Positions 1-64,000 of a stretch of DNA of 64,000 nt are shown here, piece after piece. Within the stretch, counting starts at the first letter, position 1, and each line of letters starts with the position of its first letter. Under the pieces are notes generated by a model, which saw only the letters and a program-made list of their open reading frames with translations, searched no databases and was not told the DNA's origin. Location: assembly GCA_037783545.1 (NCBI GenBank), contig JBBELK010000164.1, forward strand, positions 1,798,001 to 1,862,000. The letters run 5' to 3'. The stretch comes from Henricia sp. BOLD:AAB3569 (lineage: Eukaryota; Echinodermata; Asteroidea; Spinulosida; Echinasteridae). The position numbers were made by a program, and so were the translations under genes.

Positions 1-106
1 CTTCTCAACTCTTACCGATGAATCAAAGACAGAGTGAGGACAGATAGAAGATGGGTCTAGGACAAGCCCAAGACGAGCCAAGGACTGACCAAGGAAACCA
101 ACCTAC

Positions 107-3100
107 CTGCATCTTTTTCTTGAGATTTTCTCCCACGGCCTTGAGCATCTTGGTAATATGCACGGCCGGTACGGTCTCATGAGAGGGGTGAGAATTTGAA
201 GACTGTGATGAGGCACCGTCATCGCTGACGTTGCTCTGCGAAGCAACTTCTTCTATTTCTTCTTCTTCTCGGAGAGTGGAACTTAAAGCACCTACAGAGC
301 AGAATATGGAACTCAATAGATTGCAAGATATTGTGGGGTACCGTGGCCGAGTGGTTTAGGTCATTGACTCGCAATCATGGGTGAAAACTTGGGGTTGCGG
401 GTTCGAATATATAATTGATTTATAATGGTTTATTCGCAGAATCGCTCAAAAACAGATCATATACAGGGCCTTTAACTCACCTGCCTTGAAGAGTTTCTTA
501 GGTCTGAGAGCGCCCTCTGCACTACGGGACACAGCGGAGGTGACAATAGCTGGTAGTTCAAGTAGTTCAGGCTCAAAATCCTCAGTTTGTTCTTCATTAC
601 CATCACCATCATTGTAATCGTCGCTGAATAGATCGCTGTACTTACGTTTTAGTGCAGACGTTGTTGGCCGAACCCAACTCGATGGTCCTGTGTGTATAGA
701 TTGTGACGTTATATGAAGGCAGAGGTGCCTATATTTATGATTGAGGTACAATTTATACAATATTGTGATATAATTGTCAAACACAAAGTTCCAAACGTGT
801 GGTTTTAAAAGCGTTTAAGCGCAATTCAATCGGAAACATCTTGTTTACAGCGGATTAAAAGAGTCTTTCCCCGGTAAATTTATAAAGGGGGCATTTTGGC
901 AACACAGACCATATTTTCCAAAAAATACCTTTGTCTGGTCTCAAAATAAAAGAAAGTTTAAGTTGTCTGAAGAGATAACTTAGGTTACAAATAGTGTGAC
1001 AATATGCCTTTCTAAAAACCCTGTGTACAAATTTCCAATATATGCTCGCAACCGGGACGGCCTAAAATGTAACACAAGTCATATATTGATTTTCATGTTT
1101 TTAGAAGACGCGGTACATTTTGACAGAGCTGAAATGTCTTCGGATGAGTTTATTGATATCTTTCTTTTGATTTATAATGGTTTTATTCACAGAATTGCTC
1201 AAAAACAGATCATCCATAGTGCCTTTAACCATGCCTGAGTGTAATCTTAGTGTATATATTCTTCATGTATACATGTGTAAGTTTCTGTTTTCAAAATGGG
1301 GGACGTTTAACAAGAGGAACAATAGGGTCCGTGGGGGTCCGTGATTTGGAATTGTGTCAAAAACAAATACGCCGTATTCCTGAACGTGTGAGGGCACTAG
1401 TCAAGTGATCCGCGCCCATCGTGCGTTATGTTCGAACACAAAACGCGCTACGCGCACACGCCTTCCAAACGTATATTTCAAATGGAAATCTGTACCTCCA
1501 CTTTTCTACTGTTGTCTATGGACATTTCCCCCAAATCACATTGTTCGAGTGCCCTCAAGCGTTCAGGAATACGGTCTATTAGAGCAGTCGCCAAAAAAAC
1601 TACAGTCTTAACAAAAGAGGAACAATGGGCAGCGGGGTGGGAGGCAGGTACCATATATGGCTGTTTACATACCCGACTTTAGGGTTACATCAATTTGCAT
1701 CGACTCATCTGCTACTGGACTTGGACTTGGACTCTGATTGAATGTGACTTGCTGAAATGAGGAGAATTTTAACAATCTGTAAAAACTAAACAAACAAGCT
1801 CATTCGTATTGATAGCTTTCGACCAAGTGCAACATCCGGGAATGTTTGGGTGTCACCGTACACGCCAATAGACGCACATGAACATGCGTAAAAAATACCC
1901 ACCAGCGTATTTTTATTCGAAACCGTCGCACGCACGCGTTGCGATACGTTCAAATTATTGAGCATGTACTCAGCTTGTATTTAGTTGTAAAAAAACAAAG
2001 TGTTTTTACTTGATCACGATTTAGCCTGAAGAAAGACAGTTTTATCTTTCTCGTTACAACAGCAGTGGCGCAACAACATAAAGCAAGGTTAAGCAACAGA
2101 GGTAAGTGCAACCAATGCGCTTTTGTACAACATGGCAAGAACAAACCAGATAAAAACAAGCTATTTCGGGATGAAATGTTAACTTTCCACGCCATATTTC
2201 ACACTTAATATTTGACACGCATGTAACCACGGGCTGATTTCACAAAGCGCCTAAGATGCATCTTAGGAAGGGTCAGTCATCTTATCCTGGGAAATTTATT
2301 ATTGGAATTAGGACGCATTTAATTCGTCTTACCTTTTGTGAAATCGATCCCAGGTCTTAGTGGTTAGTCAACAATTTATACTAACTGGCGAGACCTGTTA
2401 CTTGATTTAAATACATGACCAGAGGCCGATTTCACAAAGCGCTAAGACGCGTCTTAGGAAGGGTCACTCTTCTTATCTTGGGACGTTGGTATGGGAATTA
2501 GGATGCATTGAACTCCTCTTAACTTTTGTGAAATTGATCCCTGATCTCTATTCTTCATACCTTGGGTGTTTTTTTGGTGGACGAGCCAGTTGTCCTACTA
2601 GAAATCGAGGCCGTTTTAATGAGAGCTCTCGGTGTGACCAGATCAGCCAGGCAGGTATCACGGACTACCTCGTCCATAATAAGAGGCGTTAGTGGGGAGA
2701 TGGTCACATCATCTGGTTGGTCGAGTTCGTCACGGGGTATCTCTATGGAGGGGGTTAGTGAAGGGTCGCAAAGGGTGGCAAATGGTGGGAAAGACTGTGA
2801 AAAAAAGATATTTAGGAGTGATCAAGGAATTATTGACTTATTTTTCAAATGTACCCCATTACTATGGAAACACCCATTTATATATTTTTTATTTTATTTT
2901 ATTTTCAATTATTCAATTTGCTTTTTTCCTGTAATTTATTTAATTGTTATATATTGTAACATAGTTTATTTAATATATTTATGTACATGTCATTTATTTA
3001 AATACCAACCTGTAATTGGCGACTTGATCGCTGTTGGATTTGGTTAATAAATAAATATATAAAAAATACCAGCCTACATAATTTAGTGATGTAGCATCCT

Positions 3101-6100
3101 TGACAATAATTGTTTGTAAAAAAAGATCATCAAAATGTCCCGTAATTAACTTCAAGATTTCACTGCTCTGTAATTACCTTGTTCGCTGTCTTATCTCTGG
3201 GGGTTTTTCCAAGACTTGTGAGGGCCCTTCCCAAGAACACTTCATCGGTATCATCTTGGATCGAGTGTTTACCAGAGTCGCTGGCTTCGAGCTCTCTGTA
3301 GTATAACACCCGTGGTTCCATGTCATCCGAGGGGTAGTCCATTTCAGATGAATGTATTTTCGCCTTCTTCTTGGGTATGGCAGGGGGTGATGACTGAAAC
3401 GACAGAATTAGGGTCTTTTATTCAGAGAAAAAGTAACCATCAAACACGGCACTGTAGCTAACTATAGTCTGCTAGAGTCTCTCAAACAATGAAAATTACC
3501 CGTCGTTCGAGGGACTCCATTGTTAACTATTGAGCTCGTGCCAATGATGTCATTTTAGGAGTAAAACAATGCCGCGTCGTTGTGGAAGCAATGTGCGTGC
3601 GCATTGTGTGTGTCCATAGCATGCGTAAGGCGCAATGCTAAGGCTCCTATTGGTGAATTAAACCGCGTTACGCCCACCAGAGAGACACACAGCGCGCACG
3701 CACATCGCTTCCACAATGACTCAGCATTATTTGACTCCCAAAATGGCGTATTTGCACGTGTTCGAAGGGGGTCAATAGTCGCTCAACAAACTTGCTGCAA
3801 GATGATTTTCGAGTCAAGTGCATATACAGGGAGCAATTTTTATTACCTGATGTCTTTTTGAAGTTTCCTTCTTCTTCTTAACCGTAGTCGCAACTTCCCG
3901 ATGATGGAGGGACGTGTGCAATCTCCACTCCTTACAGTGCATCTTAGAATAGGTGGTTATCTGACAGGGGAAATAATGAAAATGCTCAGATTTTATTTGT
4001 AAATTCAGGTTTTATTTGTAAATTCAATTACTTTCACAAACGGGTCTCGGGTTCATAACCCATCTGGAACATTTTCAAGTTGAGTCAAGCTAACGTGCAG
4101 CCAAATCGGACGAAGAATTTGGCGGTTGATTACCAGTAATTTCTTTAGTTTTCAGGATTATTTAAGATATTTCCTGCGATGTTTTCAACAGGCCTGATGA
4201 AGATAAGAAGTTATAGCTGAAATGTTGCAGTTAAACAACTATGAATGTCCTATTTCTTTTTTTGTGGTAGATATAAAGCCAGCTGCAAGTTCTAAGATGA
4301 TACCAAAACTTAAATTTTGAATTTTCATCACAAGTGTTGGGTTTTGCTGGAGCCGGTCACATATGGCATAATTTTTTTTGAATATTTTGAATACCAGCCT
4401 ACTGTTCATTGACATATCCTAGCCTACATATCCTTGACAATAAATAATTTTTTTTGTGAAAAAAGATCATCAAAATGTCCCGTAATTAACTATGAGATTT
4501 CACTGCCCTGTAATTACCCTGTTTGCCGTCTTATCTCTGGGGGGTTTTCCAAGACTCGTGAGGGCCCTTCCCAAGAATACTTCATCGGTATCGTCTTGGA
4601 TCGAGTGTTTACCAGAGACGCTGGCTTTCTCATACAGTGTATTTCTAAAATTAAACTTAGCATTTTTCTTCATCTTCTACTTTTCACACGCTTCTTGAAG
4701 TCTATAAATTAAGCTACTGTGTCATGTTTTGAGGAATCCAGAGGTCGATTTCACCAACATTTGTGACCTGTCACGACGAAATGAGCGTAAAGTCACACTT
4801 CGTTATTTCTTATAACTGTTGCCCCAGGGGTGGGGATTTTATCACGCAAAAAGTGACAATCCCCACCTCTTAGGTTGGGAAGCCCGGGGGAAGGGGGGGA
4901 ACAATTGATAAGTGTTAAGTTTCAATACCATAAAGAATTCAAATTAAAGTTAGATACCTTTTGTTTTGGTTTTTGTTTTTCAGCCAGCCAGCTTAACTCG
5001 CTAACAGCATCAGAATCTGTTTTCCTCTTGCTGGTTTGCATTGCGATTTCGGGTGATGATACTTCAGTGTGGGTGTCCTCTTCTAAATCATCAACGCTTG
5101 GCTCAGAATCGCTGGGATAAAGATAGATCACAGAATTGGAAAACTATTAAAAACAGGAACATTGGGATCAGTCTACTTTCTAAAGTGTTATTTAATTCTC
5201 AATGGGACAGATGAGGAAACAAAAAAGAGGAAATCAGCTGAAAAGTTGCATGCCTGATTTATAAATATAAACTCTTCAAAAAAAGTTCGGAAAGTCAAGT
5301 TTGACCGACAATTTATCTCGTTACTCAATCATTTACCTTGAATTTGGTATCATTGGAAAGCCCTGTTATTCCTCTTTACAGTGATGTGTCATTTGTTATG
5401 ATTAATCAATTGGGGATGTGCAGTATAGCGGAATACAGGGGTGGGTGGAAAGTGAAATATCACAAAATTCACTGCTATTGTCATGCAGTGCATTCCCCTT
5501 TTGCTTGGAGGATGGGAATGTGTCAATGCACTTTTTGACAATAGCAATGCATTTTGTGACATTTCACTTTACACCCGCCCCGTATTCAGCTGTGTTGCAC
5601 ATCCCCCAATTGTTTAATCATAACAAATGACACATCATCGTAAAGAGGAATAACAGGGCTTTCTAATGATATAAAATTCAAGGAAAATTATTTTGTAACA
5701 AGAGAGAAATTGTCAGTCAAACTTGACTTTCCGAACTTTTTAAACACCCATTAAACAGATTAAACACCCATTTTGGTGTCTACAATTTGAAATGCAAATA
5801 CTGAATATTAAGATTGGAAGGCAGTTCTTACCTGTTTGCGCATCGATAATTAATCTTTGGGAGATTTCTCCGAGATCTTTTTGTTGCCAGTCCATGGCCA
5901 GACCTGTGAATCATGCTCTTCAAGAATGATATAAAAAAAGAAACAAATTGTCACTTTCGAGAGTTGTGTATGCACTCAATTTGTTTCCTGCAAAATTTTT
6001 CCAAGTCAAGTGTACACAATCTCAGTGGTTCATTTTCCCTGCACTTTACCAATCCTGTACTGTCACAGAAAAACTCTCATTTAACAGAGGAATCAATTAT

Positions 6101-9100
6101 TTTTAAATGGGGTTAGTGAGGTATTTACGACAAATTTTAATTTTTTTTAGTCAAGTACTTAAGCCCTGTCTGCATTTTACTTTTTGGGGGAAACTTAGCG
6201 AGACGATATTTCGCATTTTAAGTTCAATGAGGACAGCCCAGGACATTTTCCTTTCAGTAACTTTTCCCGAGTCCAGCAGTTACTTTTTTTGGCCAACTGC
6301 TGCCCAGGAAAATTGACCAGGTAATTTCCCCCCCACACCCCCCCGAGACAATAATTCCAATACGGACACAATCGAGTTGGCATAAGGGTCATTCTATAAA
6401 TTTGGGGTCCAACGTGTGACATTTTTCTGTCCCCGTTACACCTGACATACTGCTATTTGCCATACAAGTATCATTAAAAATGCCTTCAAACCATATTTTT
6501 ATGAATTGTATTTTATGTAATCACTCTTTGAAATAGAAGGCATTTAAAGAATATGTCCTGAATTTACAAAATACAACATTTTACAAGATGTCGAGGTAAC
6601 GGGGACAGAAAAAGTGGACCCCAAATTTATAGAATGACCCATAAGCACTCTGGATACGTCCAGGCCGTGAAGGTCATACTGCGAAGGGACACTGCGCATG
6701 CTCTCCTTCAGTCTCGGTAAAATGTCTTTCTCCAAACCTGGCAAATCTTGCTGAACTTGTCCACACTGACCGTGTCTCCTTCAAGACCCTCGTCACTAGA
6801 CAAACTAATTGGCTCCTCCCTGCTAACTACAACATCTTCGGACTCAACCTCGAATATTTGGGAACCAAAGTTGGTCTTGCTTCTCGATGTTGTCTTGCTA
6901 GTGCTAGCAGTATCTCGTGGGGTTGTGCTCTGCCTTCGAGTGGTAGATTTGGGTGTTTGTTGGACCGTTTCATGGTGTTCTTTGGCTGAAGGCTGTGTGT
7001 TTGTTCTGGGAGCAGTTTCGTTGTTTGACTTTGGTGTGCTGTGCGAGAAAGGAAAGTGTGATAAAAACAAAACAAAAAACTATGTTTAGCATAAGTTGAA
7101 GTCCCCCAAAATGATGTGGTGACGCAGCTTTTTTCCCCACTTTTTTGGGGGGTTAGTGGATTTCCAAGCAATAAAGGCATGTTTTTAAATGAAAAACTCA
7201 ACAGACGGTGCGTGTCTAAATAAAAATAACCTTTGACGCGCAGGGTTGAAAGTTGAAACATTTTTATTTTGTTTGGCCTTAATTATCTCAATTTTTGTTG
7301 GGATATGGCATTTACTGCATTTTGCAATGAAACTCTTTGTATAAAGATCTCACCTTTGTTTATTTTTTCTATCATTCAGAAGCTTTCTCATTGCTTCTGC
7401 AGTTTCCGCCCCCGAAAAATGCTTCCCAAGAAACTGTCTTTGCCTGTTGGTGAAACTGTCCACGAAATCATAGATGTCCTCATCACAAAATTGTTCATCT
7501 CGATCAAGTAGATTTTGGGCGGACAATCGTGGTGCATCTCGTGGCTGTTCGATATCGGAAAGTTCTGGGCTTGCAGGTGTCTTTTTATATTTTGTTTTAG
7601 GCTGGTTTTTGGAGGTGGACGCCTTGTCTTGATTTGGTCCGGGTGTATCTTGTAGAGGCCGCTTGGTAGTTGTCTTGGAGAACGGGCGAGATGGGATTTC
7701 TGGTTGATTGTCATCGGAAAGCTCTTCAGGACTTGTTGGGGTTCGCTTCTTGCGACGATTTTTCTTCTTCGGAGGAGACTTTGTTTTGGCTGGAACCTTA
7801 GAAACGGGTTTTGCTAACTTCTTCGGCTTCTTCTTGCCACCTGGTTGTTTTAAGCCGATTTCTTTGCAACTGTCGGTGTCCAATAACTCGTAAACGGCAA
7901 ACTCTGGAGATTTCTTGGGTGCGGCCTTGGGGCGGATTTTTCTTTTTCTTGCTTGTTTTCTTTCCTTTTTCTTTGGTTCACGTTGTTTTAAGGGAGATAT
8001 TTTCTTAAATGTGACAGATTCGGATTTCTCTACGTCCGAGTCGTACTCGTAGACTGAAAAATCGAAAGGACCTTGGCTCAAACTTGAAGACTTTTTCAGT
8101 GATTTGGAAGACGCTTTCTTGGCACTTTTTGGTCTTGCGGGGGTTTTCTCGTCGGAGCTACTGGGCTCAAAGTGCAGGGTTAGGGTCTTGTTAGCGCCAG
8201 AGGAGGGCGATTCTTGCTGGCTTAGGGACAGAATTTCCTTCGTTGCTGCTTTAGCAGCTGCTCGCTGTCTTTTAACTCTTGGTCTGGTTTCGTCGTCGGA
8301 ATCAATTGCCACTTTTTCTTTTCGTGCGGCAGGCGGATTTTTATCCTTGACAACTTTCGCAGGATTCTTCCTCTGTTTTCCCCTTTTAGGATGAGATCCC
8401 ATCTGGGACGTAAACTCCAGCTGTGAAAGCTCCTGGCTTGATTCGGGCGATAGAAGGCGCGTTTTGCGGAATGCCCGTGAAGGCGGTATTGATATTGGAC
8501 TTGTGACATTTCCTGGGTCATAAGTAGTCACTTCTACAATTGTGATTACTTCGGCCTCGTTGGCAGAACTCTGTTCTCTGACTTTCTTGCAGTTGGGGCT
8601 GATTTTCGGAGCCTTTTCCAAGTTCATATAATCGTTTTCGTCATCTGCATCGCCAGAGGAAATTGATCTTCCTTTAGACTTTCTTTTCTCCTGACGTTTA
8701 TTATCTCCAAGACTATAGACGTCTTTTCCGCGACTTGCGTGGGAGGATTTCCCATGGCTGTTTCCTGCGAAAGCTGTTGTTTCTGGTAAATCTTCTTCGA
8801 TTATCTGTTCTTGCAAGGGAGTAGGAGCAGTTTTGTGATGTCCAGTGCCGGATTTGAAATGTTCCAATTCACTTCCTAAGAAAAATAAAATAAAAAAGAA
8901 CTAAACATAAATCTGATTAATAATTTTCTTAAATATTGTCAAAGCTATGATACCAAGACATGCGTAACTGTTTGTGAAATTTTTTCAAAGGAGCGTGTTC
9001 AGAATTTTCTAGAAAATGGATTTCGTTTTCACCTAAGAATCATGTACCTCCCCCAAAAAACTAGGGGGAAAAACAGGAAATTTGCAATCTCCAATTTAGA

Positions 9101-12100
9101 TGCGGAAGCAGAAAGGTTGGTGAATTAGTTTACAAAACATCGGTGGTTTTCTTTACGATATCCTTAAAAACATACGGATTGGGAATGCAAAATTTCAGAA
9201 TGGTAATGAGAAAAATATATGAAAATTGATATGGTATAGAAATCTCAACACCCATGAGAAAAATGGGAGGGCTTAAAAATGTGATCTGGTCACACTCCTT
9301 TAAGTAGTCCACACTATTTAAAAATTGCACTGGAATTTCTTATTAAAAATTTGCTAACTTGGAAAAGTAATTTTTACAAATGCATCAAAATGTCACACTT
9401 TGGCTCCAGATTTTATTGAATAAGTTAGTGACTTGTGGATTTGTTGTAACATTTAAATAAAAAAAAATTGATCCCTAAAATGGCGGCCATTGCAAAAGAT
9501 CTATTGAACTTGTGTGATATTCGTAAACATACTTACCGCTCAATTGAGGTGTAGCTATCTTTTTGCCCTTGCTGCGAGAGCTCTGTGTGCTTTCTTCTGT
9601 CAGAGTGCTGAGTGACGGACTGTGTGCTACAGGGTAACGCGGATGCACTTCAAAATCACTCTGATTACTGCAAGGAAAAAAAATTTAAAAAAAATTACGA
9701 TACAAATGTGGACAAATGTCCAGATGAGTTTGGGAAATCTGGATGCAGTGAAAAACAACTTGTACCTCAGTTGTACCTCACTGATTGGGATTGGCTATCA
9801 CGTGAGCTTAGCAAGCCCTACAATGAGATAACCACCCCTACCAGAGATCATTTAAGATACGCCACAAACCCCTGCCCCAATTTAAAAAAAATTACTACAA
9901 AGATGCAAAAAACCAACAGGAAATTTTTGGCAGTAAATGAAACAGTGTACATTTTACACATGTTTTTACAGTACAATTGTTAAATTATTTTTAAAAATTT
10001 ACATTTTTAAAAATATTTTTTATTTTGTTTACCTTGGTGGAATGCTTAAAGAGTTAGTCTTCTTTCCAGCCTGTGGTTGTCCGGACGGAGGCAGTGAATC
10101 TGGAATTACGTCTACTGCTCCCTCTTCTGTGGGAATCGAGCTTGGAATTAAGGCATCTGGGAAACCAAAAAATAAATTCTTGATGTAACAACTACTATGA
10201 CACTTGTGTTACATTTTAGGCCGTCCCGGTTACGAGCGTATATTGGAAAATAACTTACTATGAGTAGTGTACAAGTTATTACTTTAAGACAACTAAGCTT
10301 ATACCGATGCTACATGGAAACTGCTGTATTTTTTGCCCAAACTTATATCAGTCCTTGGAATTAAATTTAAAACAAAGAGGGGTCTATAAAATGATAAATA
10401 AAGGGATTTACTAGTAAAGATTTTTAGAAGTACCTTTATCCAATGGGTCCTTTTCACAGCTGCCACTTTCACTATAAAGCCTGAACTTCCTCGACGATTT
10501 GGTCTTCGAATTTTTCTCCTCCCCTGAAGATGTTTTCTTGTCCTCACTGTGAGATGCGCTGGTCTCTCGAAGATCTTGATCAGGCATTGCAACTCTAGTT
10601 GCTTTAGGTGGGACACGCGGCCGGAGCTGTCTTTGGGCGTAGTGCTCGTTGCTTTTTAGAGAGTCGTGCATAGGGTCCGATTTTGTGCCGTCGAGGTGTC
10701 TGTTTTGGATTTTGGAAGCTGTCGATCTGCGACGCTTTTGATCCACGATTGCTGTGTCGGACCGGTGCCCCGCATTGGTTTTACCATCGTCAGTGTCGAA
10801 CGCTTCGTGGCTGCCGCGTTGTATTATCCTTGCTTGTTGATGCTGTCTTTGGATGTAGCGCTCGTTTCTTTGGATGTAGCGCTCGTTGCTTTTACGAGAG
10901 TCGTGCATAGGGTCCGATTTTATGCCGTCGTCGGTGTCGAGGTGTCTGTTTTGGATTTTGGAAGCCGTGGAACTGCCACGCTTTTGATCTACGATTGCTG
11001 TGTCGGACCGGTGTCCCGCATTGGTTTTCCTATCGTCCGTGTCGAACTCGTCCGTGTCAAGGTGTCTGTTTTGGCTTTTGGCAGCTGTCGATCTGCGACG
11101 CTTTTGATCTATGATTGCTTTGTCAGGTCGGTGTCCCGCGTTGGTTTTACCATCGTCAGTGTCGGACGCATCGTGGCTGCCGCGTTGTATTATCCCTGCT
11201 TGTTGGAGTTGTTGTCGTAATTTGGACGGCGTGCCGCAGGAGCTGATGCTGAGGCCTGATGATATCGACGCTTTTTTGTTGATGGAGTGCGTTGACGCCG
11301 TGGATTCGTTTCCGCTGTCGATGGCTTTGTCGGCGCCTGTGATTTGAAGTGGTGTTTTCACTCGCTTCGCTGAGGATGAAATTCTGACTGGAGTTTTGGG
11401 CTGAGCAAAATCTGAAAAATTGTGATCCCAGCTCATTAAAATACGATAGCACCATTGAAATTCCGGACAGTACTTGAACATTTCACACAGTATCCTGGAA
11501 AAATACTGATTGAGAGTGTCAAATTTTAGAATGGGGATCTGGTCAAAGATCGGATCTAGTCGCCTTTCTTTATAAGTCTGGATCTTTCACGGATTCATTT
11601 TCTGGTCAAATAGTTTAATAAAATTGTAAATCACGTATACAGGTTTTAATCAAATTCCGTGAATTTCACCAAACTTACCACCAGTTTTTCTAGGTATTGG
11701 CTTGACTGAAATTCCCGAGAACGCAGTGCTGTGGTTTGATTCCGCTGTCGACACGGATCTTACACTACCGCAAACGGACGACACGTCCGTGGTGGAGTAG
11801 TGGGAAGGTGTCTTCATGGGATTGCATGTTGCGGATACTTTAGAACTGGTGGAAATGCCTGACTTAACGTTGGCGTTTGGTGCTTTTGGAACCTGGAATT
11901 GAGGGAGTGAAGAAATGAATAGGTGGTTGGTATTACAAAGCCACGGCTATGTCGGCAATGCTATAACGGTTGTCTTGTGAGGGCGCTCACCCGCTCACCT
12001 GCCACCCCCACCCCTAATAATAATAGGGACCATTAGAAATTATACGCGTACGGGAAACGTATGCGGCTCGGGAAAATTCGGGTGGTTGTATCACAAGTTT

Positions 12101-15100
12101 GCATGTTTATTCAAGAAATGAGCGCATGTGTACATGAGCATATTGATGTGAAATTCTCATTACTTGTGTTGTTTCAGAATAATATCCACGATACAACCAC
12201 TCGATTTTTCCGAGCCGCATATGTTTCCCGTACGCGTATAATTTCTAATGGTCCCTAATAATAATAATAACAGGCAGTTCGTAACCGACGAATTTCAGAA
12301 CCGACGAAACTCCCAATGCGCTTTCTGCATTATTACCCCTGGTCATTGGGCTCAGTAATATCATTCCGATCCTTCTCAACTCCCTGGGAGGTATGCAGTC
12401 CCGTGCTGCTTATGCGCACAGGGACTAATCAAACACATCAGCTTTCACTACCCTCACAGGTACCCATTTCCTCCTGGATGGAGAGAGGCAATTCATGGCA
12501 AGGTGCCTTAATTGCCCAAGGGCACACGCACCATGGACGAGCCGGGATTCGAACCCACGATCTGTGGATTTACCACAATCTTGGATTCAACACGCCACAC
12601 CGCTTGGCCATGCTGCCTCATGTTACAGTAGATTGCATGATTCATTGCAACTAGACCATATGTGCTTTTATAGACAAATCCTTCTCTTACCCGAGTCCCT
12701 GACGTGTCGTTTCCCGACGCATCAGCGCCACCACGCCCGTGAATTTTAGCATTCTGTAATGAGATGGAGTCACTACTCTCATCGGCTGATCGGATGTACT
12801 TCAATGGTCCAGGGCTAGAGCATTTGCTACTGTCGTCGCCGTGAACTTGGATGTGGACTTGGCTAATCGAGTGCTTATGCTGTATCGACGAACAAAAGAC
12901 AATGAAATGCAATTTACAATGAAAGTCAATGTAATTGGAATATCAGAAATTAATAATTTTCTGAAACTCAAAATTGCTCACTCAATTCTGGTGCTATCTG
13001 AATATGTAAAAATATTTCTCCCTCAAAAAAGGCAAAGTGTATTATAATCCATAAAATATAGATGCGTGTCTATTAACGTATTGTTTCCCAGGTATACGGT
13101 GATGAAGTTTGTTGAATACAAAGGTCTGGTCGCAAGTCCGCCGCAAGTCACGTCCCAAATCCCGCCGCAAGTCACGTGACAAGCCATGTCTCAAGTCACG
13201 GTCGAAATCACGGTCTCAAGTCACTGTCACATGTTCGATCGCAAATACGATCGAAAATACGGTCGGGTTTGTCCATGAAGTTGGGGCACGGTGTCCACGT
13301 AGCATCGGTATAGTCTGTGTTAATTATATACTGAATATGTATTTACAACTTCAAACTGTTGTTGCAACGGATATGGTATAGTGCCCGGCTATATTCATTC
13401 ATGTTTTCTTTGGGCAATCTCTCACTGAATATGAGATTCTTGTTTTACCGACGCTACGTGGACACCACATATGTTTAACACTGTCAAGACATTTGACAGA
13501 GTCTGTGGTTTGGTACACCATAATGCAAGTACTTTTACTGTAGTGGGATATGCTTTTCTTTCTGAAATGAAATATTGACTGAAGTAGCTGGGCTAGAATG
13601 AGACACAGTTTTCGAGATATGATATGTCACAAAACGTAACCCAACTTCATGGACAAACCCGGTCGCAAGTGTAGTCGCAAGTCACAGTCGCAAGTTCAGT
13701 CGTCAGTCATATTGCAAGTCTAGTCTCAAGTCCAGTCGTAATTTGTCTAACCTTTGGGCGTCGGGCTCTCTCGTCCCCAAACACTGCAACAGCCGCACTG
13801 CATACATCCAACGTAGTACTGAAGGCAATGTGTGCATGCTGACTGTCGCTTGAGCAGGAGGCTAACAACTCAGAAGTAGGAACGTTAAGGGTCATGAAGA
13901 GGGTTTGACGCTCACCCATCTCTGCAACAGAAACACAGAAGTCAAAATGTGATGTTGGGTCACATTTGGTGACATGATATGTTACTTGTCCCCACAACAT
14001 GAGCTGAAAGTCGGGATTTTCAAAACTTGGATATTGACATGTATGAATTCAGCAGAAAAAGAGCTTTCCAATAGACTGCCGAAGTGAATACGTCACCTTT
14101 TGTTGGTTGCCAAGGCAATGCATAGTTCCGAGATTGCCCAGTTAACCCCGCCCCCTTGGATATTGTTGCTATGTGCTCACAAGCCATCGCAAAAAAATGG
14201 CGAGACTACGTACAAAGCAACGAGACTCGGCATGGAAAGCACAGATTCATTGGAGAAAACCCAAAGGTATTTATGTTTTGAGGTCGACAGTTACCGTAGC
14301 ACACACTGAGCGAAGGGCTAGTAATGCAGGGATGACATATCTTTCATAAAAATGCGCTTTCCTACCTTTGAACAGCGAATCGCCCAACATTGAAACCAAA
14401 ATTCACCCGGTCACTGGCGCATACAACATACAAACTGTATGGGCAAAACATCGCGGATTGTTTGTGATGATTGCATCACTTTGACCTTTGTGGGCGCCGT
14501 CTGCTAGCTCTGTTGTGATTGGTCACGGGTTCGGCTTGATTGACAGGTTGGAACTATGCATTGGATCTAAACTAAAAGTCACTCAACCGTGTGCCAGTGC
14601 TTTTGCAATGACACTTCTTCCGACGGCCATGACAGTTTAGAGCCAATTGCCATGGCAACGCACGTCACACTTCGGCCGTCTATGGTATATAACACATAAG
14701 GTAAAACTATTCCCACAATGCAACACAGCTTGGTAAAGTGGTAGTGGTCAAACAAATCTTATAACAAAAATTCTTACGAGGCACGAAGAAAGCTATTGGT
14801 CTGAAAATTATGTTTTTAATTGTTGGATGACGCTAAATATTTGGAATTAAATAGAATCAGAGTTACTCTTTGCAAATATTAACAAAACTCTAAAATTGAC
14901 CTCCCTTCAATCTTTGACCCGTCATTATAGGAAATAGCGGAGTGCGACTTTACGCTCATTTCGTTGAAGAATTTCTTGTGCGATTCTTTGGCTCCAGTTT
15001 TTATGGAAAGACCCACAAGGGTTATGAAATGAGATGTGTCAAATCTTGAGAGCCTACTTGAAATATTGAGTACGTACCTGCGATGTAAAATTTCTTTACT

Positions 15101-18100
15101 GCTTCCCTTTGTATCGTGACCGTTTCCCACAATCCCCCTTCCTATAAGATAAGAACAAATCAACTTAAAGGCACAGGCTCGTCAGCAATGCGTGCCTTTG
15201 CTACATGGAGCTGCGTATTTCGTGGCACGAATTTGACGCGCGCATTGCTGATGAGCTCCTGCCTTTAACAACTGGCGCATGCTTTTCTGTCAGTTAAAAT
15301 AAATTTATACAAATTCATCTTCAGTTATCGTGTTGTCATAAAGAGATAATCATCTTGGGTGGAATCGTCGCATTAGACAGTTGGAACCACTTCTATCTTT
15401 CATTTGAGTAAAGCCTAGCGTACATCAACGTTGCAACTGGAAGCAACTCAACCGATCTGGGGCCAATTTCATAAAGCTGTTTAGCAAAACAATTTGCTTA
15501 AACAAAAAATTCTGCTTTATAAAAATCGGTTAATAGTCAAAATTTTATGTTAACTTGTGTTCTTAGCAAGAATAGCAGATATTCTTTTAAAAAACACAAG
15601 TTGACATACAATTTTGACTATTAACCCATTATTATAAAGCAGAACATTTTTGATTAAGCAAATTTTTCTGCTAAACGGCTTTATGAAATTGGTCCCTGAT
15701 CTGATTTTCGAGATTACCAATGATGTGTTCTATCTTTAAATTTGAGACACGAAAATGGTTCGACTCCTTGGGGGAATAAAATTGACTTTATCTTACGGAG
15801 TTTTCCCTCTGAGGTTCCTCGGCAACATACAGGGTAATCCTATGACTGACTTTATTGAAGTCTACCCAGAATTCCTCCAAATTTGCATCCACAGGCTGTT
15901 TCAACTACGTAAAAACAATGTAAGAATTAAGTAAATGATGAGTTAAGAGTACAGACTTTTATTTTCAGAAATTGATTTAACTTGCGTCCGGGAGACTGAA
16001 TGTTAATTAAGGTTTGTTTTGCCCTTACCCGACATAATTATTAACACTGTATACTCAGTGTTTTCCCAAGACATTATGTATACTTCATAGCGCGCTCAGG
16101 TGGGACTCAAACGCACGACCTCTTGCAAACAAGGCAGTTTTCTTAACCACTCGAGCTAGCCGATGTTAAATGACCGGTTGCAAAACAACCCCTAATTAAC
16201 ATTCAGTCTTCCCGACGAAAGTTAAATCAATTTTTGATTAATTGCGATCTCACCGCAGCACGCTATGAAGTTTTCATAGTGTCTTGGGAAAGCACCGAGT
16301 ATACAGTGTAAATTATTGCGTTGGGAAAGGGCAAAATAAATAATAATAATATAGCACATATTCCATATGAAAATGTTCACATGTGCTTTACAGGGAAAAA
16401 ATAATAACAATTTACCCACCACACATTACACAACTTAAAAAAAAATGCAGCATTTTACACAACTATATACTTTCAGTTGAACGCTTGTTTAAAAAGGTAC
16501 GTTTTCACTTTCTGTTTAAATAAATTAAAAACGTCAATATTCCGAATTTCACTGGGTAGCTTGTTCCACAGTTTGGGGGCGGCAGATTGAAATGAACTAT
16601 CTCCAAGTGTAGCTGTAACATCGGATACCCTAATTTGTTTATTTTGCCGAATGAGAATTAAGTTATGTATACTACCTTTTGGGATCCCAGGTAAGCGCTG
16701 ATGCATGGGAATGAGTATACACTGAAAAGACACATAAAAATAGAAAAATAAGAAATCTTTAAAATGAAATATGACTGAAGTGTATTATAAAAAATACATT
16801 TTTATCTTTATCGATACAACAGCCATGGCGCAACAACATAAAGCAAGGCTGAGTAACACTAACAGGGGTAAGTGCAACCAATGTACTTTTATTGCTTTTT
16901 TTAGCCAGTTATCACTAGAGCCACGTGGGTCATGAAAAATGACAACCAAAATGGTGGATGGAAGTGGTGACGTCACCGGAAAGCAATCAATAGACGATGT
17001 GACATGTGTCTGGGGCGCCCTCTGTTGATTTGAGACAAAAGTCAACAGGCAAAAAGCCCACTTGTTTACATAGGCAAGTCCATAGTTTTCTACGTAGCTT
17101 TTGTTTCAAAGCAAATATTTCTTTGTCATTAAACTTGCTTAAAGGTGTCATAAGCTACATGATTTAGCCAAATAAAGACAGCTTGTGTTTTCCACGTCGA
17201 TATAATTTATAGATTTTTTGAAGTTTCATAGACCAAGCTGTATTATTTTGCCTGCCGTTAAACAACAGAGGGCGTGCTAGATGTCAACAAATGACGTCAT
17301 GGGTCACCCCGTCTATAGATCTTTATATAATAATATAAGTACTTGGAGTACTCGTAATGCGGAACACTATTTAAAAGATTAAAATTAAAACTTGCATACA
17401 TGTACATGTATAGAAACGTAATATCTACATACCTTCGTTCACTTCCAAAATGATCATTCACGTGGTTCAAAAACGTACGGCAATCCTGCAGAATAAAAAT
17501 GTATTCCTCCATTAGTTTGTTTAGAAAATTTTATTTTAACGTAACAATCACATATAATACCTCCCTAAAATTGTAAGAAAAGATGAAATTTGCAATCTCC
17601 AATTTGGATGTGGAAGCGAGAAGGTTGATGCAATCACTGCACTGCTTTATGGAACTGGATAAATTAGTTTACAAAACATTGATAGTTTTTTTGACGATAT
17701 CCTTAAAAATATACAGATTGGGAGAATATAACATTTCAGAATGGTAATGAGAATAATACGACATGTTATGATATCAAAATCTCAACACCCATGGGAAAAA
17801 TGGGGGGGATGGGGAAGGGCTCAAAAATGCGATCTGGACATGCTCCTTGAAAAATAGAATATTCAGCTTCTGACCGTTTCAAATGTCTCATCTCGGATGT
17901 TCATGAATGAAGAAGCGAAATCTGCATCTGAGAACCAGCTGTTGATCAACTTGTAATTAGACTTGTCAGAACGCTTGACCAGTCTCGCCAAAGCTTCGGT
18001 ACAGGCAACTTGCATCTCAAAATCTCCTGCTGTGGTCAGCAAATTAGCAACCGAGACCCTGCAGCAATAAAAACCAAGAAATGAGGCAGTTTAATATTTG

Positions 18101-21100
18101 TTAATTTTTTTTTCTCAAATAAGCAAAGAAAATTTGAGTTTTTCAGAGCCCCAAATTTGTAAGTATGCTTCACAGAAAAATTGTCCTCAGTTTCACCCCG
18201 GATAGTTATTTATCGGCTGCTTTAATTACCACATAACCAATATGAAATATTAAACAAATCGGAGCCAAGTACTGCAACTGACATAAGTTTGTGAGTAGGT
18301 GGATGGTTGCGGACAACCTCGATGATTTCATCCAAGCATTCTTCCAGGAGAAGATTCAGGGTTCGGACGGCCTTTGGAGAAACAAAACATGACAAGAAAG
18401 TTGTAAGACGTTAAAAAAAGATGTCAAATTTTTCTTGTGCAGCAACTGTTTAGACTCGTCAATAGACCATTTGCACTGGGAGTCATATTAGGGCCAATTT
18501 AATAGAGCTGCTTAACAGAGCGTTAGTTAGACATTAACTGAAAACGTGCCTTAACTGCAGGGCCAAACTTGTTAAAACAGTGACAAAACAATATCTGTTT
18601 CCAAGATGGCACATGCTTAACCATGCCGCGGCCATGAAATAGCACTTAACTCGTCTGCTATAGTAAGCACACATTTTCAGCTAATGCTTAAGCAGTGCTA
18701 TAAAATTGGACCCCTGGTTTTTATAGGAGTTTTTCTACAGTAAAGGGGGCATTTTGGCAACACAGACCATATTTTCCAGGAAATATCTTTGTCTAGTCTC
18801 TTCAGTTGTTCTGAAGAGATAACTTAGGCCCAAAAAGGGTTACAAATAGTGTGACAACATGCCTTTCTAAAAATCCTGTGTACAAATTTCCAATATACGC
18901 TCGTAACTGGGACGGCCTAAAATGTAACACAACAAGACAAAATTTCCTTCGAGTACTCGAAAAGTATTGGACTACAACACTGAATTATAATGCCATTAAT
19001 TCAAATGAAACCTACATACCTCCACGCGTACGTGAAACGTTTTGTCTAGGTCGACGATGAGTGTCATAAGTTTTTCTGTAAATAAGCCCACGGTTTCTTC
19101 CTTGGCGTTTCTGCTGGAATCCGCTACATCCTAAAGGACAGAGAGAACATTCCGCTAGTTAAAACTAGTTCAAATTCCTGCAAATTTGCGGTGTGAAAAC
19201 TTCGCTGTGATTTGTGTTCACTTTCACGTAAAGAATGAAATGAGCATTACAAAGTCTCTGAAATGTACATCTGAATTTCTGGAATAGTCTTGCCGTCATT
19301 GACTTACATTGATTGTCTCAAGAAGTGTTTCTATCAGCAAGTCGGCTGAGGAATTTTCTCTTTCTCCATCAGCATCCGAGACATATTTCTGAGTTTCCTC
19401 AAAGACATTCGCTACAATAGGGGAAAAGTTACAGTTTTAGCACAAGTGTCATAGGCTACCAAGGTTAATGGCCTCATGCCCTGCTGAGTTGGCCCCAATG
19501 CCCCTTCAAGATATACACTTTCTGACGCCAACTTGGCCAGCATGCCCTATCCCAGGCATTGACATTAACCGAGGCTACCGAGGCCAATGGCCTCATGCCC
19601 TGCCAAGTTGGCCATGGCTCTGATGCCCCCTTCAAGATATACACTTTTTGAGACCAACTTGGCCAGCATGCCCTATCCGAGGCCTTGACATTAACGAAGG
19701 CCACCGGGGCCAATGTCCTCCTGCCCTGCCGAGTTGGCCCCAATGCCCCTTCAAGATAGACTTTCTGAGGCCAACTTGGCCAGCATAAAGGAATATAGGG
19801 CCAGCATGCCCTATCTTCTTAAATTTCACGAGACTTATGAGCAGTAAACAATAATAAGTAAACATTTTGAACAAAGTCTTAAAAGTACGAGTTGGGCAAG
19901 TTTTATCAGAAAAAGTCCAGTGCGAACAGGGTTTAATATCGTTTCCTTAAAACCAGAACATTAACAGTCTATGTCCAAAAATGTCATTTTGCGAAAAAAT
20001 GAGTTTAAAAGTTTCATTGTTGCTGAAGAATCAGAAACGCTAGCATAAATAGTAATCTTATAGATTTAAGTTACTTACACTTTGTAAATGATGATGCATG
20101 GGCCTTATACTCCTTGATCCCCTGGGTGGGCCAAACGTGTCAAAACACTTAACTCATTTTAGCCAAAAACTGGACATAGGCTGTTATGGTTTTATATAAC
20201 ATCAGATTTGGTGATTGCTTAGATCAGCTGCTTGCACTTACCTAAAATGTTGATTAAATCATTTGAAAGCAGCACCTTTAGACCACTTGAATGGTTTGAG
20301 GAACGCGCTGTGTACTTAATGGCCGAGATTATAACTCTGACTTCAACAAATCTTGTCTTGCTGATTTCCTGTCAACATTTCACGAAAAATATTACTTGAA
20401 ATCCTCCGTTTACGCTTTTGAAATTAGGTAGGAGATACAAATTAAATTTATTATAACATTATGATAACAAAAGATACATCATTGTTTAGGGAAATCATTG
20501 TTTTTAATGATATAACACATAATATTAAAGATGCAGCAACAATAATCAACAAAACATAAATTTCTTAACTAATAGCTGATGTTGTTTCTTAAATGAACTT
20601 GGGCAGAATGCAACATTTCCACACAATGGCAGGCAAATATCGGTAAGAGTTGAGAAGTTGATCACAATTTTTGTCTTTCTTTATACTGACTCATCTAGCA
20701 GTGAAATGTGCAAATTTGATGGAAAAACCTAAAATTTCGAGTGGGACAAATTTTAGATTTTGTGAGGAAACTTAGAAATATTCCACCCCGTCTCATATGT
20801 TTTGCACAAAAGGTCTGAAGCCATGATCAACTTCTCAATTCTTTTGACACACATTTACACAAGTGTCCATACCTCTTCTAAGACTTCTGTGATCTTTTGC
20901 ATCATCTTGGAAGTGCATATTGGTGGCACAGCATTTTCCTTTTCGTCCTGTTCTTGTAGGAAGTCTTTCAAGTTCTTAAAGAAGGACGGATCTCCTGTGT
21001 CCCCCAATAGGAGATTCTTAAGCTGAGAATGAAAAAAGTTAAACAAATTTAAAAGAATGTTTTTTTTTAAATACGGGCATAGGCCAAACTTATTCGAACA

Positions 21101-21546
21101 AGGATTTTGAGAGAATAACAGCGCAATGAAAATCCTAGTTTAACAGTGTTCTAATTGAGACCTTTCAACATGTTCAAGACCTTCAAAATTGGCTCTCAAT
21201 TTAAAATCAGTCAAACACATGTATCCACTTAAAAAAATTAAAATGCAAATTATCATGACTGAAGGGTTGAGGAGCTAAGAGATGTATCATTTTATTGGTC
21301 AGTAACATGTAACCTCTTGTGGCAAGGTTGCCTACACAAGCCTCCGTAAGAGCCACAGAGGCAGGGTGTGCCATTCAGCCTGAAGTGCTTCCCTGAGCTC
21401 CTACCTTCACTTTCCAGACCTGTTTGGAAGATGCATGGTTTGTAAATGTAGGTTTTTCCCACAAACAGAAAATGTCAATTTAAACGTTAAGTACTACAAG
21501 AATGTATTCATACCATGTTTTCTTTAGTTCCCTTTTTTACAGGCAT
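107..21546 (-). CDS. SYCP2: Synaptonemal complex protein 2 (SYCP2), 3' end outside window
   Basis: Meiotic chromosome axis / lateral element protein. Exons (low..high, read high to low): 21514-21546, 20873-21022, 20242-20368, 19308-19411, 19020-19130, 18283-18371, 17875-18058, 17433-17485, 15797-15904, 15078-15141, 13752-13921, 12691-12879, 11679-11892, 10434-11411, 10033-10156, 9537-9667, 7354-8875, 6738-7038, 5832-5917, 4958-5111, 3847-3942, 3178-3393, 2561-2794, 1673-1751, 481-687, 107-291. All have AG/GT borders and every junction keeps phase except 17433 to 15904, where one short exon is missing from my model. Family signs seen: DCRTFLNHVN, EEFWVDFN, LWETVTI, ELSWLAEKQKPK and RPKKLFKAG, all matching conserved SYCP2 blocks as I remember the human protein. 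About 1,970 codons lie in the window, already longer than human SYCP2 (about 1,530). The start ATG at 21546 is chosen because MPVKKG begins just before the armadillo block. SYCP2L is the alternative name, but the long C-terminal part favours SYCP2. Confidence 0.92.
345..415 (+). repeat. tRNA-derived SINE head (Leu/Ser-tRNA-like)
   Basis: Box A like TGGCCGAGTGGTTTAGG and box B like GGTTGCGGGTTCGAAT, spaced as in a type II tRNA, but the acceptor stem does not pair and the sequence runs straight into repeat DNA. It is a SINE fragment in the SYCP2 intron, not a tRNA gene. Confidence 0.6.
860..1240 (+). repeat. Interspersed repeat (AAGGGGGCATTTTGGCAACA family)
   Basis: About 380 bases beginning AAGGGGGCATTTTGGCAACA and ending in CTCAAAAACAGATCAT. 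Other copies: the left part at 18742-18940, the right part at 34515-34660 and 420-470, and a short inverted piece at 10205-10250. No protein-coding signal; a short translated stretch here is simply the repeat. Confidence 0.65.
2231..2541 (+). mobile_element. Composite MITE dimer (TTTCACAAAGCGCTAAGAC family)
   Basis: Two direct copies of a ~120-bp foldback element (ends GATTTCACAAAGCGC and TTTTGTGAAATCGATCCC) joined by a ~70-bp linker containing GGTCTTAGTGGTTAGT and GAGACCTGTTACTTG. The same dimer with the same linker recurs inverted at 32586-33165. Single copies are at 43927-44045 and 45762-45882. Confidence 0.75.
3528..3778. mobile_element. Foldback MITE with CTATTGA ends, copy 1
   Basis: About 250 bp, starting CTATTGAGCTCGTGCC and ending GGGGGTCAATAG, with long internal inverted repeats around GTGGAAGCAATGTGCGTGCG. 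A second copy lies inverted at 29201-29452. It lies in the SYCP2 intron between exons 3393 and 3847. Confidence 0.7.
4391..4628 (-). pseudogene. Duplicated partial copy of the SYCP2 exon at 3178-3393
   Basis: The stretch 4391-4628 repeats 3066-3288 at high identity: the intron flank, the splice donor (GTAATT) and the downstream part of the exon, coding SGKHSIQDDTDEVFLGRALT, LGK, PPRDKTANR. The reading frame of the copy is intact. Homology stops inside the exon, so the original acceptor and the SSPPAIPKKKAK part are absent; a TTTAATTTTAG|A acceptor exists upstream but gives the wrong phase for the neighbouring exons. It is most likely a dead or rarely used duplicate. Confidence 0.6.
4828..4867. 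repeat. Short hairpin
   Basis: Inverted repeat GGTGGGGATT / AATCCCCACC around a loop with GTGA/TCAC pairing. Probably a MITE remnant; no regulatory role is supported. Confidence 0.4.
5281..5742. mobile_element. Large foldback element, ~200-bp arms
   Basis: Left arm begins AAAGTTCGGAAAGTCAAG, right arm ends ACTTGACTTTCCGAACTTTT. The arms pair over nearly their full length, including AACAAATGACACATCA and GAATAACAGGGCTTTC on the right, with a short spacer near 5490-5530. No transposase; it is a non-autonomous foldback element in the SYCP2 intron. Confidence 0.75.
6386..6643. mobile_element. MITE with GGGTCATTCTATAAATTTGG ends
   Basis: Inverted termini GGGTCATTCTATAAATTTGG and its complement, followed inward by CTGTCCCCGTTAC on both sides, and flanked by ATAA on each side as a likely target duplication. 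It sits in the SYCP2 intron between exons 5917 and 6738. Confidence 0.7.
7354..8875 (-). other. SYCP2: SYCP2 giant central exon, Lys/Ser/Pro-rich
   Basis: A 1,522-base exon, by far the largest of the gene, encoding about 506 residues of basic low-complexity sequence (runs such as KKKNRRKKR, PKKSPEF, KKSSSLSQGP) with several SDxE acidic patches and SP/TP dipeptides that could be kinase sites. The end, around VDSFTNRQRQFLGKHFSG, is less biased and may be a short folded or binding motif. It joins the upstream exon (G|GA) and downstream exon (AG|C) in phase. Confidence 0.85.
8987..9302. mobile_element. Non-autonomous DNA element, AAAGGAGCGTGTTCAGA family, copy 1
   Basis: Imperfect inverted ends AAAGGAGCGTGTTCAG and CTGGTCACACTCCTTT. 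Related copies: 17522-17848 (5' end eroded), 28918-29075 (truncated), 34697-35042 (ends AAAGGAGCTTGTTCAGA and TGGACACGTTCCTTT). Shared body landmarks are GGAAATTTGCAATCTCCAAT and ACGATATCCTTAAAA. Confidence 0.7.
10434..11411 (-). other. SYCP2: SYCP2 exon with in-frame coding repeats
   Basis: A 978-base exon of the disordered middle region. It carries three degenerate copies of a unit with the core KTNAGHRxDxAIxDQKR followed by STASKxQNRHLD, plus two copies each of IKSDPMHDS/TKSDPMHDS and ARIIQRGSH/AGIIQRGSH. The repeats stay in frame and splice phase fits both neighbours (G|AT at 11411, G|AT at 10434). Sequence is rich in Asp, Lys, Arg and Ser, with no predicted fold. The acceptor at 11412/11413 follows a pyrimidine tract and is preferred over the CAG at 11401-11403 because only it keeps the phase. 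Confidence 0.85.
12026..12255. mobile_element. MITE with GGGACCATTAGAAATTATAC ends
   Basis: About 50-bp near-perfect inverted ends (GGGACCATTAGAAATTATAC, continuing GCGTACGGGAAAC and GCGGCTCGG), flanked on both sides by a TAATAATAATA run that fits a target duplication or insertion into a microsatellite. It lies in the SYCP2 intron between exons 11892 and 12691. Confidence 0.75.
12330..12640 (-). repeat. tRNA-derived SINE with tail
   Basis: Read on the minus strand: a tRNA-like head (ATGGCCAAGCGGTGTGGCG box A, GATCGTGGGTTCGAATCCC box B), then TGCCCTTGGGCAAGGCACC, a signature seen in several animal SINEs, then a tail ending GCCCAATGACCAGGGGTAAT. The tail alone recurs at 51880-51983. Confidence 0.7.
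13119..13741. repeat. Foldback structure bounded by CAAGTC-type minisatellites
   Basis: Both ends are degenerate ~11-bp repeats built on CGCAAGTCAC (13119-13262 and 13662-13741). Inside, GGGTTTGTCCATGAAGTTGG (13265) pairs with CCAACTTCATGGACAAACCC (13642), and GTGTCCACGTAGC pairs with GCTACGTGGACAC. It fills the intron just before SYCP2 exon 13752. Confidence 0.6.
14117..14562. mobile_element. Element with AATGCATAGTTCC inverted ends, copy 1
   Basis: 446 bp bounded by AATGCATAGTTCC and GGAACTATGCATT. A 415-bp copy in inverted orientation lies at 38252-38666 and shares almost the whole body (CAAGCCATCGCAAAAAA, GTGACCGGGTGAATTTTGG on one strand). No coding sequence for a transposase was found. 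Confidence 0.75.
15165..15268. mobile_element. Small foldback MITE (TTAAAGGCACAGGCTCGTCA)
   Basis: Inverted ends TTAAAGGCACAGGCTCGTCA and TGATGAGCTCCTGCCTTTAA. A second copy with longer arms is at 60692-60828, and a one-ended piece at about 40180. Confidence 0.7.
15459..15696. mobile_element. MITE, GGGGCCAATTTCATAAAGCT family
   Basis: Ends GGGGCCAATTTCATAAAGCT and GGCTTTATGAAATTGGTCCC, with long internal inverted repeats (CTTGTGTTCTTAGCAAGAAT region). A half copy is at 33810-33938. This lies in the SYCP2 intron between the two first SLD exons. Confidence 0.7.
16020..16340 (-). repeat. tRNA-derived SINE
   Basis: The minus strand shows a tRNA-like head (GCTCGAGTGGTTAAGAAAAC and GTGCGTTTGAGTCCCAC), flanked by inverted pieces of ACACTGTATACTCAGTG. 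A related truncated copy lies at 45112-45235. This SINE and the following LINE fragment occupy the intron where one SYCP2 exon could not be located. Confidence 0.6.
16473..16733 (-). mobile_element. LINE reverse-transcriptase ORF, C-terminal fragment
   Basis: Eighty-six codons ending in the pattern SFQSAAPKLWNKLPSEIRN, then a hydrophobic/basic tail with TYLFKQAF, typical of the last ~80 residues of CR1/RTE-like non-LTR retrotransposon proteins. The catalytic domain is absent, so it is a 5'-truncated dead copy, oriented with SYCP2. Confidence 0.75.
18491..18714. mobile_element. MITE, GGGCCAATTTCATAGAGCTG family
   Basis: Ends GGGCCAATTTAATAGAGCTG and GCAGTGCTATAAAATTGGACC. The better preserved relative is nested at 32703-32977. 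Confidence 0.65.
19457..19813 (+). repeat. ~119-126-bp minisatellite, three units
   Basis: Units marked by CTTCAAGATATACACTTTCT at 19504, 19630 and 19749, each with GGCCAACTTGGCCAGCATG and ATGGCCTCATGCCCTGC. The same repeat, inverted, forms a second array at 35425-35753. It lies in a SYCP2 intron. Long open frames across it are a by-product. Confidence 0.8.
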
Positions 21547-21849
21547 TGTGTTGCACAGCTGTATATTCTTTAGATCTGCATGTGAAAAACATGGATTCAA
21601 AATTATGAAACAAAAATGTACAGATAATTGTTAATGTTATACTTTTGAAAAATGTGTAGGCCCTAAGTTAATTGCACTGTTTTTTTGCACAATGTCAAAA
21701 TTTGTATAGTAGGCCTACCATTTTTGTCAAAAGTTTGGAAATCAGAGCTGGAAAAATAATTAACCCTTTCGTGTGTGATGCAAACATAGTTTTTTACGGT
21801 AAGAGTTGCGAAGTTGATCAATATTTTTTTCTTTAAAGTCGACATAGCC

Positions 21850-21990
21850 TAGGGGGACGCAACTTTACCGGAAGTTCCAGTGCAGTGAAAACAAACGGCT
21901 GCTCGCAATAGAGCAACATGCAAGTGGGCGTTTGTTTTCACCGCGCTCGAGATCACAGAACCGGAACTTCCCGTAAAGTTGCGTCCCCTA
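21850..21990. mobile_element. MITE with AGGGGACGCAACTTTAC ends
   Basis: Inverted ends of about 28 bp: AGGGGGACGCAACTTTACC and GTAAAGTTGCGTCCCCTA, each followed inward by GGAAGTTCC-type sequence; the inner parts also pair (CAAACGGC / GCGTTTG). Confidence 0.65.
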
Positions 21991-22386
21991 CATCAGTAGA
22001 AACAGATTTGATGAAAAACCAATTTTAAGTCAAATTAAGATTCTGTAAAGTGTAAGGAAACACTTTTTCATTACAAAATTTTCATCCTGTCTCAACATGA
22101 AACACCACACATTAAAACATGGAGGAAAGAAAACATTACTCCAAGCATGGAGCTTTTTATAGCTCCATGCTCCAAGCATAAAAAACACAGCATGCAGCAA
22201 CTCACACACAAGTTACACAACGTGCGTAGGGGCCTGCACCTACGCGTACGGCCGGCTACGCATAGTTGGACCGCGCAGTTGTCAGGTTGTTCGAGATCGG
22301 TAGTCAGGTAGTCTACTTCAACTAAATATGTTTCATTGAAATAAACGAAACTTGCGTACCAATTACAGCACATGAATTCCACGTAC

Positions 22387-22500
22387 CTTTTTACTGCCCA
22401 CATCTGCAATTATCATCAGAAAGAATTTCACCAAACATCAGCGAAGAAATGTTATTTCATGATTCGTATTTCGCGGGACGATCGTCCATTTTCTTCTTCT
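22387..22500 (-). other. Probable 5' UTR exon and promoter region of SYCP2
   Basis: A good splice donor (AAAAAG|GTACGT) ends a possible leader exon at 22387. Splicing to 21575 would place an upstream ATG (22409) in a short reading frame that ends after 22 codons and overlaps the main start, so it would be a uORF if it is transcribed. The area 22450-22540 contains ATTTCGCGGGACGATC and CCATTTT motifs and a TGCATTGTGGG element, but no TATA box. The upper limit is arbitrary. Confidence 0.35.
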
Positions 22501-22984
22501 ATTTTGAACAATGCATTGTGGGTCTTGTTGGACTGTTTCATTTGTTAAGTGGGGTACAATTTCCAAAAGGTTTTTTTTTTTGCGGTTTCTTTCTTTGTCC
22601 CTGTAAATGTAATGACTTTTAAAAATAATTTCGCCTTTAATTTATCTAAATTGAATAGCTAGAATCTATAAATTATGCGGAATGATCAATAAATACAAAA
22701 GAGCCTAATTTACCATACAATGTTTCCACCTCATATATTATAATGGGGTAGCCAGACTACGGCTACAGGAAAGTCGTCTGCAAGTACAGTACATGGGCGG
22801 CGCCTTGGAAGCACCTAATTTTAGTTTTTTTTCTAGCAATTGTTCCAATAATTTTTGCCTTAATTAGATTAAAACAACGTTAGAAACTTTTCTGTTTGTG
22901 GGCTCATTGGGCAACGCCAAAGTTACGTTTTTATTAGACGCTATAAAATGAAATGAAATGAATTGGATCAAGAACCGTCAAATT

Positions 22985-23345
22985 CTAGAAACTCTGATGC
23001 CGTTTTGGCTCAATGGCGGGACCAGTGTAGGGGAAATAATCCTGGTGTTCCCTGGCTACCGCATTGCAATGACTAAATGCGATTCGAACCCAATACCAAT
23101 ACACACGGGAAAGACGCTCTACCAGCCCAGCTAAGCTACGAGGCACTGTGGTACTCCGGGCTTTTCCGAGGAAACCGAACTTTTCTTTCGGTGTTACATG
23201 AATGCGCAACAATATACCCAGCACGATATGTGGAAAAGGACTCCACCACGCCCACTCCCCTATACCTCAACACACTCTTCCCTCTGAAAGGAATTCCTTG
23301 GATGTTTGAGACACAATGGCGGAACAATGGTAGGGGCTAGGCCTA
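22985..23345 (-). repeat. tRNA-derived SINE flanked by related repeat
   Basis: On the minus strand TAGCTTAGCTGGGCTGGTAG and GGGTTCGAATCGC (about 23060-23150) form a tRNA-like promoter head. The outer parts share CAATGGCGG...GTAGGGG in direct orientation at 23013 and 23312, suggesting a tandem or composite repeat. No tRNA gene. Confidence 0.55.
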
Positions 23346-25097
23346 CCCTCTGCCACATATCGTGCTGCATATGATTCCACCACCCCACCCCCGCCCCACA
23401 ATCCCTTAAAACAAAAAAGGTAAATAAAGAACCACGGACAAAATAAATGACACAAGTCTGCAATATTGAATAAAATTTAAAAACAATTTATTCATGCACA
23501 ACACTAAACGAGCAGCGTATAAAAAGAAACATTACAATCACACTAAACATATATGTGGACATCTCAACCTAAAAACACAAGAAAATACCTTGACAAAACC
23601 ACGACAACCGTCTAACACCTTACTAAAACCCATTCAAAAGAAATCGGTAAAACAAACGTAACAGCGGAAAAATTGAGACAATCTTTACCATTGCACAAAG
23701 AAAATATTAGGCCCAAGGACAAATCCACATAATTCCTATACGGTGGTGGGAAAATGAAATGTTCCAATCAAATGAGAACTTGACAGTTGATCACTGCATT
23801 ATAAAATCTTGAGTACCAATTATTTGTATACTTTTAAGAGTGAAAAATAGTCTAATTATGCAAACAGAATCAACAGACGGATTGGTTAATATTTGGTAAC
23901 GTGAGTTCAGAGTTCTATTTAAATACGCCCACACAATGATAAACGGAGAAATATTAAAAACCCATAATTTTCAATCAGATGCACGAGACATGTCATAATG
24001 TCCCAACACTGCAGTGGTACATGTTTATCATCTGGACGGCTGCCAAATACGAAAACGGTTAAATGCCATGCATTAAATGTACACGCACGCAGATTTTTAA
24101 TCACCGATATGTTTTTCAATTCCCATATATGCTCAAGGATTTAACCCGACCGTATTACAAAAAAGCATGGGAAAAACGCAGTGTCACTCGACATGTGAGA
24201 AGAAATACAAAATATTTATGGAAAAGCATTTAGTATAGAATATTGTGCATAGTCAACGTTTGGAATTTCTGGTAGACATGCCCGGAATTGTTTCAAGGAG
24301 AACGATTTATCTGGCGATGAAATTAAGAGCGTCTAATTAATATGATATACATGTATCTAAAAATGGAAAATAATGTCAAGAAAAACCCCAAACAATAGGC
24401 GCGGACTGTATAACGAGTACTAGCATACACATTAAATAACACCAACAATTGCTGTAAAAATAGATTAATACCAAGCATTGTACATGTATCGTAGATTGCA
24501 CAGGATTCAGCTATATAAAACTATTTTGGGGGATTTAAATAATTCTTCGTACAGAAAAGACACGCTGCATATTTGTACGGAAATTACTGTAACTGTAACT
24601 GTCACGTTTTGGAAGAAATCTATTTTGTTTTTACCGATAATGGTAAAGCATACGAATTGATGCAATAAACTCAAATTTCTGGACGAGGTTATTCTAAAAA
24701 AGAGGTACATGTAAATAAAATCACGACATGCATTCTGGGATAATGAAGTAATATTTGTCCCACTATTGTCAGATATAACTTTCATCTTCAAAGAATTTAT
24801 ATAAAATATTGCGATAAAACGGAGACCCGATAGTATAAAATATATAAATTTCATAAAAATATGCGAATAGAAAAAATATTGACTCTGACGGAATATTGCA
24901 ATAATAACGAATGCACATGGGCTTCATCGAATTTGGGTCAACCAAGGTCTTTACTGGTTGGCAGCGAACTGTTCGGGAGCTATAAATAGCATGACCCTCA
25001 ACAATCGGCACGTGTGAATTAGCTCACAAAGCAGAAACCGGTTCGACCAAAGGGAACCAGCTGGTAGACGTCAGCTCCAGTCGTTGGCGGTGCCTCT
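23346..25097. other. Intergenic, 3' side of MOS
   Basis: AT-rich DNA with no gene I can support. The part 24700-25097 should hold the MOS 3' UTR. The rest shows no recognisable repeat or conserved motif; several short open frames lack any coding feature. Confidence 0.5.
24714..24870 (-). promoter_or_regulatory. Cluster of CPE-like motifs in the MOS 3' UTR
   Basis: On the mRNA strand TTTTAT occurs at 24853-24858, 24835-24840, 24814-24819 and 24801-24806, and again near 24716, i.e. 230-390 bases after the MOS stop. UUUUAU is the core cytoplasmic polyadenylation element, known to control Mos mRNA translation in vertebrate oocytes. No clear AATAAA was identified close by. The region is AT-rich, so part of this may be chance. 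Confidence 0.45.
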
Positions 25098-26366
25098 TCA
25101 GTCAACTGAATCGGCGCGGAGTTCTAAGGAGTCCTGTATTTCGGCTGCTGATGGTCGCTCCTCCGCGTTTCCTTCCCAACACCTTGTGACTAAGTTCCCG
25201 TACCAGGCATCGTTGGCGTTTTCCGGGATGCTGGGTCTAAGGTTATGTGCCACTACCCCGAAGATGACGACATGGTGGTTCTCTCCTACAAAGGGGATTT
25301 CCCTAGTCAACATTTGCCAGAGGGTGACACCGTACGAGTAAATGTCAGCCTTGGTAGTTGGGGGCATTCCGCGGAGGAGTTCGGGGGCACGGTAGGCGAA
25401 TGTTCCGGTCAGGTAGGAGCGACTGATGAAGGATACATTACCCTCGCCGTCATGAACTCGCTGAGAGCAGCCAAAATCGGCCAGCCGGCAGGTATCGGTG
25501 TCGGCGTTTACGATAACATTGGCTGGTTTCACGTCTAGGTGGGCGATTCCCTGCGAGTGTATGTAGCTCAGTGCCCGGACGATGTGCAATGCGTACCTGG
25601 ACCGGCGCGTGGGCGACATGCTTTTCCCAGGGTCATTAATAATCTGTTGAAGGTTTCTCCTACCCGCATATTCCATGATGATGAACGCGCCAGAATCGAA
25701 GTCCTCGTAAGCCGTGGTAGCTAGCACGCTGACGATGTTTTCATGCCTCAGAAACAAGGCGTTGAATTCCGCTTTAAAGCTTTGCCGGCTCGCTTCACGA
25801 TTCCGAGAGTTCTGCCGAACGCTCTTGACAGCCACACGCCGGCCGCAGTACCGTCCCAGAAACACAGAGCCGAAACCCCCGCTCCCAATCACGCCATCTA
25901 TGCTGAAATCCGTGTGTCCAACGTTCGAATTCCCAATAATCTTGTCATCATTATCACCACAGTAACTATTCGCGTTCAGGTCATCTCCTAATAGTTCGCA
26001 CGAGTTCGTAAAGGCCGAGTTGTCCCGACCTCTGCCGGTCACCACCGTCCCGATATCCCGGCCCTCGTACCTCGCCCAGTTTTCAGCTGTAACGCACGGC
26101 ATGCTTTCCAATTCTCTGTACGAAACTACCTCTTGAGTTCTGTACCAATCTCGATTAATTTCTTCCACAGAATGATACCGTCTCTTTCTCTGGCTGAAGT
26201 ATAGCAAATCCTCTTCTGAGCTAGATTTCCTGCAAAGGTTCTCTGCAGACCCAGAACGTCTGAATCGTTTCAAGTACCTTCTGTAAATGCCGAGCAGCAA
26301 CAAGTGTCTTCGCAACAAGCGAATAATCACCTGAAAAATCTTCGTCATTCTTGTGACGCAACTCAC
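25098..26366 (-). CDS. MOS: Mos serine/threonine protein kinase, single exon
   Basis: 422-residue intronless kinase that activates MAPK kinase in oocytes and maintains meiotic arrest. Visible: glycine loop GSGGFGSV (161-168), ATP-binding Lys in AVKSV (181), catalytic loop HLDVKPANV (276-284, Asp278), DFG (297-299), TGTFAYRAPE (320-329), and the Mos-like stretch TKADIYSYGVTLWQML followed by AHNLRPSIPE and RCWEGNAEERPS. All catalytic residues are present, so it should be active. The N-terminal ~150 residues are longer than in vertebrate Mos and contain a basic/hydrophobic start (KIFQVIIRLLRRHLLLL) and a Ser-rich segment. MTKIF, six codons later, is an alternative start. A human-like SIDxxxxxGxGGFG join (FSIDGVIGSGGFG) supports orthology. 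It lies 5' of SYCP2 on the same strand. Confidence 0.96.
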   Translation of the reverse strand: MSCVTRMTKIFQVIIRLLRRHLLLLGIYRRYLKRFRRSGSAENLCRKSSSEEDLLYFSQRKRRYHSVEEINRDWYRTQEVVSYRELESMPCVTAENWARYEGRDIGTVVTGRGRDNSAFTNSCELLGDDLNANSYCGDNDDKIIGNSNVGHTDFSIDGVIGSGGFGSVFLGRYCGRRVAVKSVRQNSRNREASRQSFKAEFNALFLRHENIVSVLATTAYEDFDSGAFIIMEYAGRRNLQQIINDPGKSMSPTRRSRYALHIVRALSYIHSQGIAHLDVKPANVIVNADTDTCRLADFGCSQRVHDGEGNVSFISRSYLTGTFAYRAPELLRGMPPTTKADIYSYGVTLWQMLTREIPFVGENHHVVIFGVVAHNLRPSIPENANDAWYGNLVTRCWEGNAEERPSAAEIQDSLELRADSVD

Positions 26367-27005
26367 TCGGGCGCGAACAAGGGCACAATAGCTGAATTCT
26401 CAACACAGGTGCACGTGGCGCGCAAATTCCTGCACCATTGCGAAATACCATAAAACAATGGTAGTGCTTTTGAATACATTGTCAAAATGACAGACACGCC
26501 AATTATTGAGCAACTTGTGAGTGTGTTCCCACGGCGTGGAATGTGACAGCCGGTGCGACAACCACGCACGCGGGTTGTCTGGCCGGCTCGCTCAGCAATG
26601 ACAGACCCACTCCCGCCGATTTACCGGGTCGTCGTCACAACTCACTGGCTTTGCGCGGGGACCTAAAAATATCTCGCGTATGAAGACTGCAACCCGCGCA
26701 AATTTATCGTGAAATTTAACGAGGCAGAAGAATAATCTCATTTCTATTTTAAGCGGGTATGCCGAAGCGGTGTCGCCCCGTCGGATCGTGGTGGCGGTCC
26801 AATTTTTATTTGAAAAAACGGGGAAAAGGGCAAAATAATCTGACCCCAAAAAGGTCGAAGTTAAGAAAAACTGAGTCATTGAAAGTATGTCAGACGTGCC
26901 TCATATACATCTATTTAATTTAAAAGCAACTGCCATACATCGTGTCCCCCGAACCCGTTCTGTATAATGTAACCCTATGATCGGGAAGGTGCCAGATTAT
27001 ATGCA

Positions 27006-27038
27006 TTTCAAGCCTCGTCTTTACAACGAGGCTTGAAA
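27006..27038. repeat. Perfect 13-bp hairpin
   Basis: TTTCAAGCCTCGT and ACGAGGCTTGAAA separated by seven bases. Isolated; no T-run or gene end beside it, so a terminator is not claimed. Confidence 0.4.
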
Positions 27039-27918
27039 CGCGAAAGTAGTTTGGCGCCTTGCTCCAAATGATTTGCTCCAAATTGCAATAAAACTCATTT
27101 TGGCGGGACCAGTTTCACCGAACTGCAAGTTTCTAACGACCCTGGATTTTTTGGAACCGTATATTTTGTGACAATTCATGCGTGTTGGGAATTCTACACC
27201 AGTGACCAGTAAATGACACAGCCACAGATTATATATTATTATAATGAAGCTTACTTTCATATCGTCTCTGGCATAATTAAATGAAAGAGTACCAGACATG
27301 TCAAAAATATTAACCGATAGTCGATACACGTCTGTGCGTAATGACAAGGTTCAAAAGGATAGCACATGGCGTTTTGAAGGTACCATAGTACCAGTGTAAA
27401 ACATTTTATAAATTATGTACAAGTTCATATGGAGTTTATGCAGCATATTTCACAAGTGGTTTTAAAAATGCGGGAAAAAGCTGGGAATTTCCCTCGTCAG
27501 TGATATTTGGAGCTAATGACTAGAAAAACTAAGTCGTTGCGTCATAAAGATGTTTCTGCTTACGATCGCGAAACTAGACCCATTGTACGTGCAGTCACGA
27601 CAGGGGCAGTCGCGTCATGCACGAGTAGGCACTTTGTGGATCTATTGTCACATTTAAATATGAAAACCTGCCCCGTCATGGCTGCCTGTACAAAGGATCT
27701 ATAACATCATACTCCTACATTGGTCAGAGTTGTTCTTGCTCTGTGGGTTTTTAAAGTTGGACGTTCGCACAAAAAAATATATAGGAAATGGCGATTGTTT
27801 TGGTATTTATTCGTGACTTTATTGAAGAATCCAGCTAAAACTTACAAAAATAATTATTCCCGTTTAAACCGCAGTGGAATGCTCATAATACAAAATAATT
27901 TTAAAGAAGGATGTGTAT

Positions 27919-28197
27919 GCGACCCGCTCTAGAAAAAGGTAACAAAGGTCGCGCTGGCTAGGTCGAGTTTTTGCGACCATAAGAAGAAATCTGTTGCAGA
28001 TCCACGCTCATTAAAATACAAAAACACAATGGAAATTCCAGGCGAAACACTGACATTCCAGGCGGTATCTGGGCACCGCCAGGAATTTCCATTGTGTTTT
28101 TGTATTTTAATGAGCGTCGATCTGCAACAGATTTCTTCTTATGGTCGCAAAAACTCGACCTAGCCTGCTGGACTTATGCTACCTGTTTCCAGAGCGG
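27919..28197. mobile_element. Foldback MITE, GACCCGCTCT family, copy 1
   Basis: Arms pair from GTCGCGCTGGCTAGGTCGAG through TTTTTGCGACCATAAGAAGA and ACGCTCATTAAAATAC to GGAAATTCC; the centre holds ACATTCCAGGCGGTATCTGG. The outer left end is GACCCGCTCT, the right end CCAGAGCGG. Related to 30367-30688. Confidence 0.75.
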
Positions 28198-28315
28198 CAG
28201 CCGATTTCATGAAACTTTACGCAATTGCGCAAGTCCACTTACGCCATTACTTGCGCAATAATTTATGGCGTAAGTGGACTTGCGCAATTGCGTAAAGTTT
28301 CGTGAAATCGGCTGC
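28197..28315. mobile_element. Near-perfect palindrome, 51-bp arms
   Basis: Left arm 28197-28247 begins GCAGCCGATTTCATGAAAC, right arm 28265-28315 ends GTTTCGTGAAATCGGCTGC, one mismatch, 17-base spacer. It abuts the previous MITE with no gap. Confidence 0.8.
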
Positions 28316-29200
28316 GGGTCACTTATCCGATGGGAAACAATATTGTTTAATTAATTAAAAAAAGAAAAACAAGATAGATAGTATTAAAAACAAAATAGGC
28401 GTTTCCAAACTGAAATTTAGTTACAGTAGCATGTCAGATCATTCAAATACAAAAACTTTAATCAGTACACTTTTAGCTGCCGTTAATAATGTTTCTCACA
28501 ATTTCGTCCAAAATGTGAAAATAAAGTAACCACCTTGGAAATCGGGGTTTTTATTTTGTGTAACACAGAAGCAGTTTTCATAGTACATTATGCAGAACTG
28601 TACAACACATATATATATATTTTTATAATTAAATGTTAGCACAATTTAATATTTCCCAGTTAGCAAACTCATAGGCTCAGTTCTTTCCCGAGTCACCTAT
28701 GAATAAAATCTACAGCAGCCTTGGGGAAAATTGACTCAAAAACAAATTTATAAGTTTTGTGGAAAGCACTAAACATATAAACTGGTCATACATTTATTCG
28801 TGATCAATTCACATTTTTTTTTTGGAATATTTTCTCTATTAAAATTACATCATCATGTATCTAAAATAGAGTACCCCAGCGTGACGTCAGTTGTCACTTT
28901 AATGATCTACACATTTCAGGAGCTTGTTCAGATTTTTTTATTTCAGAAAATATATTTCATCCTGACCAAATCATATAAAATACCTCCCCAAAATACTATC
29001 CACATGAAGAAAACATGAAATTTGCAATCACCAATTTGAATGTGGAAATCGAAAGGTTGTTGTAATCACTGCACTATTTTAGTTGGTATCAAAAAATCTG
29101 ACTTTAAAGGATTTGAAGCCTGTTTCCGCGACCGTAACCATGTTTCCGACATAATTATTGGTTCAACCAATAAATGGCTTCGGTTGCCGACAATCAAAGA

Positions 29201-29452
29201 CTATTGACCCCTTTCGAACACGTTCGAATATGCCATTTTGGGAGTCAAATAATGCCGAGTCATTGTGGAAGCAATGTGCGTGCGCGTTGTGTGCGTCTCT
29301 GGTGGGCGTAATGCGGTTTAGTTCACCAATAGGAGCCTCATCCTAGCGCGTTACGCGTGCTATGGACACACACAACGCGCACGCACATTGCTTCCACAAC
29401 GACGCGGCATTGTTTTACTCCCAAAATGACGTCATTGGCACGAGCTCAATAG
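29201..29452. mobile_element. Foldback MITE with CTATTGA ends, copy 2
   Basis: Inverted relative to 3528-3778. Starts CTATTGACCCCTTTCGAAC and ends CACGAGCTCAATAG. Body homologous over its full length. Confidence 0.7.
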
Positions 29453-29520
29453 GTTAAATCTGCCGTTACAACAGAAACACGTTTCTATTTGTGGTCGCAA
29501 AAACAGACCCCAGTGTGACT

Positions 29521-29776
29521 TAGGCCAGGGTCACACTAATTACGAGATTCCATTCTATCATAGTATTACTTAGTATACTATAGTAGCATTATGAGATTTT
29601 GTCCGTGTGACCCCAAATCTATCATAATAGGTGAACGACGAGAATTCTCATCATTGAGTTGTTTTCTATTGTGATACTATCATGATAGATTGGCGTGTGA
29701 CCGCTCTCGTTGTTCATTCTATCATAATCGTATCACGATAGAGTAATTACAAGATTTCCCATGTGACCCCGGCCTT
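29521..29776. mobile_element. MITE with TAGGCCAGGGTCACAC ends
   Basis: Inverted ends TAGGCCAGGGTCACACTAAT and ATGTGACCCCGGCCTTA, with sub-terminal repeats of GTGTGACC and CTATCATAAT internally. Confidence 0.65.
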
Positions 29777-29840
29777 AGAAACCATATCTACAATACATGG
29801 CAAGCTAAAATTACGCCGAAATACACATTTCTTTCTCTTC

Positions 29841-29936
29841 TCATTTACTCAAAGTGATGGCCAAGATTATTCCTATGGTGAGCAAAATAGCCACAAAGAT
29901 TATCAAGATGCATAGCATTTTCTTGCGTGCTTTTGT
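29841..29936 (-). CDS. STX12: Syntaxin alternative last exon B (membrane anchor)
   Basis: Same length (96 bases), same phase and same layout as exon A: CCACAG acceptor, TKARKKMLCIL, hydrophobic core IIFVAILLTIGIILAIT, ending LSK and TGA. Only one cysteine before the membrane segment and a lysine at the very end. It lies 1.6 kb downstream of exon A, so use of B requires skipping exon A and its poly(A) site. Confidence 0.85.
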   Translation of the reverse strand, partial: TKARKKMLCILIIFVAILLTIGIILAITLSK

Positions 29937-32900
29937 CTGTGGAAAAACAGAAAAGTCAGGGATATGTAGTTAAACCTCGTTATAAGATGAGTCTTGTATT
30001 ATCAGGAATGAAAACGACGAAGAAATTAGACAGATTTTTTTATATAGGCTACATCGAATAGCTGCCATGTTGTAAGGCAGTTTCTTTGTTCCTTGAGGAC
30101 ATGCATGGTTTGCACATTTTGTGCTTACATTGTTGACCAATTTAAATGACAAAAGCTGCCCTACAAGATGGCAGCTATTTGATTCAGTCAATACTTAATG
30201 GCACACTAAGCAGATGTTTCACCAGCTGAGCTAAGAGGCAGTGCTACATAATGACTAAAAGAACTAAAATTGCATGATACTGGGTATAATTTAGACTGTT
30301 CAATACATTGATCAAGGATATTTACACATGGTGCATTATCTGTATAGATACTCTACATGTATATATGTGACCCGCTCTGCAAAAAAGAGTCACAAGTCGC
30401 GCTGGCTAGTATTCTTTTTGCGACCATAAAAAGAAATCTGTGGCATTTCTACGCTCATTAAAATACCTAAACACAAAAGAAATTCCAGGGGGAACACAGA
30501 CATTCCAGGGGGAACACAGACATTCCAGGGGGAACACAGACATTCCAGGCGGTATCTGGGCACCGCCAGGAATTTCCATTGTGTTTTGGTATTTTATTGA
30601 GCGTTGATTTGCCGCGGATTTCTTTTTATGGTCACAAAAAGAATACTAGCCAGCGCGACTTGTGACTCTTTTTTGCAGAGCGGGTCACATATACACATGA
30701 TCCATTATTTTTCATATACACCTATTTACATTTTCTAAACCTTTACCGAGGCCCTGAAATGAGGACAAGATGGCTGCTTCTATTGTGAAAAAAGCTATGT
30801 ACATGTTTACAGCACATGGATTGCCAGAGGCTCTTGTGGCCCCGGAATATGGACATTACTTAGGGAATGAAATGGGGTTGAACGTTCATAAATACCTTGG
30901 TGTAAATCCTTAAAACTTCACAGTTCATCACTTTCCTACATGCGTCGCGTTCGTTCAAAGTGCTGTGCGTACGTGTCGAAATGTTTTGTTCGATCATGCT
31001 CATTATGTGCATTGCACACGTGTTGTATGCGCACTGCACATGTGTTGTATGTGCACTGCAAACGTGTTGTATGCGCGCTGCAAACGTGTTGTATGCGCAC
31101 TGCACATGTGTTGTATGCGCACTGCACATGTGTTGTATGTGCACTGCACACGTGTTGTATGCGCACTGCACACGTGTTGTATGCGCACTGCAAACGTGTT
31201 GTATGCGCACTGCAAACGTGTTGTATGGGCACTGCAAACGTGTTGTATGCGCACTGCAAACATGTTGTAGCGCACGCACATGGCCCAGTAAACTGTCACA
31301 CTGCTTTAAATTTGCTTTCGGGTTACCAAAACATTTTTTGTGTGGAATGTGCGTGTGCATGTTTCTCGCTGAAACTGACTTGTACTGGGTAAACGAGAAA
31401 GTGTTTAAAACCAGCTGGGACCTCTATCGTCCGTTTAAGACCGGCCATGTGACGTGCTCTGGACCAATAGGAATGGGTACACTGTCTTAGATATTTAGTT
31501 ATGAAATTTGATTATGAGGATAATAGCGATGATGACCAGCACTGTGGCCAATGTTCCCAGCAGACAACACATTTTTCTGCGTGCTTTTTTCTGTGAAATG
31601 AAGAAAACATGAGATGATTTTGAAATGTGAAATGGATAGGAAGGATATGATAAGTACATCGGTCAAGAAAAAAATTCTTCATGGTATTTGAAATTGTGAA
31701 GAAATACTGAAATTAAACAAGGGAGAAACATATCTAAAGAAGAATGTTGCTAAACTAGCATGCAGAAATTTCAGCTACATAGATGTAGAAATGCATGCAT
31801 GGCGTTTGTGTTAGAAAAAGGTAAAAAAAATGTGTGAGCACTCAAGTTTTGTAAAACGCCCTTTAGTTGTTAATGTCTTGCAAAAAATACTATCTAGGAT
31901 GTTTGCTATTGCCATCAACACTTTGGGGGAGTTTTTTCTTGTCAAATCATGCAGTAAAATGTTGGTGATTGAAAATGACAGAATGGGCTTTAACTGTTGG
32001 TGAAAAAATACAGTAGTTATGCATGTTGGCAAACTGAAAGTGTACATTTGTATGTTTACAACAGGGATGTAGTCGAGTCCATCACAAGTCCTCACAAGTC
32101 CTCACAAGTCCACAGCAAGTCCCTGGGTCTTAATTCAAGTCACAAGCTATTCAAATGAACTCAACAAAGGCATTATTTTGTTCATCCTTTGCTTCTTGTT
32201 ACTGGACTTGTGCGGGACTTGTAGTACTTGTGATTTTATCGGCTCTGGACTTGTGATATACTCGACTACAACCCTGGTGTACAAACGTAATGCTTGTCTT
32301 GTATCTAGCTACAGTTGCATGTAAGAATGAGGGACTGGGAGTAAAGTCTATGCCTTACCTGGTATCTTTTGGCAGTCTGCAGTTGAGTGTTGGCGCCCTC
32401 TACATTACTATGCGCAGTGTCTATATTTGCTTCTATTGAATCTGCATGAATAAACAACAGGGTTTAAAAGGTTGACCTGAATTCTTTGAAATTGTAGTGT
32501 TCAGTAGTTTTATTTTGTTTGTATTTTTAAAGATAGATTAAATTTTTGGGACGTAGCAAATCCAGTACACAGACTTCAAATCCAGCGATTGATTTCACAA
32601 AAGTTAAGACGAGTTCAATGCATCCTAATTCCCATACCAACATCCCAAGATAAGAGTGACCCTTCCTAAGACGCGTTTTAGCGCTTTGTGAAATCTGTCC
32701 CTGGGCCCAATTTCATAGAGCTGTTTAACAGCCCATTTTCCGTTAACCGAGCGTCAGGCTATTTCATAGACATCGTTAACGGTAAGCAACTGAAAACCTG
32801 CCTTAACTGCAGAGCCAAATTTTGCTTAAGATAGTGACGCAACAATGGCGGTTTCCAAGCACGTGCATGCTTCAGCACTTCGCGGCCGTGAAATAGCCTT

Positions 32901-35900
32901 AACGTTAGCACAACTTTTCTGCTACAGTAAGCACACGTTTTCAGCTAGTGCTTAAGCAGCTCTATGAAATTGGCCCCATGTCATGTATTTAAATCAAGTA
33001 ACAGGTCTCGCTAGTTAGTACAAATTATCAACTAACCACTGAGACCTGGGATCGATTTCACAAACGTTCAGACGAGTTCGATGCATCCTAATTCCCATAC
33101 CAACGTCCCAAGATAAGAGTGACCCTTCCTAAGACGTGTCTTAGCGCTTTGTGAAATCGGCCCCAGGACTTTTATTGCAATGTAACCCTATGTGTATTGG
33201 CACTTACCGACAACATCAGCCTGGTCCGAAACCATTGCACTGAGATCTCGGAAAATCTCATTCACGTCTAACATTGCAGCCTGAAGACCAAATAATAAAA
33301 ATTACTTTAATTAAAACAAGATTAACAAAAGATTAAAAGCCAAATCAAACAATACAAAAACAAAATAATAATCTGAGGGATTATACCACTGTGCCTTATA
33401 GCTCAGCTGGTAGAGCATCTTCCCGGTGTGACAGAGGTCTAGGGGGAAACCTGAGGGAGTATACCACTGTGCATCATAGCTCAGCTGGTAGAGCATCTGC
33501 CTGGTGTGTCAGAGATCTTGGGGGAAACCTAAGGGAGTATACCACTGTGCCTCATAGCTCAGCTGGTAGAGCATCTGCCCGGTACGTGTGTCAGAGGTCT
33601 AGGGGGAAACCTGAGGGAGTATACCACTGTGCATCATAGCTCAGCTGGTAGAGCATCTGCCTGGTGTGTCAGAGATCTTGGGGGAAACCTAAGGGAATAT
33701 ACCACTGTGCCTCATAGCTCAGCTGGTAGAGCATCTGCCCGGTGTGTGTCAGAGGTCTTGGGGGAACCTGAGGCAGTCAAAATCTTATTTGATGTGTATT
33801 ACAATTGACTGGTGTTCTGCTATTCTTGCTAAGAACACAAGTTGGCATACTATTTTGACTCTTAACCCATTTTTATAAAGCAAACCGATTTTGGATTAAG
33901 CACAATTTTTTGCTAAACAGCTTTATGAAATTGGCCCCAGACCAACATACCTCAATCTGTCTAATCTGTTCCTCTCGACTTTCCAGTAGACCCGAGTCGT
34001 ACTCTATTTGCTGGTCTTGTTGCTGTAGTTGGGACTCTACCCCCTGTCGCCTTGCATCCTCCATCAACGATGCGTGATCTTCATCATGTACAACATCCTA
34101 CAAATAGAACAATCCTTAAAGGCCAAGTGTATCATTTGCAATGACCCCAAAAAGTAATCGACGAGTTTACAGGGGAAAAGTTCTGAAAGTAAAGATTGAA
34201 TTAATAGCAACTATCCAATGAAAGGTTTCCGCTCAAAATGATATAATTTTACCAGAAAATAATCCGTAAAGATTAAATTAGTTAGATAGTTTGCAAACGA
34301 TTTACTTAATTTTGGTTCGCATCTACGCGGTCCAAAATGCATGGGCGCTGTGTACTGCGTGTGCGTGTTCCAACGCGATGCATTTTTATGGATCGCGCGC
34401 ACACGCAGTATATGATGTGCGCCACAGAGTGCATGATGCAAGCCACATAGTACTCGATCAACTGAGAACAAATATTTGAAACACCCCGCCAAGACCAGAT
34501 GAACGCATACGGATTTTCATGGTTTTTTTAAACGTGGTACATTTGACAAAGCTGAAATTTCTTCGGATGAGTTTGTTGATGTCTTTTTTCTGATTTATAA
34601 TGGTTTTATTCGCAGAATCGCTCAAAAACAGATCATCTACAGGGCCTTTAAAGCGGATTCACACTGAGCCTTTTTGTGCATGACATTTATTTACTTAAAG
34701 GAGCTTGTTCAGATTTTTCCAGTAAATGGATTTCGTTCTAACCTAACAATCATATAAAATACCTCCCCAAAATACTATCCATGGGAAGAAAACAGGAAGT
34801 CTGCAATCTGTAATTTGGATGTGGAAGTAAGAAGGTTGGTGTAATCACTGCACTGCTTTATGGAACCAGATAAATTAGTTTACAAAACATCGGTGGTTTT
34901 TTGACAATATCCTTGAAAATATACGGATTGAGAGCGCAACATTTCAGAATGGTAATAAAAAAAATATGACAAATGATATATCAAAATCTTACCGCCCATA
35001 GGAAAAAAGGGGTTAAAAAATGTGACCTGGACACGTTCCTTTGAAGACAATTACAAAAAATTAGCCAGTTGTCGAATCAAATTTACAATCGTCAAACAAA
35101 ATATCTTCACTAAGTCTGAAAATGAATTGTTAATAATAATGACAATACCGTGCTGGTTGGTGGCGCTTTGGAAGGAACTGATGGGCATGATCTCATCTTG
35201 CTTGCAACTTTCTGCAGAGAAGAGACAAAAATTGCCAAAAAATGTAAGTGTACACGGTTTAATTTCTGTATTTAGATAAAAAAATGCATGTGCAGAATTC
35301 AGGCCTAAATGTAATAAAATTAGAGGCAGGTCACTTTGGCCCCGATTTTGTCTGAATTTCAACTTTGTTCCAAATGTGTACTGGTTATTAGTGTATACAA
35401 GTTTCATGAAATATGAGAGGATAGGGCATGCTGGCCAAGTTGGCCTCAGAAAGTGTATATCTTGAAGGGGCATCAGGGCCAACTCAGCAGGGCATGAGGC
35501 CATTGGCCTTGGTTGCCTTGGTTAATGTCAATGCCTGGGATAGGGCATGCTGGCCAAGTTGGCCCCAGAAAGTGTGTATCTTGAAGGGGCATCAGGGCCA
35601 ACTCAGCAGGGCATGAGGCCATTGGCCTTGGTTAATGTCAAGGCCTGGGATAGGGCATGCTGGCCAAGTTGGCCTCAGGAAGTGTATATCTTGAAGGGGC
35701 ATCAGGGCCAACTCAGCAGGGCATGAGGCCATTGGCCTTAGTGGCCTCGGTTAATATCTTATAATATAATGTCTTTATTAATATACCTTCTGAACTGCAC
35801 CATATCGTTGGACTGATTCTTGGTACTCGTTGGTCAGCCTGTCAACTTGTAGCCTTGAAGACTAAAGTACACAAAATGATGAAAAATAAATTCTAACAAA

Positions 35901-38867
35901 ACTGCAAATCTTGTTCTTTCAAGATACACATGCTCAGATTGGAATATAAATGTTTTAGTATAGTCTGCTTAGAATTGTACATTTTGGAAATTATATATAG
36001 AGGGATTTGTAAAGGAATTTCTGAAGAATTTGAAAAATCTTTTTCTCCAGTCACTGGGGACATCGTCAACTTGAGTCAGACTTGAGTCGAGTGACTAAAA
36101 CTTGGATTATAACAAACTACGGCATTAGTTTTTTTTTTTTTTTAACAAAGTGCCCTTTAACTTTATAGTTATTTATTAAGGAGTTACTTGCAACTTTAAA
36201 GGCAAGTTTGATCATATAACTGAGCCACGTACCCGTCCCAGCGTGCGCGCCATTATACTCATTTCTTTAATGGTAATCGTTGTCTCGTTGACGATTTTGT
36301 TGGTTGCCTGTAGGTTGGCTTGACTGAGGGAGACAAAACAAAACAAATCACTCAGAGAGAAATGTTTATGTCTTTGTTTGGAAACTTGAAGTGCAACAAA
36401 GACATGCTAAAGTTTTCATTGACTTGATGCAAATGTGGTTCAAATCGTTTGTTAATTCCTTGCTGCGCGAATTCCCCGACAGAATCGGCCAAAGACCAGA
36501 GTTTTTCAAAAATCATCTTAAAATGACATTTTTTATTCTATGCTTGGAAAGAATTTATCTTATAAAAAGAAATTTATCAAAACGTAGTTTGTTTTATTGG
36601 TTTGTCAAAATGATTACCTTTCAATGAGATATCAGGGAGAAAAGATTTTTGCTTCACATTCCTTCTGTTATTTTATTGACTAATATTTGAAAGTTAAAAT
36701 GGCCACTTTAACCCTAACCCTGCTCAATCCTCCATAATCAATATGATTTTACATACACCCTGGGGGGTTAGGGTTAACCTGACTTACATTCTGTTGCGAA
36801 GCATGACGCTATCGCTTGGTGTTCCAAGCTGACGGACAGCCTTTTCCAAGGTTGAAACTGCAGAGAGTTGGGGGATGAGGGGTAGAACGTCAGATAAAGA
36901 AAAAACACCAACTCCCCCAAAAAAATTTGTAATTGTAACCCCCATTCTGTATCTACATAACAGGCGACACGAACAATATTTTAGTTGCATACGAAAAACT
37001 AAGTGCAGTACAAAATGTCACAAAAGTATTTTTGGGAATTTTGATTATGACCTACTTTTGACCGACCTAGTACAACTTGCGATAACTCAATTTATAGCCA
37101 TGCCATTAAGTACATGTGCATTTCTATTCACCAACAGACCAATGCATTAAGCCCTGCACATATAGTGACACAACTACCAACATTACAGTGCGCAAAATCA
37201 GCGGACCACGTGGATTGCGAAATTTCACATGGATTGTTTTTCTTAACATTGATTGGCCAGCACTCAGATGACGTAGGCATAAATGTTTTCCGAATCAGTC
37301 CTTAACGGACGTTCCAACCCACTTATAGGCCTGCATGTAGACAGAGCTGAACTTCACATTTGCATAAAAAAAGAGAGAAAAAACTACCAGCAAAATAATC
37401 TGCATGTTATTAAATTTAATACAAACCGGTTTAACAGTCTGGGTTAGTTCGAAATGTAATTCACGAGTTCAATACAAGTCCCTGGACGTATGCCAAACTT
37501 TCATCACAATACATCAAAACTAAATTCATGCCTTTACAGTATGTGTGCGTGTGTTACACTATAAATTCACTTTACTGTGATATGGGTCATTCCGTGAAGT
37601 TAAAACAGTGTGACATTTGTTCATTTCCACAAAATGTTCAATAAGGGAGTCATTTGTATAATGATGTTGCATGATGTGGTGGCTTACACTGTTTGGGGTA
37701 ATTTCAAAGTCTTCAGTTTTGACGGAGTGTCACCATTTTGAATTATTTCACAAAGTGGTGGTTGTGGATGTAACTGGGACACCATGTTAGTTTAACTTTT
37801 TTTCACTCCGACTCCGAATGTTTTCATGTTGAATTTAAGTGGAATATAACCCTGTTCTTCTAAAAGCTTTTCATAATAAAACTCACCACTGTTGCTGATT
37901 TTGAAAATGGCCGAGCTGATTTGCTGGGAACGGTCAGCAAATTCATTGCTTTGTCCTATAAATGGACATAACAAAACAAGTTAGTAAAATTAAAAATTTC
38001 AGTCAGGTTTACCTGTAATGCTAGCCCACAGACTTATTACACAAATATTTTCGATTTATAATTTGTTTTTTTTTGGAAATTTAAATATGAAATGCTGTGA
38101 AGAAAGGAATGTTGGCTGTAAAATTGCAAAAATATATCCTATACTTGATACAAAACATTACTAAATTTCTGCAATTTTGTAATTCCAACAAAATCACCAG
38201 GTACTTCTTAAAATCTTCAAGATAATGGGAATCGATTCCTTGAAAAGACGGAATGCATAGTTCCAATCACAACAGAGCTAGCAGACAGCGCCCACATAGG
38301 TCAAAGTGATGCAATCATCACACAATCACGCGATTTTCTGCCCATACAGTTTGTATGTTGTATGCGCCAGTGACCGGGTGAATTTTGGTTTCAATGTCGG
38401 GCGATTCGCTGTTCAAAGGTAGGAAAGCGCATTTTTATGAATATATGTCATCCCTGCATTACTAGCCTTTCGCTCAGTGTGTGCTACGGTAACTATCGAC
38501 CCTAAAACATAAATACCTTTGAGATTTCTCCAATGAATCTGTGCTTTCCATGCCGAGTCCCGTTGCTTTGTACGTTGTGTGTCGCCATTTTTTGCGATGG
38601 CTTGCGAGCACATAGCAACAATATCTAAGGGGCGGGGTTAACTGGGCAATCTCGGAACTATGCATTGTAATTCTGATTTCCAAATTTCAATTGATTCTAA
38701 CTTTTTGAGTGTACACTTTATAAAATGTCTTTGCTGAAAAAGATTTAAAACAAATAAATTTCCTCACCTTGATTAGACTGCGGCGCTTCTTGCTGGTCGA
38801 CGTTGCGATTGTCCAGGGCTCCGTAGCCAAAGTCACCTCTGCCTTGCTGACCTGTCATGCCCGTCAT
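29841..38867 (-). CDS. STX12: Endosomal syntaxin (Qa-SNARE, syntaxin-7/12 group)
   Basis: Membrane fusion protein of endosomes. Common exons: 38768-38867, 37887-37955, 36788-36857, 36233-36323, 35787-35861, 35149-35211, 33951-34097, 33208-33280, 32359-32441; then one of two last exons, 31495-31590 or 29841-29936. All junctions keep phase and both isoforms have 288 residues. Domains: short Gly/Gln-rich N-terminus, Habc bundle about 35-135 (FADRSQQISSAIFKIS, KAVRQLGTPSDS, DRLTNEYQESVQRY), linker 136-175, SNARE motif about 190-252 (ESREEQIRQIE, MLDVNEIFRDLSAMVSDQ, SIEANIDTAHSNVE) with zero-layer Gln225, basic juxtamembrane KARRKM or KARKKM, one C-terminal membrane segment. STX7 and STX12 cannot be separated from this sequence; KKARRKMC resembles STX12 slightly more. 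Start ATG at 38867 opens the first frame (MTGMTGQQ). Confidence 0.93.
30193..30245 (-). repeat. tRNA-like SINE fragment
   Basis: The minus strand reads TGCCTCTTAGCTCAGCTGGT, a box A D-arm, with nothing recognisable after it. Confidence 0.4.
30367..30688. mobile_element. Foldback MITE, GACCCGCTCT family, copy 2 with expanded centre
   Basis: Ends GTGACCCGCTCTGCAAAAAA and its complement, ATAT on both flanks. Arms of more than 120 bp. The centre holds three tandem copies of ACATTCCAGGGGGAACACAG where copy 1 (27919-28197) has one. Lies between the two alternative syntaxin anchors. Confidence 0.8.
31020..31261 (+). repeat. 22-bp minisatellite, 11 units
   Basis: Unit GTGTTGTATGCGCACTGCAA plus AC, with sites varying as CAC/CAT/AAC and one GGGCAC. 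Because 22 is not a multiple of three and the unit has few stops, long frames are open on both strands; none is a gene. Confidence 0.9.
31495..31590 (-). CDS. STX12: Syntaxin alternative last exon A (membrane anchor)
   Basis: Phase-0 exon after a CACAG acceptor, 31 codons plus TAA. Encodes KKARRKMCCLLG, then a hydrophobic segment with ATVLVIIAIILIIKF and a short HN tail. Two cysteines just before the membrane could be palmitoylated. It is the nearer of the two anchors to exon 32359-32441. The 22-bp minisatellite at 31020-31261 lies immediately downstream and could be part of its 3' UTR. Confidence 0.85.
   Translation of the reverse strand, partial: KKARRKMCCLLGTLATVLVIIAIILIIKFHN
32586..33165 (-). 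mobile_element. Composite MITE dimer, inverted copy with nested insertion
   Basis: Two copies of the TTTCACAAAGCGCTAAGAC element with the same linker as at 2231-2541 (CAGGTCTCGCTAGTTAGTAC reads across it), interrupted near one linker edge by the element at 32703-32977. It lies in the syntaxin intron between exons 32441 and 33208. Confidence 0.75.
32703..32977. mobile_element. Nested MITE, GGGCCCAATTTCATAGAGCT family
   Basis: Ends GGGCCCAATTTCATAGAGCT and AGCTCTATGAAATTGGCCCC, internal CTGAAAACCTGCCTTAACTG and GCTAGTGCTTAAGCAGC. Same family as 18491-18714. Its position inside the dimer shows it inserted later. Confidence 0.75.
33382..33778 (+). repeat. Tandem array of tRNA 5'-half-like units (5 x ~78 bp)
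   Basis: Five units of 78-82 bp start at about 33382, 33460, 33538, 33620 and 33698. Each has TATACCACTGTGC, the D-arm/box A sequence ATAGCTCAGCTGGTAGAGCA, an anticodon-arm-like CCCGGTGTGTCAGAGGTC and GGGGGAAACCTGAGG. Two variants alternate, GCCTCATAGC with AGAGGTCTAG and GCATCATAGC with AGAGATCTTG. No TPsiC arm or box B. It lies in the syntaxin intron between exons 33280 and 33951. Confidence 0.85.
34697..35042. mobile_element. AAAGGAGCGTGTTCAGA element, copy 4
   Basis: The most complete copy, with both ends (AAAGGAGCTTGTTCAGA and TGGACACGTTCCTTT). Directly left of it (34515-34660) lies a piece of the 860-1240 repeat family. Confidence 0.65.
35425..35753 (-). repeat. ~110-119-bp minisatellite, inverted second array
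   Basis: Three units with CTTGAAGGGGCATCAGGGCC at about 35461, 35580 and 35690. Reverse complement of the array at 19457-19813, about 16 kb away, in the syntaxin intron before exon 35787. Confidence 0.8.
38252..38666. mobile_element. Element with AATGCATAGTTCC inverted ends, copy 2
   Basis: Inverted copy of 14117-14562, lying in syntaxin intron 1. Both terminal repeats are intact. Confidence 0.75.
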
Positions 38868-40007
38868 GGTGAGCGTGGAAGGTTAAAATCCTGGAGTCAC
38901 CAGAGTGCAATGTGCGACAGCATCAGACCTAAAGTGGACAGAATATTGGGATGGATTCACACTCATTACCGTGCGTAAAATTTGATGTGCGTCAGTTCGA
39001 GAAAATATGCAATATTTTTTTCTGTGATTTTTCTCTAAAACTAAGCCTTTGCGACGGAAATGCATGTAAGTATTCCTATTCCAAAATCGTCCAAGCTATC
39101 GACTCTAATAATTATTTTCCTTAAATTCGAGTTGTGGCATAAACTAAAAAAATACCGAAGGAAACAACTGTGAATTGCCAACGCAAGCCATTTGCCATTT
39201 GGCAATGGAAATGCAACGTAAATAAATTGCACTGCTAGCTAGTACTAGCTGCAAGCTTCACGTAAGTGGAATTAAAATCGACAATTAAACAACTTACCAT
39301 GCACAGAATTTTCTAAAATTTTGCCTAGTTGATTATTGTAGGTTCAGGTTTTACGCTTCTTTGTTTAAATTGCAAAATTCGAGAGAAATACTACATGTAT
39401 TTTGTCTTTTTTCCCGACAAACATGTCATGACCAAACTAGCACCTTCATCAAAATAGTCTGCTCACTGTCCTTGTGAAATGCATGTCGGTAATAGAAATG
39501 ATACAGGGTACTAGACTTACTAGTAAACGTCATGTGATATGTGGCACGTGACAGGTCAGTTAGTACTTCCGGTTGACCTTAACAATAGCGGAAGTTAGGG
39601 TCAGAGTTCGTAACTAAGGGACTCATCACCGACGCTTGCGTTAAAAACCGTTCCGCGTTCACGAGACAATTTATTCCTATTTTGGACGGTTTTTGAGGTT
39701 AAAAACATTTCTAACGAAGTACTAAATTAATAAATACATATTCTATGAAAACATTGCCTCATTTTGTGGATTATTTGCGCAGGAAAGCCCGTTTTATTTC
39801 GGATTTATTTTACTAGTGGATGCAGGATACATTTCGTTTTAGTTGTGATGCGTCCCGGGCATGCGCGCGAGTACACATTAGCACAGTGTAAACAGAAGCA
39901 CGAGGGTGGATCGTGAATTTATTTATCAACTGTCAGACAGTAAAACTCTGGAAATTTCTTTAAATTTTGCCGATTTTTATTCCAAAACGAGCGAGACACC
40001 AAACACT
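38868..40007. promoter_or_regulatory. Divergent promoter region, syntaxin (-) and CFAP95 (+)
   Basis: The two start codons are 1,141 bases apart, head to head. Within it, 39540-39900 is less AT-rich and free of recognisable repeats (GACCTTAACAATAGCGGAAG, ATGCGTCCCGGGCATGCGCG). No TATA box was identified for either gene. A TAG in frame at about 39888 excludes a longer CFAP95 N-terminus. Confidence 0.45.
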
Positions 40008-43000
40008 ATGAATTTGCCAGACTTTGTTGAGCGCAAAGGTTCTTTATTTTTGCGTTCGGATCACATGGATTACAGTCGTCCAACTCTAAACTCAAATTGG
40101 TAAGAAAAAACAGCTTCATTGCGTGTGCACTGTGCATGTGGTGCCGAGTTGCCTTAAAGTTAAGTCCAACTCGGCCACTAAAGGCACAGGCCCTAATAAT
40201 AAATACTACACACCTTCGTCACTAATTCTCCCTAAATTTAATATGACATGATAATATGTAATATGAAACATGATTTTAACCATGAGAAAATAGGGACATT
40301 GGTAAAATGCAGAACGGTGGAACGGAGGGGTGGAACAGAAGGGTGGGAACAGAAGGCCAAGGGTGGAATGGTGGAACAGAATGCGGAACATGGTACAGTT
40401 GAATGGAACGGTTCAGCGTTCCGTTCCACCGTTCCGCGTTCCGTTCCGCGTTTTACCAACATCCAGAAAATAGGCCTATAGCTAGGGCCTACCAAGTTTT
40501 TATTTGAAAACACTTTTTTTTATGTCATGCTCCGTGCATGGAGTTTCAACTGGCGAATGTGTAAGGTAGTTTCAAGGAAGTTGAATGAGTTTTGTTGATT
40601 TTCTCACATCTTACCGACATTGCAGGCACCAATCGAGAGAGGCAGAGCCCAAAGATTATGACATCAGCAACGAGATGGAAAATCAAAACCTTCACCGCGC
40701 CACTTACAAGAGGATAGGAAACATCACTGATGGGGTATACAGATCTTCATTTTTTTAAAAAGGTCATTGTAACATTTGCAATGACCCAAAATTTTACTCC
40801 AAGAGTAAACAAGAAAAAACTTACTCCAAGTGTAGATAGCAACGGTAACCACATTAATTTATTTCAGTCCAAGGATGGTAGTGTACCGGTACTCTTTGTA
40901 AGAAATTAACAACTAAAAATGGTTTTTAAAAATGTGTGCGCACACAATTTTTTTCATGGATTTTGAAGATTTTCTGAATCATTGTATGCAAGTTTACCAA
41001 CATTTTTTTGTAAAAGTTTAATCTCGCAATTGATACATTGGGCCTTTAAGATTGAGTTCACGGAGAGGTTTCCTCATGGGAGCACCCCCCCCCCTCCCCC
41101 CTCCCCCCTCCCCCCCCCCCCCCTCCCCCCTCCCCCCCCCCCCTCCCCCCTCCCCCCCCCCTCCCCCCTCCCCCCTCCCCCCAGGACGAGTCGATTAAGA
41201 AAAGAACCAAAGTATTTTGTGCCATCTAGCGAAAATCTAGAATATTGAAAACACCAGTATCCTTAATTTGAGCTGACACTCCTGAAAGATTTATGAACCG
41301 TTAATCATCGCTCGAAACCTAAGTGCAAATTACAAACCCAGCTACAGAATAGAGCAATAAAAAATCTGGAGAAAAAATGTGTTTAATAACTTGTAATATA
41401 GAGCAGACAGATAAAGAAATATACCAGAACCTACATGTACCAGTTACAATTAAAGTGCCTAAAAATGGCATTCCGTTATTAAGATACGCAGATTGGTTCC
41501 AATTCTCCAAGATTTCAAGGTTTGCCATCCTCGCTGTAATAAGAACCGGCATAGCCTCGTAAATTTTGCCACAGTTTTGTGTTTTTATTTGTTGTGGTCC
41601 TTTTAGTACTCGTTAAATCCTCTTTGATTGCGCGCATGGCGGGTAATACATACCGCAACCGTCGCGCGGGATAGAAATCCGGAAACGCAAACTGGGTATC
41701 AATTTGCGTTCAATTAGTCGCAGATTGATTCCAGGTACCATACGGCAATTACGCGGGGCCGTTAAGCCGCGGTATCAAGATGACTTTGCTTGCTTGCGGA
41801 TCGCAACTTGGGTATTGTCAGGGATGAGCTTATATCTGGGAAAGACTAACACCAGTTTTTGTTTCGTGCGAGTGTCTTTCTCTAGAGCCTATTTTGGCTA
41901 TCGAAATCACCTATTCAAAAGAAAAACCGTACTGAAAGTATTGATAGCAATGGTAACAAACACCACATTAATTTATTTTGTGTAAGAAATTAACAACTAA
42001 AGGTGTTTTTTTTATTTTTTATGTGTGTGTGCACACACATTTTTTTGTTTACCATTCATGGATTTTAAAGGTTTTCTAAAGCATTGCTGCATCTATGTAG
42101 CTGAAATTTCTGCAGGCTAATTTACCAACATTCTCCTTGAGATGTTTTGCCCTTATTCCAGAAATCTGTAAAAAAAAGAGTTTTATCTTGCAAATGATTC
42201 ATTGGGCCTTCAATATCTTTACTTCGTTCAGTCAGTCACTATAGTCACTGCTCATTTTGATCAAGATGAATTGTTGACCTACATATGTACAAATGGAACA
42301 GCAACTTCAAATTTGAAACGGATCAAGATGTTTCTAATGCGACTTACTGAAATCCTTGAGACTAAGCCAGGCATTTTGAAAAATACTGTCAGATTACCAA
42401 GATTTTGGAGCGCCAATTCCTACAATGATTCTAGAGAGCTTCTAACAAGTCCCCCAACCTAACCTGCACTCTCTCAAACATATCAACTGACGCAAACCAT
42501 GAGCCCCTTTCCAATAATCTTCGACTAACAGTTTTGATTTCTCGTTTCTCCCGATTGATCGTGTCCACGGACTAAATAAATGCTTTGCTCCAGTCACCAG
42601 AAAATTGCACGGAACCAATATTGTTGGGGATCTGCAGTATATATCTGCCAGGGGCGTCTTGTAACCCGAATCTGTCCCCACGCACTTTCCAATTTGGGCT
42701 TGTCGCTGGTCGTTAGTCAAGAAAAAATTTCTTTTCCCCCCTCGGAGTTTATCTACGAAGGGATTGCTCGTTGCAAATTGTCCAAATGTAACGGCTAACT
42801 GTTTAAAAAAGGGGGAAATTTAAAATGAGAAACAACAGAGAAATGGGCAATAAAAAAGACAAGAATTAGGTCAAAAGGCTCTCTGTCTACAATCTTGATA
42901 CCTCATTGAAAAAACACTTGAGTTCTCATTAATCAAGGGACGGCAATTTGTGCCGCATTTGCCATAAAAACTGTCGTGATCAAAATCGAAAGACTGTCTT

Positions 43001-45463
43001 AACGCTATACAGCCGTTGAGGAAATGTATCTGTGGATCTTGTCAGATACATTTTGGTTTTTAATACAGTGAGCCCAAGCCAAGCATATAAACACATCTCG
43101 CCTTGTTAATGTAAGCAGGTACATACACAACGCCAACGTTAAACAAAAGGGGGAAATTAAGACAGGGAAACCTGACAGTGGTTTTGACGGGAAAAAGCTG
43201 TTCTGTCGGGAAATACATCTAAACTTATGATAAATGCATTTTGTCAGCTTTGTCAGTACCGAAGTACATCGCCCTTTATCATTTAAGGGGTGCTGAACGT
43301 TTCAAAATATCTTCCCACCCCCCCACTACACTTAACCGCTCCCCCCAAAAATATTGCCAAAGTACCAATGGTATTTTCTTATGAAGGGGAGTGTGCTAGC
43401 CAATTTCTGTTTGGAGGGTGTATAAGTTAAATGTCACTGTTAATACAACATTGTGCTTATAACAAGGACAATTTAAGGTCCAAGCTGTTTCTCTTCCATT
43501 GTTTTCATTCCTGATAATACAAAATTCCTGTTATAACAAGGTAATCTACAAAGTCCCAATGACCTCTTCTTGACAAGGTCTAAGGTTCACATGCTTTTTC
43601 AGTCAAAGGTTCTAATATGAATATTTTTTCCTCTATGCAGTCGTTTCCTTTGACCACGACGAAGTATTCTATGGAACAAATCCGTCTCAAGAAGGAATTT
43701 GAAGAAAAGGAAACTCGCAAGCCAATGGTGAACATCGATACGTACCAAACGGCTAACATCGATAGGTACTAAAAGAGGAGGTGTAATGGTGGTGGATATT
43801 TATACAGACTATTTGGGGGAATGGGAGTGGGAATTTAAATTTGACATACTGGTATACATACAGTCAACCTTAATTGATCATAGGTTTGGGAGCGCGCATG
43901 CTGTAGTGGGTACATGTATGAAGCTTGGGCCGATTTCACAAAGTGCTAAGACGTGTCTTAGGAAGGGTCACTTTTCTTATCTTGGGACGTTGCTATGGGA
44001 ATTAAGATGCATTGATTTCGTCTTAACTTTTGTGAAATCGACCCCTGGATTTACAATCGGGAGGTCATGGGTTCAAATCCCACTATGGCCAATGTATCTG
44101 TGTCCCTGGGCAAGACACTTTATCTCAATTATCTAAGCAGTGCCATAAAATTGGTCCCTTTTACAGTTTTTTGCAGATCCACAAATGGCGGCAGTGTGTG
44201 ACATAACTGTTATATTTCATGTACCTTTGTTGTTGCAGGGACACTACTGGCCACCCAAAGACTGGCTATGGCTCTGTCTTACCACGACATCACCCAGAAC
44301 ACGACAAGAGACATCTTGAGACAACACATAGAGCGGACTACAAGCCCCCATTCCCATACACTCCTGCACCGGTAAGGTTAAAGATAAAATACAAGATTGG
44401 AAAACTGTTACAAATGGCATTATCTCCATGTGTGATTGAGGATGTGTATGATAAAAACCAACCTGTGTATAAGTCAGCTCAGTACCTCGTCTACGTTCTG
44501 AGAAAACAATGAAAAACTGTGTTCATGCTTTCAAGAAATTGTGCAAAGCCACTGTCCTATTTAAGCTGGTTCCTTGGCTGTGCTCATAGAAAACAAAGCC
44601 ACAATACCATGGTAGTCAGGAACCTAGTTTCATTCACTTGAGGACGCCCTTGTAAAAAAATGTGTCTGCACACACATATATATATATATAGAGAATCATT
44701 TTCTAATAAAAAGATATCATCTCGGGCGGAATTATTGCATTGGACAGTTGGGACCACTTCTATCTTCCATTTGACTAAGGTTTTTTTCCAGTCAAATGGT
44801 CAATTCAAATTTGAGGACATTTTAAATCATGTATACAGACTTTACGTCAATATTATTTGAATGCGAATCTAAGTCACATAAGACCCGATTTTGTACGATA
44901 TACGCTTCTCACAATAAGTAAGGGGTGCACGCAGATATTTTATTGAGGGTATGCATTCTGCTTGAATGATTTTGTATATGATTAGACAATTGTATCTGCA
45001 TGACAGACACACCTTGTCACAGGAATAGGTGAAAACAGTCATTTTGAAAAAAAAGAAAATTCCAAAATTTAACCACACTAATGTCTCTAACTTATTGTGA
45101 GTAGTGTATATTAATTAAGGTTTGTTTTGCTCTTACCCGACGTAATTATTAACACTGTATACTCAGTGCTTTCCTGAGACACTATGGAAAACTTCATAGC
45201 ATGCTTGGGTGGGACTTGAACCCCGACCTGTATATTAGTTGCCAACTTTGACCCAAAAAAACTTACTCTTACAGGAACAACCTCCAGACTTTGCAGATAA
45301 CTCCAATGTCTTCAGACGGTGCCACAGTCAGTACACTGATATGGCGGACTACCGGCGGTTTGGCCGCAACACTTGGCAGGACGAGAGTGGGCAATATGCC
45401 AACTCCCAGCTCAAGCGAGACTATCACATGCCCACCAATACGATACCACAAGTACTGGAATAA
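40008..45463 (+). CDS. CFAP95: Cilia- and flagella-associated protein 95 (C9orf135)
   Basis: Small ciliary/flagellar protein of about 215 residues; the human protein has 229. Exons: 40008-40099, 40626-40734, 43641-43765, 44239-44371, 45275-45463 (TAA), all in phase with GT-AG borders. Recognised from LPDFVERKGSLFLRSDH, WHQSREAEPKDYDI, TGYGSVLPRHHPEHDK, RADYKPPFPY, and FGRNTWQDESGQYANS, each matching the corresponding block of human C9orf135 as I recall it. The middle exon (EQIRLKKEFEEKETRKP) is more divergent. No membrane segment or enzyme motif. In the family it is an axonemal protein; its exact role is not evident from sequence. The ATG at 40008 is the first in frame after a stop. Confidence 0.92.
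40312..40458. repeat. GGAAC/GTTCC simple repeat with inversion
   Basis: Degenerate GGAACGG/GGAACAG repeats switch at about 40412 to the complementary GTTCCGTTCC form, giving a potential long hairpin. It lies in CFAP95 intron 1. Confidence 0.65.
40745..42210. repeat. Repeated segments in CFAP95 intron 2
   Basis: GTAAGAAATTAACAACTAAA, a TGTGTGCGCACACA-type block and CATTGGGCCTTTAA occur at 40897-41050 and again at 41985-42215, suggesting two copies of one ~250-bp repeat. A related piece with CATCTATGTAGCTGAAATTT appears inverted near 31760. Between them is the C-rich tract 41087-41182. Confidence 0.5.
41087..41182 (+). repeat. Poly-C / CTCCCCCC tract
   Basis: About 95 bases of C-runs interrupted by single T, so the minus strand is a dense G-run array capable of G-quadruplex formation. 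Copy number is likely to vary or to be mis-assembled. Confidence 0.85.
42457..43640. other. CFAP95 intron 2, right part
   Basis: No exon, known repeat or conserved motif recognised, apart from short simple sequence. An open minus-strand frame at 42442-42720 has no family resemblance and is not called. Confidence 0.4.
43927..44140 (+). mobile_element. MITE (TTTCACAAAGCGC family) followed by SINE piece
   Basis: 43927-44045 is a single copy of the dimer-forming element. It is followed at once by box B-like CATGGGTTCAAATCCCA and CCCTGGGCAAGACACTTTAT (SINE signature), then a fragment of the GGGCCAATTTCATAGAGC element. All lie in CFAP95 intron 3. Confidence 0.65.
45112..45235 (-). repeat. SINE fragment, same family as 16020-16340
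   Basis: Begins TTAATTAAGGTTTGTTTTGC, includes ACACTGTATACTCAGTGCTT and GGGTGGGACTTGAACC, then stops before the rest of the tRNA-like head. It lies 40 bases before the last CFAP95 exon. Confidence 0.6.
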
Positions 45464-45761
45464 AACAGCAAATGGGACCATTCCTAAATGGGCACAAGAA
45501 AAAAAATAGACTCAGTTGGCTAAATACACTTGAACCTTGTTTAATAAGGTGTCCTTGACTCAGTGTTTTACCCCCAAACAAATTGTTTTTATGGCAGCTT
45601 CAGCAACTAAGGCCCTTTATGCCATCAATTTTATGCCACTACAATTAACTTTATCAACTTGAGATGACGAAGAAGGAGATGCAGTTTTAGACTTGGGAGG
45701 GAAAACCCCAGGGAAATCTCCTTGGTAGGGACTGCAAACCCAATCCACATCATGCACGGCA

Positions 45762-45882
45762 GGGGCTGATTTCACAGAGCGCTAAGACACGTCTGAGAAA
45801 GGGTTATTCTTCTTATCTTGGGACGTTGGTATGGGAATTAAGATGCATTGAACTCGTCTTAACTTTTGTGAAATCGATCCCT
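45762..45882 (+). mobile_element. MITE, TTTCACAAAGCGC family, single copy
   Basis: GGGCTGATTTCACAGAGCGC to TTTTGTGAAATCGATCCC, in the presumed CFAP95 3' UTR or just behind it. Confidence 0.7.
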
Positions 45883-46112
45883 TGATAACTTGTATTTTAA
45901 TTGACAAAGATCCTTAACATGGTTATTTATTTAGCTCGAGCAGCCTTAAAGGATTTTGTGGCATGTGTGTGTATAATTTTGTCATTTAAACAAAATATCC
46001 ACAAATAATTACATGTACATTGTATTTGCATAAGAGATAACTAGATTAACATTGTTTTTTTTTGCAAGGATTCCGTCCGTAATATAAAATAACATTTTTA
46101 CATTATCATGCC

Positions 46113-46118
46113 AATAAA
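46113..46118 (+). terminator. Possible CFAP95 poly(A) signal
   Basis: AATAAA 650 bases after the stop codon. Nearer canonical signals were not seen, but the assignment is weak in AT-rich DNA. Confidence 0.25.
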
Positions 46119-46188
46119 ATGCATGTAAAATAATTATTTGCTGAAAAAAAAATCATGTTACATGGAGGCCTACATGTAAATCTTAGTT

Positions 46189-46299
46189 AGGCTGGATCCG
46201 AATTAGTGGTTGTGGCTGTGGCTATACTGTTTCTAAGGACTGGCATTGTCCGTCCGTAGCAACAGCATAGCCACAGCCACTATTTCGGAACCAGCCCTA
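46189..46299. mobile_element. Small MITE (AGGCTGGATCCGAA)
   Basis: Ends AGGCTGGATCCGAA / TTTCGGAACCAGCCCT and inner GTGGCTGTGGCTAT / ATAGCCACAGCCAC pairing. Confidence 0.65.
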
Positions 46300-47055
46300 G
46301 TCTAAATTTATAAAACAAATAATAAAATAAATGAATAAATGAAACAAATAAATGAGGAAAAATGGTGGCTATCAATTTGTGTAAATTCCATTTTGAGTTG
46401 CGGATCGTTATTACACAATGTAGAAAAAAATAAATAATAACGTAAATTGAGGTATATGTATCCTATTTTTGTTTTAAATGAATGATGCTTAGTACAAATT
46501 GTTGTTGCTATGTGGTGCACGCGGCAGGTGTGAAGTACAGAATGAATGCCGTTTTTACCGTAGGAGGGAATGGCATAAATCAACCAGACGTACTTCTCCA
46601 CTTTTGGCCACGCCCCAAGCTGGTACGGGGTCATCGCGGTCAAATTTGGCTCCCCAAGAAATTAACCAAGTCGATTTTGTTTACGATATACCAAGCACCG
46701 GATGCGCAGACCGAGGGTACATTTCCCCCGTATTCGGGGACCGATACACGGCGAGCGGGTGGTCGGAACCTCGCTGCCCGGGGCTGTGGGCATTTATTGC
46801 CCCATTAGAACCCCTAATCCTCGCTCGCTAGCGTCCAGATTAATCACAATACATGCCAATCTGGTACCTTTCTCCCGGACTTAGCGCGGGAAAATGTGTT
46901 GCCTGTGGAAGTTTTGGCGCGCACATGTTCCCGCGCGTACGTGTGGTTTTAAAACAATCCCGTAAGGCAATGTAACAGAGATGTTATGTTTTAAAACCTT
47001 ACTGGATAATTTCGTTGATGATATGTTTTGATCAATTCCCGGAACAAGGGCCTAT

Positions 47056-47196
47056 TTTCGCAAGCATGACCAGAAACATGTTTCTGACGTCATCACGAGT
47101 TGAACCAATTAACGACTTCGGTTGCCGAAGACCAAAGCTGCCATTGGTTGAATCAGTAATGACGTCATAAACATGTTTCTAATTATGGTCGCGAAA
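47056..47196. mobile_element. Foldback element with ACATGTTTCT arms
   Basis: AGAAACATGTTTCTGACGTCA and TGACGTCATAAACATGTTTC pair, with outer TTTTCGCAA / TCGCGAAAA. A partial relative lies at 29130-29200. Confidence 0.55.
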
Positions 47197-49434
47197 ACAT
47201 GCCATACCAGCACAAATTTTGTCTCGTTGACACTTGACAGGTTCTTTTAAAGCTGACCACGATTTACAGCAATTGAAGATGGTTTTTAAAAACATACGTG
47301 TGCACACATATTGCAAATATGCATGGGTTTTCAACTCAACCGTCTGCATCTGTAGAGCTAAAAACATAAGGCAGTCGTTTCGGGAATTGGTTAACTTTTC
47401 GATTCATTCCCAGTCCAGACCTTCCCGCATGGGCAGGGTACTCGCTAGTGGGCTAGCCTCTCAAAAGGCGAAAACAGAAAGTCATTTAGCCCAAACATTA
47501 CATTTGGTGTCCATTTGTGAAAACAAAAATATTCAGCATGTTTCACGGACAATGGCGCCCCGTGTAGAAAGTACACGACCCCACTTAACTTTTGTCAGTC
47601 CAAAATGTTCCACGCCTGCGCTCTGTCAGGTTAATATCCTTACGTACACGCGATCAGGCCACTCATGTTTAACTCCTAAATAATATCTTCCATGATATTT
47701 CCATCAAACTGATGCCAATATTTCCGACTTGTTTGTAATTTTTGTTTTCCCGCACATTTTGTCTCCACCGGACAAAGTACACCCATCTCCCCGGGGAATT
47801 CGTCTCTTTTCCTCCGCGTCACAAGACGCATTTGCGCTGCTGCTTGTTCGCTCGGAGATCGGGAAACAGTTCTTTTGTCTGGGAGCACGGGGAATTATTG
47901 AGAGTGACTGTAGTTGTCTAATACACTAATCGGTTTCAAAAATGGTCTGTGGTGGCTCTCCGAATAATTTAAATTATTTTCAGAGTAAATCCGTCTTGAT
48001 GTTCATGCATGTGCCTTTTCTAATAGAACAATGTTGCGCAGGAAAATTAGTAATTGCCATCTGGTTACAGATGTTGTTTAGACTGAAAAACAATTCCTTA
48101 GCTTTTTACTAATTTGGTCGGCACGACGTATAACCGTAAGGTTATTGCACTAATAGTGCAAACGTGAAAATGTTGAGTGGGTTGACTTGCTAAAAGTATT
48201 TTGTAATCTTCTGGGGCATGTTTTCGTGATCATGACTATAGGAGTAACGAGTACGATTCTGACGTAATCACCGATTCGTCAAATGATCAGTTTTTGGTTG
48301 TTTGATAATTTAATGTCTCGAACATGTGTCTGATGACGGCCGCCAAAACTCGCACAACGTACCAAAATGGGTACCGCCTGAGATTTTAAAAAGGCAGTTC
48401 TAAATATAGAAACGCATTTTTGAGAGATGAAACATTTCATTGGTCAGTAGTGTGTATGAACATTGTGGCAAGGCTGACTACACCTGCCTCCACCTGTCTC
48501 CGTTAGGAATCGCTGGGCAGGGTGCACCACTCTGCCCGAAGTGCCTCCATGAGCTCCTTCACTTCTGGGGCTGTTTCTGAGATGAGCGGCGGAACTATTC
48601 ACAGACCCTGAAGTAAACTAATTTAGTTTCCGAAGCATTAAGAAAATTGGGTGTTCTCTGTGCATTTCGTGCTCGACAACACATGGAAAGAATTATAGCT
48701 GATATGCCACAAACTTCCTACGAAAAAGAAAGAAAGAAAGACACCAATCCCGTGAGTTTACTACCGGGCGAGCTATCGCCGCCAGCCCACCCGTGTCACA
48801 ACCCACAAACGTTACCATCCATCACTCGCTAGCTGTTGGCCGTGCGCCGTCGCGACCTGACGGTGGGCCGATTATATGGCGTGAGAGTCAGTGAGCGGGA
48901 ACCGACACATTAGTTCCTCCGTGTTATTTTTACGCCTGTTCGCTGCCACGTTTAACCACAAACTTCAAGTTTAACTCGTTAATCATCTCGTGAGAGAATA
49001 CAATTGTCATAAGCCAGGCGCCTGTCATCCATATAGCACACAGTTTTATCGTGTTAGATTTGAAAGCTTATTTCTCTCGCAAAACAATTCATTCATCAAC
49101 TATAATTTTTAAAAAGTGATCGATCGCTTTAATTTTCACAGCCAATTTGCATTTATGACGACAATATAGCAGCCATATACATGTAGTGTGCAGTCATTAC
49201 TTAACTGCGTTTCAAACAACGTTTTGCTAATTATTGCTGTCTAAAATTTTCTTAGCGTTAAACGTAAACTTTTGTCTGATTAGCGCACGAGTTTCTTAAA
49301 AGACTTCTCATGGGCGTGCACCTGTTTAGCTTAAATTCTAAGTTAACAATAAAACCAAGCGGTGATTTTCAAAAAATGTTGGAACCCCATTGGCTCCCTC
49401 TAAAAATTATTCCTTTGTATTGTACGTGAAAAAC

Positions 49435-49504
49435 TACCCCCCCCCCCCCCACATCCCCCACCACCCCCTCCCCACCCCTCCCCCCCCCCCCCCCCCCCCC
49501 CCAA
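49435..49504 (+). repeat. Poly-C tract ending in A-run
   Basis: C-runs broken by A and T (CCCCCACATCCCCCACCACC-like), then about 24 C and 9 A. G-quadruplex potential on the minus strand. Confidence 0.8.
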
Positions 49505-50604
49505 AAAAAAACAGGTCGTGCACTTTTGCCCCATGACAAAAAGTGCAACAAATTCTTCGTTTCGGCTCAACACAAATCTTCAGAAATTTAAACAGTCCCA
49601 GCCGTTCCCAGCACACGTGTGTAATCCTCGCCCAGTAAAACAGTCTTAGTAAGAACAGAAATTGAAAAAGAGAAAAGTAGAAATTGAGAAATAAATTGCA
49701 GCGAGCTTTTAACAGTCACTGGCGAAAATTAGAATTGATGCGGCACCGGGCTTAAAACAAAAGGGACGGCGGACAAGCGCTTTTGAAGTCGGTACTTACA
49801 AAGATCTTAGGTTACCCAACCACGAGAGTATAAGAAAAAAGTATCAGTTATGGGCATATTACACGGGCCTGGGTTTGGTAATAATTACAGAAGTCATCAA
49901 AATAGTCTTCATTTGTAGAGATTTTCCTCTTTTCTTATAATGCAGCTGCATTTTATTTTCAAGGAATGCAAGACCAATTTGGGATTACGTTTGTGGACGT
50001 ATCTGTTACCAAAAACTCGTTCCTGGCTTCGGTGGGTTGTTTGGTTTTATGGTGGCCGGACAAAGGGGGCCAAACTTGGAAAAATTAAAACGGTTGTCCC
50101 AAAGCAAGATTTGTTTCTTTCTTTTATTTTACGGGAGCGAAAATGTCAGATCTGAATTTTAATCGGACTGAACTTTGGCGGAGTGATTTTTAGGCGATGT
50201 GTTTTAAGCGGAAACGTGGGGTTGAAGTGGTTCGGTAAAGTCAATACTAACCACATGATTATATACACCCCCTAAAAATGAGTACTCATGACGTCTATAC
50301 GCATTTTATGGAACGAAACTAAATGACGCATCGTACAGGCTCCGGAGATACCCAAACCCAAAATCATTTTGTTTTAATCAAGACTGTTTTCCGAACAAAT
50401 CTTCGGATAAAATCACAAACCTTAGCAATTATTATCTTTTTCTTGTTCGTGGAAACCCTCAAGACGCCACGCGCTAGAGCCGGTTAATCCTCGGCTTTGA
50501 AAAAAAAGAAAGAAACTAGAAAAGATGTCTTGATTGCAACGTGCTCGATCAAAACGATTTGGGGAGTAAATTGGGCCGAAATAAACTGGGTCCATGTAAC
50601 TATG

Positions 50605-50680
50605 AAGGGGCGGGGAGAGAGAGGGAGGGGCGGGGAGAGAGAGGGGAGGGGGGCGGGGGGGGGGGGGGGGGGGGGGGAGT
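50605..50680 (+). repeat. G-rich tract
   Basis: GGGGCGGGGAGAGAGAGGGA repeated, then about 25 G. G-quadruplex potential on the plus strand. Confidence 0.8.
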
Positions 50681-51879
50681 TGGCTGGGCGGCACTAGACG
50701 GCACTGCACACTGCAAACGCACTGGTTAGCGTGCCGTCCAAAACAGACGCACAATCAGGCAAATGCGGGGTGGGCTAAGCGTTTTGGGCCCTGGATATTT
50801 CTACAATTTATTTTCGTTTTTTCTAAAGTAATTCAAATGATACCATCAAACAAATCCGATGCGTTAATGTTATCACTCATGCAGCAGTGTTAAACTGTAT
50901 TCCTACTGTATATTGTGATGTACTTCGCCGCATCACGCCTTATACAAAATATACGTTCTCCACTTTTTGACATTGGAAAAGCAGTCAATCTTAGAGTGGG
51001 AATTATTAGCACACAAACTGCTTCGTGCAGTCATGCATAATGAAGCTGTTATGTGAATATTTCGATGTCAACTTAATTACAAAAGAAATTCTCGTATTTT
51101 AATTATACTGAAAATTAGCGTTTTCTTTGCTGCTGCTCAGTATTTATAGGCCTACATAAAACAGAGGGGAAACTTTAAAAAATAAATCACAGAAAACACG
51201 CAAATGGGACAGCTCAAATTGTATAGCACTAAACAAACGATGGCTCTCTAATCACAACTCATCCAAAATAATACGTTTTTTGTTCAAATTACGTGTTTAG
51301 CTGCGTTCGGATTTTCGTGCATTGGCCCCTGCGCGCGTTTTATGTATACGGTAGCAGAACGCACGTCCAAAGCCATAAATTTGACCACGACTATACCCGT
51401 CAACAAACGTAACGAAGAATCGTTTGTTTTTGTAACCTATTTCGACTATTTTGTTGAACTCTAAACCGGGCTAATATGCCCAAATACTCATGACGACAAA
51501 CACACAAACGGGTGAGTTATGGCCTCTCTTTTGGGGGGAGTGTTTAGAGTTTTCGGCAACGATTAGTAAATTGGCAATTCATCAGGAAGGAAAGTACATT
51601 TGTTATTTTTTTATCCGCGCGGACAAAATGTGAAACAAAGACAGTTAAAAACCAAGTGTTGGATTTGTCTTGATGCGGGCTTTCGGGCGGTGGCTATGGG
51701 GTCAAATTTGATCTTTGTCCCGGGTGCGAGCCCAGCTGTTTTCGGCATAAATCTGTCGAAAATGTGGGTAATAATGTCTAAAACCGAAGTATGGATTGGT
51801 GATTGAAAGAAATAACGTTAAAAAAATACAGGTACCCACTTACAAAAAGGGGGTACCTGTGGGGGCGGTGTTTCATTTT

Positions 51880-52132
51880 GCAATGAGCCCCTATAACAGG
51901 CAGCTGGGGCTGTATACTCCCCAGGGAGCTGAACAGGTTTAATTGAGAAATGATATTAAGAGCCCAATGAGCAGGGGTAATAATGACTAAAGTGTGACAT
52001 CAGTTGCTTGAGTAACTGGGTCTAAACATTTGCTGGTAAACTGAAACGTCCATTGCTAAAGCGCAGTTCACTGGTTTTAGTGTAGACCCAGTAGCCTTGG
52101 CAACGCACAAAGGGTGACGTTATCACTTTAGT
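51880..52132 (+). repeat. SINE tail adjoining a MITE
   Basis: 51880-51983 is the tail of the SINE at 12330-12640 (CTCCCCAGGGAGCTGAACAG, GCCCAATGAGCAGGGGTAAT). 51986-52132 is a foldback with ends ACTAAAGTGTGAC and GTTATCACTTTAGT and inner TGGGTCTAAAC/GTAGACCCA. Confidence 0.6.
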
Positions 52133-55100
52133 ACTCTATTTGCAAAGAATATTTCCAACAGAAAATCCAACCATATATGGAATGATTGCAGAGTACAGTA
52201 CAACAGACCTTTTTTGTGGACTTCGTAAAATTCCAGCCTGTAATATGCCGCACATCGATACAAAAATTCAGATTAAACAATCCTATCATGTGAAAATTAT
52301 GAGGGGAAAATCAACGCGTGTGTGGGTGTATATTATAGGCCTAAACCACGATAACAGCATAGGCCAATAACCTCTACAAGCGGTCAGTTGGCAAACATTT
52401 CACCCGACCAGCCACGGCCAGCCTTGCCCACACGACTCGCCAAAAAGTCACCCGTACAAAGAGGCGATTTCCTCCCAGGAGGAAAAATCAAAACACGGTA
52501 CTCGACCCGATACTTGGCTGGGCTTTCCCGGGAGTGTCCGTGCCTAAACACAGCACACTTCATGAAACAGCCACGCGCCCCCAAATCGCCCTCGGCTGTT
52601 TGCTGCCGTTTCGCCTCATATCCCTTCGCTACTTTAACAGTGTTTCATTAGCAGTTATTGCAGCGAGTATATGCTCCCATAATAGCCGTTGTGCTCACAA
52701 ACCAGCCCAAATACAAGCTCTGAGCTGACGCGATCGGGCAAGATATCAGCGGATTGCCGGAACCTAAAGCTAAACAAAAAGACAAAGATCTTTCGCACTG
52801 TAATTAATTAAACGATAGTGAAATTGGGCCCAAATGAAAAATCAAAGCCCAACATATTAGTTTATGTACACGCAGGGCCAGGGCTGGTTCGCAGGTCCCC
52901 TGGGACCTATACAGGAATTAATCAGAGATGCCTTTTATCGGATTCACTGGTGTCCGGTGACCGGTCGAATAGAAGGCGCGGCTGGCCGCACCTTTCACAT
53001 TTCGTCGCCGCAAAACAACATTAAACACAATATTGGCTTTTGGCGCCATTTTCTGAAATATATAACTTTGGTGGTTAAGCCTACAGCTAATTTTACACTC
53101 GAAACACGACATAGGCCCTTGTGTAGTTTCCAGACACAACTTAAAATGACAAAAGACGTCCATACACACTTGAGAATTGTCGGTAACATCAACTTGCCTG
53201 AACCTAATAATGCTAGATTCACAATTGAGTCTTTTCGCGCGTAAAGTTGACGCGCGTCGCTTTGAGAAAAAGCGTTGTCAAGGACATTTTGAGTGAAATG
53301 ACGCACTGAAAATCACAGAGTCAACATGGGCGGAAAGCGTCTTTGTGATTCTGTGATTTTCATTGCGTCGTTTCACTTCGAATTCCCTGCACGCAGCGTT
53401 TTATTTTTCAAAGCGACACGCGACAAATTTCCGCGCGAAAAGGCTCAGTGTGGCGGAGCAGAAATGCTTAACTTAAAAAGAAAAGAAAAAGTAATTCGAC
53501 GTAAAATCAAAGTGCTTAACAAAATTGGGATAAGTATCTCTTTTATACTGAGTTACTCGTCAACGATGGAAACACACCAAGGCACTTTGACGCTTCAGAA
53601 ATATTCGTTTAAAAAGTCCGGCGTTTCATCTTTTCATGTCTTTCAAGAAAATCCTTAAGTTGTGAGGAGTAACGAACTGTGAGGAGTAACGAAAACTTCG
53701 GAAGAAAACGCTCAATGGAGCTATTTGGAAACAAAATGTGCTCGGTGTTGTTAATTTTGATTCCGGTTAGGAGGGAAATGAGATGAGTAGACGAAACTAA
53801 TGTAGTCATCCTTTATTAAACGGAGTGTACGAGCAAAAACGGTGATTTGGGACGCTCGCGTGGTTTACAAATGCAATCGTGGCCTTTAAAAAAAGAAATT
53901 TCGGCTGTTTCTTCGACGAGTTTTGGCTTCTTAAGATGCTTGAGACGAAAATTGGCATCTGAGATAGTGTACAGATGAGGCTTCGGGATGCTCTGGTTGT
54001 CCAATGCGCTGGAATTGCGAATTGCGCTTTATGTGGAATGGACGAGTGAGCCGGCATGACGCACGACCAGTGTGCCGGCATTGTGACGAGAATTCACGGC
54101 AATCGAACGGTGCGGCACATGGTGGGCTCGCTGCGTCGCGGAAACCTATCTTAACTGACGGAGACGGTACTCCTCGTGCAGTCATTGGCTAATTCAAACC
54201 CAGGGGTCCAATCACCGACGGGAGTTAATTGACCAATGCCTTGCCTCGTCACGTGCCCACAATTCGGCACCGTGGGACAGCTCGGCCGCGTCAACAAAAA
54301 CCCCAACATTATAAAGTTACACGCAAGATTCTCATCACTTAAGGCAAGAGTCTTTGTCCCAAAAGGGCTACTTTCCTTAATTTAAATCGAAGTAGTAAAT
54401 TAGTTAATAAGTTGCCGAGTCTAGGTTCTCGGTTTGATTGTTTGAGTGTGCCAATCTTAGCTCGGGACCGGGGCTGCCGCGCAATGCGACGGTAGGCCCT
54501 CGCCGCGCTCGTCCGAGTCATTCGATGCCCGCCGTATCCAACTAATGAATTGCGACTGGTAAAATATGAATTAGTTCTGATTAATTTACAAGACAACTGT
54601 TTGACTTTTTGTTTTGTGGTGCACGGGGGGTTGGCCCCCTCCATGTGGTGAACCACGTCCCGGCCCGGTGACTTCGGACCGTCTGAGTCAATTTGGTAGA
54701 TTATTTCACAAAAGCAGAGAGGAATCTTTTGACAAGCTGAACAGCGGTCCGGGACGGAGTGCCGCCCGCCGTCCAGATCTCCTTGCCACCCGTCAACTCC
54801 AGATAGAGAGACTCCTTAATTTAGCCCTGTCAAGTGCCCAGCCAAAACTTGGATCATGAGCAGACGGGACAAAGCTTGGAGGACATAAAAAGGCCGTGAT
54901 GTTGCGCATGCGTAGACGCCACCTGTTAGCAATGAGCGCGCAGTTTGAACCCCATCGCGCGCGGCCGGCGTTTGGGCGCGCCCCGACATTCGCCGTTTTC
55001 TCCTCACTTTTAGCTGCGTTTTTTGACTGGTTTTCCTCGACATATGGTGCCCAATCAGGCTTTGCTGCCACGTGCCGCTTAATGTAATGAATTGCCGTCG

Positions 55101-55650
55101 TGAAACGCTACCTCATGGTGGCCTTTTCACTGGCCCCGGACCGTTTTCTCCCCCTCCCCCTCGTACTTGAGAGGAACAATCTTCAGGGGGAGCGTTGCTG
55201 CAACTCCGGCTAGGTTCTCACTCCCGAATACAACCCCGGACCAATCGCGTTGCGTAAAAATCAATTAGGCGTCTGTGTTTCGCCTTCTCAGTTTACAAAA
55301 GCAATCGAGTCTGATACATGACAGGGAGGTACTACACCGAGAGAGATTGCGCCAAAACAGAATAAGACAAGCAGTAAACGCAGGGATCCAGCTATTGCTA
55401 TTTTGTAGCGTGTTGTAGTTTTAACTGGTTACCCATATATGCATGGGGCATGTTGTTTTTGTTCGACTAGCTGGTGGTTTGTAGACTCTAAGCGTGTGTA
55501 CTCGCGGGTCCTTAGTATATGCCAGAAGGGCAGATGTTCTCGCAGCTAGCGAGCAGACTCACTGACTAACCCAAGCTAGAGGAGAGACGGGGACAACCCA
55601 TCGTGGAGTTGTTTAACTATGCTGCATCTGTTGCTGTCTAGTGCCTCTAG
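52133..55650. other. Upstream region of the 56-kb gene
   Basis: Higher GC than the surroundings, without recognised genes. 53292-53377 is a foldback (GAGTGAAATGACGCACTGAA / CATTGCGTCGTTTCACTT). A hairpin GGGGGTTGGCCCCC is at about 54625. Long open frames at 52864-53244, 54004-54192 and 54793-55071 lack any protein-family feature. The region may hold enhancers or a CpG-rich promoter of the gene to the right. Confidence 0.4.
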
Positions 55651-55651
55651 C

Positions 55652-55690
55652 TATATAAAGCTCTGGGTCCGAGTTGTGGCTGGGAGCTAG
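55652..55690 (+). promoter_or_regulatory. TATA-box core promoter
   Basis: CTATATAAAG at 55651-55660, GC-flanked, with a GGGAGCTAGTGACACC region about 30 bases on where transcription would start. The predicted leader to the ATG at 56110 is about 425 bases and contains other ATGs, e.g. TGATGAGTAATG near 55833. Confidence 0.5.
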
Positions 55691-56109
55691 TGACACCATC
55701 GCGACGTCCCGACAGGTCGTCTGCAAAAATCATCTCCGAGTCAATTTCTCTCACCGATTCATCACGTCACGACAACATCAGAAAAACAGTGAAACCTACT
55801 TCTCTCGTGGCGTGTAACAATTCATAATCGCTGATGAGTAATGTGCGTGAATTGACAAAGTCTTGATTTTCAGTTGACTCATTTTCGAGTACTTTCTCCA
55901 GTGAATTATCTTTAAGATCGCCCTGGCACTGCGTGACTTTGACAACCCCGAATTCGTCCGCATTTTAAAAATCGTCCACTCAAGTTAACGACAACGTTTC
56001 AGGGAGGGTGTATCGATATCTTTCATCGACGAGCGACCGTATAACAAAGTTTGAAAGTGAACAAAAATCAAAAGACAAATTATTACAAAACTTTGCCGTC
56101 TTGCAAACC

Positions 56110-56326
56110 ATGCCTAAAAATACCGACAGTCCGTCCACTGCATCACCGGCCTCCCCGGCAAGTTTCCCGGCTTCAGACGCCCATTTGCCTACCGGCCCTT
56201 CGCCTCTTCTCTCGGCGGTGCATCATCAACATCAGTCCGCTGCCGCTGCCGCCGCGGTCTTCGGACTAATTCCTCCTAATTCGGCCGTGTCCAAGTCACT
56301 CCCGATCAGTGTGGTCACTCCCAGCG
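56110..56326 (+). CDS. First coding exon of an unidentified gene, possibly a transcription factor
   Basis: Seventy-two codons plus one base, ending CCCAGCG|GTAAGT. The ATG is the first in frame after a stop near 55975. The product begins MPKNTDSPSTASPASPASFP, with a HHQHQ patch, an alanine run and the end SKSLPISVVTPS. Such Ala/Ser/Pro/His-rich N-termini are usual in developmental transcription factors, but there is no DNA-binding domain in this exon and the next exon is not in the window, so the family cannot be named. The TATA promoter, the repeat-poor upstream DNA and a first intron of more than 7.6 kb fit a regulated developmental gene. Confidence 0.5.
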
Positions 56327-57710
56327 GTAAGTTGGTCAATTTAATATTTTAAAGACGGTATAAAAATTGAATTTCAACATCTTAAGTAATTATTAAAGTT
56401 TCTTTCCAATCACGAAGAGAATTTAAAATAAAACCGATCCTTATTTTAAAACTGAGACGTCTGATTTAATGAGAAGACCCATTTCCAATTGTCATCTTAA
56501 AAAGCTTAGGTGAAACAAGTTTAAAATCATTCATAAATGTTTTTCGAAATACCCTTTAAAAGCCACTGTATTGTCTCCCTCAAAAAGAAATAAAATAAAT
56601 GAAAGAAACTCTACTACTTTATGTAGTTCATGTCTGTACCTGTGAAGTTCTCAAAATGATGTTTTGATTTTGTTGTTTACACTTTATAAGCAAATTAAGA
56701 GGAGGTGTTTCAGTTTTTGTTCATTTCAAATGATAACTAAATACAGGGAAAAAAGGATTATCTAGAGAAGTTCTTTAATAATTGATTTACTGAAGCGTTG
56801 TTTTAACGGTGCCGGGAAAATAGCCACAGAGAATGGAGTCTGCACTGGTTAAATGCATGCCATCAGATTAAATTCAATATACATAATTTGTGAACATCCA
56901 AATTATTATAAAACACATTACTTTTTAACAACTACAGGTATATGTCTGTTGATAACAGAGTATCAGTTTTTTCGCATTTTAAATTTTCATTGACTAAGTT
57001 AACTGTTAACTGTATGAACCTATCGACCAATGTCACACCATAGTACCCACCACACAGCATATAAATGATCAAAATGACTCACCTTCAACTACATTTAATA
57101 TAATGCCTGATGACGTCGTCATGACGTCACTATAATACTCAACTTGATCACAGCTCCAAAAGCAAGCAAACCATCCAACTTATAAGCTGTATACATTACT
57201 ACCATTAAATGGTGCACCGTGAAGACCTTAATGACGTCATCAAAGTTAGACAACACAGACATGTTCCTGGACTATCACTAACGTGCCTCAATTTTGAGCC
57301 AACTTACCTCCTGTTGTGGCCAATTTTGCAACTGTCCGAAAGACAATAGAGCGCAGTATTTCACACGATGACGTCACAACTTTTGAAAGTTTAAGAGGAT
57401 CAAACATGGAGTCATGCAACTGTGCTCAATGTATTTATAAGCCAACATCCAACTGAATGTGGAACTTACCAGACACCTACACAGTTCACTCTATCCCTGT
57501 ATCTTTTACCACTTTCAAAATGTGCACGATATGTCAAATTAAGAAACTAGATAGGCCAAGCGTTTGTTTGAAACTGGTAAAGTAACAATGTAAACCTCAA
57601 CCAATCGTAACAAGCCTAATGACATGAAAAGGGAATTCTTAAGCTCTCTGTTGCCGCTTGAACGAACTTGTTTTGTGCATGAACAGCGGAGTTATGGGCA
57701 ATGATACCGT

Positions 57711-57730
57711 GCATGGCGGAGGCCGCCATT
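57711..57730. promoter_or_regulatory. Palindromic pair of YY1-type motifs
   Basis: CATGGCGGAGGCCGCCAT: ATGGCGG and its complement back to back. ATGGCGG is the core YY1 consensus. Position is in the intron, and function is inferred only. Confidence 0.25.
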
Positions 57731-59000
57731 AGTTTATTTGGAGCTCGCTTTTATACACAAATAACGGGCACAAATCGCTGCAAATAAGTTAAAACATTTA
57801 GATGTTAAATTACTGTTTGCTTTATCTGTAAAATACTGCTTCAACAAAATTGATACGCCAATGGGTTTTAAGAAAGTTTTAAATTTGCATAATACGTCGC
57901 AGAATATCGAGCACAGATTATAAACACCCTTTTCTTCTTCAAAGCTCCGAATGAAGTAAAATTCGTTCCACTTTTTTTCTCAACAGAAAAGGCCCAATAT
58001 AACAATATAGCCGGCCTAAAACACAATATACATTTAAATAATTATCAACAATACTGAGTGGCTTTTTTAAACACTGGTCGCGCACAAAACATAAAAGCTA
58101 ATTTCCCCGATTTTATCTGAAAGGCCTACGCCACTGTAAAATTTGAAACACTCTAATCCTGTCTGAATTCGTTAAGTGGATTTTTTTCTGCCGACTTTGG
58201 TGGTGTTTCCTATTTCTGTGTCTCTTATATAGTCCGCGAACAGGCGGGCGGAATTTACCGTTGTCGTTGACGGACGAGCATCGGTAAGGCTTGGGCCTGG
58301 GGCTCGGGTCGCGAAACGGGGGTGTGTTAGCCGGCTTTCGGTGATGAGTGAACGCCAGCTCACAACACTAGACTGTTACTTTGTTGTCAGTTTCTTTCTT
58401 TTTTGTTCGTTTCGGCCAGTCAAAATTCTCTTAGCGACCAGAAAGGCCACCTGTCCAGAGCGGTCACTCAAAAAATCTCCCAATTATGTATTATAAACCC
58501 TCTACGGAAAGACCACCTGCTTAAAGAACCAATGAAATATATTTTGTTTTATCGTTTTTAGGTGCTTTTTATTACTTAAATTCGCAGTTACAGATAATAG
58601 AACTAACTTTGAAACCCGTTCTAGAGGTGTAGTTACACGTTTCTGGTTTATATGCTAATGTAATTTACATATTCATGAGCTGAGTTGTGACGTCACTTTA
58701 GGAACTCGCGTGAAATTGGTATTGCCTTGTGCACAAATATGTCATATGTTTTCATCATTTTGTGATAGTGGTTGTGACCCCTGATGGTTATTTCTTGCAT
58801 CTCGTCCCTGGTTTTTAGGTCAAGAAAACATGAGGGTAGAATTTGCAGGAGTTAAAGCCAATTCAAGCTTGCATTTTAATGTTTTCCTTGACTTTTAATG
58901 AAAACAAGAGACTCGTGGTAAAGTTATTTTGATTCATTTTTTTCTTCTAGTTAAGTCCTTAGTTAAAATTGGGACTCGAGTCCCAGCCATGCAAGTTAGG

Positions 59001-59104
59001 CAGCAACCTATGAGCCTCTACTCGCAATTTGAGCCAGCAACCTATATGAGCCTCTACTCGCAATTTGAGCCAGCAACCTATGAGCCTCTACTCGCAATTT
59101 GAGC
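59001..59104 (+). repeat. 34-36-bp tandem repeat, three units
   Basis: Three units of CAGCAACCTATGAGCCTCTA followed by CTCGCAATTTGAGC; the middle unit has two extra bases (TATATGAG). Confidence 0.9.
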
Positions 59105-59784
59105 GATAAGATCGAATTACAGAGTTAATTAGACCGATAGGCCACGACAAAAATTCCAACTCGACTTTCACAGCGAAGCTCACTTTAAACTTGCCACGAG
59201 TCACCTTTGACGCTCGCCTCACGCACGCGTCACGAACTTCACGCTTGGGCGCGTCTGTGAAAGGTTTCTTTTTAAAATGCTGCTCCGTGAATTAGCGGAC
59301 ACACGTGCGTTCACACCCGGGGGCAGCCAGGCCGAACTTATCGCTAACTACCGCCCACACGTGGCCCCCTATCCCCTACCACTACAACTATTAAAAGCAA
59401 TTTTTTGCTTGTCAAATTATTTGGTGTTTCAATCCTCAACTCATCTATTACATTTCTTGTTGTTCTATACCGCGCAGAGCTACTCCAAACAAAAAGCCAT
59501 TTAATGCATGGATGCCGATTTGACTGTTCGCCCTGCGTTTCACGCTACAGATGTTTCGTGTCAGTGTTCGTATGACTGTGTATGTCAAAGTCTATCTGAC
59601 CGTGATTGTCACGGTCTGTATTACTGTAATATGCCAGGTCATTGTCCTTCCTTTGTTCTTGTTAATGTTTGCTTCAGTAAAACGAGTTTTAAAGAAACGA
59701 ATTTCGTTATAAACGAAACTTTCAACAAAACAAGGCTTTTATAAAGTCATAGGCCTACAATAAACAACAATGGATCAGTTTAAA

Positions 59785-59872
59785 GCTGTATCGCAAGCTA
59801 TATCGCAAGCTGTATCGCAAATCGCATCGCAAGTTACAAGGCAAGTTACATGGCAAGTCGCATCGCAAGTCC
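59785..59872 (+). repeat. CGCAAGT-type minisatellite
   Basis: About eight degenerate ~11-base units on TATCGCAAGCT / CATCGCAAGTC, related to the arrays at 13119-13262, 13662-13741 and 32085-32130. Confidence 0.7.
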
Positions 59873-60691
59873 AGCGATCACGTATAGGAAGTTATTTTGT
59901 ACCCCAAATAATTATCCACGTAGCAACAAAAATATAGTCTGTTCAAGTGGATACCGAGTGTGCAAGTAAATGGAAGCACGTCAGTACACCAGACATGCAA
60001 AACACGCAAAAGGCTAATTCTGCGAACCCTTATAGCTATCCCCAACCCTCAGACGACATTTTGTCATCAGGTGTGATGTAGCCTATATATACTGTGTGGC
60101 GCCCCGTGCGTGCGTTCTGCCACGTTCGCTAATACGTACGGCTTTAAATATTTCACCAAATGCTGGCGAATTCTGCCGCCGTTTGCAAGCCAGAAGCGCC
60201 CGCCGGTAACTTTCACTCAAGCCCGGTAAAGCGACAAAAGGCCCCCAATAAAAGCTCATAAAAATTACACTCGGCAATTAGGCGCTCCTAAAACCTGCCA
60301 CTTTTTACCTTCTTTGTGTTGGCGAATTGGTTATTTTTTTTCACACAATGAGGCATATAGTGCAGTGGACTTTGGATGGTGTTGAACGCATGGTATTGAC
60401 TGCCACTGATCTCTACATGGCTGGATAGGATACATTGATTTGACGTGCATACAAAAGTGAAGCCACTCGGCGGCCATATTGGTGTGACTAAAAAGCGTTG
60501 AAATGCATACTAGGCCTATGTGTGTGGGTCACGTGGTTGCAGATGGTTTCCAATGCCGGGAGAAAGAGATGGCAGGATGGCATATCTGAGCTGGTTGGAG
60601 ACTTGGACAAGAATCTGAGGAAAATCTGTACAAAATTGTCCCTTTTAAAGAAAGTTTATGAGAATGCAAGTTTGCCTTTGGTATAGGTTAC

Positions 60692-60828
60692 TTAAAGGCA
60701 CAGGCTCGTCAGCAATACGCGCGCGCCAATTTCGTGCCACAAAATACACAGCTCCATGCCTTTGCTATGGAGCTGCGTATTTCGTGGCACGAATTTGGCG
60801 CGCGCGCATTGCTGATGAGCCCCTTTAA
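60692..60828. mobile_element. Foldback MITE, TTAAAGGCACAGGCTCGTCA family
   Basis: Longer-armed copy of 15165-15268; arms pair through CGCGCGCCAATTTCGTGCCA and AATACACAGCTCCAT. Confidence 0.75.
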
Positions 60829-61727
60829 TGCGACATCAACGAGTCAAATTTGCTGAGGAAAACGGGCAAAGAAGTTTGATTAAAGTGGGATTTTGAGTTA
60901 AACATGGCTAGTGTTTTGACAGAAATTGAATCCTAAAATTAAGCAGGATTTTAAGCTATCCTGGCAGATTTTATTTACCGATATTTCTGTGAAATCGTTT
61001 CGAACGGCAAAAGGCATCTTCCCAGATTGTTGATAATTGCAATGACGATTAACTTTGCGCTTAAGCCGGCACGCGACATTTTTTACCGCGGTTTTTCCCT
61101 TTCTCACAAAAACCACAAAAAAACCCACAGAAGACGCTTTGCATGAACCAACGCCAACAAACGCCCCCAAATCGACGTCAGAACAGTAAAGAGTTTCCTG
61201 CTATACCGTATCATGGCTCTGTAATTCAGAAATTTCTCCCGTGGGTAGAGAATCATAAAGCCCACATTTTCCGGTTATTACTTGGAAAGAGCAGCGCGTC
61301 GTGGCAATGTGCAACCGCCGGGGTAAAACGCCGCTTAAGCCCAGGACGCATCGCCGTTCACCCGGCGACGCATTAAGGTCTCGGTGTATTAACGGATCCA
61401 TATGTTCCTGTAACTAATCTAGCCCCCTGTGTTTGACCGGGAGGACAAAGCACTGTGTTCAGACGAAACCTCATGAATAATTGATACTTTTAAAAGAGGA
61501 GGATTAAAGGCTTAAAATAACCAAACATGTAATAGGCTACAAGGGAAAACACGATTTCAGGCAATAACTGCAGTTCGACTAGAAGTTTTTCGAACGACGG
61601 GTATTATCCGTTGTTCAGGGGACTTGGGTCAAATTTCATCAAGCTGTTTTAGCACTAAAATTTGCTTAGCAAAACATTTATTTAGTTTGCAACAAAATGG
61701 ATTACCAGCCAAAAATCTTAAGTAAAA

Positions 61728-62169
61728 ATGTCACCCACTGTGTGTTGCCAAGGTCACTCAAGTCCGGGTCTACATCGCATCATCGATATATATACACTGA
61801 ATGAAGCAACGACGTCTAAAATTGAAGCCACCGTCCGCCATTGTACCCCACCGAATACAGTGCCTTGCCTAGACTGGTCATACTGTCCTCACTAGTCTAC
61901 ATCATTGTCTACATGTGTTAAGTGGAATGCAAGCGATCGCATGGACCGGCGAGCAGTCTAGGCCAAGCATTGTTCGTGGGTACAATGGCGGCCGGCGCAC
62001 GGCTTCAATTCTCGTATAGCTAACTGCTATTGCATATTTCTTCCAGTGTATATATATCGATGGTCTACATGCACTAAAACCAGTGAAATGTTTCCCTGCG
62101 CTTTAGCGATGGATGCTTAAGATTACCAGCGAATGTTTAGAACCAGTTACCCTTGACAAGTGACGTCAC
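61728..62169. mobile_element. Nested foldback element
   Basis: Outer ends resemble 51986-52132 (GTCACCCACTGTG...GGGTCTACATCG / GGTCTACATGC...GTGACGTCAC). Inside, CATCGATATATATACACTG pairs with CAGTGTATATATATCGATG and GAAGCC with GGCTTC, and CTTGCCTAGACTG with CAGTCTAGGCCAAG, so an older element seems to carry an inserted one. Confidence 0.65.
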
Positions 62170-63044
62170 ACTAGGCGCCACCGAGCGCCATCGTCGGCTG
62201 CCACTGCGCAACTCACATGTACGAACATTGTCAAAATAAATTAAAATATTAGGTTTAGAAACTCATGGCCACAATTTTTCCTGCAGATTTCTCTCTTAAA
62301 TTTGAAAAAAATAGTGGAGCAAATTTCTCAAAGGAGTCTCAAATTTCCGAAAAAAGGGGTCCCAAAAATCGACCATACAAGACCCCTTTATATAGAAAAG
62401 CATGGCCCCGCTAGATCCCCACTAACTCTAATTGGCAATATGATGTTACGAGCTAACCGGTTTTAATTACCGCAAATGGTTTACAATCCCCCAAAATAGC
62501 CTCATTACAATTCGGATTTTATAACAAACAACCCCCTCCGGAACTACTTTACCATTAATACATTGAAGAATATAAATAGAACGACTTGAAATGAGACACT
62601 GAACTAATCCCCCTTATATACCGAATTACTTATACCCGGAATCCAATTGGATGAAATGGGATGACAACCCAAAAAAATAAAATAAAAATGTCCGGATTTG
62701 ACTTTTCTGTCTTTTCCCTCTGTGCGGATGTTGAGCAGGCGAAAGTGCTTTTGTACAAATTGAAAAGTCTAATTACTATTATAGGCAGGTGTAGGTTTCG
62801 CGTATAGTTTTTATTTTTTTCTTTGTAGGACTTTGAGTTGAAATGATTGAAAAGGTTGTAGCTAAATATGGATAGAAAGTGAAAGAGGTTGGTCATCATT
62901 TGTTTTGTGTAAAGATTGTGGTTAGAGTTTGGTGGTTGGGGTTGAGCTTCTAAACGCATGCACGAGAACATGGAATAACATTCGCCATCGCATGCTGAAT
63001 AATAATTATGCATACTCCCTGCATCATGTACATGCAATGCAGGG

Positions 63045-63410
63045 TTTTACTGATGAAATATTCATGAAATATTCATGAAATATTCATACTACCGATTTAA
63101 TATTCATGAAATGTTCATAAAAATATAGCCTATGGAATATATGATATTTATGAAATAGGCCTATTCACAATACTGACTAGATATTCATAAAATATTCGTA
63201 TCACGGATTAAATATTCATGAAATATTCATCAAATATATTAGGTATTCATGAACTATTCACATTACGATTAAATATTCATGTAATATTCGAATCACGGAT
63301 TAAATATTCATGAAATATTCATAAAATATATAACATATTCATGAAATATATCAAATATTCACGATAATATTCATATTACTGATTACATATTGGTGAAATA
63401 TTTATGAGAT
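63045..63410. repeat. AT-rich degenerate tandem repeat
   Basis: Many copies of ATATTCATGAAAT and ATATTCATAAAAT over about 360 bases, roughly 11-13-base period, no reading frame. Confidence 0.8.
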
Positions 63411-63510
63411 AAGGTTTTGAACAAAACATTACTTTAGGGTGACGTATATAGTTTTGGACACAAATTGGCATCCATTGACCACGTGACAAAATACAAGAAC
63501 CAAACCAAGC

Positions 63511-63548
63511 TTTTTGGGGGGCGGGGGTTGGGGGGGGGGGGGGGGGGT
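63511..63548 (+). repeat. Poly-G tract
   Basis: GGGGGGCGGGGGTTGG followed by about 16 G; G-quadruplex potential. Confidence 0.75.
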
Positions 63549-64000
63549 GATCCCACTAAATACGTATTACATTACTTTAAGGCCACATTATATAGGTCAG
63601 TGAGTGGTCACAATGGCTTTCGCACAAAAATCTGGTCCATTAGACACGTGCCAAAAAGCTGGACCAAAATCGTAACTTTTTATGTAAGGGCGAGGGTCGT
63701 ATATGATGCCAAGTGAATTGTAGGCCTGAGCATTCCGGAAAGTAAGTTAAGCGAGACGATGTTAACTCCTCCGTCCCCCGGGCCAGCTCGGCCGGCTACC
63801 TGGTCGTTTCACGCTTGCACGCCTCGATTGGCCGTACGAGGGAAAAACAAGATAATTAACAGCTGTAAACATTTAAACTTGACGACCGTCCGACACTCGC
63901 CGCTAAAGAAAATTAATCAACGTAAAAAACCGATCGGAGTGTTTGTGCAATACACATGGGTATTGGGACAACAGGTGCGGGCAAGGGGTGCGGGGCGCCG

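Follow-up and report, generated by a model that had tools for sequence, protein, structure and literature searches.

Does a single endosomal-type syntaxin gene end in two alternative exons, each supplying its own membrane anchor? The question is raised by two short exons on the minus strand of the window (the whole 64 kb stretch of DNA that we analysed), which a preliminary description had assigned to one STX7/12-type gene with two candidate anchor exons. Our gene model and our phmmer and Pfam searches agree with that assignment. When exons are joined at GT-AG borders, positions 38867-29841 read as one Qa-SNARE gene in which nine coding exons are common and the last has two candidate forms, A and B (Table 1). 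All introns of the model are GT-AG, the frame is kept throughout, and an in-frame stop lies a short distance upstream of the ATG in coding exon 1. With either last exon the open frame comes to 867 bases, or 288 residues and a stop, the length that had been proposed for both isoforms.

Table 1. Coordinates of the syntaxin gene model and of sequence features around its two candidate last exons (positions in the window).
Feature	Positions	Strand	Remarks
Coding exon 1	38768..38867	-	begins ATG; splices in frame; donor gtgagg
Coding exon 2	37887..37955	-	gene model
Coding exon 3, N-terminal domain	36788..36857	-	gene model, phmmer/Pfam matches
Coding exon 4, N-terminal domain	36233..36323	-	gene model, phmmer/Pfam matches
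Coding exon 5, N-terminal domain	35787..35861	-	gene model, phmmer/Pfam matches
Coding exon 6	35149..35211	-	gene model
Coding exon 7, linker and beginning of SNARE match	33951..34097	-	gene model, phmmer
Coding exon 8, SNARE motif including central glutamine	33208..33280	-	gene model, phmmer
Coding exon 9, final common exon, end of SNARE motif	32359..32441	-	ends CAG before gtaagg donor, phase 0
Intron stretch before A with three TGCATG	31759..31953	-	first bases 31953, 31799, 31764
Candidate last exon A	31495..31590	-	anchor KKARRKMCCLLGTLATVLVIIAIILIIKFHN, then stop; two cysteines
22-base minisatellite, 12.4 copies	31004-31275		just 3' of exon A
Imperfect palindromic element, about 340 bases	30356-30699		arms 145 bases, 89% complementary; internal 20-base tandem repeat
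Candidate last exon B	29841..29936	-	anchor TKARKKMLCILIIFVAILLTIGIILAITLSK, then stop; one cysteine
Second copy of palindromic element	27916-28197		about 72% alike, 2.2 kb from first copy

By its sequence, the encoded protein is a Qa-SNARE of predicted endosomal type that groups with syntaxins 12/13 and 7. Among the 31 sequences matched by phmmer in a search of PDB chains, the top match was the SNARE motif of syntaxin 13 (2nps_B, E 2e-18), followed by syntaxin 7 (1gl2_B, E 9.6e-15) and then by the syntaxin 12 N-terminal domain (2dnx_A, E 1.1e-10), and the chains of these three syntaxins outranked those of syntaxin 1. Pfam recognized Syntaxin_2 (2.1e-26) together with SNARE. The central glutamine of the motif, which we take to be the zero-layer residue, is present (sDQadv in the query, aligned to hDQgdl and hEQgdv). 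Exon A and exon B alike provide one C-terminal anchor preceded by a basic patch. Because the syntaxin 13 chain continues past the motif as YQKKSRKKM, and after YQ exon A encodes KKARRKM and exon B TKARKKM, either exon is a plausible continuation of the common part.

The two exons are built to the same plan. Each has 96 bases including its stop, directly follows CACAG and stands in phase 0 to exon 9, and their starts lie 1654 bases apart. Coordinates and assembled frames match exactly the layout first described (1.6 kb of separation, CACAG, phase 0, 96 bases each), and the translations contain the KAR[RK]KM patch, the cysteines (two versus one) and the tails (FHN versus LSK) that had been read from the letters. 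The acceptors have pyrimidine fractions of 0.76 (A) and 0.82 (B), to be compared with 0.53-0.88 for the gene's eight other acceptors. We scanned both strands for an acceptor followed by a basic patch, a hydrophobic segment and a stop, with 22-45 codons and at least three K/R among the first nine. Four places in the 64 kb passed, with scores of 3.09 for A, 3.33 for B, and 1.91 and 2.36 for the remaining two; a third anchor exon scoring as well as A or B was not found on either strand. Simulated minus strands (60, first-order Markov) gave a mean of 0.22 passes at the loose setting and none at the stricter one. When the opening 21 bases of A were searched with a tolerance of three mismatches, the window contained them only at A and at B, against an expectation of 0.02 occurrences. 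A chance origin of the exon pair can be set aside.

Judged from the aligned bases, A and B are homologous at the acceptor and over the first 21 bases, 18 of which are identical. An alignment spanning the acceptor and the exon start covers 29 bases at 86% identity, or 39 bases at 82% (E 1.8e-4). Over the whole exon 56 of 96 bases agree; the local alignment scores 16, above the maximum of 13.5 reached in 500 shuffles, and tblastn recovers each anchor with its counterpart (50% over 28 residues, E 0.005). The membrane segments resemble each other less strongly. Compared with shuffled order, their agreement at 8 of 24 residues has P 0.02 and that at 36 of 72 bases P 0.0015; aligned alone they score 9.0, which is barely above shuffles (mean 7.4, maximum 13.5, 500 shuffles). 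The 500-base flanks of A and B are not clearly alike by local alignment: those upstream score 11.5 against a shuffled mean of 13.5, and those downstream 13.0 against a mean of 10.8 and a maximum of 18.5, about 1.6 sd above the mean.

These observations fit best, at a probability that we put near 0.8, with a tandemly duplicated last exon and alternative terminal-exon choice in an STX7/12-type Qa-SNARE gene. The last exon would have been copied in tandem long ago, and exon 9 of the pre-mRNA would be spliced either to A or to B. The choice would be exclusive, since each exon has its own stop and neither needs a donor. Both predicted isoforms would have the N-terminal domain, the SNARE motif and the basic juxtamembrane patch in common and diverge only past residue 257, where the main differences lie in the membrane segment, the tail and the cysteines.

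One of the two exons could instead be a relic, unspliced or spliced as noise, in a gene that yields one protein. The interval between the exons lends this reading some weight: the spacing has been widened by the minisatellite and the inverted-repeat element, and the first AATAAA past A comes only at 30598, inside that element. Against it, at 56/96 identity neither exon has lost its acceptor, reading frame, stop position or basic patch, each still has a strongly hydrophobic segment, and both acceptors look ordinary. The force of this retention can be gauged from a neutral simulation in which one copy decayed to a set identity and had to keep the acceptor AG, the exact frame, the stop and a membrane segment. 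At 56/96 and without indels, all features survived in 2 of 3000 copies started from A and 4 of 3000 started from B, and with indels (0.1 per substitution) in none of 3000 from either exon. At 66/96 the counts were 17 (A) and 39 (B) of 3000 without indels, and 1 and 3 with them. Of 4000 copies put to an easier test, with no acceptor demanded and a lower hydropathy threshold, 0.65% passed when started from A and 1.45% when started from B. The comparison of the exons points the same way as the simulation: identity at codon positions 1, 2 and 3 is 20, 20 and 14 of 31, and Nei-Gojobori values are 0.47 for replacement and 1.52 for silent change, estimated on 31 codons only and with saturated ML values. 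Retention beyond the neutral expectation therefore suggests selection on both exons, and both look maintained. The argument is weaker if the change was split between the copies, since a relic that took about half of it (76/96) kept all features in 157 (A) and 249 (B) of 3000 runs without indels, and in 13 and 24 with them. On balance we consider a relic unlikely.

Alternatively, exon B (or A) might terminate another gene and owe its likeness to a general resemblance among syntaxin tails. The shortness of the clear alignment, the flanks that are not clearly alike and the modest match of the membrane segments are all compatible with this, and of the 111 GT dinucleotides in the A-B interval 70, many of them within the minisatellite, follow at least 15 open codons in phase 0. 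The match over the first 21 bases nevertheless exceeds chance, and when both isoforms were searched against the window by tblastn the common exons, A and B were recovered, and no further SNARE-like exon appeared between A and B. The single GTRAG donor in that interval is preceded by 22 unremarkable codons, although 4 of the gene's own 9 donors are non-GTRAG. Farther downstream, the same strand carries a kinase frame without interruption (26399-25098). An upstream exon unrelated to SNAREs that feeds exon B thus appears unlikely, not impossible, because non-GTRAG donors occur and many GTs follow open codons; we regard the two-gene reading as a whole as very improbable. Slightly more remote still is an origin of the two ends in an assembly error, two alleles or collapsed paralogues: 40 of the 96 bases are not the same in A and B, far more than alleles would show, and by blastn each of the nine common exons is present once in the window. 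Relatives that could bear on these readings were not confirmed in IMG/VR (5 pattern matches) or in GTDB contigs (54), as expected for an animal gene. The palindromic element between the exons resembles a miniature inverted-repeat element, and it holds the sole AATAAA of the interval.

If the duplicated exon is indeed a working pair, the two anchors may also differ in membrane preference or palmitoylation, as the preliminary description suggested. The uncharged stretch is 21 residues long in anchor A, with small residues in its cytosolic half and bulky ones in its lumenal half, and a pair of neighbouring cysteines lies at the cytosolic border. In anchor B the stretch spans 24 residues, the size order is reversed and there is one cysteine. 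Palmitoylation of STX7 was reportedly the concern of work by He and Linder in 2008. Residue volume on the lumenal minus that on the cytosolic side, taken over 20 residues, comes to +29 in anchor A (P 0.02 by permutation) and to -9 in anchor B (a value as low has P 0.27), a contrast that is weak when A and B are compared directly (two-sided P 0.058).

Sharpe et al. 2010 report that plasma-membrane segments are longer and have smaller exoplasmic residues, Golgi segments have larger exoplasmic residues, and the TGN/endosome set is intermediate in length. Because the contrast between A and B runs as that between Golgi and plasma membrane, A leans toward the interior and B outward; by this analogy, we infer that A would be biased to internal membranes and B to later endosome or plasma-membrane-like ones. 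The same source indicates that the rule carries over to SNAREs in part, with 50% predicted correctly, and a further study reports that localisation of TGN46 is not decided by the length or composition of its membrane segment (PMC10928510). The fuller scenario would have both junctions used, cell type governing the choice, and the anchors biasing the protein toward different membranes. It is possible, but we advance it only tentatively, that this is a regulated anchor switch evolved apart from the plasma-membrane syntaxins, in which the short, two-cysteine anchor with bulky lumenal residues keeps the protein in internal membranes, and in certain cells the longer one with slim lumenal residues moves it outward, to the surface or to later endosomes.

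What might regulate such a choice was approached by counting words. TGCATG, which we take to be an RBFOX-type motif, has three copies in the intron of 768 bases that precedes A, where strand density predicts 0.26 (GCATG, 3 against 0.89), and one before B, against 0.54 expected. RBFOX control of exon A through these sites is a weak lead, because eight words were tried, TGCATG is over-represented in the window as a whole (61 copies, 43.7 expected), and comparable windows occur, with as many copies in 11 of 1265 on the minus strand and 40 of 1265 on the plus strand. By the same counts, the CELF-type word TGTGTG is absent from intron 9 and from the interval between A and B, and GTTGT is found twice in intron 9 (0.96 expected) and not between A and B (1.95 expected); after B there are two TGTGTG (0.60 expected) and four GTTGT (1.93 expected). 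YCAY occurs 19 times in intron 9, against 12.3 expected, and the STAR-type word ACTAAY is absent from all three stretches counted. The one AATAAA between A and B compares with 1.70 expected, and three follow B down to 28300 (28942, 28798 and 28555; 1.69 expected), numbers that are not decisive on separate poly(A) sites.

Precedent exists for syntaxins that switch anchors by their last exon. In C. elegans, unc-64 (syntaxin 1) has alternative last exons 8a and 8b whose anchors are equal at 25 residues; the choice depends on UNC-75/CELF, with UNC-64A mainly neuronal and UNC-64B non-neuronal, and mammalian syntaxin 2 likewise has two anchors, as one report describes (PMC4946901). The present gene, here known from its genomic sequence, fits this design, with two candidate terminal exons in the same phase that each encode an anchor and a stop. 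It differs from unc-64, which encodes a synaptic, plasma-membrane syntaxin, in being of the STX7/12 type and in that the entire membrane segment and the number of cysteines differ between A and B. The word counts reveal no clear CELF-type cluster, a point that bears on the regulator and leaves the design of the exons untouched. Syntaxin 2 (epimorphin) belongs to the plasma-membrane group, again unlike the STX7/12-type gene described here; a study by Quinones from 1999 is said to be relevant to it. Other cases are more distant. SNAP-25 has no membrane segment; its exons 5a and 5b are internal rather than last exons. The pair is described as a tandem exon duplication with exclusive choice that touches the region of palmitoylated cysteines (PMC2581893). 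Differential splicing of syntaxin 3A/3B alters the C-terminal part (PMC11119284) and changes the SNARE motif as well, beyond the anchor alone. The alternatively spliced tail anchors TA1 and TA2 of SLMAP, which is not a SNARE, differ in hydrophobicity, and both are reported to reach reticular structures including the ER, and TA2 mitochondria too.

It follows from unc-64 exons 8a/8b and syntaxin 2 that the gene joins a known design. The preliminary description knew of no such case in the STX7/12 group, and within the accessible literature, PMC1794582 included and most subscription literature outside the search, we likewise found no report of alternative anchor exons there. The claim to novelty holds to that extent; it does not extend to switching of the anchor alone by a last exon, which unc-64 and syntaxin 2 already exemplify. 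The new aspect may be the occurrence of an anchor-exon pair within the STX7/12 group. Use of both exons would mean that the switching of anchors arose not only in plasma-membrane but also in endosomal syntaxins, and one gene could probably put the same fusion protein into two kinds of membrane, as unc-64 and mammalian syntaxin 2 already do. Such use would also amount to a natural swap of one SNARE's anchor, with the rest constant and the length unchanged, a clean setting in which to ask whether the location of a SNARE is governed by the length of its anchor, the bulk of the residues and the cysteines.

The window holds several other features. The kinase frame downstream of B runs for 433 codons (Pfam Pkinase, 2.4e-46); its top PDB chain is MAP3K12, among the best 60 of 1970 matches, and the frame presumably resembles Mos. 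Two further minus-strand open frames, 7353-8900 (516 codons) and 10414-11586 (391 codons), are lysine- and serine-rich. Neither matched an NCBIfam family or a Pfam family above cut-off, the nearest being DUF359 in 10414-11586, which reaches 17.5 bits where the cut-off is 25; the Pfam scan took in 10 of the 291 long frames outside the syntaxin gene. ARAGORN identified no tRNA in the window, and an Rfam scan of it gave no match. On the plus strand, 33337-33808 consists of tandem repeats with frames reading IAQLVEHLPG and SSAGRASA, which we presume to resemble the tRNA-derived repeats of animal genomes.
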